From a virus: a stretch of 52,826 nt of DNA. The translations under genes were made by a program, and so were the position numbers. Positions 1 through 52,826 of this stretch are shown one piece after another (the stretch's first letter is position 1; each line of letters opens with the position of its first letter). The stretch spans positions 1 to 52,826 of IMG/VR virus record IMGVR_UViG_3300025098_000068; one strand, given 5' to 3'. The notes beneath the pieces were generated by a model that saw nothing but the letters and a program-made list of their open reading frames with translations, was not told where the DNA came from and ran no database searches.

Positions 1-124
1 ACACAGCAGTTGGGTATAGGTCACTTTACACTAATACAACAGGTATTCAAAACGTAGCTATGGGTAAGGATGCTCTCTTTACAAATACTGGTTCATATAA
101 CGTAGGCATTGGTGAAAATGCTTT
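1..124 (+). repeat. Terminal direct repeat, left copy
   Basis: These 124 bases are identical to the last 124 bases of the window (52703-52826). The overlap lies inside the tail-fibre gene and joining the copies keeps the reading frame open, so it most likely marks circular closure of the assembly. A physical terminal repeat is possible but less likely, because it would cut a gene. Confidence 0.95.
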
Positions 125-1131
125 ATCTACAAACTCTAGTGGTTCAAGTAATGTTGCTGTAGGAAGAAGGGCTTTATTTAGCAGCACCACAGCATCTAAC
201 AACACGGCAGTGGGTTATCAGTCGCTTTATGCCAATACTACAGGAATTAGAAACACAGCAGTAGGAATGAATGCTCTTGATGCTAACACTACATCTAATG
301 ACAGTGTAGCAGTTGGTTGGGGTTCATTGACTAATAATACAGCTGCTGAAAATACTGCTGTAGGAACAACATCATTAGAAAGTAATACATCAGGTACAGC
401 TAACGTAGCTATGGGGTATAATGCTTTATCTGCAAATACTACTGGTGGTGACAACACTGCCATTGGAGCAGGGAGTTTAGACGCTAATACTACAGGAAAT
501 GATAATGTAGCCGTAGGTAGACTTGCATTAGAATCTAACAGTACAGCAGATGATAACGTGGCAATGGGTTTTTTAGCCATGAGGTACAACACCACAGGTG
601 CAAACAACACTGCTATTGGTAGTCGTTCTTTATTAAACAACACCACAGCATCTAACAACACATCTGTTGGCTATCAAGCACTAAATGCAAACACTACTGG
701 CACAGAAAATACTGCACTTGGAACTATTGCATTAGATGCAAACACTGGTGGAAATTATAACGTAGCAGTAGGTTATGGTGCTTTAACAGATGCAACTACA
801 GCTTCTAACAATACGGCTATGGGTCGTTTGGCTCTTGGTGATAATACTACAGGAGCAAATAATACATCATTAGGTTATAACTCACTACGTGTAAACACCA
901 CATCTAGTAACAATACAGCAGTGGGTGCTTTATCTTTAGATGCAAACACAGGCACTTACAACACAGCTATTGGAGCATCAGCATTAACCACAAACACTAC
1001 AGGAAATTACAATACGGCTGTAGGAGGTAATGCTCTTGGTCTAGCTACTACAGGCAGTTACAATACAGCTATAGGACCAAGAAACTCTGGTGACACAATA
1101 ACTACTGGTTCTAAAAACACTATTATAGGTG
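1..1131 (+). repeat. Tail-fibre 51-bp coding repeats, distal part
   Basis: Degenerate tandem units of about 51 bp (17 codons) encode the NTAVG-type adhesin repeats. Together with 52042-52826 there are about three dozen units. Some nucleotide stretches recur almost exactly (for example the acagcatctaacaacac phrase), which makes recombination or assembly collapse possible. Confidence 0.85.
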
Positions 1132-1862
1132 ATTTTAACGGCAATCAAGGTGGCGTAGACATAAGAACGGCTGATGGTTATATTATATTATCCGATGGTG
1201 ATGGTAACCCAAGACAGATTACTACTGAAGCTGGTATGACTAGTTGGACTAATAATGCCAGTGATTCTGATAGGACAGCTAACTCAAATTATCATGCAAT
1301 ACATAGCAACACTGATACACACCCTGCTCTTGTTGTTGAACATTCTGGTAACAGTACACCAAATGGCATCTTTATTGATTTATCAGATACAGACCCAGAT
1401 AATAATGCACAATGGTTTATTAAAGCAGAAGGTTCTACTGGTGCTGAAAGATTTAAGGTTTTTACTGATGGAGATGTAGTTAACCACGATAACAGCTATG
1501 GCTCTATATCTGATGTAAAACTGAAAGAGCAAATTACAAATGCTTCATCACAATGGGATGACATCAAAGCATTAACAGTTCGTAAATATAAAATGAAATC
1601 TGATGTAGCAACTGGTGATTCTGATGCACATTGGAGATTAGGTCTTATTGCTCAAGAAGTTGAAACAGCAGGAATGAATGGACTTATAAAAGATAATCCA
1701 GACATGATTGAAAATGAAGATGGCGAAATAGTTAATAGTGGCACAACAACTAAATCAGTCAAATACTCAATACTCTACATGAAAGCAGTTAAGGCACTGC
1801 AAGAAGCAATGGAACGTATTGAGACATTAGAGCAAAAAGTAGCAACATTAGAAAACGCCTAA
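1..1862 (+). CDS. Tail fibre / adhesin, 3' part, with C-terminal S74 chaperone domain
   Basis: This is the distal part of the tail-fibre gene that starts at 51598 and crosses the circle junction; joined, it encodes 988 residues. The visible part holds about 20 repeats of roughly 17 residues of the form N-T/V-A-V/I-G-x-x-A/S-L-x-x-N-T-T-G. These resemble the head repeats of trimeric autotransporter adhesins and probably form a trimeric beta-roll. The end is a peptidase S74 intramolecular chaperone: the SDVKLKE motif carries the expected Ser-Lys pair (S872 and K877 of the joined protein), followed by GLIAQEVE and a C-terminal coiled coil. By family precedent, self-cleavage before S872 would release a 117-residue trimerisation chaperone. 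Likely receptor-binding and host-range determinant. Repeat number could be mis-assembled. Confidence 0.9.
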   Translation, partial: TAVGYRSLYTNTTGIQNVAMGKDALFTNTGSYNVGIGENALSTNSSGSSNVAVGRRALFSSTTASNNTAVGYQSLYANTTGIRNTAVGMNALDANTTSNDSVAVGWGSLTNNTAAENTAVGTTSLESNTSGTANVAMGYNALSANTTGGDNTAIGAGSLDANTTGNDNVAVGRLALESNSTADDNVAMGFLAMRYNTTGANNTAIGSRSLLNNTTASNNTSVGYQALNANTTGTENTALGTIALDANTGGNYNVAVGYGALTDATTASNNTAMGRLALGDNTTGANNTSLGYNSLRVNTTSSNNTAVGALSLDANTGTYNTAIGASALTTNTTGNYNTAVGGNALGLATTGSYNTAIGPRNSGDTITTGSKNTIIGDFNGNQGGVDIRTADGYIILSDGDGNPRQITTEAGMTSWTNNASDSDRTANSNYHAIHSNTDTHPALVVEHSGNSTPNGIFIDLSDTDPDNNAQWFIKAEGSTGAERFKVFTDGDVVNHDNSYGSISDVKLKEQITNASSQWDDIKALTVRKYKMKSDVATGDSDAHWRLGLIAQEVETAGMNGLIKDNPDMIENEDGEIVNSGTTTKSVKYSILYMKAVKALQEAMERIETLEQKVATLENA

Positions 1863-1885
1863 TATAACTTAAAAGGAGAATAAAA

Positions 1886-2134
1886 ATGGCAGACATAGAA
1901 CTAACAACAGAAGAAATAGCACAAAACTATACAGCTATGGGTCACTCAGTAGACCTTATCAATGCTATCATTGCAGGAACAGCAATGGCAGATGATGAAG
2001 CAGAAGATAAGCAAGACTGTGTTGATAGGAACGTAGCACACTTAGAGATTATGGCGGCTAAGGACTATTGGACAGATGAAGATATGACGGCAGTTAACTC
2101 TGCAATCACAGCAGGGAAGGCTTATTCAGCATGA
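1886..2134 (+). CDS. Hypothetical protein, 82 aa, acidic
   Basis: Function not recognised. The 82-residue product is acidic and mostly helical by composition, with no membrane segment or cysteine cluster beyond one Cys. The start is well supported by AAAGGAGAA eight bases upstream. It follows the tail fibre by 23 bases and its stop overlaps the next start (ATGA), so it is a late structural or assembly gene, possibly a fibre accessory or chaperone; that role is inferred from position only. Confidence 0.75.
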   Translation: MADIELTTEEIAQNYTAMGHSVDLINAIIAGTAMADDEAEDKQDCVDRNVAHLEIMAAKDYWTDEDMTAVNSAITAGKAYSA

Positions 2135-2370
2135 GTGAGAATGTAATCACTATTGATGGTAAAGAGTATAAAGAAGATGACTTATCTCAAGACCAAAGTT
2201 ACTTTATCAATCAGATAAGAGACTTACAGGCTAAAGCTGCAAGTTTAAGGTTTCAACTAGACCAAGTAACTGTAGCTCAAAATGCTTTTACTAATTCGTT
2301 AATACAATCCGTGAAGGGAAGCGAAGAAGATGAAACCAAAGGTAGTGCAGCAGATGAAAATGCAGCCTGA
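2131..2370 (+). CDS. DUF6447-like small protein, 79 aa
   Basis: The N-terminus VITIDGKEYKEDDL is the signature I associate with the DUF6447 family of marine phages: a short beta hairpin followed by a helix. Residues 20-55 form a likely coiled coil rich in Leu, Ala and Gln, and the tail is acidic. Function unknown. It is translationally coupled to the preceding gene by ATGA and overlaps the next gene by 41 bases. Confidence 0.75.
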   Translation: MSENVITIDGKEYKEDDLSQDQSYFINQIRDLQAKAASLRFQLDQVTVAQNAFTNSLIQSVKGSEEDETKGSAADENAA

Positions 2371-2542
2371 GTTAAAAGTACAAATGGAATTGGATGCCCA
2401 CGAGAAAGAGTGTGCCATCCGATATCAAGCAGTCAATGACAAGCTAGAAAACTTAGACAAAAGAATGTGGCGAATAGAAGCTATGTCTATGGTGGGTACA
2501 CTTGGTGTAGTAGCTTTGGTTGTTGCGATAGTGATGAAGTAG
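2330..2542 (+). CDS. Small C-terminally anchored membrane protein (XhlA-like holin accessory?)
   Basis: The 70-residue product has a charged helical N-terminal region (AHEKECAIRYQAVNDKLENL) and one C-terminal hydrophobic segment at about 49-69 ending in a single lysine. This layout resembles XhlA/haemolysin-type phage proteins that sit in the inner membrane and assist lysis or ejection. Starts at 2354, 2360 or 2384 are also possible; the last would remove the overlap with the upstream gene. The membrane topology is clear, the lysis role is inference. Confidence 0.6.
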   Translation: MKPKVVQQMKMQPELKVQMELDAHEKECAIRYQAVNDKLENLDKRMWRIEAMSMVGTLGVVALVVAIVMK

Positions 2543-2552
2543 GGATTAAGTA

Positions 2553-4022
2553 ATGGAGGTAGGTACACAAGTCGTTGTATATGGCCCTGATGGAACTTCT
2601 TACGGTAACGGCATGATTGCAGAACAAGCAGGTGTTACTAACTATACTATGACACCCCCTACAAATCCTACCCCAAGTACAGGAAATAAAAATATGGCAG
2701 CGATAAACACAGATCAAGAACTTGAACAGGAAATGGCTAACCTCGCAGGAGGAATTGGGTCAAACGTCCCACAAGTAACGGCAGTTAGACCTGAAGTAAA
2801 AGAATCCGAGCTTCAAGGCACAACAGGCGTCACATTGGGTACGACCCCTACTGCAACTACTGCTCAAACTCCAACTCAAGTCATGCCGACTGCTCCAACT
2901 GGCACTGAAGGCGTAGGACAAATAGAAGGTATTGAAAGAACTGCTCCAAGTGTTACGACTATGGATACGGCTCAAATTACTCCTACTGGTGATTACATGC
3001 AGGAGGTACAAGGTACAGTAAGTCCTGAAGCCGTAGCAACTGCCCAAACAGAAGAGCTAGACAAACGTGGTACAGTCCAGTACCAGATGACACAGCTTAT
3101 GTCTGCACTAGAAGAAGGTGGTGAGATGCCACCGTGGGCATCCCCTGCAGTCAGAAAAGTGGGTGCGATCATGCAGGCTAGAGGTCTTGGTGCATCCAGT
3201 ATGGCTTCTGCGGCCGTAACTCAAGCTGTGATGGAATCAGGGATTGCTATTGCTACCCAAGATGCAAACAAATACTCTACAATTCAATTACAGAATCTGA
3301 ATAACAAACAGCAGACTGCTCTAGCCAATGCTGCTACCTTTGCGGCAATGGACAAGGCTAACTTATCTGCAAGATTACAATCAGCAGTAACAAATGCACA
3401 ATCGCTACTATCTGTAGACACAGCTAACTTAACTGCCCAACAGCAAACAAACACACTTAATTTTAATGCTCTTACTCAAGCTATGTTTAAAGATGCAGCA
3501 GAGGAGAATGCAAGAAGAGAGTTCAACGCTAAGAACGAGCTACAGGTACAAGAATTCTTTGCGGAGTTAGGTTCGCAGGTAGAAACAGCCAATGCAAATA
3601 GAACCGCCGCAATAAATCAATTCAACGTTGGTGAAGCAAACGCAATGAACCAGTTCAATGCTTCCATGCAAGATGCAAGAGATAAGTTCAACTCTAACAT
3701 GCAGTATGCTATCGATCAATCCAACGTAAACTGGAGACGACAGGTTAACACAGCCGATACAGCTATACAAAATGAAACTAACAGAATTAATGTTCAAAAC
3801 CTGTTCAACATGAATCAGTCTGCTTTGAATGCTTTGTGGCAAAAGTACAGAGATAATGCTGCTTGGAACTTTCAAAAGTCTGAATCAGCCTTGCAAAGAC
3901 AGCACGAGATTGGTATAATGGCTATGGAGTTTGCTAACGCAAAAGAAACTTATACCCAACAACAAAAAGATAGTATCGGCGTAGGAGTAGGTAACTGGCT
4001 TGCTACTTGGGCGGCTTTATAG
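2553..4022 (+). CDS. Internal virion protein candidate, 489 aa, with 11-residue helical repeats
   Basis: No enzyme motif is visible. Residues 1-160 are Pro/Thr/Gln-rich and probably disordered; the rest is Ala/Asn/Gln-rich helix. Around residues 357-400 there are four consecutive 11-residue units beginning F/S-N (FNVGEANAMNQ, FNASMQDARDK, FNSNMQYAIDQ, SNVNWRRQVNT), a hendecad pattern typical of long amphipathic helices. Position after the tail fibre and before two giant virion genes matches the slot of T7 gp14-gp16-type ejection proteins, so a role in DNA ejection is inferred. The start follows a weak GGGATTAAG ribosome site. Confidence 0.7.
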   Translation: MEVGTQVVVYGPDGTSYGNGMIAEQAGVTNYTMTPPTNPTPSTGNKNMAAINTDQELEQEMANLAGGIGSNVPQVTAVRPEVKESELQGTTGVTLGTTPTATTAQTPTQVMPTAPTGTEGVGQIEGIERTAPSVTTMDTAQITPTGDYMQEVQGTVSPEAVATAQTEELDKRGTVQYQMTQLMSALEEGGEMPPWASPAVRKVGAIMQARGLGASSMASAAVTQAVMESGIAIATQDANKYSTIQLQNLNNKQQTALANAATFAAMDKANLSARLQSAVTNAQSLLSVDTANLTAQQQTNTLNFNALTQAMFKDAAEENARREFNAKNELQVQEFFAELGSQVETANANRTAAINQFNVGEANAMNQFNASMQDARDKFNSNMQYAIDQSNVNWRRQVNTADTAIQNETNRINVQNLFNMNQSALNALWQKYRDNAAWNFQKSESALQRQHEIGIMAMEFANAKETYTQQQKDSIGVGVGNWLATWAAL

Positions 4023-4037
4023 AGAAGGGAATAAGCA

Positions 4038-4544
4038 ATGGGATGGTTTGATAGAATAGTTGATTGGGGTGCGGAAGCCTTAGATTACGTGGATGAAGAG
4101 TTTATAGATGTGACAGGAGATGTATATCAAGGTCTTACTGCAGGAGAGCAGCTTGCTGGAGATGTAAGTGATGCTTTTGGATTTATCAAGCAAGGTGCTA
4201 AAGCTTACGGTATGTTGTCAGGAACTATAGGGCCAGATGGTAAAAGAATAGTAGGGGCCCAGCAACCTTTTAAACAAACCCAATACAAAGGTGCAAGAAG
4301 CTACAAACAAATGGGATTTGGTGCAAGCACTCCCCAATATCAAGCAAGTCAAGTCAACATGGCAGTTGGAGCTAACAATCCTAACATACAAACTGCACTA
4401 GCAGCCTTGATGAACGCTTCATACAACACACAAATGAATAACGTGGTCAGTCAATTTACTGTTACACCTACTATTGGACAAGGTAGGAGAACACAAGTGG
4501 GTACGACCTCACTATCACGTAGTACAAGAACGAGGACAGCTTAA
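4038..4544 (+). CDS. Virion-associated hypothetical protein, 168 aa
   Basis: Function not recognised. The product starts MGWFDRIVDWG, a short amphipathic helix, followed by an acidic helical stretch, and ends in a basic Arg/Ser/Thr-rich tail (SLSRSTRTRTA). The ribosome site GAAGGGAA precedes the start. Its stop overlaps the next start in TAATG. Grouping with the internal virion proteins suggests a small structural or ejection component. Confidence 0.7.
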   Translation: MGWFDRIVDWGAEALDYVDEEFIDVTGDVYQGLTAGEQLAGDVSDAFGFIKQGAKAYGMLSGTIGPDGKRIVGAQQPFKQTQYKGARSYKQMGFGASTPQYQASQVNMAVGANNPNIQTALAALMNASYNTQMNNVVSQFTVTPTIGQGRRTQVGTTSLSRSTRTRTA

Positions 4545-5131
4545 TGGATGAAATGGACATGGAAGCACCTGTAGGTTCTGTAGAAGCGAAAGATCCTTTT
4601 GCAGTAGCACCTCCCGGACATTCTCTAACACAAGACAATTCAAGATGGGCATGGGGTAAGCCACCTCAGATAACAGATCCTGAACAGGCATTAGAAGTTG
4701 CAATAGCATCTCTGCAAAAACCTAAAGTACGAGATGAGATGTTCAAGCTACTTTACACAGGAGTATCTGTAGAGGTTATGGTAGAAGGCTACGTGCTACA
4801 AGCTTTCCATGATGGTAAGTTTATGCCAGACGTAGGAATGCTTATTCAACCACCACTCGGTATGTACATCGCACACATGGCAGAAGAAGCAGGTATCCCA
4901 TATCGCTTGTTTGAAAATGAAGATGCGGGTACAGAAGGACAAATGGATGATCAAACTTTCTTCTCAATGATGAAAGAAAACAACCCACGTATGTTTGAAT
5001 TCATTAGAGAAAATGTCAATGAGTCTATCAGACAAGGTAACATACCATCAGAGCCTGAAGAGCAGAACTTTATGACGATGGATATGCCAGAGCCACAAGA
5101 AGAAGAACAAGAAGAGGAAGCAACAATATGA
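4544..5131 (+). CDS. Acidic virion-associated protein, 195 aa
   Basis: A Met- and Glu-rich acidic protein with a central helical domain (about 45-130) and a strongly acidic C-terminus rich in Glu and Gln. Similar proteins are recalled from marine podoviruses next to internal virion protein genes, but no function is known to me. It is coupled at both ends (TAATG upstream, ATGA downstream), which argues for stoichiometric production with its neighbours. Confidence 0.7.
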   Translation: MDEMDMEAPVGSVEAKDPFAVAPPGHSLTQDNSRWAWGKPPQITDPEQALEVAIASLQKPKVRDEMFKLLYTGVSVEVMVEGYVLQAFHDGKFMPDVGMLIQPPLGMYIAHMAEEAGIPYRLFENEDAGTEGQMDDQTFFSMMKENNPRMFEFIRENVNESIRQGNIPSEPEEQNFMTMDMPEPQEEEQEEEATI

Positions 5132-7395
5132 GCATAGGTTTAGCATTTGTACAAGGACTCGTTGGTGGCTTTCAAAAGAACATAGAACGAGAGCAAGCAC
5201 TAAGAACAGCAGACGATCAAAGATTAGCAGGTCTTCAGGATACTTTGTTTCAAGCGACTGCTAAAGCCGCTGCGGAAGGTAATCCTGTTCCTAGTCAACT
5301 AGGAGACATGCTAAGAAAAGCTAAAGAAGATATTGCTAACAGACCTGATATTGGTCTGTTTGGGACAGGTAAAGCAGAGAGATTGAACTTAGATTTTACT
5401 GGATTAGCTGGTACTGTGAATGATGTGGGCGGTAACTATATTGATTATGGGGATATAAAGATACCTGTAAATGAAAACTTTTTCAAGGGAACTGGTCCGG
5501 GGTCAATCGTAAGTAAAGCTGATCTGTATATGAAAGCTATGGATACATGGCTCACAAAAGGTAATAATAGATCTATATTAAAAAAGTATATGGAAGCTAA
5601 TCCTAATACTTGGTCTAAAAAAATATCAGGAGATTTATACAGATATGGTGAAACATGGAGTTTAGGTACAGCCAAAACATTAGCTCCTGATCAAAAAGAC
5701 GCAACTTTAATTCCACAAGTTAAAAACTCATTCAGGATTCTCGGAGGATTCTTAGAAGAAGTTGAGGGTATAACCCCTAAAGATATGAAACAAATAGATA
5801 TGGCGTACAGTACTGGAGAGAAATTATTTTTTGATGAAAAATTTAATGCAAGTACAGACTATACTAGAAAAGACAGTATACTACTTCCTTTTTTAAATGA
5901 AAAAGATGACTTAGTTTTCTCTCCATATAAATTTAAAAATCCAGAAACTCTTGCAGCTTTGAAGAATATAGCTAAAAAAAACGGGTTTGATAATGTCGGA
6001 AAATTTGTGTACCATTTTAGAAATCAAACTGAACTGGCATTACCCCAAGCTGGAGAACTTAAGTTCGATCCATTCAATAAAGAAGGTATGCTACCTGAAG
6101 AGTCTAATATTGCAACTATTTTTCCAAGTCTTATTCACGCTGCAAACTTAGAAACATTAGGCGGTGGTAAAAATTTTATCAACATGTCAGATACTGAACA
6201 AAAGAAAGTTGTTGCATATCTCGATGAGTACTTTAGAAAGCCTGATGGTTCGATAGATATGGCGGGTAGGGTACGAGCAGTAGCCCCAATAATTCAAGTT
6301 CCTGAAAGTGAATTAAGTAAATTTAATAATCAATACAAGACATTTGAGAAAACTGGAACTAGTAGTTTAAAAAATAGAAATGAAACTTTTGAAAGATTAG
6401 TAGGAATAAGTGTAAAAGATTTCAACATCAAGTACGATGCAAATGTAAAAAGTATAAATGGAATACGACAATTAGTTGAATTGAGAAAAGTTATACCTAC
6501 ATCTTCTGGACTAGTTGAAACATTCAAACAATTCTTCGGAGGTATATCCGCTCCTACAGGTCAATTTGATCAAGCTGTGGATTATCTATTTGGAAGAGGT
6601 GATAATAAAGAGGGCGTAAGCACACAGAGTTTGAGAGATATTGTACAAAAGGTAAAAAAAGATGGCAGTATACTATCAGACTTATCCAATGTTAACGAAG
6701 CAGAAGCTATCATGATTGTTCTTGCAGCGGATATGGCTAGAGCCGCTGATCCATCAGGTAGATTATCAAACCAAGACTTTGAAGTTCAATTGAGAAGGTT
6801 AGGTAAGACAGGATTTTTTAGCACGAAGATGGGTCAGTTTGCAGCTCTAGGAACAGTCATGGACGATTTCGCAGGTAGATTTCAAAGAATAGAAATGATA
6901 AAGGCTGTAGAAATAGGTAGTAATAATGGAATTTTAACTCCTAGACAATTGCAAGTTCTCTATGCGAATCAGAAAGTCATAGCTTTACAGGACAAAGTTG
7001 GTATGTCTGAAACTGGTGGTGGATCAGGAGGAATTACCTACACAGATGAGTTCTCATCCTCTCTATTTCAAGGTTCTAACGGAGAAACTGTAACTATAAA
7101 AAAAGGAAGCGATGGTGTTACTTACTATTTTATAAACGGACAGCAAGTAGACAAAAGTCAGATCGTAAGAAAAGGGCAGTCACCTAACATTATAAAAGAC
7201 AAAGATTCAAAAGGCTCTAATAAAAAGCAAGAGAATAATCAAAACAATCTTGATCAAGTTGCACCTGAGAAAATAACAGGTAAAGTAGTTGGTGGGGACA
7301 AAGTAAATGGTCTTAAACTTCAAGGTAAAGAAGGCTTATATCTACAGAATAAAGACGGAACATTTTCCAAGAAACCTTCAGGAACAGGAGCTTAA
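5128..7395 (+). CDS. Large internal virion protein, 755 aa
   Basis: A largely helical, soluble protein. It starts MSIGLAFVQGLVGGFQKNIERE, a hydrophobic or amphipathic N-terminal helix, and ends in a flexible Lys/Asn/Gln/Gly-rich tail from about 690. I see no catalytic motif and no clear lytic transglycosylase signature. Size and place, directly before the 1,548-residue gene, mirror the gp15/gp16-type ejection proteins of T7-like phages; that parallel is inferred. Confidence 0.7.
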   Translation: MSIGLAFVQGLVGGFQKNIEREQALRTADDQRLAGLQDTLFQATAKAAAEGNPVPSQLGDMLRKAKEDIANRPDIGLFGTGKAERLNLDFTGLAGTVNDVGGNYIDYGDIKIPVNENFFKGTGPGSIVSKADLYMKAMDTWLTKGNNRSILKKYMEANPNTWSKKISGDLYRYGETWSLGTAKTLAPDQKDATLIPQVKNSFRILGGFLEEVEGITPKDMKQIDMAYSTGEKLFFDEKFNASTDYTRKDSILLPFLNEKDDLVFSPYKFKNPETLAALKNIAKKNGFDNVGKFVYHFRNQTELALPQAGELKFDPFNKEGMLPEESNIATIFPSLIHAANLETLGGGKNFINMSDTEQKKVVAYLDEYFRKPDGSIDMAGRVRAVAPIIQVPESELSKFNNQYKTFEKTGTSSLKNRNETFERLVGISVKDFNIKYDANVKSINGIRQLVELRKVIPTSSGLVETFKQFFGGISAPTGQFDQAVDYLFGRGDNKEGVSTQSLRDIVQKVKKDGSILSDLSNVNEAEAIMIVLAADMARAADPSGRLSNQDFEVQLRRLGKTGFFSTKMGQFAALGTVMDDFAGRFQRIEMIKAVEIGSNNGILTPRQLQVLYANQKVIALQDKVGMSETGGGSGGITYTDEFSSSLFQGSNGETVTIKKGSDGVTYYFINGQQVDKSQIVRKGQSPNIIKDKDSKGSNKKQENNQNNLDQVAPEKITGKVVGGDKVNGLKLQGKEGLYLQNKDGTFSKKPSGTGA

Positions 7396-7398
7396 TTA

Positions 7399-10300
7399 GT
7401 GGAAGTCTTAACAAATAAAATAACTGATGTAATAACATCAAACATAGATACCGATAAACCTATACCCGAAGAATTAACTGGAAATGAAACTGTTGTGTCT
7501 GAAACAAAAGATTCAACTGTAAACAAAGATACTGGCGATCTTGAATTTACCATTGTACCTAATCCTAAAGCTAATGTTACTCCTGATATAAAGCCATTAG
7601 TAGAAGAGAGTGTTGCTACTCAAGAACAACAAAGATTAGGTAAACAGGTAACACCAGAAAGTATATTATCTGGAGAGACTATCGAGATAAATGGCGAGGA
7701 GATAAGTCCTAATCTTGTAGCAAAAGCTAATCAAGGAGACATCGACGCCCTTAGTGAAATAGAATCTATTGCTCGATCATTCAAAAAAGAAAGACAAGAG
7801 CCTATCGTAGCTAAAGCTCCTGAAGTATTTGCAAATGATCCACAAGCATCTAAGACAACAGAAAAACTTGTGAAGTACACAGAAGGTAGAAACATTGTCC
7901 TAAATGCTTTGCAGAAAACTAACCCTGCAACAAACGAGCCACGAATTGTAGATAGTAGGGTGCAACAATTATTTGTAGACTACTATAGTACAGGACAGTT
8001 TTTCACTGAGATGAGTAGAAGATTAGCTGAATCAGGAAGAGGTATAACTCTTTTACCTGTCTTGGGACACATGGCTATGAATGTATTTGGGGCTGCCAAA
8101 GATGCAGCAGATTTACCTTTTGCTATAGGTGATATAAAACCCGATGATGAAACATTTGCTCAGTCTTGGGAAAAAAGACAGCCGGGAATGGCTAAGTTCT
8201 TTAACCAATATAAGACAATGGTAGAAAAAGCTCTTCCGGGACTTACCCAAGCTCAAACATTTAATGACGATATAAAGAAGTTGTACATCGAAACATATGG
8301 ACAGGAAGAGTACGACAAATACTACACACTTACTGTAGGCGACAAGACTGTAGATTTACCTATAGTCAATGATGAGTTAGCACAAGAATTACTGAAGATT
8401 GGCTTCAACGAATTACCAATGGTAGAGCGAGCCGCTGCTATGATAATAGAGAATGTAGGCATTGGTTACTCTCTTGCAAAAGGTGCTACCACAAAAGGTG
8501 GGAAACAATTTACTACAGCAGATGAAATTCGTCAAAGTAATCCATACAAGTACAAAGGTCTAAGTAATGTTGAAGTATTAAGAGTAAGCAGAATAGATAA
8601 TGCTTCTAATGCTTTCACAAAAGCTTGGTATCAAACAACTGCAAACATTGGTAGAAAACTTAAAAACAAAGGTGCAATCGGTGCGTACGAAGTAGACCTA
8701 AATGCAGAGAATACTTTGAATTTGATTGACAAGCAAGTCGACTCCGTACAAAAGCAGATAAAGAAATTAGATCCTAAAGATGTAGGAAATGCTAGAGAAA
8801 TAGCATTGTTAGAAAAGCAGTTAAAGAACTTAGAAGTACAGAGAATAAAACATGTTATGCCATTCACCAAAAACACATACGCAAGAAATGTGATAATTGA
8901 CGAAACTATCATGGGTATGGGGCAAGCTATGGGCTATGAGATTGCCAACCACTATGGCTTTGACACAGATGTAGGAGAGGTTTTTGGTGCATTATCTACA
9001 GCTACAAATGTACCTCAGTTCTTAATTAAAAAAGGCGTAGGAGGACCTTTAAAATTTTTAGATAGACTTGCGGGGGGTGCAGTAAGTAACTTTGCTGCAA
9101 CTATAGAAATGATACCAATTATCCCTAAAGGTATATTTATAGATAGACGATTTGATTTACTAACAGATGAGTTTGGTAATGCCCTTACAGGTAAAGAAAA
9201 GTTAGCTGTCGAAGAAGTTGCAAAGATAGTTAAAAATCTAGAACCTTCCCAAAGAGAAATGGTATGGGCATCTATTAATGAGTATCAACAAGTAAGAAAC
9301 AGAATACTACAGAGATTTACAGACCCCCAAAGAAAAGAAGAAGCAAGAAAACTATTTCAGTTATCCTTTGCTCAAATATCTGGATTAGCTCCTCTTATGG
9401 CTTTGGAGAAAAGAGCTGCGGGTAGGTTGAAAGCGAGTGCAAGTAACATCGGTGAAGCTGTAGATTATCAGATAGCCCAAGAAAACTCATTACTACAAGC
9501 AAATGAAGCTATTACGCAGTTGAAAAGAATGATGAATGAGGAAGCAGGCATTGATCTAGATAATGGTGAATTTGTAAATGATTTTGTAAACAATTTCCAA
9601 AAGGCTGCAAACGATACTCAACTCTCTATAAACGAAACAAAAATAGAATACATGGAATCGTTGCAACAATATAAGAATGCAATCATACAAAATCCAGATC
9701 AACCTCTTGACGAAGACTTAATAACTAAATTGGCAGAGATGGAGATAAAACTAACTGCTGGTGCTACTCAAAATTTAGAATTACAGAGAAGCATCTATGC
9801 AAAGACTACTGAAGATGTTATGAAAGCCTTGAAAGACAGAGGAGATAACATTATAGCTCTAAGAGGTCAGGACGGCTACAAAGAAAAGATGGGCAGATAC
9901 ATAGAAGACGTGTACGACGCTCAACAAGATAAGTTAGATTCAATGGGTAGATTAATATATAAACCAGTTGATGACTTAGATATTGAGATGGATATAAGAT
10001 CTGTAGTTGATGACATGCTTGATAGAAAAGATCAACTATCATCAAGTGCCGTAAGAAATTTATTTAGTCCTGAAGGAGACTTCTTCAGAGGAGCTTCAGG
10101 TAGAAAGGCTAGATCTGCACTTGACAGTATGGCAGTGAGAGGTATTCAAAAACAACTTGAATTAGATAAAGAACAGTTCGGTGAGCTAATGACTTATCAC
10201 AGAAATCCACTCACAGCAAAAGAAGCACCTGATGACTTCTTAGGTGAAACAGCTACTCCTTTAGATGTAGCTCTACATTTGAGTAGGCGAGAAGGTAGCG

Positions 10301-12045
10301 GTTTTAATCCATTTGTCGGAAAGCCGTCTGAATTAGATGCAATGAGAGGTCACTTTTTGAGAGTAGCTAAGGGTCTTGAAAAGTCTAATCCTCAACTAGG
10401 TAAACAGTATACAGACTTTGCTAATACAATTGAGGGAACTATAAAAGCTAATCCTGAAGTGTATAGCCAGATACAATCAGCCAGATCACAATATCGTGCA
10501 ATACACTTTGATCCTATAAGAAAAGGGTCTTATGGAGACAAAATAGATAATGCAAGAACAGGACCTGCTTATGTAGAACCTGCAGAAGGTGGGTACAAGT
10601 ATCCGTATAAAAATGGTCTTGAGCCTGAAAATTTTCACGAAGACTTTGGCAAAAATATTGAAGATCTTATGAATAACAAGATGGCAGCTAAGAGAAGTTT
10701 AAAAAAGAATATGGAAGGTCTTGTAAGATTTTGGACAGCAGGAGATATGCCTGATAACTCTTTAGTATTTGATGTGTCAACTCCAGCAGGGCAAAAGAAG
10801 TTAGAGGTAGTCTCTAATCTTGTAAAAGCTAGCCTGTACGAACACTGGGGTGAGTCAAGAAAAGCTGTCATTGACAGAATAAAAGGTAAAGTAGCGGGGG
10901 GCTATCCAGTTCGTGTATCAGAATACAATTTTGAAGCAGGACAAAACATTGCAGGTTTACAAGATATCTTTACAGTTAAAGTAAAAGATGCAGATGGAAA
11001 CATACAACCTCGTCAGCTATTTGATTTGGCAGACATAGTCCAAGAAGAAAAAGATATTGTCAAACTTGTAGGATTAAGCAGACAAGCAGAAAATCAATAT
11101 AATAAGTTAACTACAGAGTTAAATGATAACACTAGCTTACTTATGACTAGAGCTAATGCAGTTAATCAAATAGAAAACAAGGCGGTTAATCAACTTGAAA
11201 AGATTGCAGGTATAAGGGATTCTGAACAATTTTATACCAACTACATAGAGTTTGGTTCTCCTAATTACATAAGAGATATAAGAAAGTCTTATGTAGACGC
11301 AAGAAAGTTAGAAGAAGGTGTCACTGAAGAAACGGCACTAAAAGAATTTAAGAGTGGTGTAATGTACCACATCGGCAATGCTTTGCTTAAGAGAGCAGGG
11401 CTATCGTCAGGAGAAAGAACTCTAACTGGTTTTGATGGGCAACCTTTTAAACTAAATGTTTTAACTGATGCTGGACAACTTTCTGCAGATTTAAACAATA
11501 CAAATACTCAGAAAATACTAAGAGAAGTAGGGTTCGATAAAGACCACATTCAATATCTAGATGACATTGGAACTTACATGCAGTATGCACAAGGGGCGTC
11601 ATTACAAAGATTTGATATAACTGGCAAAGTAAGAGACGTATCTCCCAACGAACTTATAAGTAGAGCTTTTAACTTAGCAAGAGGTATGGTTAGTCCTACC
11701 TATGTTGCTGGAGAGATTACAGCTAGGCTTGCAATACAAAAGGGAAATGAGTTAGTTCTGTTAGCGGCCAGAAGTAAAGATGGTGCTAGAATAATAGGAG
11801 AGCTTCTTAAAAACCCACGAAACGTATCACCCGATGATGTTAAAACTTTTGGAACTTTAGTAAAAGAATTCTTAGCTACAGAGCTAGCACGAACTGGTGC
11901 AAAAGCTCCCGGAGAGTACATATCAGAAGATGACATGACCGAGTACAACATAGAGTATCAAGGTAAACCTATCTTTGAGGGTATATTTAATTCACCCAAA
12001 AAAGAAGAAAATAATGAAACCCAAAACAAGGAGAATACCCAATGA
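7399..12045 (+). CDS. Giant internal virion / ejection protein, 1548 aa, GTG start
   Basis: The largest gene of the genome. It starts at GTG, preceded by AGGAG eight bases upstream, only three bases after the previous stop. The protein is helical and highly charged, with a disordered acidic N-terminus (1-120), several coiled-coil stretches (about 430-480 and 680-800) and short hydrophobic patches, for example near 215-235 and 560-570. No transglycosylase or polymerase motif is evident. By size and position it is the likely counterpart of T7 gp16, a protein ejected into the host ahead of the DNA; function inferred. Confidence 0.72.
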   Translation: MEVLTNKITDVITSNIDTDKPIPEELTGNETVVSETKDSTVNKDTGDLEFTIVPNPKANVTPDIKPLVEESVATQEQQRLGKQVTPESILSGETIEINGEEISPNLVAKANQGDIDALSEIESIARSFKKERQEPIVAKAPEVFANDPQASKTTEKLVKYTEGRNIVLNALQKTNPATNEPRIVDSRVQQLFVDYYSTGQFFTEMSRRLAESGRGITLLPVLGHMAMNVFGAAKDAADLPFAIGDIKPDDETFAQSWEKRQPGMAKFFNQYKTMVEKALPGLTQAQTFNDDIKKLYIETYGQEEYDKYYTLTVGDKTVDLPIVNDELAQELLKIGFNELPMVERAAAMIIENVGIGYSLAKGATTKGGKQFTTADEIRQSNPYKYKGLSNVEVLRVSRIDNASNAFTKAWYQTTANIGRKLKNKGAIGAYEVDLNAENTLNLIDKQVDSVQKQIKKLDPKDVGNAREIALLEKQLKNLEVQRIKHVMPFTKNTYARNVIIDETIMGMGQAMGYEIANHYGFDTDVGEVFGALSTATNVPQFLIKKGVGGPLKFLDRLAGGAVSNFAATIEMIPIIPKGIFIDRRFDLLTDEFGNALTGKEKLAVEEVAKIVKNLEPSQREMVWASINEYQQVRNRILQRFTDPQRKEEARKLFQLSFAQISGLAPLMALEKRAAGRLKASASNIGEAVDYQIAQENSLLQANEAITQLKRMMNEEAGIDLDNGEFVNDFVNNFQKAANDTQLSINETKIEYMESLQQYKNAIIQNPDQPLDEDLITKLAEMEIKLTAGATQNLELQRSIYAKTTEDVMKALKDRGDNIIALRGQDGYKEKMGRYIEDVYDAQQDKLDSMGRLIYKPVDDLDIEMDIRSVVDDMLDRKDQLSSSAVRNLFSPEGDFFRGASGRKARSALDSMAVRGIQKQLELDKEQFGELMTYHRNPLTAKEAPDDFLGETATPLDVALHLSRREGSGFNPFVGKPSELDAMRGHFLRVAKGLEKSNPQLGKQYTDFANTIEGTIKANPEVYSQIQSARSQYRAIHFDPIRKGSYGDKIDNARTGPAYVEPAEGGYKYPYKNGLEPENFHEDFGKNIEDLMNNKMAAKRSLKKNMEGLVRFWTAGDMPDNSLVFDVSTPAGQKKLEVVSNLVKASLYEHWGESRKAVIDRIKGKVAGGYPVRVSEYNFEAGQNIAGLQDIFTVKVKDADGNIQPRQLFDLADIVQEEKDIVKLVGLSRQAENQYNKLTTELNDNTSLLMTRANAVNQIENKAVNQLEKIAGIRDSEQFYTNYIEFGSPNYIRDIRKSYVDARKLEEGVTEETALKEFKSGVMYHIGNALLKRAGLSSGERTLTGFDGQPFKLNVLTDAGQLSADLNNTNTQKILREVGFDKDHIQYLDDIGTYMQYAQGASLQRFDITGKVRDVSPNELISRAFNLARGMVSPTYVAGEITARLAIQKGNELVLLAARSKDGARIIGELLKNPRNVSPDDVKTFGTLVKEFLATELARTGAKAPGEYISEDDMTEYNIEYQGKPIFEGIFNSPKKEENNETQNKENTQ

Positions 12046-12320
12046 AAACTTACTACAATGGACCACGTAAAGGCATGATGTATGGCGGTGGTGCTACCAT
12101 GAGAAAGCCTATGATGTATGGTGGCATGGCTAAGAAGAAAAAGATGCAAATGGGTGGCATGATGGATGAGAAGAAGATAAAACCTAACGCCAAGTCAAAC
12201 ATGATGATGAGTTCAGGAATGAACATGGGCATGATGTATGGTGGTCAAGCCAAACTAGACAAAAACAAAGATGGCAAAATATCAGGCAAAGACTTTGCTA
12301 TGATGAGGAAGAAGAAGTAG
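12042..12320 (+). CDS. Met-rich protein with C-terminal EF-hand-like loop, 92 aa
   Basis: The first 75 residues repeat short MMYGG/MGGM-type phrases separated by lysine clusters. Residues from about 74 (DKNKDGKISGKD) fit a calcium-binding EF-hand loop, with D, N, D and G at positions 1, 3, 5 and 6, Ile at 8 and Asp at 12. The start overlaps the preceding stop (ATGA) and has AAGGAGAA upstream. It is the last late rightward gene and overlaps a convergent leftward gene by 23 bases. A structural or metal-binding role is possible; function unknown. Confidence 0.75.
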   Translation: MKTYYNGPRKGMMYGGGATMRKPMMYGGMAKKKKMQMGGMMDEKKIKPNAKSNMMMSSGMNMGMMYGGQAKLDKNKDGKISGKDFAMMRKKK

Positions 12321-12426
12321 GTTTATCCCTCTTTCTCATTATCTTACGACCTCTGAAGAAAACAATTGTATTGATAGTGGTGTTGATAGTGATGGCAACA
12401 ACTAGCCAAGCTTCCCACCACTGCAT
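12298..12426 (-). CDS. Small single-span membrane protein, 42 aa
   Basis: A short open frame starts at 12426 with an ATG sharing one base with the preceding TGA stop (TGATG), typical of coupled genes in this operon. The peptide begins MQWWEAWLVVAITINTTINT, continues hydrophobic to residue 24, then turns strongly basic and ends in a serine run. That is a classic small inner-membrane protein with a cytoplasmic basic tail. Its last 23 bases are antisense to the 3' end of the convergent Met-rich gene. Confidence 0.55.
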   Translation of the reverse strand: MQWWEAWLVVAITINTTINTIVFFRGRKIMRKRDKPTSSSSS

Positions 12427-12647
12427 CAAACGTACCTACCCGATTTATCCATGACCTCTTGTGCCATAGACTTCAGATACTTTATCAACTGAGTTACTTT
12501 ATTTGTACCTTCATACATGGGAAGACCTAAATTCATGGTCTTCTCAAATTCATTTGGATCTACTGCATCGTAGAGTATCTCAACATTTCCGTCCTTATTA
12601 AGAAACGCTTCTAACGAGAACAGTTTCGCTTTCACCTTTGATTTCAT
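12426..12647 (-). CDS. Hypothetical protein, 73 aa
   Basis: Function not recognised. Small soluble protein with a mixed alpha/beta pattern and a helical C-terminal half (NKVTQLIKYLKSMAQEVMDK). Its first 50 bases overlap the upstream nuclease-like gene in another frame, and there is no later Met near the N-terminus that would remove this. The ribosome site is weak, so coupling to the upstream gene is likely. Confidence 0.6.
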   Translation of the reverse strand: MKSKVKAKLFSLEAFLNKDGNVEILYDAVDPNEFEKTMNLGLPMYEGTNKVTQLIKYLKSMAQEVMDKSGRYV

Positions 12648-13116
12648 TGATCGGCTCTAATTTACTAATAGGTAAGTTATAACAATCAGCTTTAAACATA
12701 AAGCCATTGCTGGGGTCTACTTGACCTTTCTTGTATCGGGTAGCTTTAGCATAGTATTCTTGTTTACTTATGCTACCTAGTATCCAAGCCTTACTGAGAT
12801 CAGTCAGTATCCTCACGAACACATAACTGTCACAGTCTTGCTTGCTACCATGAGATGCAACCGAGCAATCATAATTAGACTTTGGCTTAGTGTTACAACG
12901 TTTAGTCTTAACGTCGATACGATTCCCATCTTTCACTAAATCATAGTTATATGTATTTGCTTCAGTTGCCCCGATGATATCAGCTACGATTACCTCGCCT
13001 ATCGCACCTACTACGTTACTAGTGCCACCTGTAATACTTCCCTGCAGAATGCCTACAGTAGAAGCTTTTTCCCTCGCATGACGCATGTAATCTTCGCTGA
13101 TTGGTACTTCGATCAT
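12598..13116 (-). CDS. PD-(D/E)XK-fold nuclease-like protein, 172 aa
   Basis: The pattern GAIGEVIVADIIG (about 37-49), a following Asp, and RIDVKTKR (about 66-73) matches the Glu, Asp and D-x-K elements of PD-(D/E)XK nucleases. Several cysteines (around 75-95) might bind metal. The start at 13116 shares a base with the ribonucleotide reductase stop (TGATG). It could be a repair or host-DNA-degrading nuclease; substrate unknown. Assignment is by motif only. Confidence 0.6.
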   Translation of the reverse strand: MIEVPISEDYMRHAREKASTVGILQGSITGGTSNVVGAIGEVIVADIIGATEANTYNYDLVKDGNRIDVKTKRCNTKPKSNYDCSVASHGSKQDCDSYVFVRILTDLSKAWILGSISKQEYYAKATRYKKGQVDPSNGFMFKADCYNLPISKLEPINEIKGESETVLVRSVS

Positions 13117-15044
13117 CAGTTTGCACCTAAGTCTACAACTTCACAGGCATCTGCAGTGCAAGCCAATTCACGAGTACCGCTCGTATTGTCTTCCTTTTCA
13201 TACATAGAGAACTTAGTCCAGTCGAGTGACTTTGGAACACGTCCATTCCATTCGAGATATTCATCCGCATCTATGTCCTGATAAGGAGCTTGTTGGTACG
13301 TATGGTCGGCAAACGGAAGGAACGATACACCTGACGCAATATCAAAGTTATCGTACAACCACGCACCAACTTCCATCCATTCCTCTTCCTTTACAGTAAT
13401 AGTCACAGACGGTTTGTGTTCGCACCAGTTAAGTGCATAGACTTTCCAAAGTTCTAGTTGTTCTATTGCACTCATCTCAGTTCTAGTGATAGCACCACTA
13501 GGAGATTTCATTGGAAAAGAAAACACGGTAACACTGTCAGGCTTCATAACGTCAGGCTCTGCAGGAATACCTTCTTCTTTCATAAATTGTGTTAAGGGAT
13601 CTTTGTTATCCCCACGTACTGTTCTGATGTAGAAATCATTGTGTCTAGCATGAATACCCGATGCAGAATCAGTCAACTGAGACACAGTACCACTTGGCTT
13701 TACACAAGTGATAGCCGTACTTCTTGGTATACCAATAGCATCTGCATATTCTTTGTTTGTCTTTATTGCTACTTGTTTCATCTCTTGTAACCAAATCTTT
13801 GAATCAGTTGTTTTAGACAGTACATAATGATCCATGATACCAGTTAATGAGACACCAAGCAAGCGTTCTTCTTCTGTATTTGTTTTCCATATCTTACGTA
13901 GATACTTCAGATCTGTAAGAGTAGACTGAAACGTACCTAGTATTGTGGCAACACGTACCTTAGATTGTAGGGAAAGTAAGTCATCGTTTTCACGTACGAC
14001 CACTTCAGACAAGTTACAGAACTGGTACGGTCTAAGTATAATCTCACTACATGGGTTCGTACCCCACATATGACCTGTTTGTCTTCTGCCACTCTTAGCT
14101 ACCTGATCGTCGGCTGCCTTACGATTGAACATGCCACGCTCACCTGACTTTGACTCGTACAGAGATAACCATTCTCTCATGTAAGTTTCCATAGCAGGCT
14201 TGCCCTTGTAGGCTACAGAGTTATTTGCTAATGCTCTTTGACCATTGTTGTTCCACCACTCACCTGATTTAGCGTGAGCCATTTGATCGTCGTTTAAGTT
14301 AGATAAGCTAATCAGAGCAGATCGTCTAACGCCACCTACTACAACAACCTCACCTACCTTACACATAATATCGTGGCACTCAACAGGAAATAACTTTCTA
14401 CCTGTAGCCCCCTTGAATTTCTCAATAGTAAACTTAAATAAGTTAACAAGAGGATCAGCACCTGATGCTCTCCCACCCATAACCTTTAGCCTTGCACCTG
14501 CAGGTCGCACCTTCGATACATCCCAAGATGGTATCATTCCTGAATAAAGTAAAGCCACAAGCTCACGATATGCTTTTGCCCACCCTGCTTTACTATCTTC
14601 CACAACAATAACAACCTCAGACTCTTGCATATTCTCGCTGATTACAGGTAGCTTATCTACGTTCTCTCTCTCAACAGAGAAACCTACACCTGTGCCACAC
14701 ATAAGAATGTACATAGCTTCATCAAAACTACGTGGACTATCTACTGGTAGGTAGCTACAATTGTACCCACAAGTGTTATCTCTCTTGAGTGCTTCTCCTG
14801 AAGTCATCATTGCTCTCATGGATGGCATAACTCTCAAGTCACTGATGTACTCATGTATTATCTCTTTATCAACGCTATCCATCTTGTAGTTGTGCTTTTC
14901 TAAGAGAGTGTCTTCCATAAAGTTTACATATCTTGAAACTGTCTCTAGCCAGTTCTCTCTTCTACCTTCATCTTCCATCCATCTAGCATACCTAGATTTA
15001 TGTATAAACTCCTGATATGAAGTTGGTAACATATTAGACGCCAT
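13116..15044 (-). CDS. nrdJ: Adenosylcobalamin-dependent (class II) ribonucleotide reductase
   Basis: Makes deoxyribonucleotides for phage DNA synthesis using a B12-derived radical. The 642-residue protein resembles monomeric class II enzymes (Lactobacillus RTPR type, about 740 aa). Visible active-site parts are NPCSE (thiyl C332, E334), the redox pair C96 (YNCSYLPV) and C343 (FCNLSEV), and C-terminal shuttle cysteines C629 and C634 (CTADAC). The 11-residue spacing of C332 and C343 matches C408/C419 of RTPR. The start has AGGAG nine bases upstream. No small subunit or NrdR-like gene is nearby, as expected for class II. Confidence 0.95.
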   Translation of the reverse strand: MASNMLPTSYQEFIHKSRYARWMEDEGRRENWLETVSRYVNFMEDTLLEKHNYKMDSVDKEIIHEYISDLRVMPSMRAMMTSGEALKRDNTCGYNCSYLPVDSPRSFDEAMYILMCGTGVGFSVERENVDKLPVISENMQESEVVIVVEDSKAGWAKAYRELVALLYSGMIPSWDVSKVRPAGARLKVMGGRASGADPLVNLFKFTIEKFKGATGRKLFPVECHDIMCKVGEVVVVGGVRRSALISLSNLNDDQMAHAKSGEWWNNNGQRALANNSVAYKGKPAMETYMREWLSLYESKSGERGMFNRKAADDQVAKSGRRQTGHMWGTNPCSEIILRPYQFCNLSEVVVRENDDLLSLQSKVRVATILGTFQSTLTDLKYLRKIWKTNTEEERLLGVSLTGIMDHYVLSKTTDSKIWLQEMKQVAIKTNKEYADAIGIPRSTAITCVKPSGTVSQLTDSASGIHARHNDFYIRTVRGDNKDPLTQFMKEEGIPAEPDVMKPDSVTVFSFPMKSPSGAITRTEMSAIEQLELWKVYALNWCEHKPSVTITVKEEEWMEVGAWLYDNFDIASGVSFLPFADHTYQQAPYQDIDADEYLEWNGRVPKSLDWTKFSMYEKEDNTSGTRELACTADACEVVDLGAN

Positions 15045-15312
15045 TATATTGTTCTCCTACTTTTGTTTCAATTAAACGATTTAAATACCATCGTGCTTTT
15101 TCTAAATCTTCTACTCCATTCTTGTACTTGTACCTACATATGTACTTCAAAATGTTGCCTTGAAGATATGTTTCAAATCCATCTCCTGTGACAGATTGAA
15201 TTATATCTATGGTTTCAATGCCTGCCTTATTATAGTGTGCAGGACTGTTAACCATATCTGTGTTATTTTCTACTTCCTTAAGTTTCATCTTCATGTATTC
15301 CATGTGTCTCAT
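15034..15312 (-). CDS. DUF3310 family protein, 92 aa
   Basis: The pattern VNSPAHYNKAGIETIDIIQS followed by NILKYICRYKYKNGVEDLEKA is characteristic of the DUF3310 family, common in phages and sometimes labelled nucleotide kinase without proof. It lies directly upstream of and overlaps (11 bases) the ribonucleotide reductase, consistent with nucleotide metabolism. The start shares a base with the previous stop (TAATG); internal Met codons at residues 4, 7 and 9 are alternatives. Confidence 0.85.
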   Translation of the reverse strand: MRHMEYMKMKLKEVENNTDMVNSPAHYNKAGIETIDIIQSVTGDGFETYLQGNILKYICRYKYKNGVEDLEKARWYLNRLIETKVGEQYNGV

Positions 15313-15650
15313 TACTGATCATTACCAAAATCTACCTTAATCACATTCTCAGGAATGTCAAGCATTTCTCCTGTGTCCTGTTGATATTGTACCTTAAGGT
15401 CTTTGGCCGCAAAGTTAAACTCTATCTCAGACTCCCCACAACGAAAGACTTCATCACCTCGCCTACGTAGCAAAGCCATAACGCCCTCGTGCATGATTGA
15501 TGCAACAGAGTGATCTTCAAAAGTCTCATACTTCTTGCCTGTCGTATCATAGGCTACCAAGTGAAACTGATCATCAGGCATTTCAGATAGGATTATGTAG
15601 TACTTGTCTTTCTCCAAAGACATAAGTGTGTTCATGTCATCTTTTTTCAT
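15312..15650 (-). CDS. Hypothetical protein, 112 aa
   Basis: I place the start at 15650 (MKKDDMNTLM), with GGAG ten bases upstream, because a longer frame up to 15758 would overlap endonuclease I by 122 bases. The product is a small acidic alpha/beta protein with no recognised motif. It is followed by the DUF3310 gene through a TAATG junction, so it is part of the same leftward operon. Confidence 0.7.
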   Translation of the reverse strand: MKKDDMNTLMSLEKDKYYIILSEMPDDQFHLVAYDTTGKKYETFEDHSVASIMHEGVMALLRRRGDEVFRCGESEIEFNFAAKDLKVQYQQDTGEMLDIPENVIKVDFGNDQ

Positions 15651-16020
15651 TCTTGAGCCACTCCATAGGTATTGCTTTTTCTGCCCACCTATAATTGTGC
15701 TTGAGACACCAATCAGCATAAGTGGTTTTACTTCCTTTGTATATCTTGTTTCGTGCATTCATAAACACCATACGGATGTCCAAGTCTTTGTGTTGCTCTT
15801 TTATGAGAGCCATCTTAACTCTGTCTGCTTTGTCAAACTCACCTTTAGCTTCGATGTATATGTTGGTTGCAGGAATGTAGAAGTCAGGAGTGTAGGTACG
15901 TATCTTAGGTATGTACGTTATCTTCTTCTTCTCGTACTCAAACTTTATTTTATTCTGTATTAGCTTCTTAGCTAAAAACAATTCAAACTTAGATCTGTAT
16001 CCTGCGTTACGTTTAGCCAC
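15637..16020 (-). CDS. T7-like endonuclease I (Holliday junction resolvase), GTG start
   Basis: Resolves branched DNA during replication and packaging. The chosen start is GTG at 16020, sharing a base with the upstream TAG and preceded by AGGGGA; it gives 127 residues beginning (M)AKRNAGYRSKFE, which lines up with T7 gp3. Catalytic residues are E13, D46 (TPDF), E57 and K59 (EAKG), with spacing close to T7 E20/D55/E65/K67. Further agreement includes IKEQHKDLDIRMVF and YKGSKTTYADWC. A longer frame to 16146 exists but would overlap the upstream gene by 127 bases. Confidence 0.93.
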   Translation of the reverse strand: MAKRNAGYRSKFELFLAKKLIQNKIKFEYEKKKITYIPKIRTYTPDFYIPATNIYIEAKGEFDKADRVKMALIKEQHKDLDIRMVFMNARNKIYKGSKTTYADWCLKHNYRWAEKAIPMEWLKNEKR

Positions 16021-16415
16021 TATATTTTCCCCTGTCGGATTTTCCAACTCAATGATTCTAGGCGTTTGCTGATATACCCTGCCGTCTTCGGGGATTGTTT
16101 TTCTAGTATAGTAAGTTCGTCTAGAAGGGGATATATCGGCACACATAAAATCTTTCCGTAGTTTAAACTGTAGTTGATTGTTTGAAATTCATTCTCTATT
16201 TTCACAATGTCTCTAGCTTCTGTCTCAGGCGTCAACGTACCTTTGTCTGAAAAGTTATCTCTCAAAGTCAAAGGTATACCCCTGTCATGTTGTCTAAGGA
16301 ATGTTATATCCCTGCCACCACCTATGCCTTTGTGAGACTCGATGTACACGTGGTACAAATTCTCATTCAACTCAAGTAGCTTAGTTTCGTATTTGTTTAC
16401 GTAGATTGCTGACAC
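16020..16415 (-). CDS. Hypothetical protein, 131 aa, GTG start
   Basis: Function not recognised. The GTG start at 16415 shares a base with the TAG stop of the upstream nuclease gene, the same TAGTG junction used by the next gene. The protein is mixed alpha/beta, with a Gly-rich stretch (KGIGGGRD) and a basic C-terminus (RLESLSWKIRQGKI). Position between two nucleases suggests a DNA-metabolism role, by context only. Confidence 0.7.
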   Translation of the reverse strand: MSAIYVNKYETKLLELNENLYHVYIESHKGIGGGRDITFLRQHDRGIPLTLRDNFSDKGTLTPETEARDIVKIENEFQTINYSLNYGKILCVPIYPLLDELTILEKQSPKTAGYISKRLESLSWKIRQGKI

Positions 16416-17305
16416 TACAGTTCTTTCTTCTTCAAGACATCATACCATATCTTAGGTGCGGTCTTAGCCTTTGATGTTACTTTTGGATACAACTGTGCAT
16501 TTGCCCAACAGTGTGATCTGTATCCACACATGCCACATATCTTGTTTAAGGTTTTGTTACCTGTTCGTATCTGTTCACCTTTGACTTTGTACGTCTCAAA
16601 CTCAGACTTGTAAGGCTTAACGAACTCGTTGCTAGGATCAAGTAGTCTCTTGACTCTTCTCTCAGCATCTTTCATATATTCTTTTCTATCTTCTTCTTGC
16701 CACTCAGGTGCTTCAACCATAGCTATCTCGCCACTTGACTTGTTGACAACTATCCACCCACCGAAAGGTAACCCTGTAGCTTCACCATACAGATGACCCT
16801 GCATGACATAACCAAACGGATCTTCTTCCTTTATCTTGTCGTACCCACCATACCCTGTGTACTTAAACTTATATGCCCACTCGCTAGCCGACTTAACATC
16901 CCACACTTTATCTGTGCCTGTCTCATCTCTTACGATAAGATCGAGTGTACCCGTAACCTTTTTCCCTGCTATCTCTAGCTCAACTGATTTTTGTTTGTCT
17001 ATAATTTCTACGTCAGCTTGTTCCATAATGAGTACGACCACTGATTCAACAAGGTCGCCAAACATAAAACGAAACAAAGCATTGTAGTCCATCTCTTCTT
17101 TGATGCCTTGCCTATCTAGCAACTGTTGACACAGAGGTCTACCCAAGCCTGACATACGTATGCTGAACTCACGCTTCTTATTTAACTGCCTATCTACGGA
17201 GTCTCTGCATTCTTGTGCGAAGTCTTCAATAGCACTAGGGGAGATCGTGACTTCCCCCCTAGTTGCTTTTTGCATGTAGTCTTGGATTTTAAGCAGATTT
17301 AGCAT
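16415..17305 (-). CDS. Cas4/RecB-like PD-(D/E)XK exonuclease with predicted Fe-S cluster
   Basis: The 296-residue protein (start at 17305; an upstream frame to 17386 would overlap the neighbour by 98 bases) has the RecB-nuclease motifs GTLDLIV (D122), VWDVKSAS (D136, K138) and QGHLY (Q169, Y173). It ends in CGMCGYRSHC (C257, C260, C266), which with an upstream Cys (C59 or C33) fits the 4Fe-4S cluster of Cas4 and AddB nucleases. It probably processes DNA ends for recombination or degrades host DNA. No Cas genes or CRISPR arrays are present, so this is a replication-module nuclease. Confidence 0.85.
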   Translation of the reverse strand: MLNLLKIQDYMQKATRGEVTISPSAIEDFAQECRDSVDRQLNKKREFSIRMSGLGRPLCQQLLDRQGIKEEMDYNALFRFMFGDLVESVVVLIMEQADVEIIDKQKSVELEIAGKKVTGTLDLIVRDETGTDKVWDVKSASEWAYKFKYTGYGGYDKIKEEDPFGYVMQGHLYGEATGLPFGGWIVVNKSSGEIAMVEAPEWQEEDRKEYMKDAERRVKRLLDPSNEFVKPYKSEFETYKVKGEQIRTGNKTLNKICGMCGYRSHCWANAQLYPKVTSKAKTAPKIWYDVLKKKEL

Positions 17306-18140
17306 TGAAATCAGCCGACAAGTCCTGTTCCTCACTAGGAGAAATGAGTTTCTGAGCTTCTCTGAACTGATTAAGAACATTCTCATTGTGACCTTTTACA
17401 GTCTCACTGAAGTCTTTCATCAATGCTTTGTCTGCGTCCGAGACTTGTACTTCCGAATGGAGAGTCGGAACTGGTACATAGTAGATAACTGAACCTGACT
17501 TGACCCTGCTAGTTGCTAACTTCATAACAATCTTCTGCATGATCTTTTTCTGTCTAGTTAAGCTCTCTATAAAACTGCTGATAGGTTTGAAACCTGATCG
17601 TTTGAAATAGGATACGAAAGGTTTATCCTTAATCTCGACCTTAGTTCCATCAGCCTTTGCAAAGTCACCAGTTATTTGACCATAGATAACTTGGTTGCAA
17701 ACTGCAGACCGTGACTTTACTTTTAGTGGATCATCGTCAGTAAGAAGTTCCTCTTCTTTCGCTGACAATCTGCCACACTTATTCCCCGCAAGAGTATCAG
17801 GGAATTCTCCTGCTAATGTTGGTTTTTGTACAGACTTACAGACAAATGCTTTTTGTTCCATGTCGTACACACTCCATTCAAAGGTACGTAAGATAGGTCT
17901 TACGAGTACTTCTTTAGCATAAATAAATTCGCCATCGACAAACATCTTCCATGAGCCACGAGTAAGTGTGACACCATCATCTGTCTCTGTATCGTAGTTA
18001 ATGTTTAGTCTTGGTAAACCTACATTAGCCGTAGCTTTCGCTTGCCCTGTAAGTTCCATAAATGTAGATGTATCATCATCATTAAATGCTGATACTAATT
18101 GATCCATTTCGTTTCCAATTACTAGTTCATTTGATTCCAT
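17289..18140 (-). CDS. Putative ssDNA-binding protein, 283 aa
   Basis: An acidic protein starting MESNELVIGNEMDQL, with a central beta-rich domain (about 45-165) and a C-terminal acidic stretch (EEQDLSADF). The order polymerase, this gene, nucleases, and the acidic tail recall T7 gp2.5-type single-strand binding proteins, which use such a tail to contact replication partners. No diagnostic motif is visible, so the role is inferred. Ribosome site AAAAAGGAAAA precedes the start; a 44-base gap separates it from the polymerase, the longest gap in this operon. Confidence 0.55.
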   Translation of the reverse strand: MESNELVIGNEMDQLVSAFNDDDTSTFMELTGQAKATANVGLPRLNINYDTETDDGVTLTRGSWKMFVDGEFIYAKEVLVRPILRTFEWSVYDMEQKAFVCKSVQKPTLAGEFPDTLAGNKCGRLSAKEEELLTDDDPLKVKSRSAVCNQVIYGQITGDFAKADGTKVEIKDKPFVSYFKRSGFKPISSFIESLTRQKKIMQKIVMKLATSRVKSGSVIYYVPVPTLHSEVQVSDADKALMKDFSETVKGHNENVLNQFREAQKLISPSEEQDLSADFNAKSA

Positions 18141-18184
18141 TTTGTTTTCCTTTTTAGTTTTATTTAAAATGTAATTTGAGCTTA

Positions 18185-19717
18185 CTATTTAATTTCAGTA
18201 AGGTCAAGCCAATTATTTCCTATTTTTAATTCTATTCCTATTGGCATGTCGTACTCTAAGCCATACCTAGCTTTCGAGCCGTCAGAAATAGACAACATGG
18301 CTTCAGAAAGTACCTTCACACACTGATCTTTTTCATCAGGATGTACGTCAAGTACGATTGAATCATGTACTGTGTTGCATATAACTGACTTCATATCTAA
18401 GTCTCTCATCACCTTATCTAGCTTAACTAAGGCAATAGGTAGTAAGTCAGCCGTTGCAAATCCTTGTACGGGGTAGTTACAGATAGCCGTTCTATTTGTG
18501 GCTGCCCCCCACTCAGTCCACTTAGCATCAGGGAAAGCATAGGTACGACCTGAAGGTAATTTTATCTCTTTGGTCTTGACTGCTTCTTTCTCTAGCTCCT
18601 TGTGCCAATCGGCAACCTTCTCATACTTCTCTTTAAACGCCGTGTAGTAGGCTTGTTGTGCAGGAGTACCACTTACCCCACCATAGAGAGGTTTGAACGT
18701 GTGTGCCTTTGCATCCTGCCTAGAACACCCTATTATCGATGCAGTGTAGCTATGGACATCAGTTCCCTTGAGAACATCGTCGTAAGCTTGTGGATCTCGT
18801 GCAAGAAAGCCTGCTACTCTGAACTCCAACTGTGAGTAATCTCCTTCTAGTATGTAGCCACCATCGAATCGACTCTCAACTACCTTACGTATGGCAAAGG
18901 TAGAACCACGTGGCATGTTTTGAAAGTTAGGATTACGACTAGATAGTCTACCTGTAGCCGTGACACATTGCATAAACTCAGGATGAATGAAGTTATCATC
19001 GTCAACATTATTCTTCATACCCTCAACAAAGGTAGATAGGTAGGTGCGAATAGCATTGTATCTAGAGTAGGCTACACAGAACTCACGTGCTTCACCGCTT
19101 AGTTCAGTTGATCTATCTTCAAGAGTTACCTTATCTGTCTTGAACCCTGCAGATGCTACATCTTTTGGATTACGAGGTATGATCTTAAAGCCTGCTACCT
19201 CATTGGTGCTTTCGTAAACAGTACCTTTGCCTTTACATGGCTTACATATCCTGACTGCCTTACCAACACTCCCATCTTTCTTGAGAGGTGTAATCCTACC
19301 TACACCACGACAAGTTTCACATTGCCTACCTACAGTCTTGTACACGATGTCAGTCATGTTACGTACATTGCGAATGAAATCATTCTTCTTCATACGTGTG
19401 CGTAGTTTAGGCTTGATTGTGTTACCTCGCATCTCATGCCCAAGATTAAATGCAGTTGACCACAGAGTTTTATCTTTTACTTTGCGTGAGTACAACAACA
19501 CACTACGATCATCAGGACTCGACAGGTTGATAGGTGTATCTCCCATTGCTTCCTTTGCCATAGTCTGTAGTTTGTTTTCTAGATAGGATAGTTCCTCATT
19601 GTATTCCTTCTCTATCTCATCTAAGGTATCTAAGTTTACCTTAAGTCCATTCATCTCAATGCGAGTGAGGACGTTTGTCATTTCAAGCGAAAGCTTTAGT
19701 GTCGGTGTAAGTGTCAT
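18185..19717 (-). CDS. Family A DNA polymerase (polymerase part) with DnaJ-type zinc finger
   Basis: Replicative polymerase core of 510 residues, without an exonuclease domain. The start at 19717 is chosen for GGAG nine bases upstream. Motif A is GDYSQLEFR (D293), motif B is RQDAKAHTFKPLYGG (R333, K337, F341 at the position equal to E. coli F762, Y345), and motif C is VHDS (D452), with Ser where Glu is usual. Inserted in the thumb at about 133-165 are two CxxCxGxG motifs (CETCRGVG, CKPCKGKG) forming a DnaJ-like zinc finger, a trait known from HMO-2011-type phages. The insertion point resembles that of the thioredoxin-binding loop of T7 polymerase. It overlaps the exonuclease gene by 35 bases. 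Confidence 0.95.
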   Translation of the reverse strand: MTLTPTLKLSLEMTNVLTRIEMNGLKVNLDTLDEIEKEYNEELSYLENKLQTMAKEAMGDTPINLSSPDDRSVLLYSRKVKDKTLWSTAFNLGHEMRGNTIKPKLRTRMKKNDFIRNVRNMTDIVYKTVGRQCETCRGVGRITPLKKDGSVGKAVRICKPCKGKGTVYESTNEVAGFKIIPRNPKDVASAGFKTDKVTLEDRSTELSGEAREFCVAYSRYNAIRTYLSTFVEGMKNNVDDDNFIHPEFMQCVTATGRLSSRNPNFQNMPRGSTFAIRKVVESRFDGGYILEGDYSQLEFRVAGFLARDPQAYDDVLKGTDVHSYTASIIGCSRQDAKAHTFKPLYGGVSGTPAQQAYYTAFKEKYEKVADWHKELEKEAVKTKEIKLPSGRTYAFPDAKWTEWGAATNRTAICNYPVQGFATADLLPIALVKLDKVMRDLDMKSVICNTVHDSIVLDVHPDEKDQCVKVLSEAMLSISDGSKARYGLEYDMPIGIELKIGNNWLDLTEIK

Positions 19718-20267
19718 TAAATAATTCTCCAAATGTTGTGCCAAAGGCTTCAAGTTGTTTTACTGCCACTTCTTCTGTAGCAATCACGTCTGCTATACCA
19801 TATTCTTTCACGATGTCATAGGGTATATCGTAGAATGTTTTACCATCCTTTAGATAAGGTGCAACCAAATCTTTTTCTTTTTGTGTCACGCCGTATCGTT
19901 TTGCAAGGGAGTCAAGACTAAGTGACCACCTTCTTGCTTTAGCTAAGATGTACTCAGCCACCATCGTATCGTACACATGACCATCATATTTAAAGCCACA
20001 TGCTCGTACCCAAGTTAAATCAAACTTCAAGTTCTGTCCCACAAGAACATCAGTCTTATCTAAGGTAGCTTGCATGTTTGCAAACCAATCATCTTCTACA
20101 GATGCTCTTGGGTCTGAGTGGTAGATGAAGTCGTAATCTACCTTATCTTGCCCTAGCCACTTATAACCGATGGATACAAGCCTATTATTAAAATAAGGCA
20201 AAGCAGTAGTGCCACCAGATCCCTTTGTTTTGTGAGTTGTTTCGACATCTAACGTTAGTACCTTCAT
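19683..20267 (-). CDS. DnaQ-like 3'-5' exonuclease, separate proofreading subunit
   Basis: Proofreading exonuclease of 194 residues. Exo I is LDVETT (D7, E9), Exo II is NLKFD (D83), and Exo III is YGIAD (Y156, D160), which gives the DEDDy type. The start at 20267 has GGGAG six bases upstream and overlaps the HNH stop in ATGA. It precedes the polymerase and reads as the N-terminal half of a normal exo-pol protein, so gene fission with assembly of the two products is inferred. Confidence 0.9.
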   Translation of the reverse strand: MKVLTLDVETTHKTKGSGGTTALPYFNNRLVSIGYKWLGQDKVDYDFIYHSDPRASVEDDWFANMQATLDKTDVLVGQNLKFDLTWVRACGFKYDGHVYDTMVAEYILAKARRWSLSLDSLAKRYGVTQKEKDLVAPYLKDGKTFYDIPYDIVKEYGIADVIATEEVAVKQLEAFGTTFGELFNDTYTDTKAFA

Positions 20268-20644
20268 TTCTTTCTCCCAGTTATAGTATGTATCATATGG
20301 CAGTTTGCACAAAGTACTCTACACTTTCTAACTTCTGCCATTAGTGATTTTAAATTGTAAGTGACCATATTAGACACATCTTTTCTCTTACTGCCTATCA
20401 CGTGATCAAACTGTAATGCAAATGGATTCTTTTTATAACCACATATTTGACAACCACATTTCATCTTCAGGTAGTTTAGCCACTTTGTTCTAATTTTTCT
20501 AATTCTTGTTGTTCTTTTTCTCCGTTGTTGCTTTGTTTTATGGAACTGATTAGGTGATCTCCAATCCTCTCCGTTTTTAGACTTTAAATTATATGACCAA
20601 AATACACGACCATCTACGCCAATGTCACCATGTCTGTATGTCAA
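20264..20644 (-). CDS. HNH endonuclease with zinc-binding cysteines, TTG start
   Basis: A 126-residue HNH protein inserted between helicase and exonuclease. Cys pairs CGCQIC and CANC, the FDHV motif and the closing CHMIH make up an HNH fold with a structural zinc. The N-terminus DGRVFWSYN and a basic segment (QQRRKRTTRIRK) probably bind DNA. The start is TTG, preceded by GAGGAG nine bases upstream and overlapping the helicase stop (TTGA). It may be a free-standing homing endonuclease that spread into the operon, or a packaging-type HNH. Confidence 0.88.
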   Translation of the reverse strand: MTYRHGDIGVDGRVFWSYNLKSKNGEDWRSPNQFHKTKQQRRKRTTRIRKIRTKWLNYLKMKCGCQICGYKKNPFALQFDHVIGSKRKDVSNMVTYNLKSLMAEVRKCRVLCANCHMIHTITGRKK

Positions 20645-21870
20645 TAGTAGACTCCTCTATGTACATCTATCTGAGCGTTAATCATACCATGCCACCCGTT
20701 AATCTTATTCTTAGATATACAGATATGCCTGACAATGTTATCTACCTCGCTTGATCCCGTCTTACCAATTCCTATGATAACATCAGCTTCACCTGCCTTA
20801 CCAGTTCTAGAATTGTCCAACATAGAGTAGTCAATAAATTGACGATCATGGGCATCGTAGCTTGCCTGACTGACTGCCCATATAAGTAATTGATTTCGCT
20901 TGGCAATTTCTCTTGCTGTTACATAAGTCTCTTTGAGTCGCTCATCACCACGATTGTATTGACCATCAACACGGAACTTATCTAGCTGATCACAGAACAT
21001 GACATCAGGTTTATTGAGCTTGGCGTACTCGTCCATCTCTTCTACAGATGTACCAACTGAGTCCATGATAGTTAGGTAAGGTTCAATCTCAAAATGGTAT
21101 CGCTCAAGTAGTTTATCTTTTTGCATAACCATTTCTTCTTTGGTCAATTCAAAATAAGATTGAATGATACGTAGCTTGATTCGATTAGCAGGTTCTTCGT
21201 TTGCCCAATAGGTAACTTTGAATTTTTGCTTTATGTACGATGATGCAAGGAAACAACAAAAGGTAGTCTTACCCACTTCAGGTCGAGCAAATAATATACC
21301 TAGATTACCCTTATCCATTCCTTTAACTTTTTCTTGGATAAGGTTGAATTGAAAAGGGAAATCGTTGTCTCCCGCTTCCTCTTCAAGTAGTTGAGCTAAG
21401 TCACTCTCGACAATATTGTAGGTAGTCTTGTCGCTGATCCTACCATCTTCAACTGCATCGATGAGCCTACGTAGCTCACCAAACTCTTCATTCTCTCCCG
21501 TAAATATCTCTAAGGCTTTCTCGCCTATCTGCCTTGCTCTATCTCGTAGCCAAAGATTATTGACCAAGTCTAGGTGAAGTTCATCATTGCTACTTGGCTT
21601 ATCTTCAAGTTCAGATATAACTTCTTGCACTCTGTTTCTAGCTGAGTCAGGCATCGCAGGATTTCTATCGTTGAATATGCCTGCAAGTTCAGACTTAGTT
21701 AAAGTCTTGGCGTACTTTGTGTGAGAATATACAATTGTGTCAAAGATATCTTTTAGTTCCCTATCAAACATATCTCTATCTATTTTGTTCTTTACCTTTG
21801 CAAAGAAATCAACATCTAAACAAAATCCTAAGACTTGTTTATCTACTGATATAATTGTTGATGAAGTCAT
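20641..21870 (-). CDS. DnaB-like replicative helicase
   Basis: A RecA-fold hexameric helicase of 409 residues. Walker A is ARPEVGKTTF, Walker B is PDVMFCDQ, and later motifs include WAVSQASYDA and DNSRTGKAGEAD. The N-terminal 150 residues are helical, as in DnaB-type N-domains. In T7 this activity is fused to primase; here the primase is the upstream gene. The ATG at 21870 is preferred over GTG 21873 because of AGAGGA spacing. It overlaps the primase by 32 bases. Confidence 0.9.
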   Translation of the reverse strand: MTSSTIISVDKQVLGFCLDVDFFAKVKNKIDRDMFDRELKDIFDTIVYSHTKYAKTLTKSELAGIFNDRNPAMPDSARNRVQEVISELEDKPSSNDELHLDLVNNLWLRDRARQIGEKALEIFTGENEEFGELRRLIDAVEDGRISDKTTYNIVESDLAQLLEEEAGDNDFPFQFNLIQEKVKGMDKGNLGILFARPEVGKTTFCCFLASSYIKQKFKVTYWANEEPANRIKLRIIQSYFELTKEEMVMQKDKLLERYHFEIEPYLTIMDSVGTSVEEMDEYAKLNKPDVMFCDQLDKFRVDGQYNRGDERLKETYVTAREIAKRNQLLIWAVSQASYDAHDRQFIDYSMLDNSRTGKAGEADVIIGIGKTGSSEVDNIVRHICISKNKINGWHGMINAQIDVHRGVYY

Positions 21871-22633
21871 CACGTTCCTCTTTCTCCATATTTTTCAGGT
21901 CTTTCTTCAGTACCACTAACTTAGTAGGTACATAATTAGACAAATGCCTGACAATGTCAACTGCTTTGCGAGTTGCATCCTTGTCTAACGCTACAAAAAT
22001 TTTTTTATAGTTTTTGATTACTTGTATGTGCGAATCCAAAAGGGAAGTTCCCATCAAGGCTAGTCCTTGAACAAGATTGCTAATACTGCAAGCACTAGGA
22101 CAATCTTCGACAATAAATAAATTCCCTCCCGTTCCACATAAAAAAGGATATCTACTAGTTCCATATCTTAACCACTTCGGTTTACTATTGGTTAAACTTC
22201 GTCCCGTTGCATCAACTACCTTATCTCCTTGCTTAACTAGGTAGACAACACGATCACGTTGGAAGTCATATCTAATATCAGCCAAGCCTGACAAATAAGC
22301 ATCATAGGAATGTACTTCTTTGACATAGTTCTCAGCGTTGATATTGCGAGACAAAGAGACAAACGTATCAGGTATACTGAAATCGATGTCTGTCTCTTCT
22401 TGTTTAGTTTCTCTTTTGACAAATGCCTGACTTGAATTATCTTTAGTCAAGCTTATACCAGTTCCACCCTTAGTGTGACAATCAGCGTGAAAGCAATACC
22501 ACAATCTTTCAAACCCGTTATCACTCACACTAAAAGTGTTAGGCTTGCCACATAGAGGGCAATCAGACCGATAACGCCCATAGCTAGAAATGGGAAGGGA
22601 TTCAACATAACTCTTCAACCACTTCGGATTCAT
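21839..22633 (-). CDS. Zinc-binding TOPRIM primase
   Basis: Makes RNA primers for lagging-strand synthesis. The N-terminus carries a zinc-ribbon (CPLC and CFHADC; C25, C28, C47, C52), followed by a TOPRIM fold with the Glu motif FIVEDCPSACS and the DxD-like ALDKDATRKA. At 264 residues it is the size of the T7 gp4 primase half. It is coupled to the preceding small gene by ATGA and overlaps the helicase, which supports a two-protein primosome. Confidence 0.9.
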   Translation of the reverse strand: MNPKWLKSYVESLPISSYGRYRSDCPLCGKPNTFSVSDNGFERLWYCFHADCHTKGGTGISLTKDNSSQAFVKRETKQEETDIDFSIPDTFVSLSRNINAENYVKEVHSYDAYLSGLADIRYDFQRDRVVYLVKQGDKVVDATGRSLTNSKPKWLRYGTSRYPFLCGTGGNLFIVEDCPSACSISNLVQGLALMGTSLLDSHIQVIKNYKKIFVALDKDATRKAVDIVRHLSNYVPTKLVVLKKDLKNMEKEERDDFINNYISR

Positions 22634-22890
22634 TTAGACATAGCCTGCTTATACTGCTTGGTATTCACAGTATAGACTTGCCCTAGCCTATCTAGGTCGT
22701 ACCCATGACTAAGTAAGTTACGTGACTTTGCCACACAGATAGGTATCCATGTTAGGTAGTCTCGTTGATTACCTAGCTTAACTTGCTCCTTATCAACAAT
22801 ACCTACTCTAACTGCTGATAACTTTGCCCACATTACGTGTTGTTTATCGTGGGTACGTACAGTTATATCAGTCTTCACTTGTTCGTTCAT
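22630..22890 (-). CDS. Hypothetical protein, 86 aa
   Basis: Function not recognised. A small basic alpha/beta protein (for example TDITVRTHDKQHVMWAKL) with a good ribosome site (GAGGAT six bases upstream). It lies between the ribbon-helix-helix gene, which it overlaps by 23 bases, and the primase, which it overlaps by four. A replication accessory or regulatory role is possible from context. Confidence 0.7.
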   Translation of the reverse strand: MNEQVKTDITVRTHDKQHVMWAKLSAVRVGIVDKEQVKLGNQRDYLTWIPICVAKSRNLLSHGYDLDRLGQVYTVNTKQYKQAMSK

Positions 22891-23074
22891 CTGCTATCCT
22901 CAAATCTTCTAAGTATAGTTTTATTGCATTTCGGATTAGATCAGCTACGCTTATTTGGCTAGCGTATCTATCTGTCTCCCTAGTAGCAAATTTCTCTAGT
23001 TCGTCATAGTCTGCTTTCGAGACTGTTAAGTTATAGCTTTTAGTCTCTTCATTTATCTTAAAAGGTCGGCTCAT
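22868..23074 (-). CDS. Ribbon-helix-helix (CopG/Arc-type) DNA-binding protein
   Basis: First gene of the leftward block. The 68-residue protein has a short beta strand (SYNLTVSK), then two helices (ADYDELEKFATRE and SVADLIRNAIKLYLEDL), the CopG/Arc arrangement. Dimers of this family bind operators through the paired strands. Its place beside the divergent promoter region (23075-23239) suggests it controls the switch between the two blocks, possibly repressing itself. AGGAG precedes the start. Confidence 0.78.
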   Translation of the reverse strand: MSRPFKINEETKSYNLTVSKADYDELEKFATRETDRYASQISVADLIRNAIKLYLEDLRIADERTSED

Positions 23075-23125
23075 ATTAACTCCTAACTATCCTCGTATGG
23101 GGTGTATCTCCCAACGGGATAAGTG

Positions 23126-23155
23126 CGTATACCACGAGATCATATTTTACGTCAA
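23126..23155 (-). promoter_or_regulatory. Predicted leftward sigma70 promoter of the replication block
   Basis: On the minus strand, TTGACG (23155-23150) is followed after 18 bases by TATACG (23131-23126). Transcription would start about 45 bases before the ribbon-helix-helix gene. The match is moderate. It lies back to back with the rightward promoter at 23179. Confidence 0.5.
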
Positions 23156-23178
23156 TAAAATAATTTAAAAAAAATAAT

Positions 23179-23208
23179 TTGACATATGTTTTTACTTAGA
23201 TGTATAAG
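23179..23208 (+). promoter_or_regulatory. Predicted rightward sigma70 promoter of the early block
   Basis: TTGACA (23179-23184) and TATAAG (23203-23208) are separated by 18 bases, in an A/T-rich context. This opens the rightward accessory block, about 25 bases before the ribosome site of the 23240 gene. Confidence 0.75.
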
Positions 23209-23239
23209 ATACCCTGACCATAAATTATAGGAGAGACAT

Positions 23240-23470
23240 ATGGCTAAGAAAAAAACTGAATATGAATCACTTGAAATCAGCAGACAAAAAGGTATTCAAG
23301 GCATGAGTGAGGAACAGATGAAAGCAGTTAAAGAAACTGAACAACATTTAAGTTCAGCACTACAGATGTTGTTTGATTGTCAAGATTTATATCTGTCTGA
23401 CATAAGAAACTTAGAGCAAAGTATGTGGGATTTAAGACGTAGCTTTGACTTAGATAGAAGGGATTGGTAA
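23240..23470 (+). CDS. Hypothetical protein, 76 aa
   Basis: First gene of the rightward early block; start supported by AGGAGAG. The product is helical and charged with a likely coiled coil (QMKAVKETEQHLSSALQML) and no known motif. Being promoter-proximal it may be an early host-takeover protein; that is inference. Its stop overlaps the next start (TAATG). Confidence 0.75.
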   Translation: MAKKKTEYESLEISRQKGIQGMSEEQMKAVKETEQHLSSALQMLFDCQDLYLSDIRNLEQSMWDLRRSFDLDRRDW

Positions 23471-23643
23471 TGACACCAACCGATAAAAAAAGAATGAACT
23501 ATCTTAGTTTCTTTAAAGATGGAGTTGCAGATGCTTTACTGCATGGCAATAGAGATGAAAGCAAACTATTTTCAGCCTACTACAAACAAGGTTATGATTT
23601 TGGTTTGACTATGTGGAATGAACAACAAGGGGAAAAAGCATGA
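23470..23643 (+). CDS. Hypothetical protein, 57 aa
   Basis: A small gene between a TAATG junction and an ATGA junction with the methyltransferase, so it is translationally coupled on both sides. The product (MTPTDKKRMNYLSFFKDGV...) is soluble, aromatic-rich (FSAYYKQGYDFG) and unrecognised. The tight fit between neighbours is the main evidence that it is real. Confidence 0.7.
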   Translation: MTPTDKKRMNYLSFFKDGVADALLHGNRDESKLFSAYYKQGYDFGLTMWNEQQGEKA

Positions 23644-24800
23644 TTTATTTAGAGTTATTCTCAGGTGGTAGTGTAGCTAGGCAATCTGTAAAAGAGTTAG
23701 GATTGCCCGTTACTAGGTGGTATTCATCAGAGATCAATAAGTTTCCAATACAGATAGCTAATGATAACCACGATGATCTAATTCATCTAGGTGATGTACG
23801 AGGTGTACTAGATAAGATAGTCTCACACAAAGACATCGACGTTATCTTTTGTGGCTCACCTTGTCAGGGATTTTCCGTAGCAGGCAAGCAACTCAACTTT
23901 GAACACGAACAATCTAAGTTGTTCTTTGAGTTCCTAAAGATATACAAAGCTATCTACGATGTTAATCCTCATGTTAAGCTACTTTTTGAAAACGTGAAGA
24001 TGAAAAAAGAATGGGAAGACATTATCCTATCTAAACTACAAGAGATCAATCCAAAGCTAAAGCTACACATTATTGATTCGGCTTTGGTATCTGCTCAACG
24101 TAGAGTTCGCATGTACATAACTGATATAGAGTTCGAGATGCCTGAAGATAGAGGTATCGTACTTAAAGACATTATCGAGTGTGGTTGTGTAGATAGAAAC
24201 AAGTCGTACTGTCTTGACGCTAACTATTGGAAAGGCGGTAACTTGAAGATGTACTTTGAGAAGTCACGTAGACAATTAGTATTTGGCGATGGTTGTCATC
24301 AGGTGGGAGTAGCTGATATCAAAGGCTATGACATTATCAAAAGAGTTTACTCTATTCATGGCAAGTGTCCTACCTTAACTACTATGCAAGGTGGACACAG
24401 AGAACCTAAGATACTTTGTAATTCTGCATCAATCAAGGGCAGAAGAATAGATAGCAATGGTGTACGTAAAGATGATGACACTAGCCTACCTATTGTGCAA
24501 ACACTTGAGGTATCAGATTCAGGTAAGTCAAGATGCTTATCTACCTTAACTAAGGATACAGTTGTTTCACCTTTGCCTAAAGGTAGATACCCTGATGCTT
24601 ATGGAGAACATAAGTTACATTGGAGAAAGCTAACTGTTAAGGAATGTTGTAGGTTACAAACCTTACCTGATGATTACTGTAAATCTGTAAGTAATTCTCA
24701 AGGCTACAAGATGCTTGGCAATGGTTGGAATAATGAAACTATCAAATCTATATTAAAGGGTTTGACACTCGAAAATAAATTTGGTAGGGAATTAGCCTGA
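23640..24800 (+). CDS. DNA (cytosine-5) methyltransferase
   Basis: Methylates cytosine at C5 in double-stranded DNA. Conserved C5 motifs are visible: ELFSGGSVA (SAM binding, motif I), GSPCQGFS with catalytic C75 (IV), FENV (VI, E117), QRRVR (VIII, 153-157), and LTVKECCRLQTLPDDY followed by MLGNGWNN (IX-X). The variable target-recognition part lies at about 180-320. It has no cognate restriction enzyme nearby, so it probably protects phage DNA from host restriction or modifies regulation. Target sequence cannot be read from the gene. Confidence 0.95.
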   Translation: MIYLELFSGGSVARQSVKELGLPVTRWYSSEINKFPIQIANDNHDDLIHLGDVRGVLDKIVSHKDIDVIFCGSPCQGFSVAGKQLNFEHEQSKLFFEFLKIYKAIYDVNPHVKLLFENVKMKKEWEDIILSKLQEINPKLKLHIIDSALVSAQRRVRMYITDIEFEMPEDRGIVLKDIIECGCVDRNKSYCLDANYWKGGNLKMYFEKSRRQLVFGDGCHQVGVADIKGYDIIKRVYSIHGKCPTLTTMQGGHREPKILCNSASIKGRRIDSNGVRKDDDTSLPIVQTLEVSDSGKSRCLSTLTKDTVVSPLPKGRYPDAYGEHKLHWRKLTVKECCRLQTLPDDYCKSVSNSQGYKMLGNGWNNETIKSILKGLTLENKFGRELA

Positions 24801-24832
24801 AAGAAAATGTACGACACTATGGAGAGATCGTG

Positions 24833-25024
24833 ATGACAATGATACAACCAATTAGTTTAGATAAACATCTTGTGGATTGTGTAGCTGAATACAAAAAGCT
24901 AAGACAGTTACAATACGATTGTGAATGGAATGGACAAACTGAACAAGCTAGTCTATATAGAAATCAAAGTGTACGACTAAAGAAGTTAATTAAAGATGGT
25001 GTACTTTACCAACCAAAGTTTTAG
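24833..25024 (+). CDS. Hypothetical protein, 63 aa
   Basis: The start at 24833 is favoured by GGAGAG six bases upstream; a GTG codon lies directly before it. The product is a small helical protein with aromatic and basic residues (EYKKLRQLQYDCEW) and no known motif. It is separated from the next gene by a short spacer carrying TAGGAGAA. Confidence 0.7.
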   Translation: MTMIQPISLDKHLVDCVAEYKKLRQLQYDCEWNGQTEQASLYRNQSVRLKKLIKDGVLYQPKF

Positions 25025-25034
25025 GAGAAACAAA

Positions 25035-25184
25035 ATGGATAAGAAAGAAATAGTAAAATGTATAGTCGATCTGTATTGGGATTACGATAGGCTATCTAGT
25101 AGTGGGCAAGAGACGCTAGATAAACTAGCTAAGTTACATGGCATTGCAACTGAAGAGGAAGTCAAAGGAGCGATTGATGGCTAA
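25035..25184 (+). CDS. Hypothetical protein, 49 aa
   Basis: Start at 25035 (MDKKEIVKCIVDLYWDYDRL), preceded by TAGGAGAAA. An upstream start at 24996 would overlap the previous gene and lacks a ribosome site. The peptide is acidic and helical; function unknown. It overlaps the next gene by eight bases. Confidence 0.65.
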   Translation: MDKKEIVKCIVDLYWDYDRLSSSGQETLDKLAKLHGIATEEEVKGAIDG

Positions 25185-25941
25185 ATATTATTCAAGAAGT
25201 AAACAGAAGTTTATAGACATAGCTACTATGACAGATCAATATGTTAGACACGCTCTTATACAGAAGTGTAAACATGAACCTACTGAAGATGTTATGTTTG
25301 CCCAACAACAAGCTGAAAGAGCAACTAGGCTAGAAGAAGAGAAGATATCTATGGGATACAAGATATCCGAATACAAAGATAGGATAATCACTTTAGAGAA
25401 CTCAATCAGAAAACTGAACAGTCAACCTACTGTAACGGCAGATGCTTACAATGTTGCTTGGAAAAAGATCGAGACACTTGAGAAGGAAAACAAAAAACTA
25501 AAAAATGAATTCTCTAGTCAGTTTGATTACTCAAAGAATATTGTTAGGGATTTAAGAGCGGAGAACGCTAGGCTTGTAGATAAGCTAGAAAGAGATGATC
25601 ATGGTGTTGGCGAAATAGAGAGACAAAGAGATGACGCTATCTTTGATCTAAAGCAAGCTAAAAATCGTATGATGATGTACGCTGAGATGCTTAAGGACAA
25701 ATGTCCAAATGGTCACGCTTATGTCTTTAGCGAGATACCTAACGACGATGAGGGTAGAGAGTTTGTACAAAAGATGAAAGGCTATCTAAATAAGGAGAGC
25801 TACAAGCTACGAGTTAAAGGTCAGTACTTAGACGAGGAAACCAAAAAGACAGAGGGTTGGAAAGTGCATCAGTATGGTCAACCTATCAGTAAGTCTAAGT
25901 GTCTTAGGGTTTATGTAGATGTGAAGAAAGATGACAAATAA
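25177..25941 (+). CDS. Coiled-coil protein, 254 aa
   Basis: Start at 25177 (MAKYYSRSKQ), preceded by AAAGGAG. Residues of about 50-170 form long heptad-rich coiled coils (KIETLEKENKKLKNE, RAENARLVDKLERD). The C-terminal 80 residues form a smaller basic globular region with one CPNGHAY phrase. No enzyme motif. An early-block protein of unknown role, possibly a scaffold for host or replication complexes. Confidence 0.72.
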   Translation: MAKYYSRSKQKFIDIATMTDQYVRHALIQKCKHEPTEDVMFAQQQAERATRLEEEKISMGYKISEYKDRIITLENSIRKLNSQPTVTADAYNVAWKKIETLEKENKKLKNEFSSQFDYSKNIVRDLRAENARLVDKLERDDHGVGEIERQRDDAIFDLKQAKNRMMMYAEMLKDKCPNGHAYVFSEIPNDDEGREFVQKMKGYLNKESYKLRVKGQYLDEETKKTEGWKVHQYGQPISKSKCLRVYVDVKKDDK

Positions 25942-26113
25942 GATGACACTAAAACATGACAAATCAAATGACACTAATGAGCATGGCTACATGTGCGATA
26001 AGTGTGGAGATAGAGGAGATGTTTTTAGCTTAGGTAGACTTCTTTGTGCTATCTGCTATCTGCTTGAGTTTGCACCTGAAAGAGTAGATAAGTTAAAGAG
26101 AAAAATAATTTGA
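25931..26113 (+). CDS. Small zinc-ribbon protein, 60 aa
   Basis: Two Cys pairs, CDKC at 22-25 and CAIC at 39-42, form a likely zinc ribbon. The N-terminus is Lys/Asp-rich and the C-terminus basic (RVDKLKRKII). Such short ribbons often bind nucleic acids or host polymerase. It overlaps the coiled-coil gene by 11 bases. The last codons contain the -35 region of the next promoter. Confidence 0.7.
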   Translation: MTNKMTLKHDKSNDTNEHGYMCDKCGDRGDVFSLGRLLCAICYLLEFAPERVDKLKRKII

Positions 26114-26138
26114 CTAGGTAATCTATCTGTAGTAACAA
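26110..26138 (+). promoter_or_regulatory. Predicted sigma70-like promoter within the early block
   Basis: TTGACT (26110-26115) lies in the phrase AAATAATTTGAC, also seen at the 23179 promoter. A -10 could be TAACAA with a 17-base spacer. The spacer shares TAATCTATCTGTA with the promoter at 46294, which raises confidence despite the weak -10. Confidence 0.5.
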
Positions 26139-26171
26139 ATAATCTCATTCACATTTTATAGGAGAAATCGA

Positions 26172-26327
26172 ATGCAAGATAAGATAGATAACATACAAAG
26201 AAAGTTTGCCTATTTTGGGTTTGCTTGTTCCCCACTAACAAGAAGAAAGATAGCTAGTCTTTTAATCAGAGGTTTTGATGATCAGGCTATCTACACTATT
26301 GGTTGTGGAGTTTTTGCAAATGAGTAG
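26172..26327 (+). CDS. Hypothetical protein, 51 aa
   Basis: First gene after the 26110 promoter, with ATAGGAGAAA upstream. The 51-residue product (MQDKIDNIQRKFAYFGFACS...) has a basic helix-turn-helix-like stretch (LTRRKIASLLIRGFDDQAIY) followed by a Gly-rich end. DNA binding is possible but not proven. Its stop overlaps the start of the next gene. Confidence 0.65.
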   Translation: MQDKIDNIQRKFAYFGFACSPLTRRKIASLLIRGFDDQAIYTIGCGVFANE

Positions 26328-26661
26328 AGAACATTTCCACGAAAGCCAAATAGAAGATAGAGTAACTCAGCTTATGGAAGAGGGTATGTCAGATGAAGAC
26401 GCTATCCAAAAAGCAGAAAGCGAGTACGATGGTCAAGTTAATCTAGTTGAGGAACAAGCACTCAAGATACATAAAACTGAAGAGTATCGAAAAGAACTTA
26501 GGCAAGGTGTGTATCCAAGTGAGATACTCGTATCCAAGTTAACAACTTATCTAGATAGAATAGCTAATTCAACTAACCATACTATTGAAGTGAACTTGTT
26601 TTGTAGTGAAACTTTAGATCAAATTGCAGATTGGAAGAAGGAGATAAACAATGCAGAATAA
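26320..26661 (+). CDS. Hypothetical protein, 113 aa, acidic
   Basis: The start at 26320 (MSREHFHESQ) has GGAG nine bases upstream; the frame extends further up but would overlap the 51-residue gene. The protein is acidic and helical (IEDRVTQLMEEGMSDEDAIQ) with no known domain. It overlaps the next gene by 11 bases. Confidence 0.68.
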   Translation: MSREHFHESQIEDRVTQLMEEGMSDEDAIQKAESEYDGQVNLVEEQALKIHKTEEYRKELRQGVYPSEILVSKLTTYLDRIANSTNHTIEVNLFCSETLDQIADWKKEINNAE

Positions 26662-27031
26662 GATAGCACGTATCCACGTTAACCAACACGTAATCAAAGC
26701 TAATGCTAAATCAGGCGATCGTAATCCCGTATTCACAATCAAACAAGGTGGGAAGAATACCTATGCTACTAGAGTTAAGGTCAAAGGTGAGATGGAGTTA
26801 GTTTACTCACCTGATAAGCCACTTTCTTGTGGAGCTAAAGTTTGGATAGAAACACGTGGAGATATTGAGCTTGACAAACCGATCGACACTAAAGTTTCAG
26901 TAGGTAATGTTTCAGTCGAGCCTACCCACAACCTAGCAGTCAATTTAGATAGGGCATTAACAGAATTTCTAGCTAGGAAAAGAAAAAAAGTTCTAAATAA
27001 AAATAAATTATCTGCTTGTTTATCTAGTTAA
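26651..27031 (+). CDS. Hypothetical beta-rich protein, 126 aa
   Basis: Starts at MQNKIARIHV with GAAGGAG upstream. The pattern is mostly beta strands (VFTIKQGGKNTYATRVKVKG; KVWIETRGDIELD), with a basic C-terminal helix (FLARKRKKVLNKNKL). It may bind nucleic acid; function unknown. Followed by a 77-base regulatory gap. Confidence 0.7.
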   Translation: MQNKIARIHVNQHVIKANAKSGDRNPVFTIKQGGKNTYATRVKVKGEMELVYSPDKPLSCGAKVWIETRGDIELDKPIDTKVSVGNVSVEPTHNLAVNLDRALTEFLARKRKKVLNKNKLSACLSS

Positions 27032-27092
27032 GATAGTTTACAAATCTACCTAGCTACTAATTAAGGTAGTTTAACAACAACACTTTTAGTGT
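27028..27092 (+). promoter_or_regulatory. Direct repeats and palindrome upstream of the DUF932-like gene
   Basis: TTAAGATAGTTTACAA (27028-27043) is repeated as TTAAGGTAGTTTAACAA (27061-27077), 33 bases apart, about three helical turns. A perfect palindrome ACACT-TTT-AGTGT follows at 27080-27092, just before the ribosome site. This layout suggests an operator. Confidence 0.5.
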
Positions 27093-27108
27093 AGAAAGAG
27101 AAAATATT

Positions 27109-28128
27109 ATGGATAGCGTAATAACCATAGATCAAGATACTAATCTTAAATCCAACGAACTTCACGAACATTCAAATCCTTTTGATGTTTCATTATTTGA
27201 AGACAATGCGAAGATAAAAAGAATTCCATTGTATGCTTATGATGAAGATGAATATGGAGTTGGTAACCAAGTTAAGCTTGAAAGATATTCAGGTTTATAT
27301 AATGAAAGCTTGAATAAGGTTTTACAATCTAGACCAATTGCAGATACTTATAAACTTGTACCTCACCAAGATTTATTTGCATTGCAAGCTAACATTTTAG
27401 ATAAAACAGATTTACCTAAAACAAATGTGCGAGTAGTAGATAAGCTTATCAATGGTGGCTTACAAGCTCAAAGAACTATTTACTACGATGATTTAGCCGT
27501 TCCCGTTTCTAATGATAGAGATATTGTTAAGGCTAGAATTGATATTTTTAATTCTGTTGATACTAGTTGGGCTTTCCAAGTTTTTAGCGGAGCTTACAGA
27601 AACTTATGCAGAAACACTTTAGTTTTTGGCGGGGAAAAATCTTATCATCAAAAGAAGAAACATACTTTAAATCTTAATCCGTCCGCAATGGTTCAAAAGG
27701 CGGGTTTGGGCTTGTCAATGTGGTCGCACCAAAAAGACTTGATGTTGAATTGGCGTGGTATCCAAATCACAGATCAACAATTTGCAGATATGTTAAAAGA
27801 AACTATCTGTACTAAGAAAACTAAATCTGCTGAAGTTGGCGTCAATCCCGTAAATGAAACTAAGCTTAATTACTTGCTTGGCTTATTTGATGAAGAAAAG
27901 AAAGAGCTAGGTTCTACACTTTGGGGAGCTTATAACGCCTTAACACATTGGTCGACACATACTGATTATAAGGTGGAAAGATATAATCCTGAAACTCATA
28001 AATTAGAAACTATTAATGGTGGTCGCACCAATGCCAACAAACCAAACGTGGAAAGACAAAGAGCAGATGTTGTAAGAGAATTACTTACTTCAGATGCTTG
28101 GCAATCTTTAGAAATGGCTAACGCCTAA
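27109..28128 (+). CDS. DUF932-like phage/plasmid protein, 339 aa
   Basis: The C-terminal GSTLWGAYNALTHWSTH phrase and the overall pattern (SRPIADTYKLVPHQDLF, GAYRNLCRNTLVFGG) match the DUF932 family of phage and plasmid proteins, whose role is unproven but often tied to replication or anti-defence loci. Here it is the largest early-block gene after the methyltransferase. The start is preceded by AAAGAGAAA. Its stop overlaps a 30-residue membrane peptide gene by one base (TAATG). Confidence 0.8.
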   Translation: MDSVITIDQDTNLKSNELHEHSNPFDVSLFEDNAKIKRIPLYAYDEDEYGVGNQVKLERYSGLYNESLNKVLQSRPIADTYKLVPHQDLFALQANILDKTDLPKTNVRVVDKLINGGLQAQRTIYYDDLAVPVSNDRDIVKARIDIFNSVDTSWAFQVFSGAYRNLCRNTLVFGGEKSYHQKKKHTLNLNPSAMVQKAGLGLSMWSHQKDLMLNWRGIQITDQQFADMLKETICTKKTKSAEVGVNPVNETKLNYLLGLFDEEKKELGSTLWGAYNALTHWSTHTDYKVERYNPETHKLETINGGRTNANKPNVERQRADVVRELLTSDAWQSLEMANA

Positions 28129-28220
28129 TGAATAGTGGCTTAGAATTAGCATACGTAATTTATAGGACAGTTGTGGTTATTCTCTTCTGTCTTATAATTT
28201 ACGCTATTATAATTGTTTAA
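28128..28220 (+). CDS. Single-span membrane peptide, 30 aa
   Basis: A very small gene starting in TAATG at the end of the DUF932-like gene. The peptide begins MNSGLELAYVIYR and continues as one strong hydrophobic segment (TVVVILFCLIIYAIIIV) to its end. It is followed by the ribosome site of the next gene. Translational coupling and a clean membrane segment support it; function unknown. Confidence 0.5.
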   Translation: MNSGLELAYVIYRTVVVILFCLIIYAIIIV

Positions 28221-28236
28221 CTTAGGAGAAATAAAC

Positions 28237-28710
28237 ATGAAAAGATTACACTTAAACAAAATGTCTACTTTACTTGAAAGTTTGGAAGTTGTCGCACGTA
28301 ATGCTAAAAACAAAGGTCACAGATCGGGTTTCAGATGCCATGAACTTGCATTGCAATTGGCTGATCAATTCAAAGTTTTTGAACCTACACTTGAAAGCGT
28401 AATTACCAACAAGGAAAATAAAAACAATCCTTTTAAAATCAAAGGTAATGACACGCTGACACGTGGAGAATTTCAAGTTTACAAAGTGATACGTGACAAC
28501 AAAGAAAACCTTGTCAGAGTAATTGACATATACCAAGACAAGACACATGACAAAGCTTTTAACACGATCAGACAATACGTAAACATTCTTAAACAAAAAG
28601 GGTATTTACAAACCATTAAGATTAAAGGTGATCGTTTTAAATACTATAAAGCTTATCCACTTTCATTCAATACGATGGATAGAAACTTGGTTAATAAATT
28701 ATCTAGTTGA
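28237..28710 (+). CDS. Winged helix-turn-helix DNA-binding protein, 157 aa
   Basis: Start at 28237 (MKRLHLNKMS) with TTAGGAGAAA upstream. The C-terminal half (about 78-140) fits a winged helix: TRGEFQVYKVIRDN, a recognition-helix region KAFNTIRQYVNILKQKG, then a beta wing YLQTIKIKGDRFKYYKA. The N-terminal half is basic and helical. It is probably a transcriptional regulator of the early or late switch. It ends two bases beyond the start of a -35 box and before a terminator. Confidence 0.75.
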   Translation: MKRLHLNKMSTLLESLEVVARNAKNKGHRSGFRCHELALQLADQFKVFEPTLESVITNKENKNNPFKIKGNDTLTRGEFQVYKVIRDNKENLVRVIDIYQDKTHDKAFNTIRQYVNILKQKGYLQTIKIKGDRFKYYKAYPLSFNTMDRNLVNKLSS

Positions 28711-28736
28711 CATTAAAAAAAAGATAAGATTATAAT
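28707..28736 (+). promoter_or_regulatory. Consensus sigma70 promoter leading directly into a terminator hairpin
   Basis: TTGACA (28707-28712) and TATAAT (28731-28736) are both perfect, with an 18-base spacer. The predicted start site falls at about 28743, inside the 5' arm of the terminator hairpin at 28739-28771. Confidence 0.65.
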
Positions 28737-28738
28737 TG

Positions 28739-28771
28739 AACCACTCAAGGCTTTTCTTGGGTGGTTTTTTT
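28739..28771 (+). terminator. Rho-independent terminator
   Basis: CCACTCAAG (28741-28749) pairs with CTTGGGTGG (28756-28764) with one G-U pair, around a six-base loop, followed by seven T. It closes the transcript of the winged-helix gene. The flanking A and T bases extend the stem, so it may act in both directions. Confidence 0.85.
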
Positions 28772-28808
28772 AAAACCTTAATTTTTAAATAGAAAAGGAT
28801 TTCTTACA

Positions 28809-29195
28809 ATGGAAACAAAACAATATTTAATTAAAAGTGAATACGATTTTAACAATAAAAAATTTAATGCAGTTAATAATTGCGAGCTTACAGTTCAATT
28901 TAAAGTAATGGACAGTTGCTGTTTGGTCGAGATTGTTGGGCGTTATAATGGTCGTACCAATGAAGAATTTAAACATCAAATATTTTGCCATAAAGATCAG
29001 ATGTTGAAGATTTTACCTAATGTAAACGATCAAGTCGCAAAGGTTGATGAACCAGTTAGTAAAGATAGGGTTTTAATTGATCAGAATATAGGCGTTATTT
29101 TTGAAGAGGAAGAAACCAAAAAAGCACTCTATCAATTGGGCTTACATGGTCAATTAGATCTTGAAGATGCAATTGCAGAAAAGAAAGGGAACTAA
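28809..29195 (+). CDS. Hypothetical protein, 128 aa
   Basis: Starts METKQYLIKSEYDF with AAAAGGA upstream. The N-terminal 70 residues are beta-rich (ELTVQFKVMDSCCLVEIVGRY), the C-terminal part acidic and helical (EEEETKKALYQLGLHGQLDL). No recognised family. It is the first gene behind the promoter-terminator pair at 28707-28771. Confidence 0.72.
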   Translation: METKQYLIKSEYDFNNKKFNAVNNCELTVQFKVMDSCCLVEIVGRYNGRTNEEFKHQIFCHKDQMLKILPNVNDQVAKVDEPVSKDRVLIDQNIGVIFEEEETKKALYQLGLHGQLDLEDAIAEKKGN

Positions 29196-29196
29196 C

Positions 29197-29382
29197 ATGG
29201 CTTATTATTTTAGTTGTAACGAATGTAATTATAAAGAGCATTTTAACGATCAATTTAACATTCCAAGTAAAGCTTTAGAGGGGAAGTTAAACGACTATGA
29301 AAGCGTTATTTGCTCAAGTTGTGTATCTCAAAAAGTGAGATTAAAAGGTAACTATATTATTATTGAGAAAGGAAATAAATAA
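29197..29382 (+). CDS. Small zinc-ribbon protein, 61 aa
   Basis: Start at 29197 (MAYYFSCNECNYK) with AAAGGGAA upstream. Two Cys pairs, CNEC (7-10) and CSSC (44-47), make a zinc ribbon, and the end is beta-rich (RLKGNYIIIEKGNK). It is the second such protein in the early block. Possible nucleic-acid or host-protein binder; function unknown. Confidence 0.72.
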   Translation: MAYYFSCNECNYKEHFNDQFNIPSKALEGKLNDYESVICSSCVSQKVRLKGNYIIIEKGNK

Positions 29383-29383
29383 A

Positions 29384-29617
29384 ATGACTTTTGATAAGAA
29401 CAGAGATTATAAAACTTTATATTCTACAGATTATGTTTTGGTTGAAGTTGAGAGTCAAAAACCTATTGAAGGATATAATATTATTAATCATTATACTTCA
29501 GTTATTGATGAATATAATTTAATGTTAAGTAAGAATATGTTAGAATATATCCCAATGGATAGACTAACAAGAGAAGAACAAAACAAATATTTAAATGCTA
29601 TGAAAGGAAATAACTAA
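29384..29617 (+). CDS. Hypothetical protein, 77 aa
   Basis: Start at 29384 (MTFDKNRDYKTLY) with AAAGGAAA upstream. A small acidic, Tyr/Asn-rich protein with no known motif. The stop shares a base with the next start (TAATG). Confidence 0.7.
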   Translation: MTFDKNRDYKTLYSTDYVLVEVESQKPIEGYNIINHYTSVIDEYNLMLSKNMLEYIPMDRLTREEQNKYLNAMKGNN

Positions 29618-29937
29618 TGACTATTATTTATGAAAACATGCCTAAAAGATCAATGGGTTTAACAAATGTTGCAAAGGTCGAGAACTTCAAAAGCTTTAGG
29701 TCAGGCAATCCAATTGCTAATCAATTTAGGATTACTTTGCAAAATGGGGCTGAAGTATTTCAATCGTACAATTCTATTGTTGCTGTTAAGGTTGATGGAA
29801 TTACTTTTCTTGATCGCACGTGTTGGGATTACTCCAATACTACCTCAAGATATCGTAAAGAGTTTCTTAATGAAGATACCAAAACGACTAAACAAAAGAT
29901 TAAAGATGATGTTTACATTTTAATGAACTTGAATTAA
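29617..29937 (+). CDS. Hypothetical protein, 106 aa, last early gene
   Basis: A beta-rich small protein. The stretch QFRITLQNGAEVFQSYNSIV followed by DRTCWDYSNTTSRYRKEFL resembles small phage proteins of the DUF8033 type, where a strand pair precedes a TTSRH-like motif; this link is tentative. It is the last gene before the terminator at 29957. The ribosome site GAAAGGAAA precedes its TAATG start. Confidence 0.68.
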   Translation: MTIIYENMPKRSMGLTNVAKVENFKSFRSGNPIANQFRITLQNGAEVFQSYNSIVAVKVDGITFLDRTCWDYSNTTSRYRKEFLNEDTKTTKQKIKDDVYILMNLN

Positions 29938-29956
29938 CATCTAACTTCCTCCCCTT

Positions 29957-29992
29957 AAAACCTCCCTTGATTTAGTTCTTGGGGGGTTTTTT
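29957..29992 (+). terminator. Strong Rho-independent terminator ending the early block
   Basis: AAAACCTCCC (29957-29966) pairs with GGGGGGTTTT (29981-29990) over ten positions with one wobble, around a 14-base loop, followed by a T run. It lies 20 bases after the last early gene. Confidence 0.88.
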
Positions 29993-30349
29993 GTTGGATT
30001 AATTAGAATAATACTTAAGCGGTTGGTTTTATTGAGTTTCTTGGCGGGTTGTTCTTTTGGGATATGTTCGCAATCTGTACCTCAATCAATCCCTTTTGGG
30101 TTTAACTTGTATAACTAACCAATGACAAATCCTATTACATGGGCGTATGTGTGTGAGTGTATTAGCTCGGTTGGTGGTTGGGTTTGCTTGGTGGGGGGGT
30201 TTTAATCCTATGGAATGAAAACTAAAACCTCAATGATGATTAACATATATTTTAGCCCGTACGGGTACGCAAGGGACACCCCACCCCCCCTAGTATTGGC
30301 TAGCAATGTCGCCATATTTTTATGTGAATTAGTTACTTGTACAGGTTAT

Positions 30350-30411
30350 TCGCACCCTTCAAGTGAGCAGGCAGGAAACCTCGTGGTCGCACCCCTTTGG
30401 TCGCACCCTTT
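30350..30411 (+). repeat. Three TCGCACCC direct repeats (iteron-like)
   Basis: TCGCACCCTT occurs at 30350 and 30401, and TCGCACCCCTT at 30387. The last two share the longer phrase GGTCGCACCC at 30385 and 30399, 14 bases apart. They could be protein-binding iterons or operators upstream of the late promoter. Confidence 0.55.
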
Positions 30412-30444
30412 AGGATACCCCTGTGTGTTGTAGGTGTATTTCCC

Positions 30445-30490
30445 CGGAGGTTCTACTCCGATTGTATCCATCTTGACGGAAAAGTCAAGT
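30445..30490 (+). promoter_or_regulatory. Two tandem short hairpins upstream of the late promoter
   Basis: CGGAG/CTCCG with a six-base loop (30445-30460) is followed by CTTGAC/GTCAAG with loop GGAAAA (30472-30490). Neither has a direct T run, so they look more like protein sites or processing signals than terminators. Confidence 0.45.
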
Positions 30491-30515
30491 AAATTCGTCA
30501 CAAAATTTTTTTTAT

Positions 30516-30544
30516 TTGACATTAGGTTAATCTGTACGTATAAT
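30516..30544 (+). promoter_or_regulatory. Consensus sigma70 promoter of the late (structural) block
   Basis: TTGACA (30516-30521) and TATAAT (30539-30544) are perfect matches with the ideal 17-base spacer. It precedes the packaging genes by about 100 bases. No phage RNA polymerase gene is found, which agrees with use of the host enzyme. Confidence 0.85.
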
Positions 30545-30644
30545 CTAGGTATCAAGACCAGTTAGAGCAGCAGCAATCAATCCTTTCTCGTGCTTTGGCT
30601 CAACTTTTTAGGCTCTTGACTCACTAGAAATGAAGGAATAACCC

Positions 30645-30854
30645 GTGTTTGAAGCAGTTGTACTTGTCTGTTACTTAGGATTGGCGTCCGATTGCCGAGA
30701 ATTACACGATGCACGTGGTCCTTACGACACAGAAATGCTTTGTAAGCAACGAGTTGTCGAAATAACAACAGAATTACCGACTTGGTTACCTAATTACAAG
30801 ATGATGGGATACAGATGTAATGAATTTACTCCCGAAAAAGACTTCCCAGCGTGA
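30645..30854 (+). CDS. Small Cys-containing protein with hydrophobic N-terminus, 69 aa, GTG start
   Basis: First late gene. The GTG start is preceded by AAGGA eight bases upstream. Residues 1-15 (MFEAVVLVCYLGLAS) form a short hydrophobic segment like a weak signal anchor, followed by a polar domain with Cys at 17, 33 and 58. The layout resembles the 60-residue protein at 45568, which may be a paralogue. Possibly membrane-anchored with a disulfide; function unknown. Confidence 0.65.
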   Translation: MFEAVVLVCYLGLASDCRELHDARGPYDTEMLCKQRVVEITTELPTWLPNYKMMGYRCNEFTPEKDFPA

Positions 30855-31221
30855 AATAACGCCCCAACAAGAAGAATTCCTAACTAATCTGTTCGAGAAT
30901 GGTGGCAATGTCACTGATGCAGCACTTCAAGCGGGCTATGCTAAGGGTAGCATCACATGGTTAAAGAACAGTTTAGCCGATGAGATAATACATCGCACAA
31001 AGAACATACTGTCTATGAACGCATTTAAGGCTGCTACACGCCTAGTAAGCACAATAGACAACCCAGTACCCGAAAGAGGGGACGACCTACGCTTCAGGGC
31101 TGCAGAATCGCTGTTAAACAGGGTAGGACTGGGAAAACAAGAAACAACTAACGTAAATGTGCAAGCAGTACACGGTATTGTGCTGTTACCACCAAAGAAA
31201 GAAGTGGTAATTGATCAATGA
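30820..31221 (+). CDS. terS: Terminase small subunit
   Basis: Recognises phage DNA for packaging. The 133-residue protein has the N-terminal helix-turn-helix typical of small terminases (PQQEEFLTNLFENGGNVTDA, then ALQAGYAKGS), a helical middle and a C-terminal beta strand (VHGIVLLPP) likely to form the oligomer hub. It overlaps the previous gene by 35 bases and precedes the large subunit by one small gene, a normal arrangement. Confidence 0.85.
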   Translation: MNLLPKKTSQREITPQQEEFLTNLFENGGNVTDAALQAGYAKGSITWLKNSLADEIIHRTKNILSMNAFKAATRLVSTIDNPVPERGDDLRFRAAESLLNRVGLGKQETTNVNVQAVHGIVLLPPKKEVVIDQ

Positions 31222-31394
31222 GTTATTTAACTGGAATAAGAATAGTAGCAGGATTAGTTGCACCCGGAATGCTTGATTTAAGGTCAAGTACAAAAAAGAA
31301 GAACCCTAAATTAAAGTTTCCTGAAAGAAAAGAAAATAAGTTTGTACCCAAAGTATATGCAAAAGGGGCAGGATCACGAAAAGTAAATGACTGA
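31218..31394 (+). CDS. Small basic protein, 58 aa, between terminase subunits
   Basis: A small gene coupled on both sides: ATGA with terminase small subunit and an eight-base overlap with the large subunit. The product starts MSYLTGIRIVAGLVAPGML, a hydrophobic helix, and continues very basic (STKKKNPKLKFPERKENK). It could be a membrane- or DNA-associated packaging accessory; function unknown. Confidence 0.65.
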   Translation: MSYLTGIRIVAGLVAPGMLDLRSSTKKKNPKLKFPERKENKFVPKVYAKGAGSRKVND

Positions 31395-33081
31395 ACCTGC
31401 ACCGAAGCGTGGTCGTGGTCGACCTAAGAAAGACCCCGAAGCACCAAAGCAAAGATATTTCCTGTCTGCCGCAGAAAAGGCAAGACGACAATCACAAAAA
31501 AGATTACGTGACGCAAAGAAACGTGCAGACAAACTAACTAAAGTAGCAGAAAGTAAAAGAAGATATGCCAGAAAGCTTGAAGAGAAAGTTGGTAACGTTG
31601 AGAAAGCTCTTAAGGGAGATGCAACTACCGTTATCGATACAGGCGAGTTATCAACACTTCCTCCACCTGTCCAAGAACTTGTGGGTAGCCGTGAAGTGGT
31701 GTTTCAACCAAATGAAGGACCTCAAGAAGAGTTCCTTTCGTCTAGCGAAAGAGATGTACTCTATGGAGGTGCTGCTGGTGGGGGCAAATCTTTCGCCTTG
31801 CTTGCAGATCCGCTTCGTTACTGCACTAATCCTAATCATAGGGGTCTTCTTCTCAGGCGTACTCTTGACGAACTTACTGAATTAATAGACAAGTCACGTC
31901 AACTCTATCCGAAAGCATTCCCCGGAGCGAAGTTTAGGGAGTCAAAGTCAACGTGGCATTTCCCATCGGGAGCAACCATTTGGTTTACGTATCTAGACAA
32001 AGACAAAGATGTAACCCGATTTCAAGGACAAGCTTTCAACTGGATAGGCATAGACGAGATAACCCAGTACCCGACACCTTACGTGTGGGACTACCTAAGA
32101 TCAAGACTGAGAAGCACCGATCCAGAACTACAAAAGAATTTGTATATGAGGTGTACAGCCAACCCCGGAGGAATCGGTGGCTGGTGGATCAAGAAGATGT
32201 ACATTGACATAGGTGAACACAACAAACCGTTCCCTGCGTCTGACGTCGAAACAGGCAGACCTTTCTTGTGGCCGCAAGGACACGAAAAGGAAGGACAACC
32301 TTTATTTTATCGTAGGTTCATTCCTGCACGTCTAACAGACAATCCGTTCTTGATGGCTGATGGACAATATGAAGCTATGCTTCGTTCACTACCAGAGATA
32401 GAACGTAAAAGATTACTTGAAGGGGATTGGGATGTAGCCGATGGTGCAGCCTTTCCAGAATTTAGTAGAGCTAAACATGTGGTTGAGAGTTTTGAGTTAC
32501 CTACCAACTGGCCCCGAATACGTGCCGCTGACTACGGGTATGCGAGTCCTTCTTGTGTCTTGTGGGGTGCTATTGACTGGGATAACAATATATGGATTTA
32601 TCGTGAATTGTACGTAAAACAGTTGACAGCGGAGCAATTAGCGGATAGAATACTAGAAGCGGAACAATTAGATCCGTTACCTCACTACACAGTATTAGAC
32701 TCATCATGTTGGAACAAGACAGGCTTTGGTCCTTCCATAGCTGAAACAATGATGAGATGTGGCGTTCGTTGGACGCCCTCAGACAGAAACAGAATACAAG
32801 GTAAGATGGAAATTCATCGTAGGCTTGCAGATGACCCAAGAACAAACGAACCTAGATTACGAGTGTTTTCGAGTTGTAGCAACACTGTCAAGCAGTTGGC
32901 AGCAATTCCTCTTTCCAAAACTAACAGCGAAGACGTGGACACAAAAGCAGAAGACCACGCATACGATGCGTTGAGGTACATGTTAATGACAAGGATGACA
33001 GGTTATGCGGCGATTCATCAAACGCTTAATGGTATCAAGAATCAGGTCTATCAAGTCCAAAATGAAACATTCGGGTATTAG
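31387..33081 (+). CDS. terL: Terminase large subunit with N-terminal AT-hook
   Basis: The ATPase and nuclease that packages DNA into the procapsid. Walker A is GGAAGGGKS (127-135), Walker B is IGIDE (D223, E224), and nuclease aspartates are D392 (RAADYG), D438 (VLDS) and D523/D527 (EDHAYDALRYM). The first 95 residues are an extra basic region starting with a canonical AT-hook (RGRGRPKK, 8-15) and continuing as charged coiled coil, not usual for large terminases. The 564-residue size is otherwise normal. Confidence 0.95.
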   Translation: MTEPAPKRGRGRPKKDPEAPKQRYFLSAAEKARRQSQKRLRDAKKRADKLTKVAESKRRYARKLEEKVGNVEKALKGDATTVIDTGELSTLPPPVQELVGSREVVFQPNEGPQEEFLSSSERDVLYGGAAGGGKSFALLADPLRYCTNPNHRGLLLRRTLDELTELIDKSRQLYPKAFPGAKFRESKSTWHFPSGATIWFTYLDKDKDVTRFQGQAFNWIGIDEITQYPTPYVWDYLRSRLRSTDPELQKNLYMRCTANPGGIGGWWIKKMYIDIGEHNKPFPASDVETGRPFLWPQGHEKEGQPLFYRRFIPARLTDNPFLMADGQYEAMLRSLPEIERKRLLEGDWDVADGAAFPEFSRAKHVVESFELPTNWPRIRAADYGYASPSCVLWGAIDWDNNIWIYRELYVKQLTAEQLADRILEAEQLDPLPHYTVLDSSCWNKTGFGPSIAETMMRCGVRWTPSDRNRIQGKMEIHRRLADDPRTNEPRLRVFSSCSNTVKQLAAIPLSKTNSEDVDTKAEDHAYDALRYMLMTRMTGYAAIHQTLNGIKNQVYQVQNETFGY

Positions 33082-33084
33082 ACA

Positions 33085-35019
33085 ATGGATTTAGAATTAT
33101 TTAAACAAAAAGTACAAGATCGCTCACTGACTGTAGGTGAAGCATTTGACTATGTTGCAGCTAGAAAAGATACAGAAAAACCAGAAACAATAAGAGGCTT
33201 AAAAAACAATGTAGCTGTAGATTTAGACTCCAAGTTTTTTGACACATATAACACTAAAGAATTTTCAGAAGCTTTAGAAGAGCCAGTAAACAGATGGCGA
33301 GAGTATAGTGTATTTGAAGGTCAACTCAGTAAAGGTTTGAGATCAGCAAAAGTAGCCGATGTAAACTACGAGAAGCTTTCTGGTAAAGGTGGTTTAGCTC
33401 AAGAAGCTTTTGGTCTAAAAGGAGTTCAAGACAGACCTAAAGATCCAATGAGAGGAACAATCTACTCTCGTGACTTTGACAGAGTGTACAACAAAGCTTT
33501 ATCTGACCCGTTAATTAATCAAGAAGCAAAAGATTATTTAATATACGAAAAATATACAGGTCAAAGAGTTGAAACAAATATAGGAAAAGAAGGCTTAAAA
33601 ATAACTGATCTTGCTGTGAGTACTGATCCAAACGGTAACGTTGTTGTTAACATAGCGGAAAAGAAAAGTAAAACTAAGACTAGACCTGCTGTTAAATATA
33701 CAGGTGCGTTTGCACAATTTTTGGCTGGTAAAAAAGCACAAGCTATGAAGAGAGAAGCAGGCAGTGATTTTTCAACTAAAAATTTATTTGCTACCACTAA
33801 AAGTGCAACAGAGAAAGTTTGGAATGCACATGTAAAACCTGCGTTAGAAGCTGAGTTTAGTGATTCACTTCCATCAGACGGTAAAGGAGGAGGTAAAGCC
33901 ACCCCTAAAGTTTTAAGAAAAATACTAGCAAGACAATTAGTTGATGAATTTAAATATCCTAGAGATTTAGTCAAAGGGTGGATGGGTCACGCAGGAGCGA
34001 CAGTTACTGCACAAGGTGATTTGCTTGAGCAAAGTTATGTAGGCGTTATAACCGACCCTAGAGTTGGAGAAATTTCAGATAATCTAATTAAGACAGAAGC
34101 TCTTAACTTAGGTAAACCTACTGTAAACGATATGTTCGTAACACGTTCACCAAACACATCAAAAGGTTTTGCAGAAGGAAAAGCATACAATCCTCATTCT
34201 TCCCCTTACACGTTTGGTAAAGAAAATGTAAAGCAGTCTGCGACAGAACTAACAGACATACAAAAGCAAACATTAACAGCAACTCAACAAACACAACTTA
34301 ATGAAGCTCAAGTAAGATTATATGAGTCAGAGACTGCTAGAGATAAAGCAAGACAAGAACGCATCATAGCTTCACAAGACACAATGGTAGAAGACGTCAA
34401 AAAGAAGGAAGCTGAGAAAAAAGTGAGAGCAAAACTAAAAGCAGAATCCAAACTACTCAATGCACCTGCTTCTCCAGACGACTTATCTGACGGTTTAAAA
34501 TCAAAGCTTGCTAAGTTTGGAATAATGCTAGGTAAAAAGATACCAATCGTTGCAGCAGGACTTGCTTACAAAGAAGCAGAAGCAAAAGGTATGTCGCCTG
34601 TTGAATCAGTACTGTATGGTGCTAGTGAACTTACTCCTGTAGCTGCCAGTGATGTTGAAGCAGCAGGAGCTTTTGTGAAACAGGCAAGACAGGAAGGATT
34701 ACCTCAAGCTTTAGGTTTAGATGTTGAAAGACAAGAACAGATGAACAAGCTAAGACAAGAAAGAATGACTGCTAGATCAAGAAAAAATATGCCTAACCCT
34801 AATGATATTCCTGATACAGCAGACCCTGACACACTTCCACCAGAAGCATTAAGAGTTATACAACAAGATGCCAATATGACTAACACAGATTTAGACCCAG
34901 AAGCAGGGTTTATTTCCGAAGCTGATGTAATGAAAAATCAGCAAATGGGTTCACCTACTTCTCAAGGTTTTATGAGTAAGTATGGTGAAGAAGATCAAAA
35001 CCTACTACAAACAACATAA
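33085..35019 (+). CDS. Tyrosine-recombinase-like domain fused to a coiled-coil virion-type tail, 644 aa
   Basis: Residues of about 120-325 look like a tyrosine recombinase catalytic fold: YTGQR (R161), a beta hairpin with lysines (AEKKSK, 191-196), PKVLRK (K275-x-x-R278 instead of H-x-x-R), WMGHA (H302) and SYVG (Y318). The R278-H302 spacing is close to that of XerD; H302-Y318 is about six residues longer than usual. After 380 there is a coiled coil, a hydrophobic helix (FGIMLGKKIPIVAAGLAY) and a Pro/Asp-rich tail, as in virion proteins. Placed between terminase and portal, so a structural or packaging role is more likely than lysogeny. Recombinase assignment is by motif only. Confidence 0.6.
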   Translation: MDLELFKQKVQDRSLTVGEAFDYVAARKDTEKPETIRGLKNNVAVDLDSKFFDTYNTKEFSEALEEPVNRWREYSVFEGQLSKGLRSAKVADVNYEKLSGKGGLAQEAFGLKGVQDRPKDPMRGTIYSRDFDRVYNKALSDPLINQEAKDYLIYEKYTGQRVETNIGKEGLKITDLAVSTDPNGNVVVNIAEKKSKTKTRPAVKYTGAFAQFLAGKKAQAMKREAGSDFSTKNLFATTKSATEKVWNAHVKPALEAEFSDSLPSDGKGGGKATPKVLRKILARQLVDEFKYPRDLVKGWMGHAGATVTAQGDLLEQSYVGVITDPRVGEISDNLIKTEALNLGKPTVNDMFVTRSPNTSKGFAEGKAYNPHSSPYTFGKENVKQSATELTDIQKQTLTATQQTQLNEAQVRLYESETARDKARQERIIASQDTMVEDVKKKEAEKKVRAKLKAESKLLNAPASPDDLSDGLKSKLAKFGIMLGKKIPIVAAGLAYKEAEAKGMSPVESVLYGASELTPVAASDVEAAGAFVKQARQEGLPQALGLDVERQEQMNKLRQERMTARSRKNMPNPNDIPDTADPDTLPPEALRVIQQDANMTNTDLDPEAGFISEADVMKNQQMGSPTSQGFMSKYGEEDQNLLQTT

Positions 35020-35033
35020 ATAGGAGGGCAGTT

Positions 35034-35255
35034 ATGCCAAACAATAACTATAACTATGGTGCTGCATACATAATGAACAGCGACAAGACATCAGTTGATG
35101 ATCAAATGGGAGCAGACCAATTGACTCGTATGGGGGCAGACTTTGACACAAAGATTGAAAACTACGACTTACAATCTGACATGCCAAAGAAGCAATCCAA
35201 GCCGACTGTTGAAGCTTCTTTATTTTCAATGGCTGACGACAAAAACTACTTCTAA
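35034..35255 (+). CDS. Hypothetical protein, 73 aa
   Basis: Starts MPNNNYNYGAAYIM behind a very strong ribosome site (AGGAGGGCA). Asn/Asp-rich, acidic and probably disordered, with no known motif. The strong ribosome site and its place just before the portal suggest an abundant virion or assembly protein. Confidence 0.72.
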   Translation: MPNNNYNYGAAYIMNSDKTSVDDQMGADQLTRMGADFDTKIENYDLQSDMPKKQSKPTVEASLFSMADDKNYF

Positions 35256-35268
35256 GTAAGGTAAGCAT

Positions 35269-37377
35269 ATGGCTGATAATTTTCTTCAACCCGAAGACGA
35301 TACTGGCGTACCTATATCTAATCCATCGGAGCAGATGCCCGGATTAGCAGGATACGTACGCAGTAAATTCGAGGATTCTGAAAACGGAAGACGTAGTCAC
35401 GAACACAGATGGTTACAAGCTTTTAAAAACTTTAGGGGAATATATGATTCCACAACTCAGTACAGGGATTCCGAACGATCTAAAGTATTTATAAAGATAA
35501 CCAAAACTAAAGTTCTTGCTGCGTATGGTCAGATTATTGATATTCTTTTTGCCAACAAAAAGTTTCCAATAGTCGTTGAGCCAACTCCAATGCCAGAAGG
35601 TATTGAAGAATTTGCACATATGAAAACACCTTTAGACGAAGTCGTAGATCCTTACGGCTTTGAGGGAGATGGCAGAGACGTTCCGCCCGGAGGGTTACAA
35701 GCTAATCAACCACACAAACTAGGAACTTACGATCAAGAGTTCCCAGACATGTTAGCTAAAGGTCCTGCTAAAATGGGTGAACCTCAACTTAAGCCTGCAC
35801 AAGAGATGGCATTACGAATGGAAAAATGTATCCATGATCAGCTTCTCGATACTAATGCAGTCAATGTGTTTAGACAGGCTATATTTGAGTCATCTCTATT
35901 AGGTACAGGAATCATCAAAGGCCCGTTTAACTTTTACAAACGAGTTCACAAGTGGGAGAGAGATGATAATGGTCAGAGAAACTACGTTCCATACGAGAAG
36001 ATTGTACCTCGTATTGAATATGTGTCTGTATGGGACTTCCATCCTGATCCGTCAGCAACAAGCATTGAAGACTGTGAGTACGTAATACAAAGACATCGTA
36101 TGAATCGCCAACAGCTTAGAGGTCTAATACAAAGACCCTACTTTGATGCAAATGCTATTGAAGAATGTTTAGCTAAAGGTGCTAACTACGAAGATAAGTA
36201 CTACGAAGACACTATCAGAGAAGATGAGACTGAGCCATACTACCAAGAAAACAGATATGAAGTTCTTGAATACTGGGGTGTTATAGATAAAAAATATGCC
36301 GACGAAGTTGGTATGGAGGGCGTCGAGGAGATGTCTGAGTTTGATCAGGTACAAGTAAACGTTTGGGTGTGTGGTAACGAAGTTATTCGCTGTGTAGCAA
36401 ACCCGTTTACTCCTGCTAGAATACCATTCCAAGCTTTTCCATTTGAGATAAACCCATATCAACTATGGGGCGTTGGTGTTGCAGAGAACATGGAAGATGC
36501 TCAGTTACTTATGAACGGTCACGTTCGTATGGCTATTGATAACTTGGCACTTGCAGGTAATCTTGTATTCGATGTAGACGAAGCTAGTTTAGTTCCCGGA
36601 CAGAACATGGATATATTTCCCGGAAAGATATTCAGAAGGCAGTCAGGTGTAACAGGAACAGCAATCAACGGTCTTAAGTTTCCAAACACAGCAGGCGAAA
36701 ATATACAGATGTATCAAATATCTAGACAGCTTGCAGATGAAGAAACAGGCATACCGTCAATCATGCACGGTCAAACTGGAGTAACAGGAACAGGTAGAAC
36801 TGCAGCAGGATTATCAATGCTCATGGGTTCTGCAGGTCTTGCCATGAAAACAGTTATAAAAAACATAGATGATAATCTACTTAAGCCAATCGGTGAAGCT
36901 TACTTTCAATGGAACATGCAGTTCAATGAAAACGTAGATGACATAGAAGGTGATCTTGAGATCAAACCTCGTGGTGTAGCGGCAGTGATGCAAAAAGAAG
37001 TAAGAAGCCAAAGACTTACATCTTTACTACAAACTGTAGCAAATCCTATGCTTGCACCATTTATAAAAATACCAAATTTAATGAGAGAATTAGCGATAGC
37101 TCAAGATATTGACCCAGATACACTAGTCAATGATGCAAACGAAGCTCAAATATACGCAGAGATGTTGAAAGGAATGCAACAAGATGCTCAACAAGGAACA
37201 GGCGAGGGTGCTAGCCCCGATAGTCAACAGCAAGGAATGGGACAACCTAGTGGAGTATCTCAGCGACCTGAAGGAACTGACAATCAAGGGTCTGGTAACG
37301 GCACAATCGGAGTCGGAGCTACGCCAACTGCAGGGGAAGCTGGGTTTACTGGAAATGCTCCTCAACCTGAAGAATAA
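35269..37377 (+). CDS. Portal protein
   Basis: Forms the dodecameric DNA channel at the capsid vertex. The 702-residue protein has typical portal phrases: WLQAFKNFRGIYD near the N-terminus, YVSVWDFHPDPSATSIEDC in the middle, RIPFQAFPFEINPYQLWGVG, and EETGIPSIMHGQTG with the following GRTAAGLSMLMG. The last 60 residues are Gly/Ser/Gln-rich and of low complexity; this stretch overlaps another gene in a different frame. Position after terminase and before scaffold and capsid agrees. Confidence 0.92.
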   Translation: MADNFLQPEDDTGVPISNPSEQMPGLAGYVRSKFEDSENGRRSHEHRWLQAFKNFRGIYDSTTQYRDSERSKVFIKITKTKVLAAYGQIIDILFANKKFPIVVEPTPMPEGIEEFAHMKTPLDEVVDPYGFEGDGRDVPPGGLQANQPHKLGTYDQEFPDMLAKGPAKMGEPQLKPAQEMALRMEKCIHDQLLDTNAVNVFRQAIFESSLLGTGIIKGPFNFYKRVHKWERDDNGQRNYVPYEKIVPRIEYVSVWDFHPDPSATSIEDCEYVIQRHRMNRQQLRGLIQRPYFDANAIEECLAKGANYEDKYYEDTIREDETEPYYQENRYEVLEYWGVIDKKYADEVGMEGVEEMSEFDQVQVNVWVCGNEVIRCVANPFTPARIPFQAFPFEINPYQLWGVGVAENMEDAQLLMNGHVRMAIDNLALAGNLVFDVDEASLVPGQNMDIFPGKIFRRQSGVTGTAINGLKFPNTAGENIQMYQISRQLADEETGIPSIMHGQTGVTGTGRTAAGLSMLMGSAGLAMKTVIKNIDDNLLKPIGEAYFQWNMQFNENVDDIEGDLEIKPRGVAAVMQKEVRSQRLTSLLQTVANPMLAPFIKIPNLMRELAIAQDIDPDTLVNDANEAQIYAEMLKGMQQDAQQGTGEGASPDSQQQGMGQPSGVSQRPEGTDNQGSGNGTIGVGATPTAGEAGFTGNAPQPEE

Positions 37378-37405
37378 TCATAAGGAAGTCATAAAGAATG
37401 TCTAG
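37184..37405 (+). CDS. Nested helical protein overlapping the portal 3' end, 73 aa
   Basis: This frame lies over the last 194 bases of the portal gene and ends eight bases inside the next gene. The product is a well-formed helical protein (LNKEQARVLAPIVNSKEWDN, ESELRQLQGKLGLLEMLLNL) of a type I recall behind portal genes in other marine phages. An AAAGGAA site precedes the start. The portal tail here is low-complexity, as expected where a second frame is under selection. Function unknown. Confidence 0.65.
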   Translation: MLNKEQARVLAPIVNSKEWDNLVEYLSDLKELTIKGLVTAQSESELRQLQGKLGLLEMLLNLKNNHKEVIKNV

Positions 37406-39809
37406 CCTACTAGATTTTGTTGATTTTGGTACAACCTTTTTTGGTAGTAGTGGAAAAAAGGAAGAACTAACTCGTAAAGAGTACACATCACAAAATGTAG
37501 ATTTTTATAAGCAAGGGCTAACAGATGTAGGTATCAAAGTTACTGATCCCGATAGGTGGAGTGACGACGATGAACCAAAACGTGATGTTGATATTTCTAA
37601 AGTTGGAATGTCAGATAATGATACTGTATTTACTCCTACTGACATTAGTAATTTAGGTACGGGATTTGAAGAAACACTTAGTAGTGGATCATCTCTTCTT
37701 GAATTACAAAATAATTTTATAGATTATAATACCTCGTTACAAGAAGCAGGATTTAAAGATAGAACAGACAGTCCAATGTATAAATCATTTGGTTTAGCAA
37801 CTGCCGCTGTTCCTCAATCTGCAAAGGAAGTAAAAAAAGATCTAAGTCTCAAGAATATATTAAGTCCCAAGACAGCAGTTCAAGCACTAGGTAAATTTAC
37901 AGGACTTAGCCCTGCTACAAATGTTTTAGCTGGAGCAATAGGGGGAACAACACTAAAAGATCCTCTCGGTAATCCTTCTTTTCGACCTAGTCATGCAGTT
38001 ATGGGATTAGCTTTTGACGCAAATATGTCAATACAAAGTTCGAATATCCAACAAAGCATTCAAGCAATGAATGCAAACAATTTAACTGGGTATGGAGGTG
38101 CAAAATCTCCCACTGGATTCTTTGGGTATGTAGGAGGGCAGCTTGTAAGCAGGGCCCCCAACGGCAGAACGTATTCTGGTGTAAATGCTGAGTATGGTAG
38201 AATGGCAGAAGCCTTCAGTAAAGGGTATGCTCCCACAGGGTATAATGTTGATACGGAGACAGGTACAACTTCGATTGCTGTTAGTACAGGTGGATTCAGA
38301 GGGTATACTGAAAAGGGGGCTATTGCATATGGCAATCAGACTGCACTTGCAGGATCGATGAAAGATGTTGAAGCTACAGGATCAAAGTATGGTATCACTA
38401 ATAAAGAAGTTATAAATGCTTTAGAAAAAGTAAGAAGCCAATATACTTGGCTAGGTAATCTTAAGAATAACGTAAAGAACCCAATAACGCTTTCTCAAGC
38501 ACTAGCTGAAAAAGCAAGCAGCGGCAGATACACAAGAGGATCTGATTTAGGAGACGCTGCAGGGTCAGTGGGATCGACAGGAGATTTAGGCGGAGCTACG
38601 GGTGCAGGGTACTCAACACCATCAAACGTAGCATCAGCTTCTAGTTTTGGAGATGGCGGAAGTAACGATACATCTCCGAGTGGTGATTCTAGTTCTATGG
38701 GAGAAGATTCATCAGGTGGTGGATACGCCACTGCTAAAGGAGGAAAAGTAGGAAACGGTTTTGCACTTGGCGGAAGAGGTACAGCCGAACCTGCAGGATT
38801 TATAGGCGGTCCTCCAGAGAACTACAGTGATGAAACAACCATTGCAGACGACATTCCACTCAAAGTAAAAGACGGAACATTTGTAATCAACGCTCCTGCT
38901 GTAGAATATGCAGGCTCTATCGATATACAAAAAATGCTAGCTGAAGGCTATCAAAAAGCCATGACTAGAGATATAGGGGTTGACAAAAACTTCAGAGTTG
39001 GTAAAATACCAAGTAGAGAAGAGTTAGATATACAAATATCTCGTGGCGAAGTTGTTGTCCCTCCACACGTAGCAAAAGCAATAGGCTACGACAGATTAGA
39101 AAAAATAAATAACAGAGGTAAACGTGAGGTAACACGCAGACAGCAAGAGAGTGGTCAAGAACAACCTCAAGATAAACAAGGCTTTGCTGCAAAAGGTGGT
39201 AATCAAAAAGTTACACTCTATAGAGGTGAGCCTTCAAAAATACCTAAAAGAGCTGCTCTACTTCAAGATAAATATACTGGTTCTTGGTTTTCTCCAAATA
39301 AAAATTTTACAAAAACATATGGTGAAGTTGCAAAAACTATGGAACTCACTTTTGACGAATATAAAAAAGGTGCAAAAAAAGCTTTCCTAAAGAAAAATAT
39401 AGCTCGACATATGACGGAAAAAGAAGAATCTAAGTTGCCTAAAAATTTAACAAAGAAAGAAAAATCTAGAATATTTCAGTCATTAAAGTACATAGATTAT
39501 ATGGCTAACGAAGTTAAAAGAGGAAACAGAAGTATCAAAGCCTTCACAGATCTTATGTACGAAGGAGTATTTCCAAAAGAAAAAGATAAAGCAACGATAA
39601 TGCTACTAGAGACTGCAAACAGAAGTCCTAAAGCTTTTGGAAAACTAGTAGTAGATAGTTTAGTTAAAAATGTTGTATCGAAGGGAGTGCCTATACTGGG
39701 AACAGTAACAGGATTTGCTCCCACAGAGATGGGAGATGCAACTCTTAGTGGTAAAGAAGGATTTATTTACGACTACACACCAATTAAGAATCCGTCAGCT
39801 ACCCAGTAA
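37398..39809 (+). CDS. Virion structural protein with ART-like C-terminal domain, 803 aa
   Basis: The N-terminal 430 residues are Gly/Ser/Ala-rich. Residues of about 470-590 carry phrases I recall from marine phage virion proteins (GFIGGPPENYSDETTIADD, DGTFVINAPAVEYAGS, SRGEVVVPPHVAKAIGYDR). From about 600 a separate domain starts with VTLYRGEP (Y608, R609, G610), then GSWFSPNKNFTKTYG (628-642) and KTMELTFDEY; this order fits the Arg and Ser motifs of ADP-ribosyltransferases. A catalytic Glu could not be fixed with certainty. If virion-borne, it could be ejected like T4 Alt; that is inference. Confidence 0.65.
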   Translation: MSSLLDFVDFGTTFFGSSGKKEELTRKEYTSQNVDFYKQGLTDVGIKVTDPDRWSDDDEPKRDVDISKVGMSDNDTVFTPTDISNLGTGFEETLSSGSSLLELQNNFIDYNTSLQEAGFKDRTDSPMYKSFGLATAAVPQSAKEVKKDLSLKNILSPKTAVQALGKFTGLSPATNVLAGAIGGTTLKDPLGNPSFRPSHAVMGLAFDANMSIQSSNIQQSIQAMNANNLTGYGGAKSPTGFFGYVGGQLVSRAPNGRTYSGVNAEYGRMAEAFSKGYAPTGYNVDTETGTTSIAVSTGGFRGYTEKGAIAYGNQTALAGSMKDVEATGSKYGITNKEVINALEKVRSQYTWLGNLKNNVKNPITLSQALAEKASSGRYTRGSDLGDAAGSVGSTGDLGGATGAGYSTPSNVASASSFGDGGSNDTSPSGDSSSMGEDSSGGGYATAKGGKVGNGFALGGRGTAEPAGFIGGPPENYSDETTIADDIPLKVKDGTFVINAPAVEYAGSIDIQKMLAEGYQKAMTRDIGVDKNFRVGKIPSREELDIQISRGEVVVPPHVAKAIGYDRLEKINNRGKREVTRRQQESGQEQPQDKQGFAAKGGNQKVTLYRGEPSKIPKRAALLQDKYTGSWFSPNKNFTKTYGEVAKTMELTFDEYKKGAKKAFLKKNIARHMTEKEESKLPKNLTKKEKSRIFQSLKYIDYMANEVKRGNRSIKAFTDLMYEGVFPKEKDKATIMLLETANRSPKAFGKLVVDSLVKNVVSKGVPILGTVTGFAPTEMGDATLSGKEGFIYDYTPIKNPSATQ

Positions 39810-39881
39810 TATCACTGGCCCTGACAAACCGAAGCAGCTACCCACAGCCATGTGGCACTGCAATAAATGAGGTAAAATACA

Positions 39882-40790
39882 ATGGCAAAACAAGTAAAAG
39901 GTGCGAGAGCAAACAAACCGAATGACTCCTTTGGAGTTCTTAACAATCCAAATCTTTATAAAAATAAATATCGTGAAGAAGTGGATAGAGACGATGATGA
40001 CGATGAAGTACAAGCTCAAGACCCCACTCAAGAAGAAGAACAACAAGAAGTGGCTACTCAAGGAGAAGGTACAAGTTTCGTAGAATCAAAACAGCCAGCA
40101 GAAGAACACGATTACAAAAAGCGTTACGATGATCTTAAAAAACATTACGATGCTAAACTCAATGAGTTCAAAAGTGAGCGTGAACAGCTAGCCAGTGAGA
40201 TAAAAGCAATTAAAGAAAACATGCAAAGTTTACCACAAGGAACTGTTCCACCCAAATCTGCAGAAGAGCTTCAGGAGTTTAAAGAAAAGTACCCTGATGT
40301 TTTTGAAGTAGTGGAAACTGTTTCTGGTTTAAAAACTGAGCAGACAGTTGCTAGTCTACGAGAAGAAATCCAAGTCGTTAAAGAGAGGGAGAAAGCTCTT
40401 AAGAAAGAGAAAGCATATGAAGAACTACTTCGTTTGCACCCTGATTTTGGTACGTTAAAGAGTGATGAGAAATTCATTGCTTGGCTCGATGATCAGCCTG
40501 AAGAACTAAGCAACGGTATATATAAAAACAATACTAATGCTAAGTGGGCTGCTAAAATAGTATCTCTTTACAAAGCAGAAATGGGCATATCTGCGAAAAA
40601 ACCAACCAAGTCTATGAAAAGTGATCCAGCAGCTACGGTGACTAAAACTCAACCAAAAGATGTTGCGATAACTGATCAAAAAGGAAAGATTTGGAAAGTG
40701 TCTGAAATCGCCAAACTTAAGCCGTGGGAATTCGAGAAACTTGAAAAAGAAATCGACCTAGCACGACAAGAAGGGCGAATAACTCAATAA
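39882..40790 (+). CDS. Capsid scaffold protein
   Basis: Directs capsid assembly and then leaves the head. The 302-residue protein is acidic and disordered at first (DRDDDDDEV, then Glu/Gln-rich), has a long coiled coil (about 75-125 and 150-190), and a C-terminal basic helical end (KPWEFEKLEKEIDLARQEG), the usual capsid-binding element. Location directly before the capsid gene is diagnostic. GAGGT precedes the start. Confidence 0.88.
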   Translation: MAKQVKGARANKPNDSFGVLNNPNLYKNKYREEVDRDDDDDEVQAQDPTQEEEQQEVATQGEGTSFVESKQPAEEHDYKKRYDDLKKHYDAKLNEFKSEREQLASEIKAIKENMQSLPQGTVPPKSAEELQEFKEKYPDVFEVVETVSGLKTEQTVASLREEIQVVKEREKALKKEKAYEELLRLHPDFGTLKSDEKFIAWLDDQPEELSNGIYKNNTNAKWAAKIVSLYKAEMGISAKKPTKSMKSDPAATVTKTQPKDVAITDQKGKIWKVSEIAKLKPWEFEKLEKEIDLARQEGRITQ

Positions 40791-40819
40791 CTAACCTCAA
40801 ATAGAGGAAGGATAGAAAA

Positions 40820-41809
40820 ATGGCTTTTAATTCAGCTTCAGGGTACAATAATTTACCGTCAGGTAATTTTGCTCCCGAAATCTTTAGCCAAAAAGTTCTT
40901 AAGTTCTTCCGTAGAGCTTCGGTTGCAGAAGATATTACGAATACCGACTATACTGGCGAAATTGAAAACTTTGGTGATACTGTTAACATAATGAAAGAAC
41001 CAACACTGACTGTGTCTTCATATTCAAGAGGTTCTGTAGTTAACCCACAAGACTTGGCAGACGATCAAATAACATTGACTGTCGACCAAGCCAATGCTTT
41101 CGCATTCAAAATAGACGACATCGAAGAGAGACACTCTCACATTAACTTTGAAGCACTAGCAACTTCTTCAGGTGCTTATGCTCTAAAGAGAAAGTTCGAT
41201 GCAAACGTTCTTCAAAGCTTATCTGACGGTGCTGGAATTGCGGCATCTGCAGTATCAGGTACAACTTTAACAACTACTGCTGCGGCAGGTACATTAGGAA
41301 CAGCCGCTGCTCCTATCAACATCGAGACAGACGACAATGGTATCAACATGATGCTTGCGATGGCTAGACTTCTTGATGATGAGTCTGTACCTGAAGAGAA
41401 CAGATGGTTTGTAGCACCTCCAATCTTTTATGAGAAAGCTTTCCAAGCAGGAAACAAAATTGCTGAAGTTCAGGTAACTGGCGACGGTACTTCTCCTTTA
41501 AGAAATGGTCTTGCAACAGTCGGAACTCTTGCTGGTTTTAGATGTTACAAGTCTACTGCTTTAAATAGCACAGGCGGAATTGATCAGGTAACATTAACAG
41601 ATGCTTCTGGTACATTAGCTACTGACGCAACTGAGAATGTTATTTTAGCAGGTCACATTTCATCATGTGCAACAGCGTCCCACATCGCAAAGACTGAAGT
41701 GGTACGTTCAACTGAATCATTCTCCGACGTCGTTAGAGGATTGCATGTTTTTGGAAGAAAAGTTCTAAGACAAGAAGCAATCGTTCGTGGCGTTGTAGAC
41801 TTTGCTTAA
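40820..41809 (+). CDS. Major capsid protein
   Basis: Forms the icosahedral shell (HK97 fold). The 329-residue product starts MAFNSASGYNNLPSGNFAPE and has the N-arm/E-loop region (GDTVNIMKEPTLTVSSY), a long helix (HINFEALATSSGAYALKRKF) and P-domain phrases (ENRWFVAPP, GRKVLRQEA). It has a strong ribosome site (GGAAGGA) and follows the scaffold by 29 bases, as expected for the most abundant protein. Confidence 0.92.
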   Translation: MAFNSASGYNNLPSGNFAPEIFSQKVLKFFRRASVAEDITNTDYTGEIENFGDTVNIMKEPTLTVSSYSRGSVVNPQDLADDQITLTVDQANAFAFKIDDIEERHSHINFEALATSSGAYALKRKFDANVLQSLSDGAGIAASAVSGTTLTTTAAAGTLGTAAAPINIETDDNGINMMLAMARLLDDESVPEENRWFVAPPIFYEKAFQAGNKIAEVQVTGDGTSPLRNGLATVGTLAGFRCYKSTALNSTGGIDQVTLTDASGTLATDATENVILAGHISSCATASHIAKTEVVRSTESFSDVVRGLHVFGRKVLRQEAIVRGVVDFA

Positions 41810-41822
41810 GGGAGACTAGATA

Positions 41823-42239
41823 ATGCCCGATTATACTATTACTGGTGCTACTGCTGGCGTTCCGCTCGGCATTAAACCTCAGATCGTTGAAGTTGTTCTA
41901 GACTTCTCATCAACAGACCTAACTACATCAGACTCAGTGGAAGTTTTTGAAATGAAAGCTAACACACTTGTTCTTATGGCAGGTCTTGAGGTTCTTACTT
42001 TAGCATCAACTGGTTCTCCAGTTCTTGACTTAGGTGATGATGCAAATGATGATGTCTTTGCAGCCGCAGTTGCAGGTCACACTGCTTTAGCTTCAGGCAC
42101 AACAAGTGTAGGTAAGTTCTACACTGCAGCCGATACTATTGACTTGATTGCTAATACAGCAACTTTCGATGGTAAGGTTAGAGTGTACGCAGTTATCGCA
42201 GAACTTGGTACTGCAGAAACAGCAGCAGCTTTTGCTTAA
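41823..42239 (+). CDS. Putative capsid decoration protein, 138 aa
   Basis: A small beta-rich protein directly behind the capsid gene, with AGGGAG upstream of its start. It has no membrane segment and is rich in Ala, Thr, Val and Asp, typical of head decoration or cement proteins. The pairing with the capsid and the following hairpin suggest it is made in similar amount. Role inferred from position and composition. Confidence 0.65.
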   Translation: MPDYTITGATAGVPLGIKPQIVEVVLDFSSTDLTTSDSVEVFEMKANTLVLMAGLEVLTLASTGSPVLDLGDDANDDVFAAAVAGHTALASGTTSVGKFYTAADTIDLIANTATFDGKVRVYAVIAELGTAETAAAFA

Positions 42240-42249
42240 ATAACTAACT

Positions 42250-42277
42250 CAAGGGGGCAGGGCAACTTGCCCTCTTG
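42250..42277 (+). terminator. Hairpin after the capsid genes, possible partial terminator
   Basis: AGGGCA (42259-42264) and TGCCCT (42268-42273) pair around a three-base loop, and CAAG/CTTG can extend the base. No T run follows, so it may lower read-through or protect the capsid mRNA 3' end. Confidence 0.55.
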
Positions 42278-42312
42278 ACAATCACAATTTAAATTTATAA
42301 GGGTATGTAAAA

Positions 42313-42669
42313 ATGGGTCTCACACTGTTTGATAAAACTATGAAAATGAAAGCAAAAGATGCTAGGGGTAAACTTTCTAAAAAAGATGTAGCCGATTTTA
42401 AAGAAATGAAAAGTTATTTAAAACCATCAGTTGCAAAACAAATTAATAATATGATTACTAATTTAAGTAAAATAACAAAAAGCAAAAAAACCAGTTCAAC
42501 TCAAAAAGCTATTGCTAGAGGCAACATTAAACAAGCTGTTAGAACAGTTGGTAAAATGGACGGTGGCGTAAAAGCACAGAGAATAGCTAAAAAAGGTGGT
42601 AATCCTGATATCCAAAAGAAACAGGGATTCGTTGGTCAAACTAGAGAAAAGTATAAAAAGGGCAACTAA
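42313..42669 (+). CDS. Lys-rich basic protein, 118 aa
   Basis: A strongly basic protein (for example MKMKAKDARGKLSKKDV, SKITKSKKTSS) with helical segments and no known domain. It opens a run of six small basic genes up to 44429. DNA or nucleocapsid binding in the virion, or roles in the infected cell, are possible. It shares a base with the next start (TAATG). Confidence 0.7.
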   Translation: MGLTLFDKTMKMKAKDARGKLSKKDVADFKEMKSYLKPSVAKQINNMITNLSKITKSKKTSSTQKAIARGNIKQAVRTVGKMDGGVKAQRIAKKGGNPDIQKKQGFVGQTREKYKKGN

Positions 42670-42956
42670 TGTCTGAGAAAGGTACAATGAAAGGTCACAC
42701 CATCAAAGGTGGTCACAAACGCCCAACTAAAAAGGGTGCGGGTATGACTAAGAAAGGTGTTGCTAAGTATCGAAGGGATAATCCCGGATCAAAGCTTAAG
42801 ACAGCAGTAACTGGCAAAGTCAAGCCGGGGAGCAAAGCTGCCAAACGTAGAAAGTCCTACTGTGCAAGAAGTGCAGGGCAAATGAAAAAGTTTCCTAAAG
42901 CAGCAAAAGATCCGAATAGTCGTTTGAGACAGGCTAGAAAGAGATGGAAATGTTAA
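42669..42956 (+). CDS. Very basic small protein, DUF6321-like, 95 aa
   Basis: Almost one third Lys/Arg. The phrases GMTKKGVAKYRRDNPGSKLK, KPGSKAAKRRKSYCARSAG and the ending RKRWKC fit a family I know as DUF6321 in marine viruses. Two Cys residues are conserved in position (KSYCAR and the last residue). Function unknown; probably binds nucleic acid. Confidence 0.75.
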   Translation: MSEKGTMKGHTIKGGHKRPTKKGAGMTKKGVAKYRRDNPGSKLKTAVTGKVKPGSKAAKRRKSYCARSAGQMKKFPKAAKDPNSRLRQARKRWKC

Positions 42957-43053
42957 TTTCAATTAATTTCACACTATTTAAATTTTTTAATACCATAGCC
43001 ACCAAGTTTTACAATCGTTACGTGCAAATGTTACACAAGTCACAAGGTAGATA

Positions 43054-43263
43054 ATGGTCACAGTTGAGCAGTTTCTGAAATGGAAAATACTCCCAAGATG
43101 TATGATGCTTGCAAGCACAGTCATGTCTTGGAGATGTGCTGAGTGGTTCATGGACTTAGATGCACCCACAGCAGCTCAATCAGCATTTGTATCCGTCGTT
43201 ATGGGCGTGATGACAGGGGTATTTGGTATTTGGATGGGTCACGAACACAAGGAGCATAAGTAA
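43054..43263 (+). CDS. Two-span small membrane protein, holin candidate, 69 aa
   Basis: Two hydrophobic segments (about 12-32 and 42-62) are separated by a short acidic loop (DLDAPT) and followed by a His/Lys/Glu tail. Size and topology match class II holins or their regulators, which permit lysozyme access to the wall. The stop of this gene shares a base with the start of the three-span holin-like gene (TAATG). A 97-base A/T-rich gap precedes it. Confidence 0.65.
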   Translation: MVTVEQFLKWKILPRCMMLASTVMSWRCAEWFMDLDAPTAAQSAFVSVVMGVMTGVFGIWMGHEHKEHK

Positions 43264-43655
43264 TGTTAACAGCGTTAATAGGTCCTATTGCTAATCTTGC
43301 AGGTTCGTGGATGGAAAGCAAGGTAGAGAAAGTCAAGGCTGATGGTCAAGCTAAAGTAGCACAAGCCAAAGCTAAAGCAGTCGTCGCAGAAAAAGTAGCA
43401 GCAGGAGAAGTTGCTTGGGAGAAGTCTATGGCAGATGCCACAGATGGATCATGGAAAGACGAGTTTGCACTTATTGTCCTTCTACTACCTGCTATATTAG
43501 TCTTCATTCCTAGCATGACAGAATATGTACGAGCAGGGTTTGAAGTTTTGAATACGTTACCAGATTGGTATCAGTATCTTTTATTTATAGCCGTTAGTTC
43601 TTCTTTTGGAATTAAGGGTGTTGGTCAAGCGATGAAACTGATGGGGAAAAAGTGA
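43263..43655 (+). CDS. Holin-like protein (GTA_holin_3TM type), 130 aa
   Basis: An N-terminal hydrophobic stretch (1-16), an Ala/Lys/Glu-rich helix (20-50), the phrase DGSWKDEF, and then two hydrophobic segments (about 68-88 and 103-123). This pattern fits the three-span holin family found in gene transfer agents and marine phages. It follows another small membrane protein and stands upstream of the lysozyme, so it probably takes part in timed membrane opening. Confidence 0.75.
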   Translation: MLTALIGPIANLAGSWMESKVEKVKADGQAKVAQAKAKAVVAEKVAAGEVAWEKSMADATDGSWKDEFALIVLLLPAILVFIPSMTEYVRAGFEVLNTLPDWYQYLLFIAVSSSFGIKGVGQAMKLMGKK

Positions 43656-43900
43656 TGTCAAACATAATCGAAACAAACTTTGGTACATTAATTAATCCTG
43701 CGAGAGTAGCAAATGGAAGTGCTTCTAGTATTGTAAAGAAGGGAGCTTTCTACATATTCTCACTCAAGATAAGCAATGATGATATAAGAGAGTATTCTTT
43801 TACTGACAGACAGAGAGCAGAAAAGATGAGAAAGATTCTTATAAGTCACTTAGAACACATGATCAGTGGTAGAGCGAGGAAAGCAAATGGCACTAACTAA
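43655..43900 (+). CDS. Hypothetical protein, 81 aa
   Basis: The start at 43655 shares a base with the upstream TGA (TGATG) and has GGGGA upstream; a GTG three bases earlier is also possible. A small beta/alpha protein (KKGAFYIFSLKISND) with a basic helical end. No known family. It overlaps the next small basic gene by 14 bases. Confidence 0.68.
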   Translation: MSNIIETNFGTLINPARVANGSASSIVKKGAFYIFSLKISNDDIREYSFTDRQRAEKMRKILISHLEHMISGRARKANGTN

Positions 43901-44036
43901 ACGACAACAGACAACCATGAAAAAACATTCAAAACACCATACTAAAAAACATATGGATAGTATGACTAAGGCTATGAAGAAGGGTAAAACATTTACTAAG
44001 GCACATAAACTAGCAATGAAAAAAGTAGGAAAGTAG
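43887..44036 (+). CDS. Lys/His-rich micro-protein, 49 aa
   Basis: A short gene with a very basic product (MALTKRQQTTMKKHSKHHTK...), six His and six Met residues and a Lys-rich end. An upstream GCGAGGAAAG acts as ribosome site. It overlaps the preceding gene and is followed after one base by the next ATG. It may bind nucleic acid or metal; function unknown. Confidence 0.6.
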   Translation: MALTKRQQTTMKKHSKHHTKKHMDSMTKAMKKGKTFTKAHKLAMKKVGK

Positions 44037-44037
44037 C

Positions 44038-44202
44038 ATGGCAGCAAAGAAAAAGAAAAGTGGAAGTCCTAAACCAAAGAACCCAAAGCTCTATGCTTCA
44101 GTAAAAGCTGCGGCCAAGAAGAAATTTAAGGTGTACCCTTCGGCATATGCAAATGCTTGGTTAGTACGTGAGTACAAGAAACGTGGTGGTACTTACGCAT
44201 GA
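44038..44202 (+). CDS. Basic protein, 54 aa, DUF5872-like
   Basis: Residues 17-54 (NPKLYASVKAAAKKKFKVYP, then SAYANAWLVREYKKRGGTY) match a compact helical motif that is very common in marine viruses (DUF5872 in my recollection). The first 15 residues are lysine-rich. It is coupled to the next gene by ATGA. Function unknown; DNA binding is plausible. Confidence 0.68.
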   Translation: MAAKKKKSGSPKPKNPKLYASVKAAAKKKFKVYPSAYANAWLVREYKKRGGTYA

Positions 44203-44429
44203 GTTTAACCAAGTGGTTTAAAGAAGATTGGCGGGATGTCAAGACAGGCAAAAAGTGCGGCCGTTCTGGTAAAGAAAAAAAGAAAAGACCTTATCCTGCC
44301 TGCAGACCTAAAGCCGTAGCAAGTAAGATAAGTAAGAAAGAAGCAAGTAAAAAGACAGGACCTGCAAAAGTAAAGTGGTCTGTTACTGCATCAGGTCGAA
44401 AACGTAAGACAACAAGGAAGAAAGCATGA
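44199..44429 (+). CDS. Basic Cys-containing protein, 76 aa
   Basis: Starts MSLTKWFKEDWRDVKTGKKC, followed by GRSGKEKKKRPYPACRP and a Lys/Arg/Ser-rich tail. The WFKEDW...CGRS...YPACRP pattern recurs in many marine viruses. Function unknown. Coupled on both sides by ATGA junctions within the run of basic proteins. Confidence 0.7.
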   Translation: MSLTKWFKEDWRDVKTGKKCGRSGKEKKKRPYPACRPKAVASKISKKEASKKTGPAKVKWSVTASGRKRKTTRKKA

Positions 44430-44968
44430 GTAGTGACAAATACACTAATCAACCTAGAAAACCTCAAATGGAAGCTTCTCTTAATTTAAAAAGAAAAAGA
44501 AATCAAAAAGTAACAGGTAGTTTGTATTATGAAGGCTCAAAGACAAAAGACGAATTTAAACCTAATAAATATGTAACTGTAAAACAAAAGTCTAAAACAA
44601 AAACATTAAGTGGAAATGTAAGTTTTGATTTAAATCCTGTTCGAGCAACTTTGTTCGGTTCTAAAGCTAGAACAAAGGGGGCTTATTCAGAGCAAGTACC
44701 ATTCGGGACTTATGAGGGTACGTGGAAGAATATAGAGAAGAATATAGGCGGTGCATTAGGGTATCAAGTAAACGAAAACAACAGAGTTGGTATACAGGTA
44801 AACAAGAGGTTTTTTGAAAACCAAAAAGGCAGTGAAAATCAAGTTAGTTTAAATTATTCTGTAATGGATCTAGGTGGCGGTAATCTTGATGTTTCTTTAA
44901 CAGGTACAGACCCTTTTAGTGGTAAAAAAACAAAAGCAATGAACTTACGATACAAGGTAGACTTTTAA
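44426..44968 (+). CDS. Predicted beta-barrel protein ending in Phe, 180 aa
   Basis: The sequence from about 15 to the end is a series of alternating polar/non-polar strands (for example QKVTGSLYYEGS, KTLSGNVSFDLNP, ENQVSLNYSVMDLGG, NLDVSLTGTDP) and ends LRYKVDF. A C-terminal Phe after alternating residues is the signature of outer-membrane beta-barrels. No signal peptide is visible, so export would need lysis or another route. It lies directly before the lysozyme gene, so a role in outer-membrane disruption is possible; alternatively it is a soluble beta protein. Confidence 0.55.
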   Translation: MSSDKYTNQPRKPQMEASLNLKRKRNQKVTGSLYYEGSKTKDEFKPNKYVTVKQKSKTKTLSGNVSFDLNPVRATLFGSKARTKGAYSEQVPFGTYEGTWKNIEKNIGGALGYQVNENNRVGIQVNKRFFENQKGSENQVSLNYSVMDLGGGNLDVSLTGTDPFSGKKTKAMNLRYKVDF

Positions 44969-44969
44969 A

Positions 44970-45455
44970 ATGAAATATGAACGCAGTGAACTAGTTAAGA
45001 TGATAGCTTTACATGAAGGACTCCGATTACAAGTCTATCAGGATCATCTAGGCATAGATACGATTGGAATCGGTCGTAACTTGGAAGACAGGGGTATCAC
45101 AGATGGTGAACTATCTTTTATAAACAAAACTATGGAAGATGTTTACGAAGTTGGTCTTACTGAAGAAGAAGCCTACTATCTTTGCATGAATGACATAGCA
45201 ATTGTAGAAAAAGAGCTACTAGAACGAAAGCCACTTGTAAATCAACTTAGCGATGTACGACAAATGGTGCTTGTTGATATGGCATTTAATATGGGTGTTC
45301 CTCGTCTTATGAAATTTAAAAACATGTGGATGGCGATAGAAAAAGTGAACTATCCTTTAGCTTGTGAAGAGATGATTGATTCAAGATGGGCTAATCAAGT
45401 AGGCAACAGAGCTATGAAATTATCTTTGGCTATGAAAAATGGGGAGTGGATATGA
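44970..45455 (+). CDS. T4-type lysozyme (GH24 endolysin)
   Basis: Cleaves the glycan backbone of peptidoglycan for lysis. The 161-residue enzyme has the T4 lysozyme catalytic triad at the right spacing: E16 (LHEGLRLQVY), D25 (QDHLG) and T31 (IDTIGIGRNL), equal to T4 E11, D20, T26. Later phrases (LVDMAFNMG, RWANQVGNRA) agree. No signal peptide, so release depends on the holin candidates upstream. The stop overlaps the Cys-rich peptide gene (ATGA). Confidence 0.95.
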   Translation: MKYERSELVKMIALHEGLRLQVYQDHLGIDTIGIGRNLEDRGITDGELSFINKTMEDVYEVGLTEEEAYYLCMNDIAIVEKELLERKPLVNQLSDVRQMVLVDMAFNMGVPRLMKFKNMWMAIEKVNYPLACEEMIDSRWANQVGNRAMKLSLAMKNGEWI

Positions 45456-45571
45456 CCGAAGAAAAGAAGAAATGTGCAACGTGTGAATGTTACGAGTGTG
45501 ACTGCGAAGAGTGCAATTGCGAATGCCACAAAGAAGATAATGATGAGGAGGTACAAGGAGTACCAGTGTGA
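45452..45571 (+). CDS. Metallothionein-like Cys-rich peptide, 39 aa
   Basis: Eight cysteines lie in 18 residues (8-25): CATCECYECDCEECNCEC followed by His26, a C-x2-C-x-C-x2-C-x-C-x2-C-x-C-x-C pattern like metallothioneins. The rest is acidic (start MTEEKKK, end with Asp/Glu). It is coupled to lysozyme by ATGA and to the next gene by GTGA, with GGGGAG upstream, so it is very likely translated. It probably binds Zn, Cu or Cd. No similar phage family is known to me. Confidence 0.7.
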   Translation: MTEEKKKCATCECYECDCEECNCECHKEDNDEEVQGVPV

Positions 45572-45750
45572 TTGAGTTCGTACTAGTGGTTATGATGGGA
45601 TTAAAGATAATAGACCAAACACAAACCTTCGATAACATAGATAGATGTCTGTACTTTGCAGTAAGATTAAATGATCAAGCATCTATACCACAAAGGGAAG
45701 GACCTAACTTACAAATAACAGCGTATTGTAAACCGACAAGGAAAAAGTAA
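45568..45750 (+). CDS. Small Cys-containing protein with hydrophobic N-terminus, 60 aa, GTG start
   Basis: The GTG start overlaps the previous stop (GTGA) and has AAGGAG seven bases upstream. Residues 1-14 (MIEFVLVVMMGLKI) are hydrophobic like a signal anchor; the rest is polar with Cys27 and Cys54 that could form a disulfide outside the cytoplasm. Similar in layout to the 69-residue protein at 30645. The neighbouring lysozyme suggests a lysis-related role, by context. Confidence 0.65.
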   Translation: MIEFVLVVMMGLKIIDQTQTFDNIDRCLYFAVRLNDQASIPQREGPNLQITAYCKPTRKK

Positions 45751-45751
45751 G

Positions 45752-46195
45752 ATGTTAGCAGAATTAGCCGCAGCAAATGCCGCCTTTTCGGTTATCAAGC
45801 AATTTGTGTCCAATGGAAAAGAACTGAGTGGATGTGCGAAACATATAAGCGATTTTGTATTTTCAAAGGAAGCAATAGAAAAGAACCTTAAAAAGAAAAA
45901 AGCTAAAGGTGTAGGTGGCACAGACCTAGAAGAGTTCATGGCTCTTGAGCAGATAAAAGAAAAAGAAGAAGAACTCAAGAAAATGATGATCTACTTAGGT
46001 CGCCCCGGATTGTGGCAAGATTGGCAAGCCTTTCAAGCCGAAGCTCGTAAATCCAGACGCTATCAAGAAAAAATGGAAGAGAAGCGTAGAGAAGAGTTGA
46101 TGGAATACGTAGGCTACGGAATAGCCTTTATAGTTGTATTATTCTTTGCAGGATTGATGGCATGGTTTGCAGGCAAGTGGATGGGAAGATTTTGA
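45752..46195 (+). CDS. C-terminally anchored membrane protein, 147 aa
   Basis: Starts MLAELAAANAAFSVIKQFVS, has a charged coiled coil (about 45-120, KEEELKKMMIYLGRPGLWQD) and one hydrophobic segment near the end (GIAFIVVLFFAGLMAWFAG). This type is common behind tail or lysis genes in marine phages, function unproven. An i-spanin-like or tail-associated role is possible. The stop overlaps the next TTG start. Confidence 0.7.
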   Translation: MLAELAAANAAFSVIKQFVSNGKELSGCAKHISDFVFSKEAIEKNLKKKKAKGVGGTDLEEFMALEQIKEKEEELKKMMIYLGRPGLWQDWQAFQAEARKSRRYQEKMEEKRREELMEYVGYGIAFIVVLFFAGLMAWFAGKWMGRF

Positions 46196-46308
46196 GTCCG
46201 TGTGTGGGTGTCTGTACGTTGAAAGACAATGTGTGCATAGGCTGTAAGCGAACTATAGAAGAGATTAAAAAGGCGTACGAAGATACAAAGAGATTGACAT
46301 CTAGCTAA
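46192..46308 (+). CDS. DUF1289-like mini-protein, 38 aa, TTG start
   Basis: The peptide SPCVGVCTLKDNVCIGCKRT followed by IEEIKKAYED is the core of the DUF1289 family (Fe-S or zinc-binding small bacterial proteins, usually 60-70 aa). Cysteines are at 4, 8, 15 and 18. The TTG start shares bases with the previous stop (TTGA) and has GGGAAG upstream. Very short but clearly conserved in pattern. Function unknown. The final codons hold the -35 box of the promoter at 46294. Confidence 0.7.
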   Translation: MSPCVGVCTLKDNVCIGCKRTIEEIKKAYEDTKRLTSS

Positions 46309-46322
46309 TCTATCTGTATAAT
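46294..46322 (+). promoter_or_regulatory. Consensus sigma70 promoter of the tail gene block
   Basis: TTGACA (46294-46299) and TATAAT (46317-46322) are perfect, with a 17-base spacer. The spacer contains TAATCTATCTG as in the 26110 element. It drives the block from 46342 on. Confidence 0.85.
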
Positions 46323-46341
46323 TCTTAAAAGGAGTACACCT

Positions 46342-46515
46342 ATGAAGAAACTAGCGTCACAAGCTTTAGCGTTTCAATACAAACTAAAAATTGAGAATGC
46401 AGAAAGCTTACTTAATGCTCCTAATACTCCATTAAATGTATTAGATCAAGCATTAAAAGACATAACAGAAACAAACGCAAAATTAAAAGTTCTTGAAAGT
46501 GCACAAAGTACTTAA
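46342..46515 (+). CDS. Hypothetical helical protein, 57 aa
   Basis: First gene after the 46294 promoter; AAAAGGAG precedes the start. The product (MKKLASQALAFQYKLKIENA...) is fully helical with a C-terminal coiled coil (TETNAKLKVLESAQ). No known family. Its 3' end overlaps the next gene by 23 bases. Confidence 0.65.
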   Translation: MKKLASQALAFQYKLKIENAESLLNAPNTPLNVLDQALKDITETNAKLKVLESAQST

Positions 46516-46699
46516 AACAAAAAAAAATTTAAATATATTTATACCAGTAAACGCTAGACCTATTAGGTTTCTTACGCAAAGACAAATAGAAAAGATAGAC
46601 AAGTATCTAAGAAACCCAACAAGACTAAAACGAATACGTGAAGATTATCTACGTGTTAGTAAACTTAAAGATAAACTTGAATCGGAAAAAATAAAATAA
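46493..46699 (+). CDS. Hypothetical basic protein, 68 aa
   Basis: A basic helical protein (FLTQRQIEKIDKYLRNPTRL). The start is uncertain: TTG at 46493 or GTG at 46499, both inside the upstream gene, and no strong ribosome site is visible, so coupled translation is likely. It ends one base before the next ATG. Function unknown. Confidence 0.5.
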   Translation: MKVHKVLKTKKNLNIFIPVNARPIRFLTQRQIEKIDKYLRNPTRLKRIREDYLRVSKLKDKLESEKIK

Positions 46700-47449
46700 A
46701 TGTCCATCACTTCATACCCAAATGTAATTACTTTTAGCGGTGGTGTAGGATCATATCCTTACTTCTTACAAGTATCTCGTGGTCTTGTTGATGGACACAA
46801 ACGTATCTTTAAGTTTGGTTTTAACAGTGACATAGACGATAGCATTGAAGATATTTGGGATGGAGGTGGTGTATACACCTATCAAGGTAGTGCACTTGCT
46901 ATGACAGCTACAAGTGGTGGTGGTGCTACAGACAATGGTGTACAGGTCACTATTCAAGGATTAGATGCAAGTTACAACGAAGTAAGTGAAGCTGTTACTC
47001 TAGCAGGTTCAGGTAGTGCTACAACTACACAAACATATTTAAGAGTATTTCGTGCTTTTATTTCAGGGTCACAAGAACCTACGGATAACATAGATATTGA
47101 TAATGGGGGTACTACGTATGCACGTATTTCCTCTGGGCATAATCAAACTCTAATGGCGTTATGGACTGTTCCAGCAGGATATACTGCATATTTGCTACAA
47201 ACAGATATAACAGCCTTTACTGAACAAAATAATAAATTTGCTGTAGCAGAGTTTCAGACTAGAGAACAAAATAAAGTGTTTAGAACACAGGATAAGTTTG
47301 CTATTGTTTCTACAGTACATCATCAGCAGTATCAAGCACCTTTACCTATACCTGAAAAAACAGATATGCGTGTTAGAGCAGTAGGTTCTAGTAGTAGTGC
47401 TAATATTCAACTATCTGCTGGATTAGATATTATTTATATAGAGAACTAA
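46700..47449 (+). CDS. Virion structural protein, 249 aa
   Basis: Beta-rich, Ser/Thr/Gly-rich protein (VTIQGLDASYNEVSEAVTLA, AGYTAYLLQTDITAF, IQLSAGLDIIYIE). Similar proteins are common in marine podovirus head-tail blocks and are found in virions. It could be a head fibre or tail component; a precise role is not assignable. It abuts the previous stop with no gap. Confidence 0.7.
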   Translation: MSITSYPNVITFSGGVGSYPYFLQVSRGLVDGHKRIFKFGFNSDIDDSIEDIWDGGGVYTYQGSALAMTATSGGGATDNGVQVTIQGLDASYNEVSEAVTLAGSGSATTTQTYLRVFRAFISGSQEPTDNIDIDNGGTTYARISSGHNQTLMALWTVPAGYTAYLLQTDITAFTEQNNKFAVAEFQTREQNKVFRTQDKFAIVSTVHHQQYQAPLPIPEKTDMRVRAVGSSSSANIQLSAGLDIIYIEN

Positions 47450-47451
47450 GC

Positions 47452-47790
47452 ATGGCTGAACGTAAAAAAAGAACCGTTGCTTTAGAATTAACAACAGCCA
47501 ACCAAGATATTTACACAGTGCCTGCACGATTTACAACCGAAGTAAACAGCATATATATTAACAATGCTTCTAGTTCTTTGGTTACATTTAGTTTAGATTG
47601 GTACGATGCAGCATCAACAACGTTCTATACTTTAGCTGAACTTGTTGAACTACCTGCAAACTCACTGCTACAGATTACAGATTATCCTTTGTATTTGATT
47701 GGTAATGATAAGATACGAGGTCTTGCAAGTGCAAACAGTGCTGTAAATATAACAGTATCCCTAGAGGAGTTCTTTCAAACTTCTCTATAA
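47452..47790 (+). CDS. Small virion protein, 112 aa
   Basis: A beta-sandwich-like pattern (TANQDIYTVPARFTTEVNSI, SLVTFSLDWYDAASTTFYTL, ITDYPLYLIGNDKIRG). Such proteins occur beside head fibre or head-tail genes in marine phages. It starts two bases after the previous stop. Structural role inferred. Confidence 0.68.
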   Translation: MAERKKRTVALELTTANQDIYTVPARFTTEVNSIYINNASSSLVTFSLDWYDAASTTFYTLAELVELPANSLLQITDYPLYLIGNDKIRGLASANSAVNITVSLEEFFQTSL

Positions 47791-47810
47791 TTAAGCCGAA
47801 GGAGAGATAA

Positions 47811-48248
47811 ATGGCTATTACAACTGCAATGTGTACTAGTTTTAAATCAGAGTTATTAGGTGGTTTACACGACCTTGATACTGACTCACTTAAACTAGCA
47901 CTTATTAAAGCATCTCCATCAGGTACATATGGTGCTGCTACAACTAACTATTCTAACGTAACAGGTAACTCTGACGAAGCAAGCGGTACGAACTATACTG
48001 CAGGTGGTCAAGCACTAGATGGTGCAACTATCGCTGTATCTGGTACAACTGCTACTGTAGACTTTACTGATGAGGTATTCAGTAACGTAACTGTATCTGC
48101 TGATGGATGTATCATTTATAACACAGCAAACAGTAACTCTGCAATTGCTGTTATTGATTTTGGTGGTACTGTTTCCGCTACTGCTGGTGACTTAACAATT
48201 GAATTTCCTACCGCTGACGCATCAAACGCTGTAATACGTATAGCGTAA
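47811..48248 (+). CDS. Virion structural protein, 145 aa
   Basis: Beta-rich protein with a helical start (MAITTAMCTSFKSELLGG) and repeated Ala/Thr/Gly/Ser strands. It has a strong ribosome site (GAAGGAGAG), so it is probably abundant. Related proteins occur in many marine phages as virion components. Exact place in the particle unknown. Confidence 0.7.
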   Translation: MAITTAMCTSFKSELLGGLHDLDTDSLKLALIKASPSGTYGAATTNYSNVTGNSDEASGTNYTAGGQALDGATIAVSGTTATVDFTDEVFSNVTVSADGCIIYNTANSNSAIAVIDFGGTVSATAGDLTIEFPTADASNAVIRIA

Positions 48249-48258
48249 GGAGTAGGCT

Positions 48259-49068
48259 ATGGCAATCATAGCACAGTCTGCACGATATGGGTCAGGTTTA
48301 TATGGAACACCTGAATATGGTGTAGTTAATCTTACCGCTAGTATTAGTGGTGTATCAGCCACAGGTATTATTGCTAGTGTTGCAGCAGGTGGTTTTGAAG
48401 TAGATGTTACAGAACGTATCTCTACAGGTGTTAGTGCTACAGGCTCAGTAGGAACTTTAAATGTTTTTATTAAGGTAACTGCAGTAGGTGTATCAGCAAC
48501 AGGTACAGTTAACACTGTAAAAGAAAATATAAACACTCCAATAACAGGAGTACAAGCTACAGGTTCTGTAAACACAGTAGAAGAAAAACCGACAGAAGTA
48601 TTAGATAGTGTAAGTGCGACAGGTTCTGTAAATAGTGTAGCCGTTAATCTTATAGAAAAATTAGTAAGCGTATCTGCAACAGGTACGATCAATACAGTAA
48701 AAGAGAATATCAATACTCCGATAGTGGGAGTACAAGCTACAGGTGCGGTAAACACCGTAGAAGAAAAACCTACAGAAGTATTAAATAGTGTAAGTGCTAC
48801 AGGTTTTGTTAATGATAACTTTACCTTCTCAAATACTCATTCATTAACAGGAGTAAGTGGAACATTCTCAACAGGCACACTAACAGCAACAGGTGTTATT
48901 ACCGTATTTAGTGCAACAGCATTTGATCGAAGGCATGTTGTTACTGTTCTACCTACACAAACAAGTTCGCAAAGAACTGTAAGCACTACACCAGAACAAA
49001 CAAGTTCACATAGAGTTGTTACTGTTCCACCTACACAAACAAGTTCGCAAAGAAGAAAGGCAGCTTAA
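48259..49068 (+). CDS. Repeat-rich virion fibre-like protein, 269 aa
   Basis: Built from G/S-V-S/Q-A-T-G-x-V-N-T/S-V repeats (at least eight) in residues 30-190, including a near-perfect 60-residue duplication. The C-terminus has three copies of VVTVxPTQTSSxR-like units. The N-terminal ARYGSGLYGTPEYGVV motif recurs in phage structural proteins; a related SYGAGIYGTSSYG occurs near the C-terminus of the nozzle-like protein at 50068. Probably a thin fibre or decoration. AAGGAG precedes the start. Confidence 0.72.
   Translation: MAIIAQSARYGSGLYGTPEYGVVNLTASISGVSATGIIASVAAGGFEVDVTERISTGVSATGSVGTLNVFIKVTAVGVSATGTVNTVKENINTPITGVQATGSVNTVEEKPTEVLDSVSATGSVNSVAVNLIEKLVSVSATGTINTVKENINTPIVGVQATGAVNTVEEKPTEVLNSVSATGFVNDNFTFSNTHSLTGVSGTFSTGTLTATGVITVFSATAFDRRHVVTVLPTQTSSQRTVSTTPEQTSSHRVVTVPPTQTSSQRRKAA
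48490..48815 (+). repeat. 180-bp in-frame tandem duplication
   Basis: The segment starting at 48490 recurs at offset 180 (48670), about 1.8 copies. Copies differ at scattered, mostly third codon positions, so the duplication is old and kept in frame (60 residues per unit). Confidence 0.8.
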
Positions 49069-49388
49069 TGTCTCTTAAATGGCCCGACAAAGACCCCGAT
49101 GAACAGCTAGATTACTCTATTGATTGGGGTACGGCTCTTGACACAGATACTATATCATCTCTTGTTTGGAAGATACACGACGCTGATGGGGTGTTACAAA
49201 CGTGGTCAGACAGTCAGCTTGTGAACGGACTACAACTTATCAGTCGTACAAATACTAACACTGTCGCTACAATAGTTTTAGGAAGTGGTACTGCTTTTAC
49301 AACATATAAAATAGTATGTACTATGACTGCTAGCGATGCAACTATTCGTGAACAAGAAGTTCGCATAAGAGTCGTGGAGAAAAACTAA
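49068..49388 (+). CDS. Ig-like small virion protein, 106 aa
   Basis: The pattern KDPDEQLDYSIDWGTAL, DADGVLQTW, then NTNTVATIVLGSGT and TYKIVCTMTASDATIREQEV is that of phage fibre or attachment proteins with one Ig-like domain. It is coupled on both sides by TAATG. It probably sits near the head-tail joint; role inferred. Confidence 0.7.
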   Translation: MSLKWPDKDPDEQLDYSIDWGTALDTDTISSLVWKIHDADGVLQTWSDSQLVNGLQLISRTNTNTVATIVLGSGTAFTTYKIVCTMTASDATIREQEVRIRVVEKN

Positions 49389-50068
49389 TGGCTTATAACT
49401 ATCTCTCCCTAACCAATGAAATATGCAGACGTCTTAATGAAACAGAGTTGACATTAAGTAACTTTGCAACGGCTGTTGGGTTTTACTCACAAGCTAAAGA
49501 CTCACTTAACGCTTCAATTCGTGACATAAATCAAAAGCATTTTAGTTGGCCCTTTAATCACAACTCAGATGATATCACTCTGACTGCTGGTGAACTAAGA
49601 TACCCGCTACCAGAGAACGCTAAATATACAGACTTTGACACTGTTCGTATACTTCGTAACACAGCACTGGGTGTCAATGAAGCAAGAAAACTTAAACAAC
49701 TAAGTTACGATGAGTACATTGACAAATACATAGATCAAGAACATGAGCCTGACGCAACAAAAGGACAAGTTCCTGAATACGTCGTTCGCTCACAAGACGG
49801 AGATATAATTGTCGCACCGATGCCAAACGGAGCTTATACCATCGAGTATGAGTTTTTTATGTTTCCAACAGACTTAGAAACCTACGACGATGTACCAACA
49901 ATACCTTTTAGATTTAAGCATGTTATCATAGACGGTGCAATGTACCATGCTTACATGTTTAGAGATAATCTTGAATCAGCAACTTTATCTTTACGTAAGT
50001 TTGAGGATGGTTTGAAACAGATGAGAACTTTACTTGTTAATGAAAATGTATATGCTAGGGCGGTTTAA
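49388..50068 (+). CDS. Tail tubular / adaptor protein (T7 gp11-like)
   Basis: Connects portal to nozzle. The 226-residue protein is helical at the N-terminus (LTNEICRRLNETEL), has a central beta part (DGDIIVAPMPNGAYTIEYEF) and helical end (LSLRKFEDGLKQMRTLL), the pattern of podovirus adaptor proteins. Followed directly by the nozzle-like gene (TAATG), as gp11 is by gp12 in T7. Confidence 0.82.
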   Translation: MAYNYLSLTNEICRRLNETELTLSNFATAVGFYSQAKDSLNASIRDINQKHFSWPFNHNSDDITLTAGELRYPLPENAKYTDFDTVRILRNTALGVNEARKLKQLSYDEYIDKYIDQEHEPDATKGQVPEYVVRSQDGDIIVAPMPNGAYTIEYEFFMFPTDLETYDDVPTIPFRFKHVIIDGAMYHAYMFRDNLESATLSLRKFEDGLKQMRTLLVNENVYARAV

Positions 50069-51594
50069 TGCCTGATAGGTGGCAAACCCATTCGTTTGAA
50101 TTCAAGGGTGGCTTGATAACAAACCTCTCACCTTACCAGCAGGGGTTTCAAGCTCCGGGGTCAGCACGTATACTTCGTAACTTTGAACCATCTATCTTTG
50201 GTGGCTACAGACGAGTTGAAGGATTTTCTAAGTTTGATACAAACGCTGTAACAAATTCAGGTGTTATCAGAGGTATAGTGCGATATGACAGCAAAGTGTT
50301 TGTTTGTCGTGGAGATGATTTGTTTTTTTCTTCAGGCTCTGGGTGGACACAAGTAAGTGACAATGCTACGTATAATAGTGCAGGTGTCACAATAGGCGGA
50401 TCAGGTAAGGTACGATTTCTTAAGTACGATTTTGATGGTACAGAAAAACTTATGCTTGTGGATAGTACAGGTAAGCCTTACAGATTTAATGGTACTACGT
50501 TTGAGCAACTATCTTCTTTACCCACTGATACATCAGGCTCTAGCTTTGTAACGAATTTTAAGAACCACATTTTTCTTGCAAACGGTAAAAGTCTTGTTTT
50601 TTCTGCTCCTTACGGCGATACAGACTTTACAAGTGCGAGCGGAGGTGGTATAATAAACGTAGCGGATGCAATCACAGGGTTAATTGTTTTTCGTGATCAA
50701 CTCATTGTATTTAGTGAAAATAGTATTAACGTAATTGCAGGAAGTAGCGTAGGTGATTTTCAACTAAAACCAGTTTCTCGTGATTTAGGTTGTATTGCGG
50801 AAGATACTATACAAGAGATAGGTGGAGACGTAATATTTTTAGGACCTGATGGTCTAAGACTTTTTTCAGCCACAGATAGATTTGGTGATTTTAGTCTTGC
50901 TACCGTATCAAAACCAATACAAGATGAAATATTAGATTTGATTACGAGTAGTCCAAATGGTTTTTCTAGTACGGTCATTCGTGAGAAAAGTCAGTACAGA
51001 TTATTTGGTTACAACACTGGTTACACCAATGCTTCGGCTAAGGGGATTGCGGCCACACAATTACAGGATGGCATATCATTTAATGATTTACGTGGTGTAA
51101 ATGCTTACGTAGTACACAGTGAATATGTAGATCGTACTGAGCTTATCTATTTTGGTGCAAGTGACGGTTATATTTACAGAATGGAAGATGGCAATAGTTT
51201 TGATGGAGAAAAGATACAAGGTACATTTGCTACCCCTTATATACCTTTAGGTGATCCGACTATTCGTAAAACTATATACAAAGGAATAACATATTTAGAC
51301 GTGAACGGGGAATTAGATATTAGGTATTCTCTTAAATTTGACTTTGACCAACAGAATGTTATTCAGCCAAATTCACTACTTTTTTCAAACCTTGCAGCTT
51401 CATCGATTTCGTATGGTGCAGGAATTTACGGAACATCCTCATACGGAGGTAAACAAAAAGCAATCTACGAATTGCAGACAATAGGTTCAGGTTTTACAGT
51501 GTCTATTCTGTATGAGACTATAGGAGATACAATAGACGCTGTATTTACTATTGATGCTGCAACTTTGCAGTATTCTACTAACGCTAGGAGATAA
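50068..51594 (+). CDS. Tail nozzle / tubular protein B (T7 gp12 or P22 gp10-like)
   Basis: Forms the end of the short tail. The 508-residue protein is almost all beta: it starts HSFEFKGGLITNLSPYQQ and continues with propeller-like units (SKVFVCRGDDLFFSSG, ENSINVIAGSSVGDF, GGDVIFLGPDGLRLFSAT, DRTELIYFGASDGYIY). Size and position after the adaptor agree with the nozzle family. It is followed by the tail fibre after three bases. Confidence 0.82.
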   Translation: MPDRWQTHSFEFKGGLITNLSPYQQGFQAPGSARILRNFEPSIFGGYRRVEGFSKFDTNAVTNSGVIRGIVRYDSKVFVCRGDDLFFSSGSGWTQVSDNATYNSAGVTIGGSGKVRFLKYDFDGTEKLMLVDSTGKPYRFNGTTFEQLSSLPTDTSGSSFVTNFKNHIFLANGKSLVFSAPYGDTDFTSASGGGIINVADAITGLIVFRDQLIVFSENSINVIAGSSVGDFQLKPVSRDLGCIAEDTIQEIGGDVIFLGPDGLRLFSATDRFGDFSLATVSKPIQDEILDLITSSPNGFSSTVIREKSQYRLFGYNTGYTNASAKGIAATQLQDGISFNDLRGVNAYVVHSEYVDRTELIYFGASDGYIYRMEDGNSFDGEKIQGTFATPYIPLGDPTIRKTIYKGITYLDVNGELDIRYSLKFDFDQQNVIQPNSLLFSNLAASSISYGAGIYGTSSYGGKQKAIYELQTIGSGFTVSILYETIGDTIDAVFTIDAATLQYSTNARR

Positions 51595-51597
51595 GAA

Positions 51598-52826
51598 ATG
51601 GGAACAGGCTATACAAGAAATGATACACCAAACAATATAGCTGATGGTAACGTAATCAATGCGTCAGACCTTGATGGAGAGTTTGATGCGGTACAGGCAG
51701 CGTTTAATGGTTCAAGTGGGCACTCACATGATGGTACGACAGGTGAAGGACCGCAGATAGCAACAGCAGGTCTAGCAGATAATGCAGTAACTACAGCTAA
51801 AATAACAGATGCAAATGTAACACTTGCTAAAATGGCAGCTAACTCTGTAGATAGTGACCAATACGTAGATGGTAGTATTGATACTGCTCACATAGCTGAC
51901 GATGCAGTCACAAGTGCTAAACTTGACACAAACATACAAATAGCAGGTACTCTTGGGGTTACAGGTGCAACTACATTATCAAGTAACCTCTCAGTAGATG
52001 GTGGCACAATCAAGCTAGATGGTAATTATCCAACGGGTACAGGTAACGTGGCTTTGGGTAATACTGCTTTAGATAGTAATGTTTCAGCTAATCATAATAC
52101 AGCAATAGGTGCTGATGCTTTAACAGCTAATACAGTTTCTGGAAATACTGGAATAGGATATCAAGCATTAAATGCCAATTCTACTGGAGTAGAAAATGTT
52201 GCAGTTGGTAAATGGGCATTACTTTCTAATACAACAGCATCTAATAATACAGCAATCGGTAAATCTGCACTTCAAGTAAACACTACAGGTCACAGTAATG
52301 TAGCTATTGGTAAAGGCTCTCTTGATGCCAATACCACAGCATCTGCTAATACTGCTATTGGATTTAATTCATTATCAGCAAACACTACTGGTTCTGAAAA
52401 CGTAGTAGTAGGGTATCAAGCAGGGGATGCAATTACAACAGGTAGTAACAATGTAGTAATGGGTTCAAATGCGTTAGGCTCTAATCAGACTGGAAGCAGT
52501 AACACTGCTGTTGGGCATTATGCTTTAAATACCAGTACTGCAAGTAGTAATACAGCATTTGGTAATTCATCTTTACAATACAATACGAGTGGTAGCTCAA
52601 ATACGGCAATAGGAGATGGTACACTAAGGGATACTTCAACAGGTGCAAATAACGTTGCTGTTGGTTTTAGAGCTTTATATGAAAACACCACAGCATCAAA
52701 CAACACAGCAGTTGGGTATAGGTCACTTTACACTAATACAACAGGTATTCAAAACGTAGCTATGGGTAAGGATGCTCTCTTTACAAATACTGGTTCATAT
52801 AACGTAGGCATTGGTGAAAATGCTTT
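51598..52826 (+). CDS. Tail fibre / adhesin, 5' part (continues at 125 across the circle)
   Basis: Start of the 988-residue fibre. Residues 1-60 (MGTGYTRNDTPNNIADGNVI, ASDLDGEFDAVQAAF, SGHSHDGTTGEG) are the usual N-terminal attachment region of marine phage fibres. Residues 60-145 are NAVTTAKITDANV-type shaft repeats, and from about 149 the NTAVG adhesin repeats begin. No stop occurs before the window end, and the frame continues exactly into the frame at 60-1862. A host-binding role is strongly supported. Confidence 0.9.
   Translation, partial: MGTGYTRNDTPNNIADGNVINASDLDGEFDAVQAAFNGSSGHSHDGTTGEGPQIATAGLADNAVTTAKITDANVTLAKMAANSVDSDQYVDGSIDTAHIADDAVTSAKLDTNIQIAGTLGVTGATTLSSNLSVDGGTIKLDGNYPTGTGNVALGNTALDSNVSANHNTAIGADALTANTVSGNTGIGYQALNANSTGVENVAVGKWALLSNTTASNNTAIGKSALQVNTTGHSNVAIGKGSLDANTTASANTAIGFNSLSANTTGSENVVVGYQAGDAITTGSNNVVMGSNALGSNQTGSSNTAVGHYALNTSTASSNTAFGNSSLQYNTSGSSNTAIGDGTLRDTSTGANNVAVGFRALYENTTASNNTAVGYRSLYTNTTGIQNVAMGKDALFTNTGSYNVGIGENA
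52042..52826 (+). repeat. Tail-fibre 51-bp coding repeats, proximal part
   Basis: First half of the degenerate 17-codon repeats, beginning at GNVALGNTAL and running into the left end of the window. Confidence 0.85.
52703..52826 (+). repeat. Terminal direct repeat, right copy
   Basis: Identical to 1-124. Its reading frame (a Met codon at 52762 corresponds to the one at 60) matches that of the left copy. Confidence 0.95.

Follow-up and report, generated by a model that had tools for sequence, protein, structure and literature searches.

A candidate metallothionein-like cysteine peptide encoded beside the lysozyme gene of an HMO-2011-type marine phage

The window analysed here is the whole stretch of an uncultured virus record (IMG/VR), 52,826 bases long, and it carries genes for a family A DNA polymerase (PF00476), a ribonucleotide reductase, a terminase and head proteins. 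Its lysozyme and terminase are similar to those of HMO-2011, CRP and HTVC phages, and the polymerase gives a weak match to the DnaJ_CXXCXGXG profile, below the cut-off. From the polymerase, a length that fits genomes of about 52-56 kb and the related terminase, the window phage is placed in the HMO-2011 type, a group dominant in the sea in which the polymerases have a partial DnaJ zinc domain (PMC9038755).

Beside the lysozyme gene, in the stretch that separates the major head protein gene from the later structural genes, a small plus-strand frame (45452-45568, starting with ATG at 45452 and stopping with TGA at 45569-45571) encodes the 39-residue peptide MTEEKKKCATCECYECDCEECNCECHKEDNDEEVQGVPV. 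Eight cysteines, at residues 8, 11, 13, 16, 18, 21, 23 and 25, lie within 18 residues in the pattern C-x2-C-x-C-x2-C-x-C-x2-C-x-C-x-C, and His26 follows directly. The net charge is -9 (K/R/D/E count), and sequence inspection revealed neither a signal sequence nor a membrane or hydrophobic segment. The lysozyme stop and the peptide ATG share ATGA, the peptide stop and the GTG of the next gene share GTGA, and these overlaps imply a translational coupling of the peptide gene to its neighbours. The GGGGAG of the peptide gene lies five bases upstream of the ATG in a context that is the same in relatives, and the next gene has the sites GGAGG (45547-45551) and AAGGAG (45555-45560) upstream of its GTG start. 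The frame, its cysteines and histidine, its acidity, the lack of a membrane segment, both overlaps and the ribosome site had all been named in the original prediction and were borne out. Translation could also begin at a GTG at 45446, but this start is less good, since relatives in other contexts begin at the equivalent of Met1. Further upstream, a membrane-segment protein of unknown function (phrog_2524), holin-like in look, is encoded at 43263-43655 and has counterparts close to the peptide in 109 of the 156 relatives, and three very small, highly basic proteins stand in a row at 43866-44429, upstream of the lysozyme, with related ones at many loci.

Table 1. Genes and signals around the cysteine peptide (positions in the window).
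Feature	Position	Strand	Basis
Phage lysozyme (PF00959), ATGA overlap with the peptide gene	44970..45455	+	profile match
GGGGAG, Shine-Dalgarno site for the peptide gene, within the lysozyme gene	45441..45446	+	sequence, relatives
Metallothionein-like Cys peptide gene, 39 aa	45452..45571	+	sequence, conservation
Presumed metal-binding unit, residues 8-26: invariant core C-x-T-C-x-C-Y-x-C-x4-C-x-C-x-C-H	45473..45529	+	131 peptides, pN/pS
Ribosome site GGAGG...AAGGAG for the gene that follows; sets the peptide tail EVQGVPV	45547..45560	+	sequence, tail types
Constant downstream partner: 60-aa MIEFV protein with two invariant Cys, beta-beta-alpha-beta fold predicted	45568..45750	+	relatives, model
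Coiled-coil protein, C-terminal membrane segment (phrog_32327), constant cassette member	45752..46195	+	profile, relatives
DUF1289 four-cysteine protein (PF06945)	46162..46308	+	profile; in cassette of 74/156 loci

The shortness of the frame, its overlap with both neighbours and a tail shaped by the ribosome site of the next gene would suit a chance frame, or a leader that merely couples lysozyme translation to the next gene. When the window was shuffled 200 times by a dinucleotide Markov chain, open segments with eight cysteines in 18 residues arose at 0.005 per shuffle and the spacing of the peptide did not occur in any of the shuffles; the cysteine content of long open reading frames is 0.6%. 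Among 120 distinct 57-nt cores, the entropy was 1.20 bits at the third codon position, against 0.23 and 0.22 bits at the first and second. In the lysozyme-anchored set of relatives, pN/pS was 0.12 for the peptide core and 0.14 for the lysozyme, and the ten fixed Cys, Thr, Tyr and His codons had a pN of 0 with a pS of 0.86. These data show that the peptide gene is under strong purifying selection. A chance open reading frame, which the original prediction had also discounted, is refuted by the codon-position entropy, the pN/pS values and the shuffles; as to a leader, the peptide is kept behind genes other than lysozyme and, where it is deleted, the lysozyme is coupled directly to the MIEFV gene by ATGA, so that this whole line of explanation is scarcely credible. 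An antisense frame (45395-45556, minus strand) with the look of a membrane segment is the mirror of the Cys and Glu codons, and the codon variation of the plus strand excludes it as the selected frame.

The gene of the cysteine peptide is real, and well over a hundred related phages of the ocean carry it. In scans of IMG/VR, the motif was found within about 300 nt at 61 of the 70 readable loci anchored on lysozyme, and a MIEFV-anchored scan of over 500 relatives, from which 80 loci were kept, placed the peptide within 600 nt upstream at 75 of them; the cysteines, which the original prediction had proposed to look for in related marine phages, are kept in nearly all relatives. The remaining five comprise one locus ended by a contig edge, one with a deletion (L500) and three of a single clade lacking the peptide (L496, L503, L511). 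A third scan, which asked for nothing but the seven Cys and the His, yielded at least 120 stretches, and all matches listed, low-complexity frames excepted, have Thr and Tyr at core positions 3 and 7, residues that the query did not impose. Another clade (L043, L044, L045, L053, L058, L059) lacks the peptide cleanly, its lysozyme joining MIEFV directly by ATGA, and no copy was found elsewhere on these contigs, which are fragments. At L500, about 60 nt upstream of position 381, an in-frame deletion removes the first half of the cysteines and leaves three (MNEKSDECNCDCHDE...); it is either a true allele or an assembly artefact. The core regular expression chose the frame, and the loci without the motif were additionally read by direct inspection, each of them revealing no copy with a point-mutated core cysteine. 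Absence of the frame or loss of cysteines in relatives had been named beforehand as evidence against the prediction: the outcome is mixed, the gene being missing from two clades and damaged at L500, but no core cysteine was found to be lost by point mutation. The clean absence in two clades indicates that the peptide is accessory and not essential.

None of the 131 distinct peptides differs at seven of the cysteines, at Thr10, at Tyr14 or at His26, and their consensus is C-x-T-C-[EKT]-C-Y-[DE]-C-D-x-[ED]-[ED]-C-x-C-x-C-H. Cys18 is missing from 31 of them; a MIEFV tree, rough and built on few columns, places about 15 changes at this residue, at least 7 of them forced by supported branches, and a small group without Cys18 has extra cysteines at other places (CC...HCEC; L041, L051). 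We read this as a fixed core of eight presumed metal ligands (seven Cys and His) with Cys18 as an optional ninth, and an optional cysteine on an unchanging core is as expected of a cluster protein. Beyond the core, four tail types were distinguished (GVPV, KGND, LELDF and HHNDR). The GVPV tail encodes both ribosome sites of the next gene, the KGND tail overlaps the ATGATTG start of that gene, and in the HHNDR clade MIEF starts 4 nt past the His26 codon, the tail being its other frame. The tail types show that the part after His26 is dispensable and largely explained by the next gene; the functional protein therefore probably has about 27 residues, ending at His26.

The gene adjacent upstream, among 156 distinct loci, is lysozyme at 55, a 98-aa basic protein at 36, an 80-aa basic protein at 28 and others at the rest, and the gene downstream is MIEFV at 130 and the coiled-coil membrane protein at 12. 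The coupling to lysozyme put forward in the original prediction holds in the window but only at some loci of the relatives: the peptide is not tied to lysozyme as such, and MIEFV is the steadier partner. The MIEFV protein is strongly conserved in over 500 viral loci and its model reaches a pLDDT of 93; a fold search returned unnamed viral look-alikes only (best E 0.0035), with no significant match in the PDB. The DUF1289 protein in relatives can carry a basic C-terminal extension. Roughly ten of the 156 loci have a protein with a NifU-like Fe-S domain (PF01106, 89 bits), whose gene lies downstream of the peptide by about 1.5 kb at L129 (also L111, L130, L137 and L144); no such gene was found in the window's own phage.

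These neighbours raise the question of a thiol or Fe-S helper, acting as a redox buffer or as a carrier of metal or sulfur together with the DUF1289 and NifU-like proteins. The presence of DUF1289 in nearly half of the loci, the strength of the NifU match in a neighbouring gene and the ribonucleotide reductase of the window phage would be in agreement with such a role, as would the finding that ydhL, the E. coli DUF1289 gene, was a hit when overexpressed genes were screened for resistance to H2O2 and HOCl (PMC8228696). In contrast, the window's own phage lacks NifU, DUF1289 was not seen at half of the loci (some of which end early), and the CxC-dense pattern corresponds to no known Fe-S scaffold, which makes this role improbable. 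A small, Cys-rich product adjoining lysozyme could also be a secreted disulfide-rich or modified (RiPP-like) peptide freed at lysis. This is very improbable, since the peptide has no signal sequence, no modification enzyme was recognised among the cassette genes, CxC pairs make poor partners for disulfides, and metal better fits the conserved His and the acidic spacers.

The main rival, because Thr10 and Tyr14 never vary, is a structural zinc mini-protein with two fixed Zn sites that would bind one partner (MIEFV, the coiled-coil protein, a lysis or virion protein or a host protein) and would not handle metal. Every spacing is as invariant as these two residues, eight fixed ligands would make two tetrahedral sites, MIEFV is the usual next gene and AF2 predicts a helix after the core, the core itself having a confidence of 72-76. 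Nevertheless, Cys18 has been repeatedly gained and lost and some members have three more cysteines, which is unexpected for a fixed finger, and MIEFV is retained where the peptide is missing, so that we hold this alternative to be unlikely, though a serious contender.

Homology searches did not place the peptide in a described family. No match was obtained in Pfam, PHROGs, NCBIfam or PDB sequences, nor did 73 members match any Pfam profile at E<=1, the bacterial metallothionein PF02069 included; PF02069 gave nothing at E<=10 in nine phage records with the peptide, while the Synechococcus elongatus control was recovered, bearing in mind that HMMER bias filters weaken profile tests of Cys-rich sequences. 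A fold search of the PDB with the low-confidence peptide model found no match. The exact pattern gave no cellular homologue in 84,980 prokaryote species genomes, the 103 stretches returned being simple-repeat or poly-Cys frames on inspection, which removes the case for a host origin; a long Cys-rich Anaerolineae frame (L251) is unlike the peptide. When 296 genomes from a single bacterial order (centred on an Amylibacter MAG) were searched with a profile, no homologue was accepted, the sole match (E 0.04, 16 bits, with the positive control at 58.6 bits) not being taken as one. In cultured phages, tblastn found nothing, the low-complexity filter probably masking the query, and the blastn matches were chance. 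A pattern search of 17 whole phage records returned only matches with one or two mismatches, none a homologue; three of those that were checked are not peptide genes, and the negative result for cultured phages covers these 17 records. Phage Mosig (L382, 2507-2644) encodes a small Cys-rich protein of unrelated pattern (MEYCKNCGHECHCGSACK...CCKQCRC), annotated as hypothetical. No paper on a phage metallothionein was found in the open-access literature, subscription journals lying outside the scope of the search. The family is new, widespread and apparently phage-specific.

With 39 residues, eight Cys in 18 residues, CxC and CxxC pairs and conservation in 131 relatives, the peptide has the broad traits of a metallothionein. 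Under the classical definition aromatic residues are rare or absent, whereas Tyr14 is invariant here; some bacterial metallothioneins contain aromatics. Like SmtA/BmtA and PmtA (PF02069), the peptide is small, presumably cytoplasmic and Cys-rich, with CxC and CxxC pairs and His among the presumed ligands, but its functional unit of about 27 residues is shorter, its cysteines are much denser and otherwise spaced, and it differs by the invariant C-x-T-C-x-C-Y, the high acidity, the location in a phage lysis cassette and the lack of a profile match. MymT, the mycobacterial copper metallothionein, and the small fungal Cu-thioneins are likewise very short and Cys-dense with CxC pairs; the phage peptide differs in its Cys pattern and its conserved His and Tyr, and shows no Pfam-level sequence match. 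The DUF1289 and NifU-like proteins are also small Cys proteins of the cassette with likely metal or Fe-S roles, but their sequences are unrelated and they are neighbours only. The reading of the original prediction is thereby partly supported: metallothionein-like remains the best short description, with the correction that Cys18 is optional and that Thr10 and Tyr14 are as fixed as the cysteines. Such fixed residues are not typical of metallothioneins and would be unusual for a pure metal sponge; together with the lack of a profile match, they suggest a peptide that may work like a metallothionein and fits no known family.

The best reading of a Cys/His array in an acidic, signal-less, cytoplasmic peptide is a metal-thiolate site, and we propose, as a probable though far from certain reading of the sequence, a phage-specific, metallothionein-like metal-thiolate peptide that handles metal, probably Zn or Cu. 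The DUF1289 and, at some loci, NifU-like neighbours, with their conserved Cys or Fe-S character, would count for metal handling. Against a metallothionein stand the lack of a family profile match, the invariant Tyr and Thr, the clean absences, the moderate AlphaFold confidence and the lack of a fold match. In the reducing cytoplasm, the CxxC/CxC/CxCxCH array would fold either around Zn(II), two or three ions of it, or around a Cu(I) cluster; the eight fixed potential ligands would suit two tetrahedral Zn sites, and Cys18 as a ninth would make a three-metal cluster possible. The position among late genes makes late expression likely, the peptide then being produced along with the lysozyme and structural proteins, and makes it seem less likely that the peptide loads the polymerase's DnaJ-type zinc domain. 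The peptide may hold, buffer or hand over a thiophilic metal while host metal pools are disturbed, or alternatively shield thiol proteins, and the fixed Thr and Tyr could give one defined fold or docking surface, perhaps for metal transfer to a cassette partner. Since bacterial metallothioneins work as zinc buffers whose affinity for Zn lies in the picomolar to femtomolar range (PMC10612145), such a phage peptide could compete for host zinc; taken together with the metal-thiolate reading, this favors buffering or transfer late in infection. The fuller proposal, held tentatively and at just short of even confidence, is that of an unnamed, widespread metallothionein family of HMO-2011-type lytic marine phages, of phage origin and not borrowed from a host, which would control zinc or copper in the dying cell.

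As a practical matter, low-complexity filters can hide genes such as this one. Discussions of trace-metal handling are usually confined to hosts and, for phages, to the iron of their tails. If the peptide binds metal, abundant ocean phages would join directly in that handling, the peptide would offer, as a tractable model of 27 residues, a natural metallothionein-like fold of very small size marked by its fixed Thr and Tyr, and lysis and the release of zinc or copper would be linked in a testable way to the cycling of metals in the sea.
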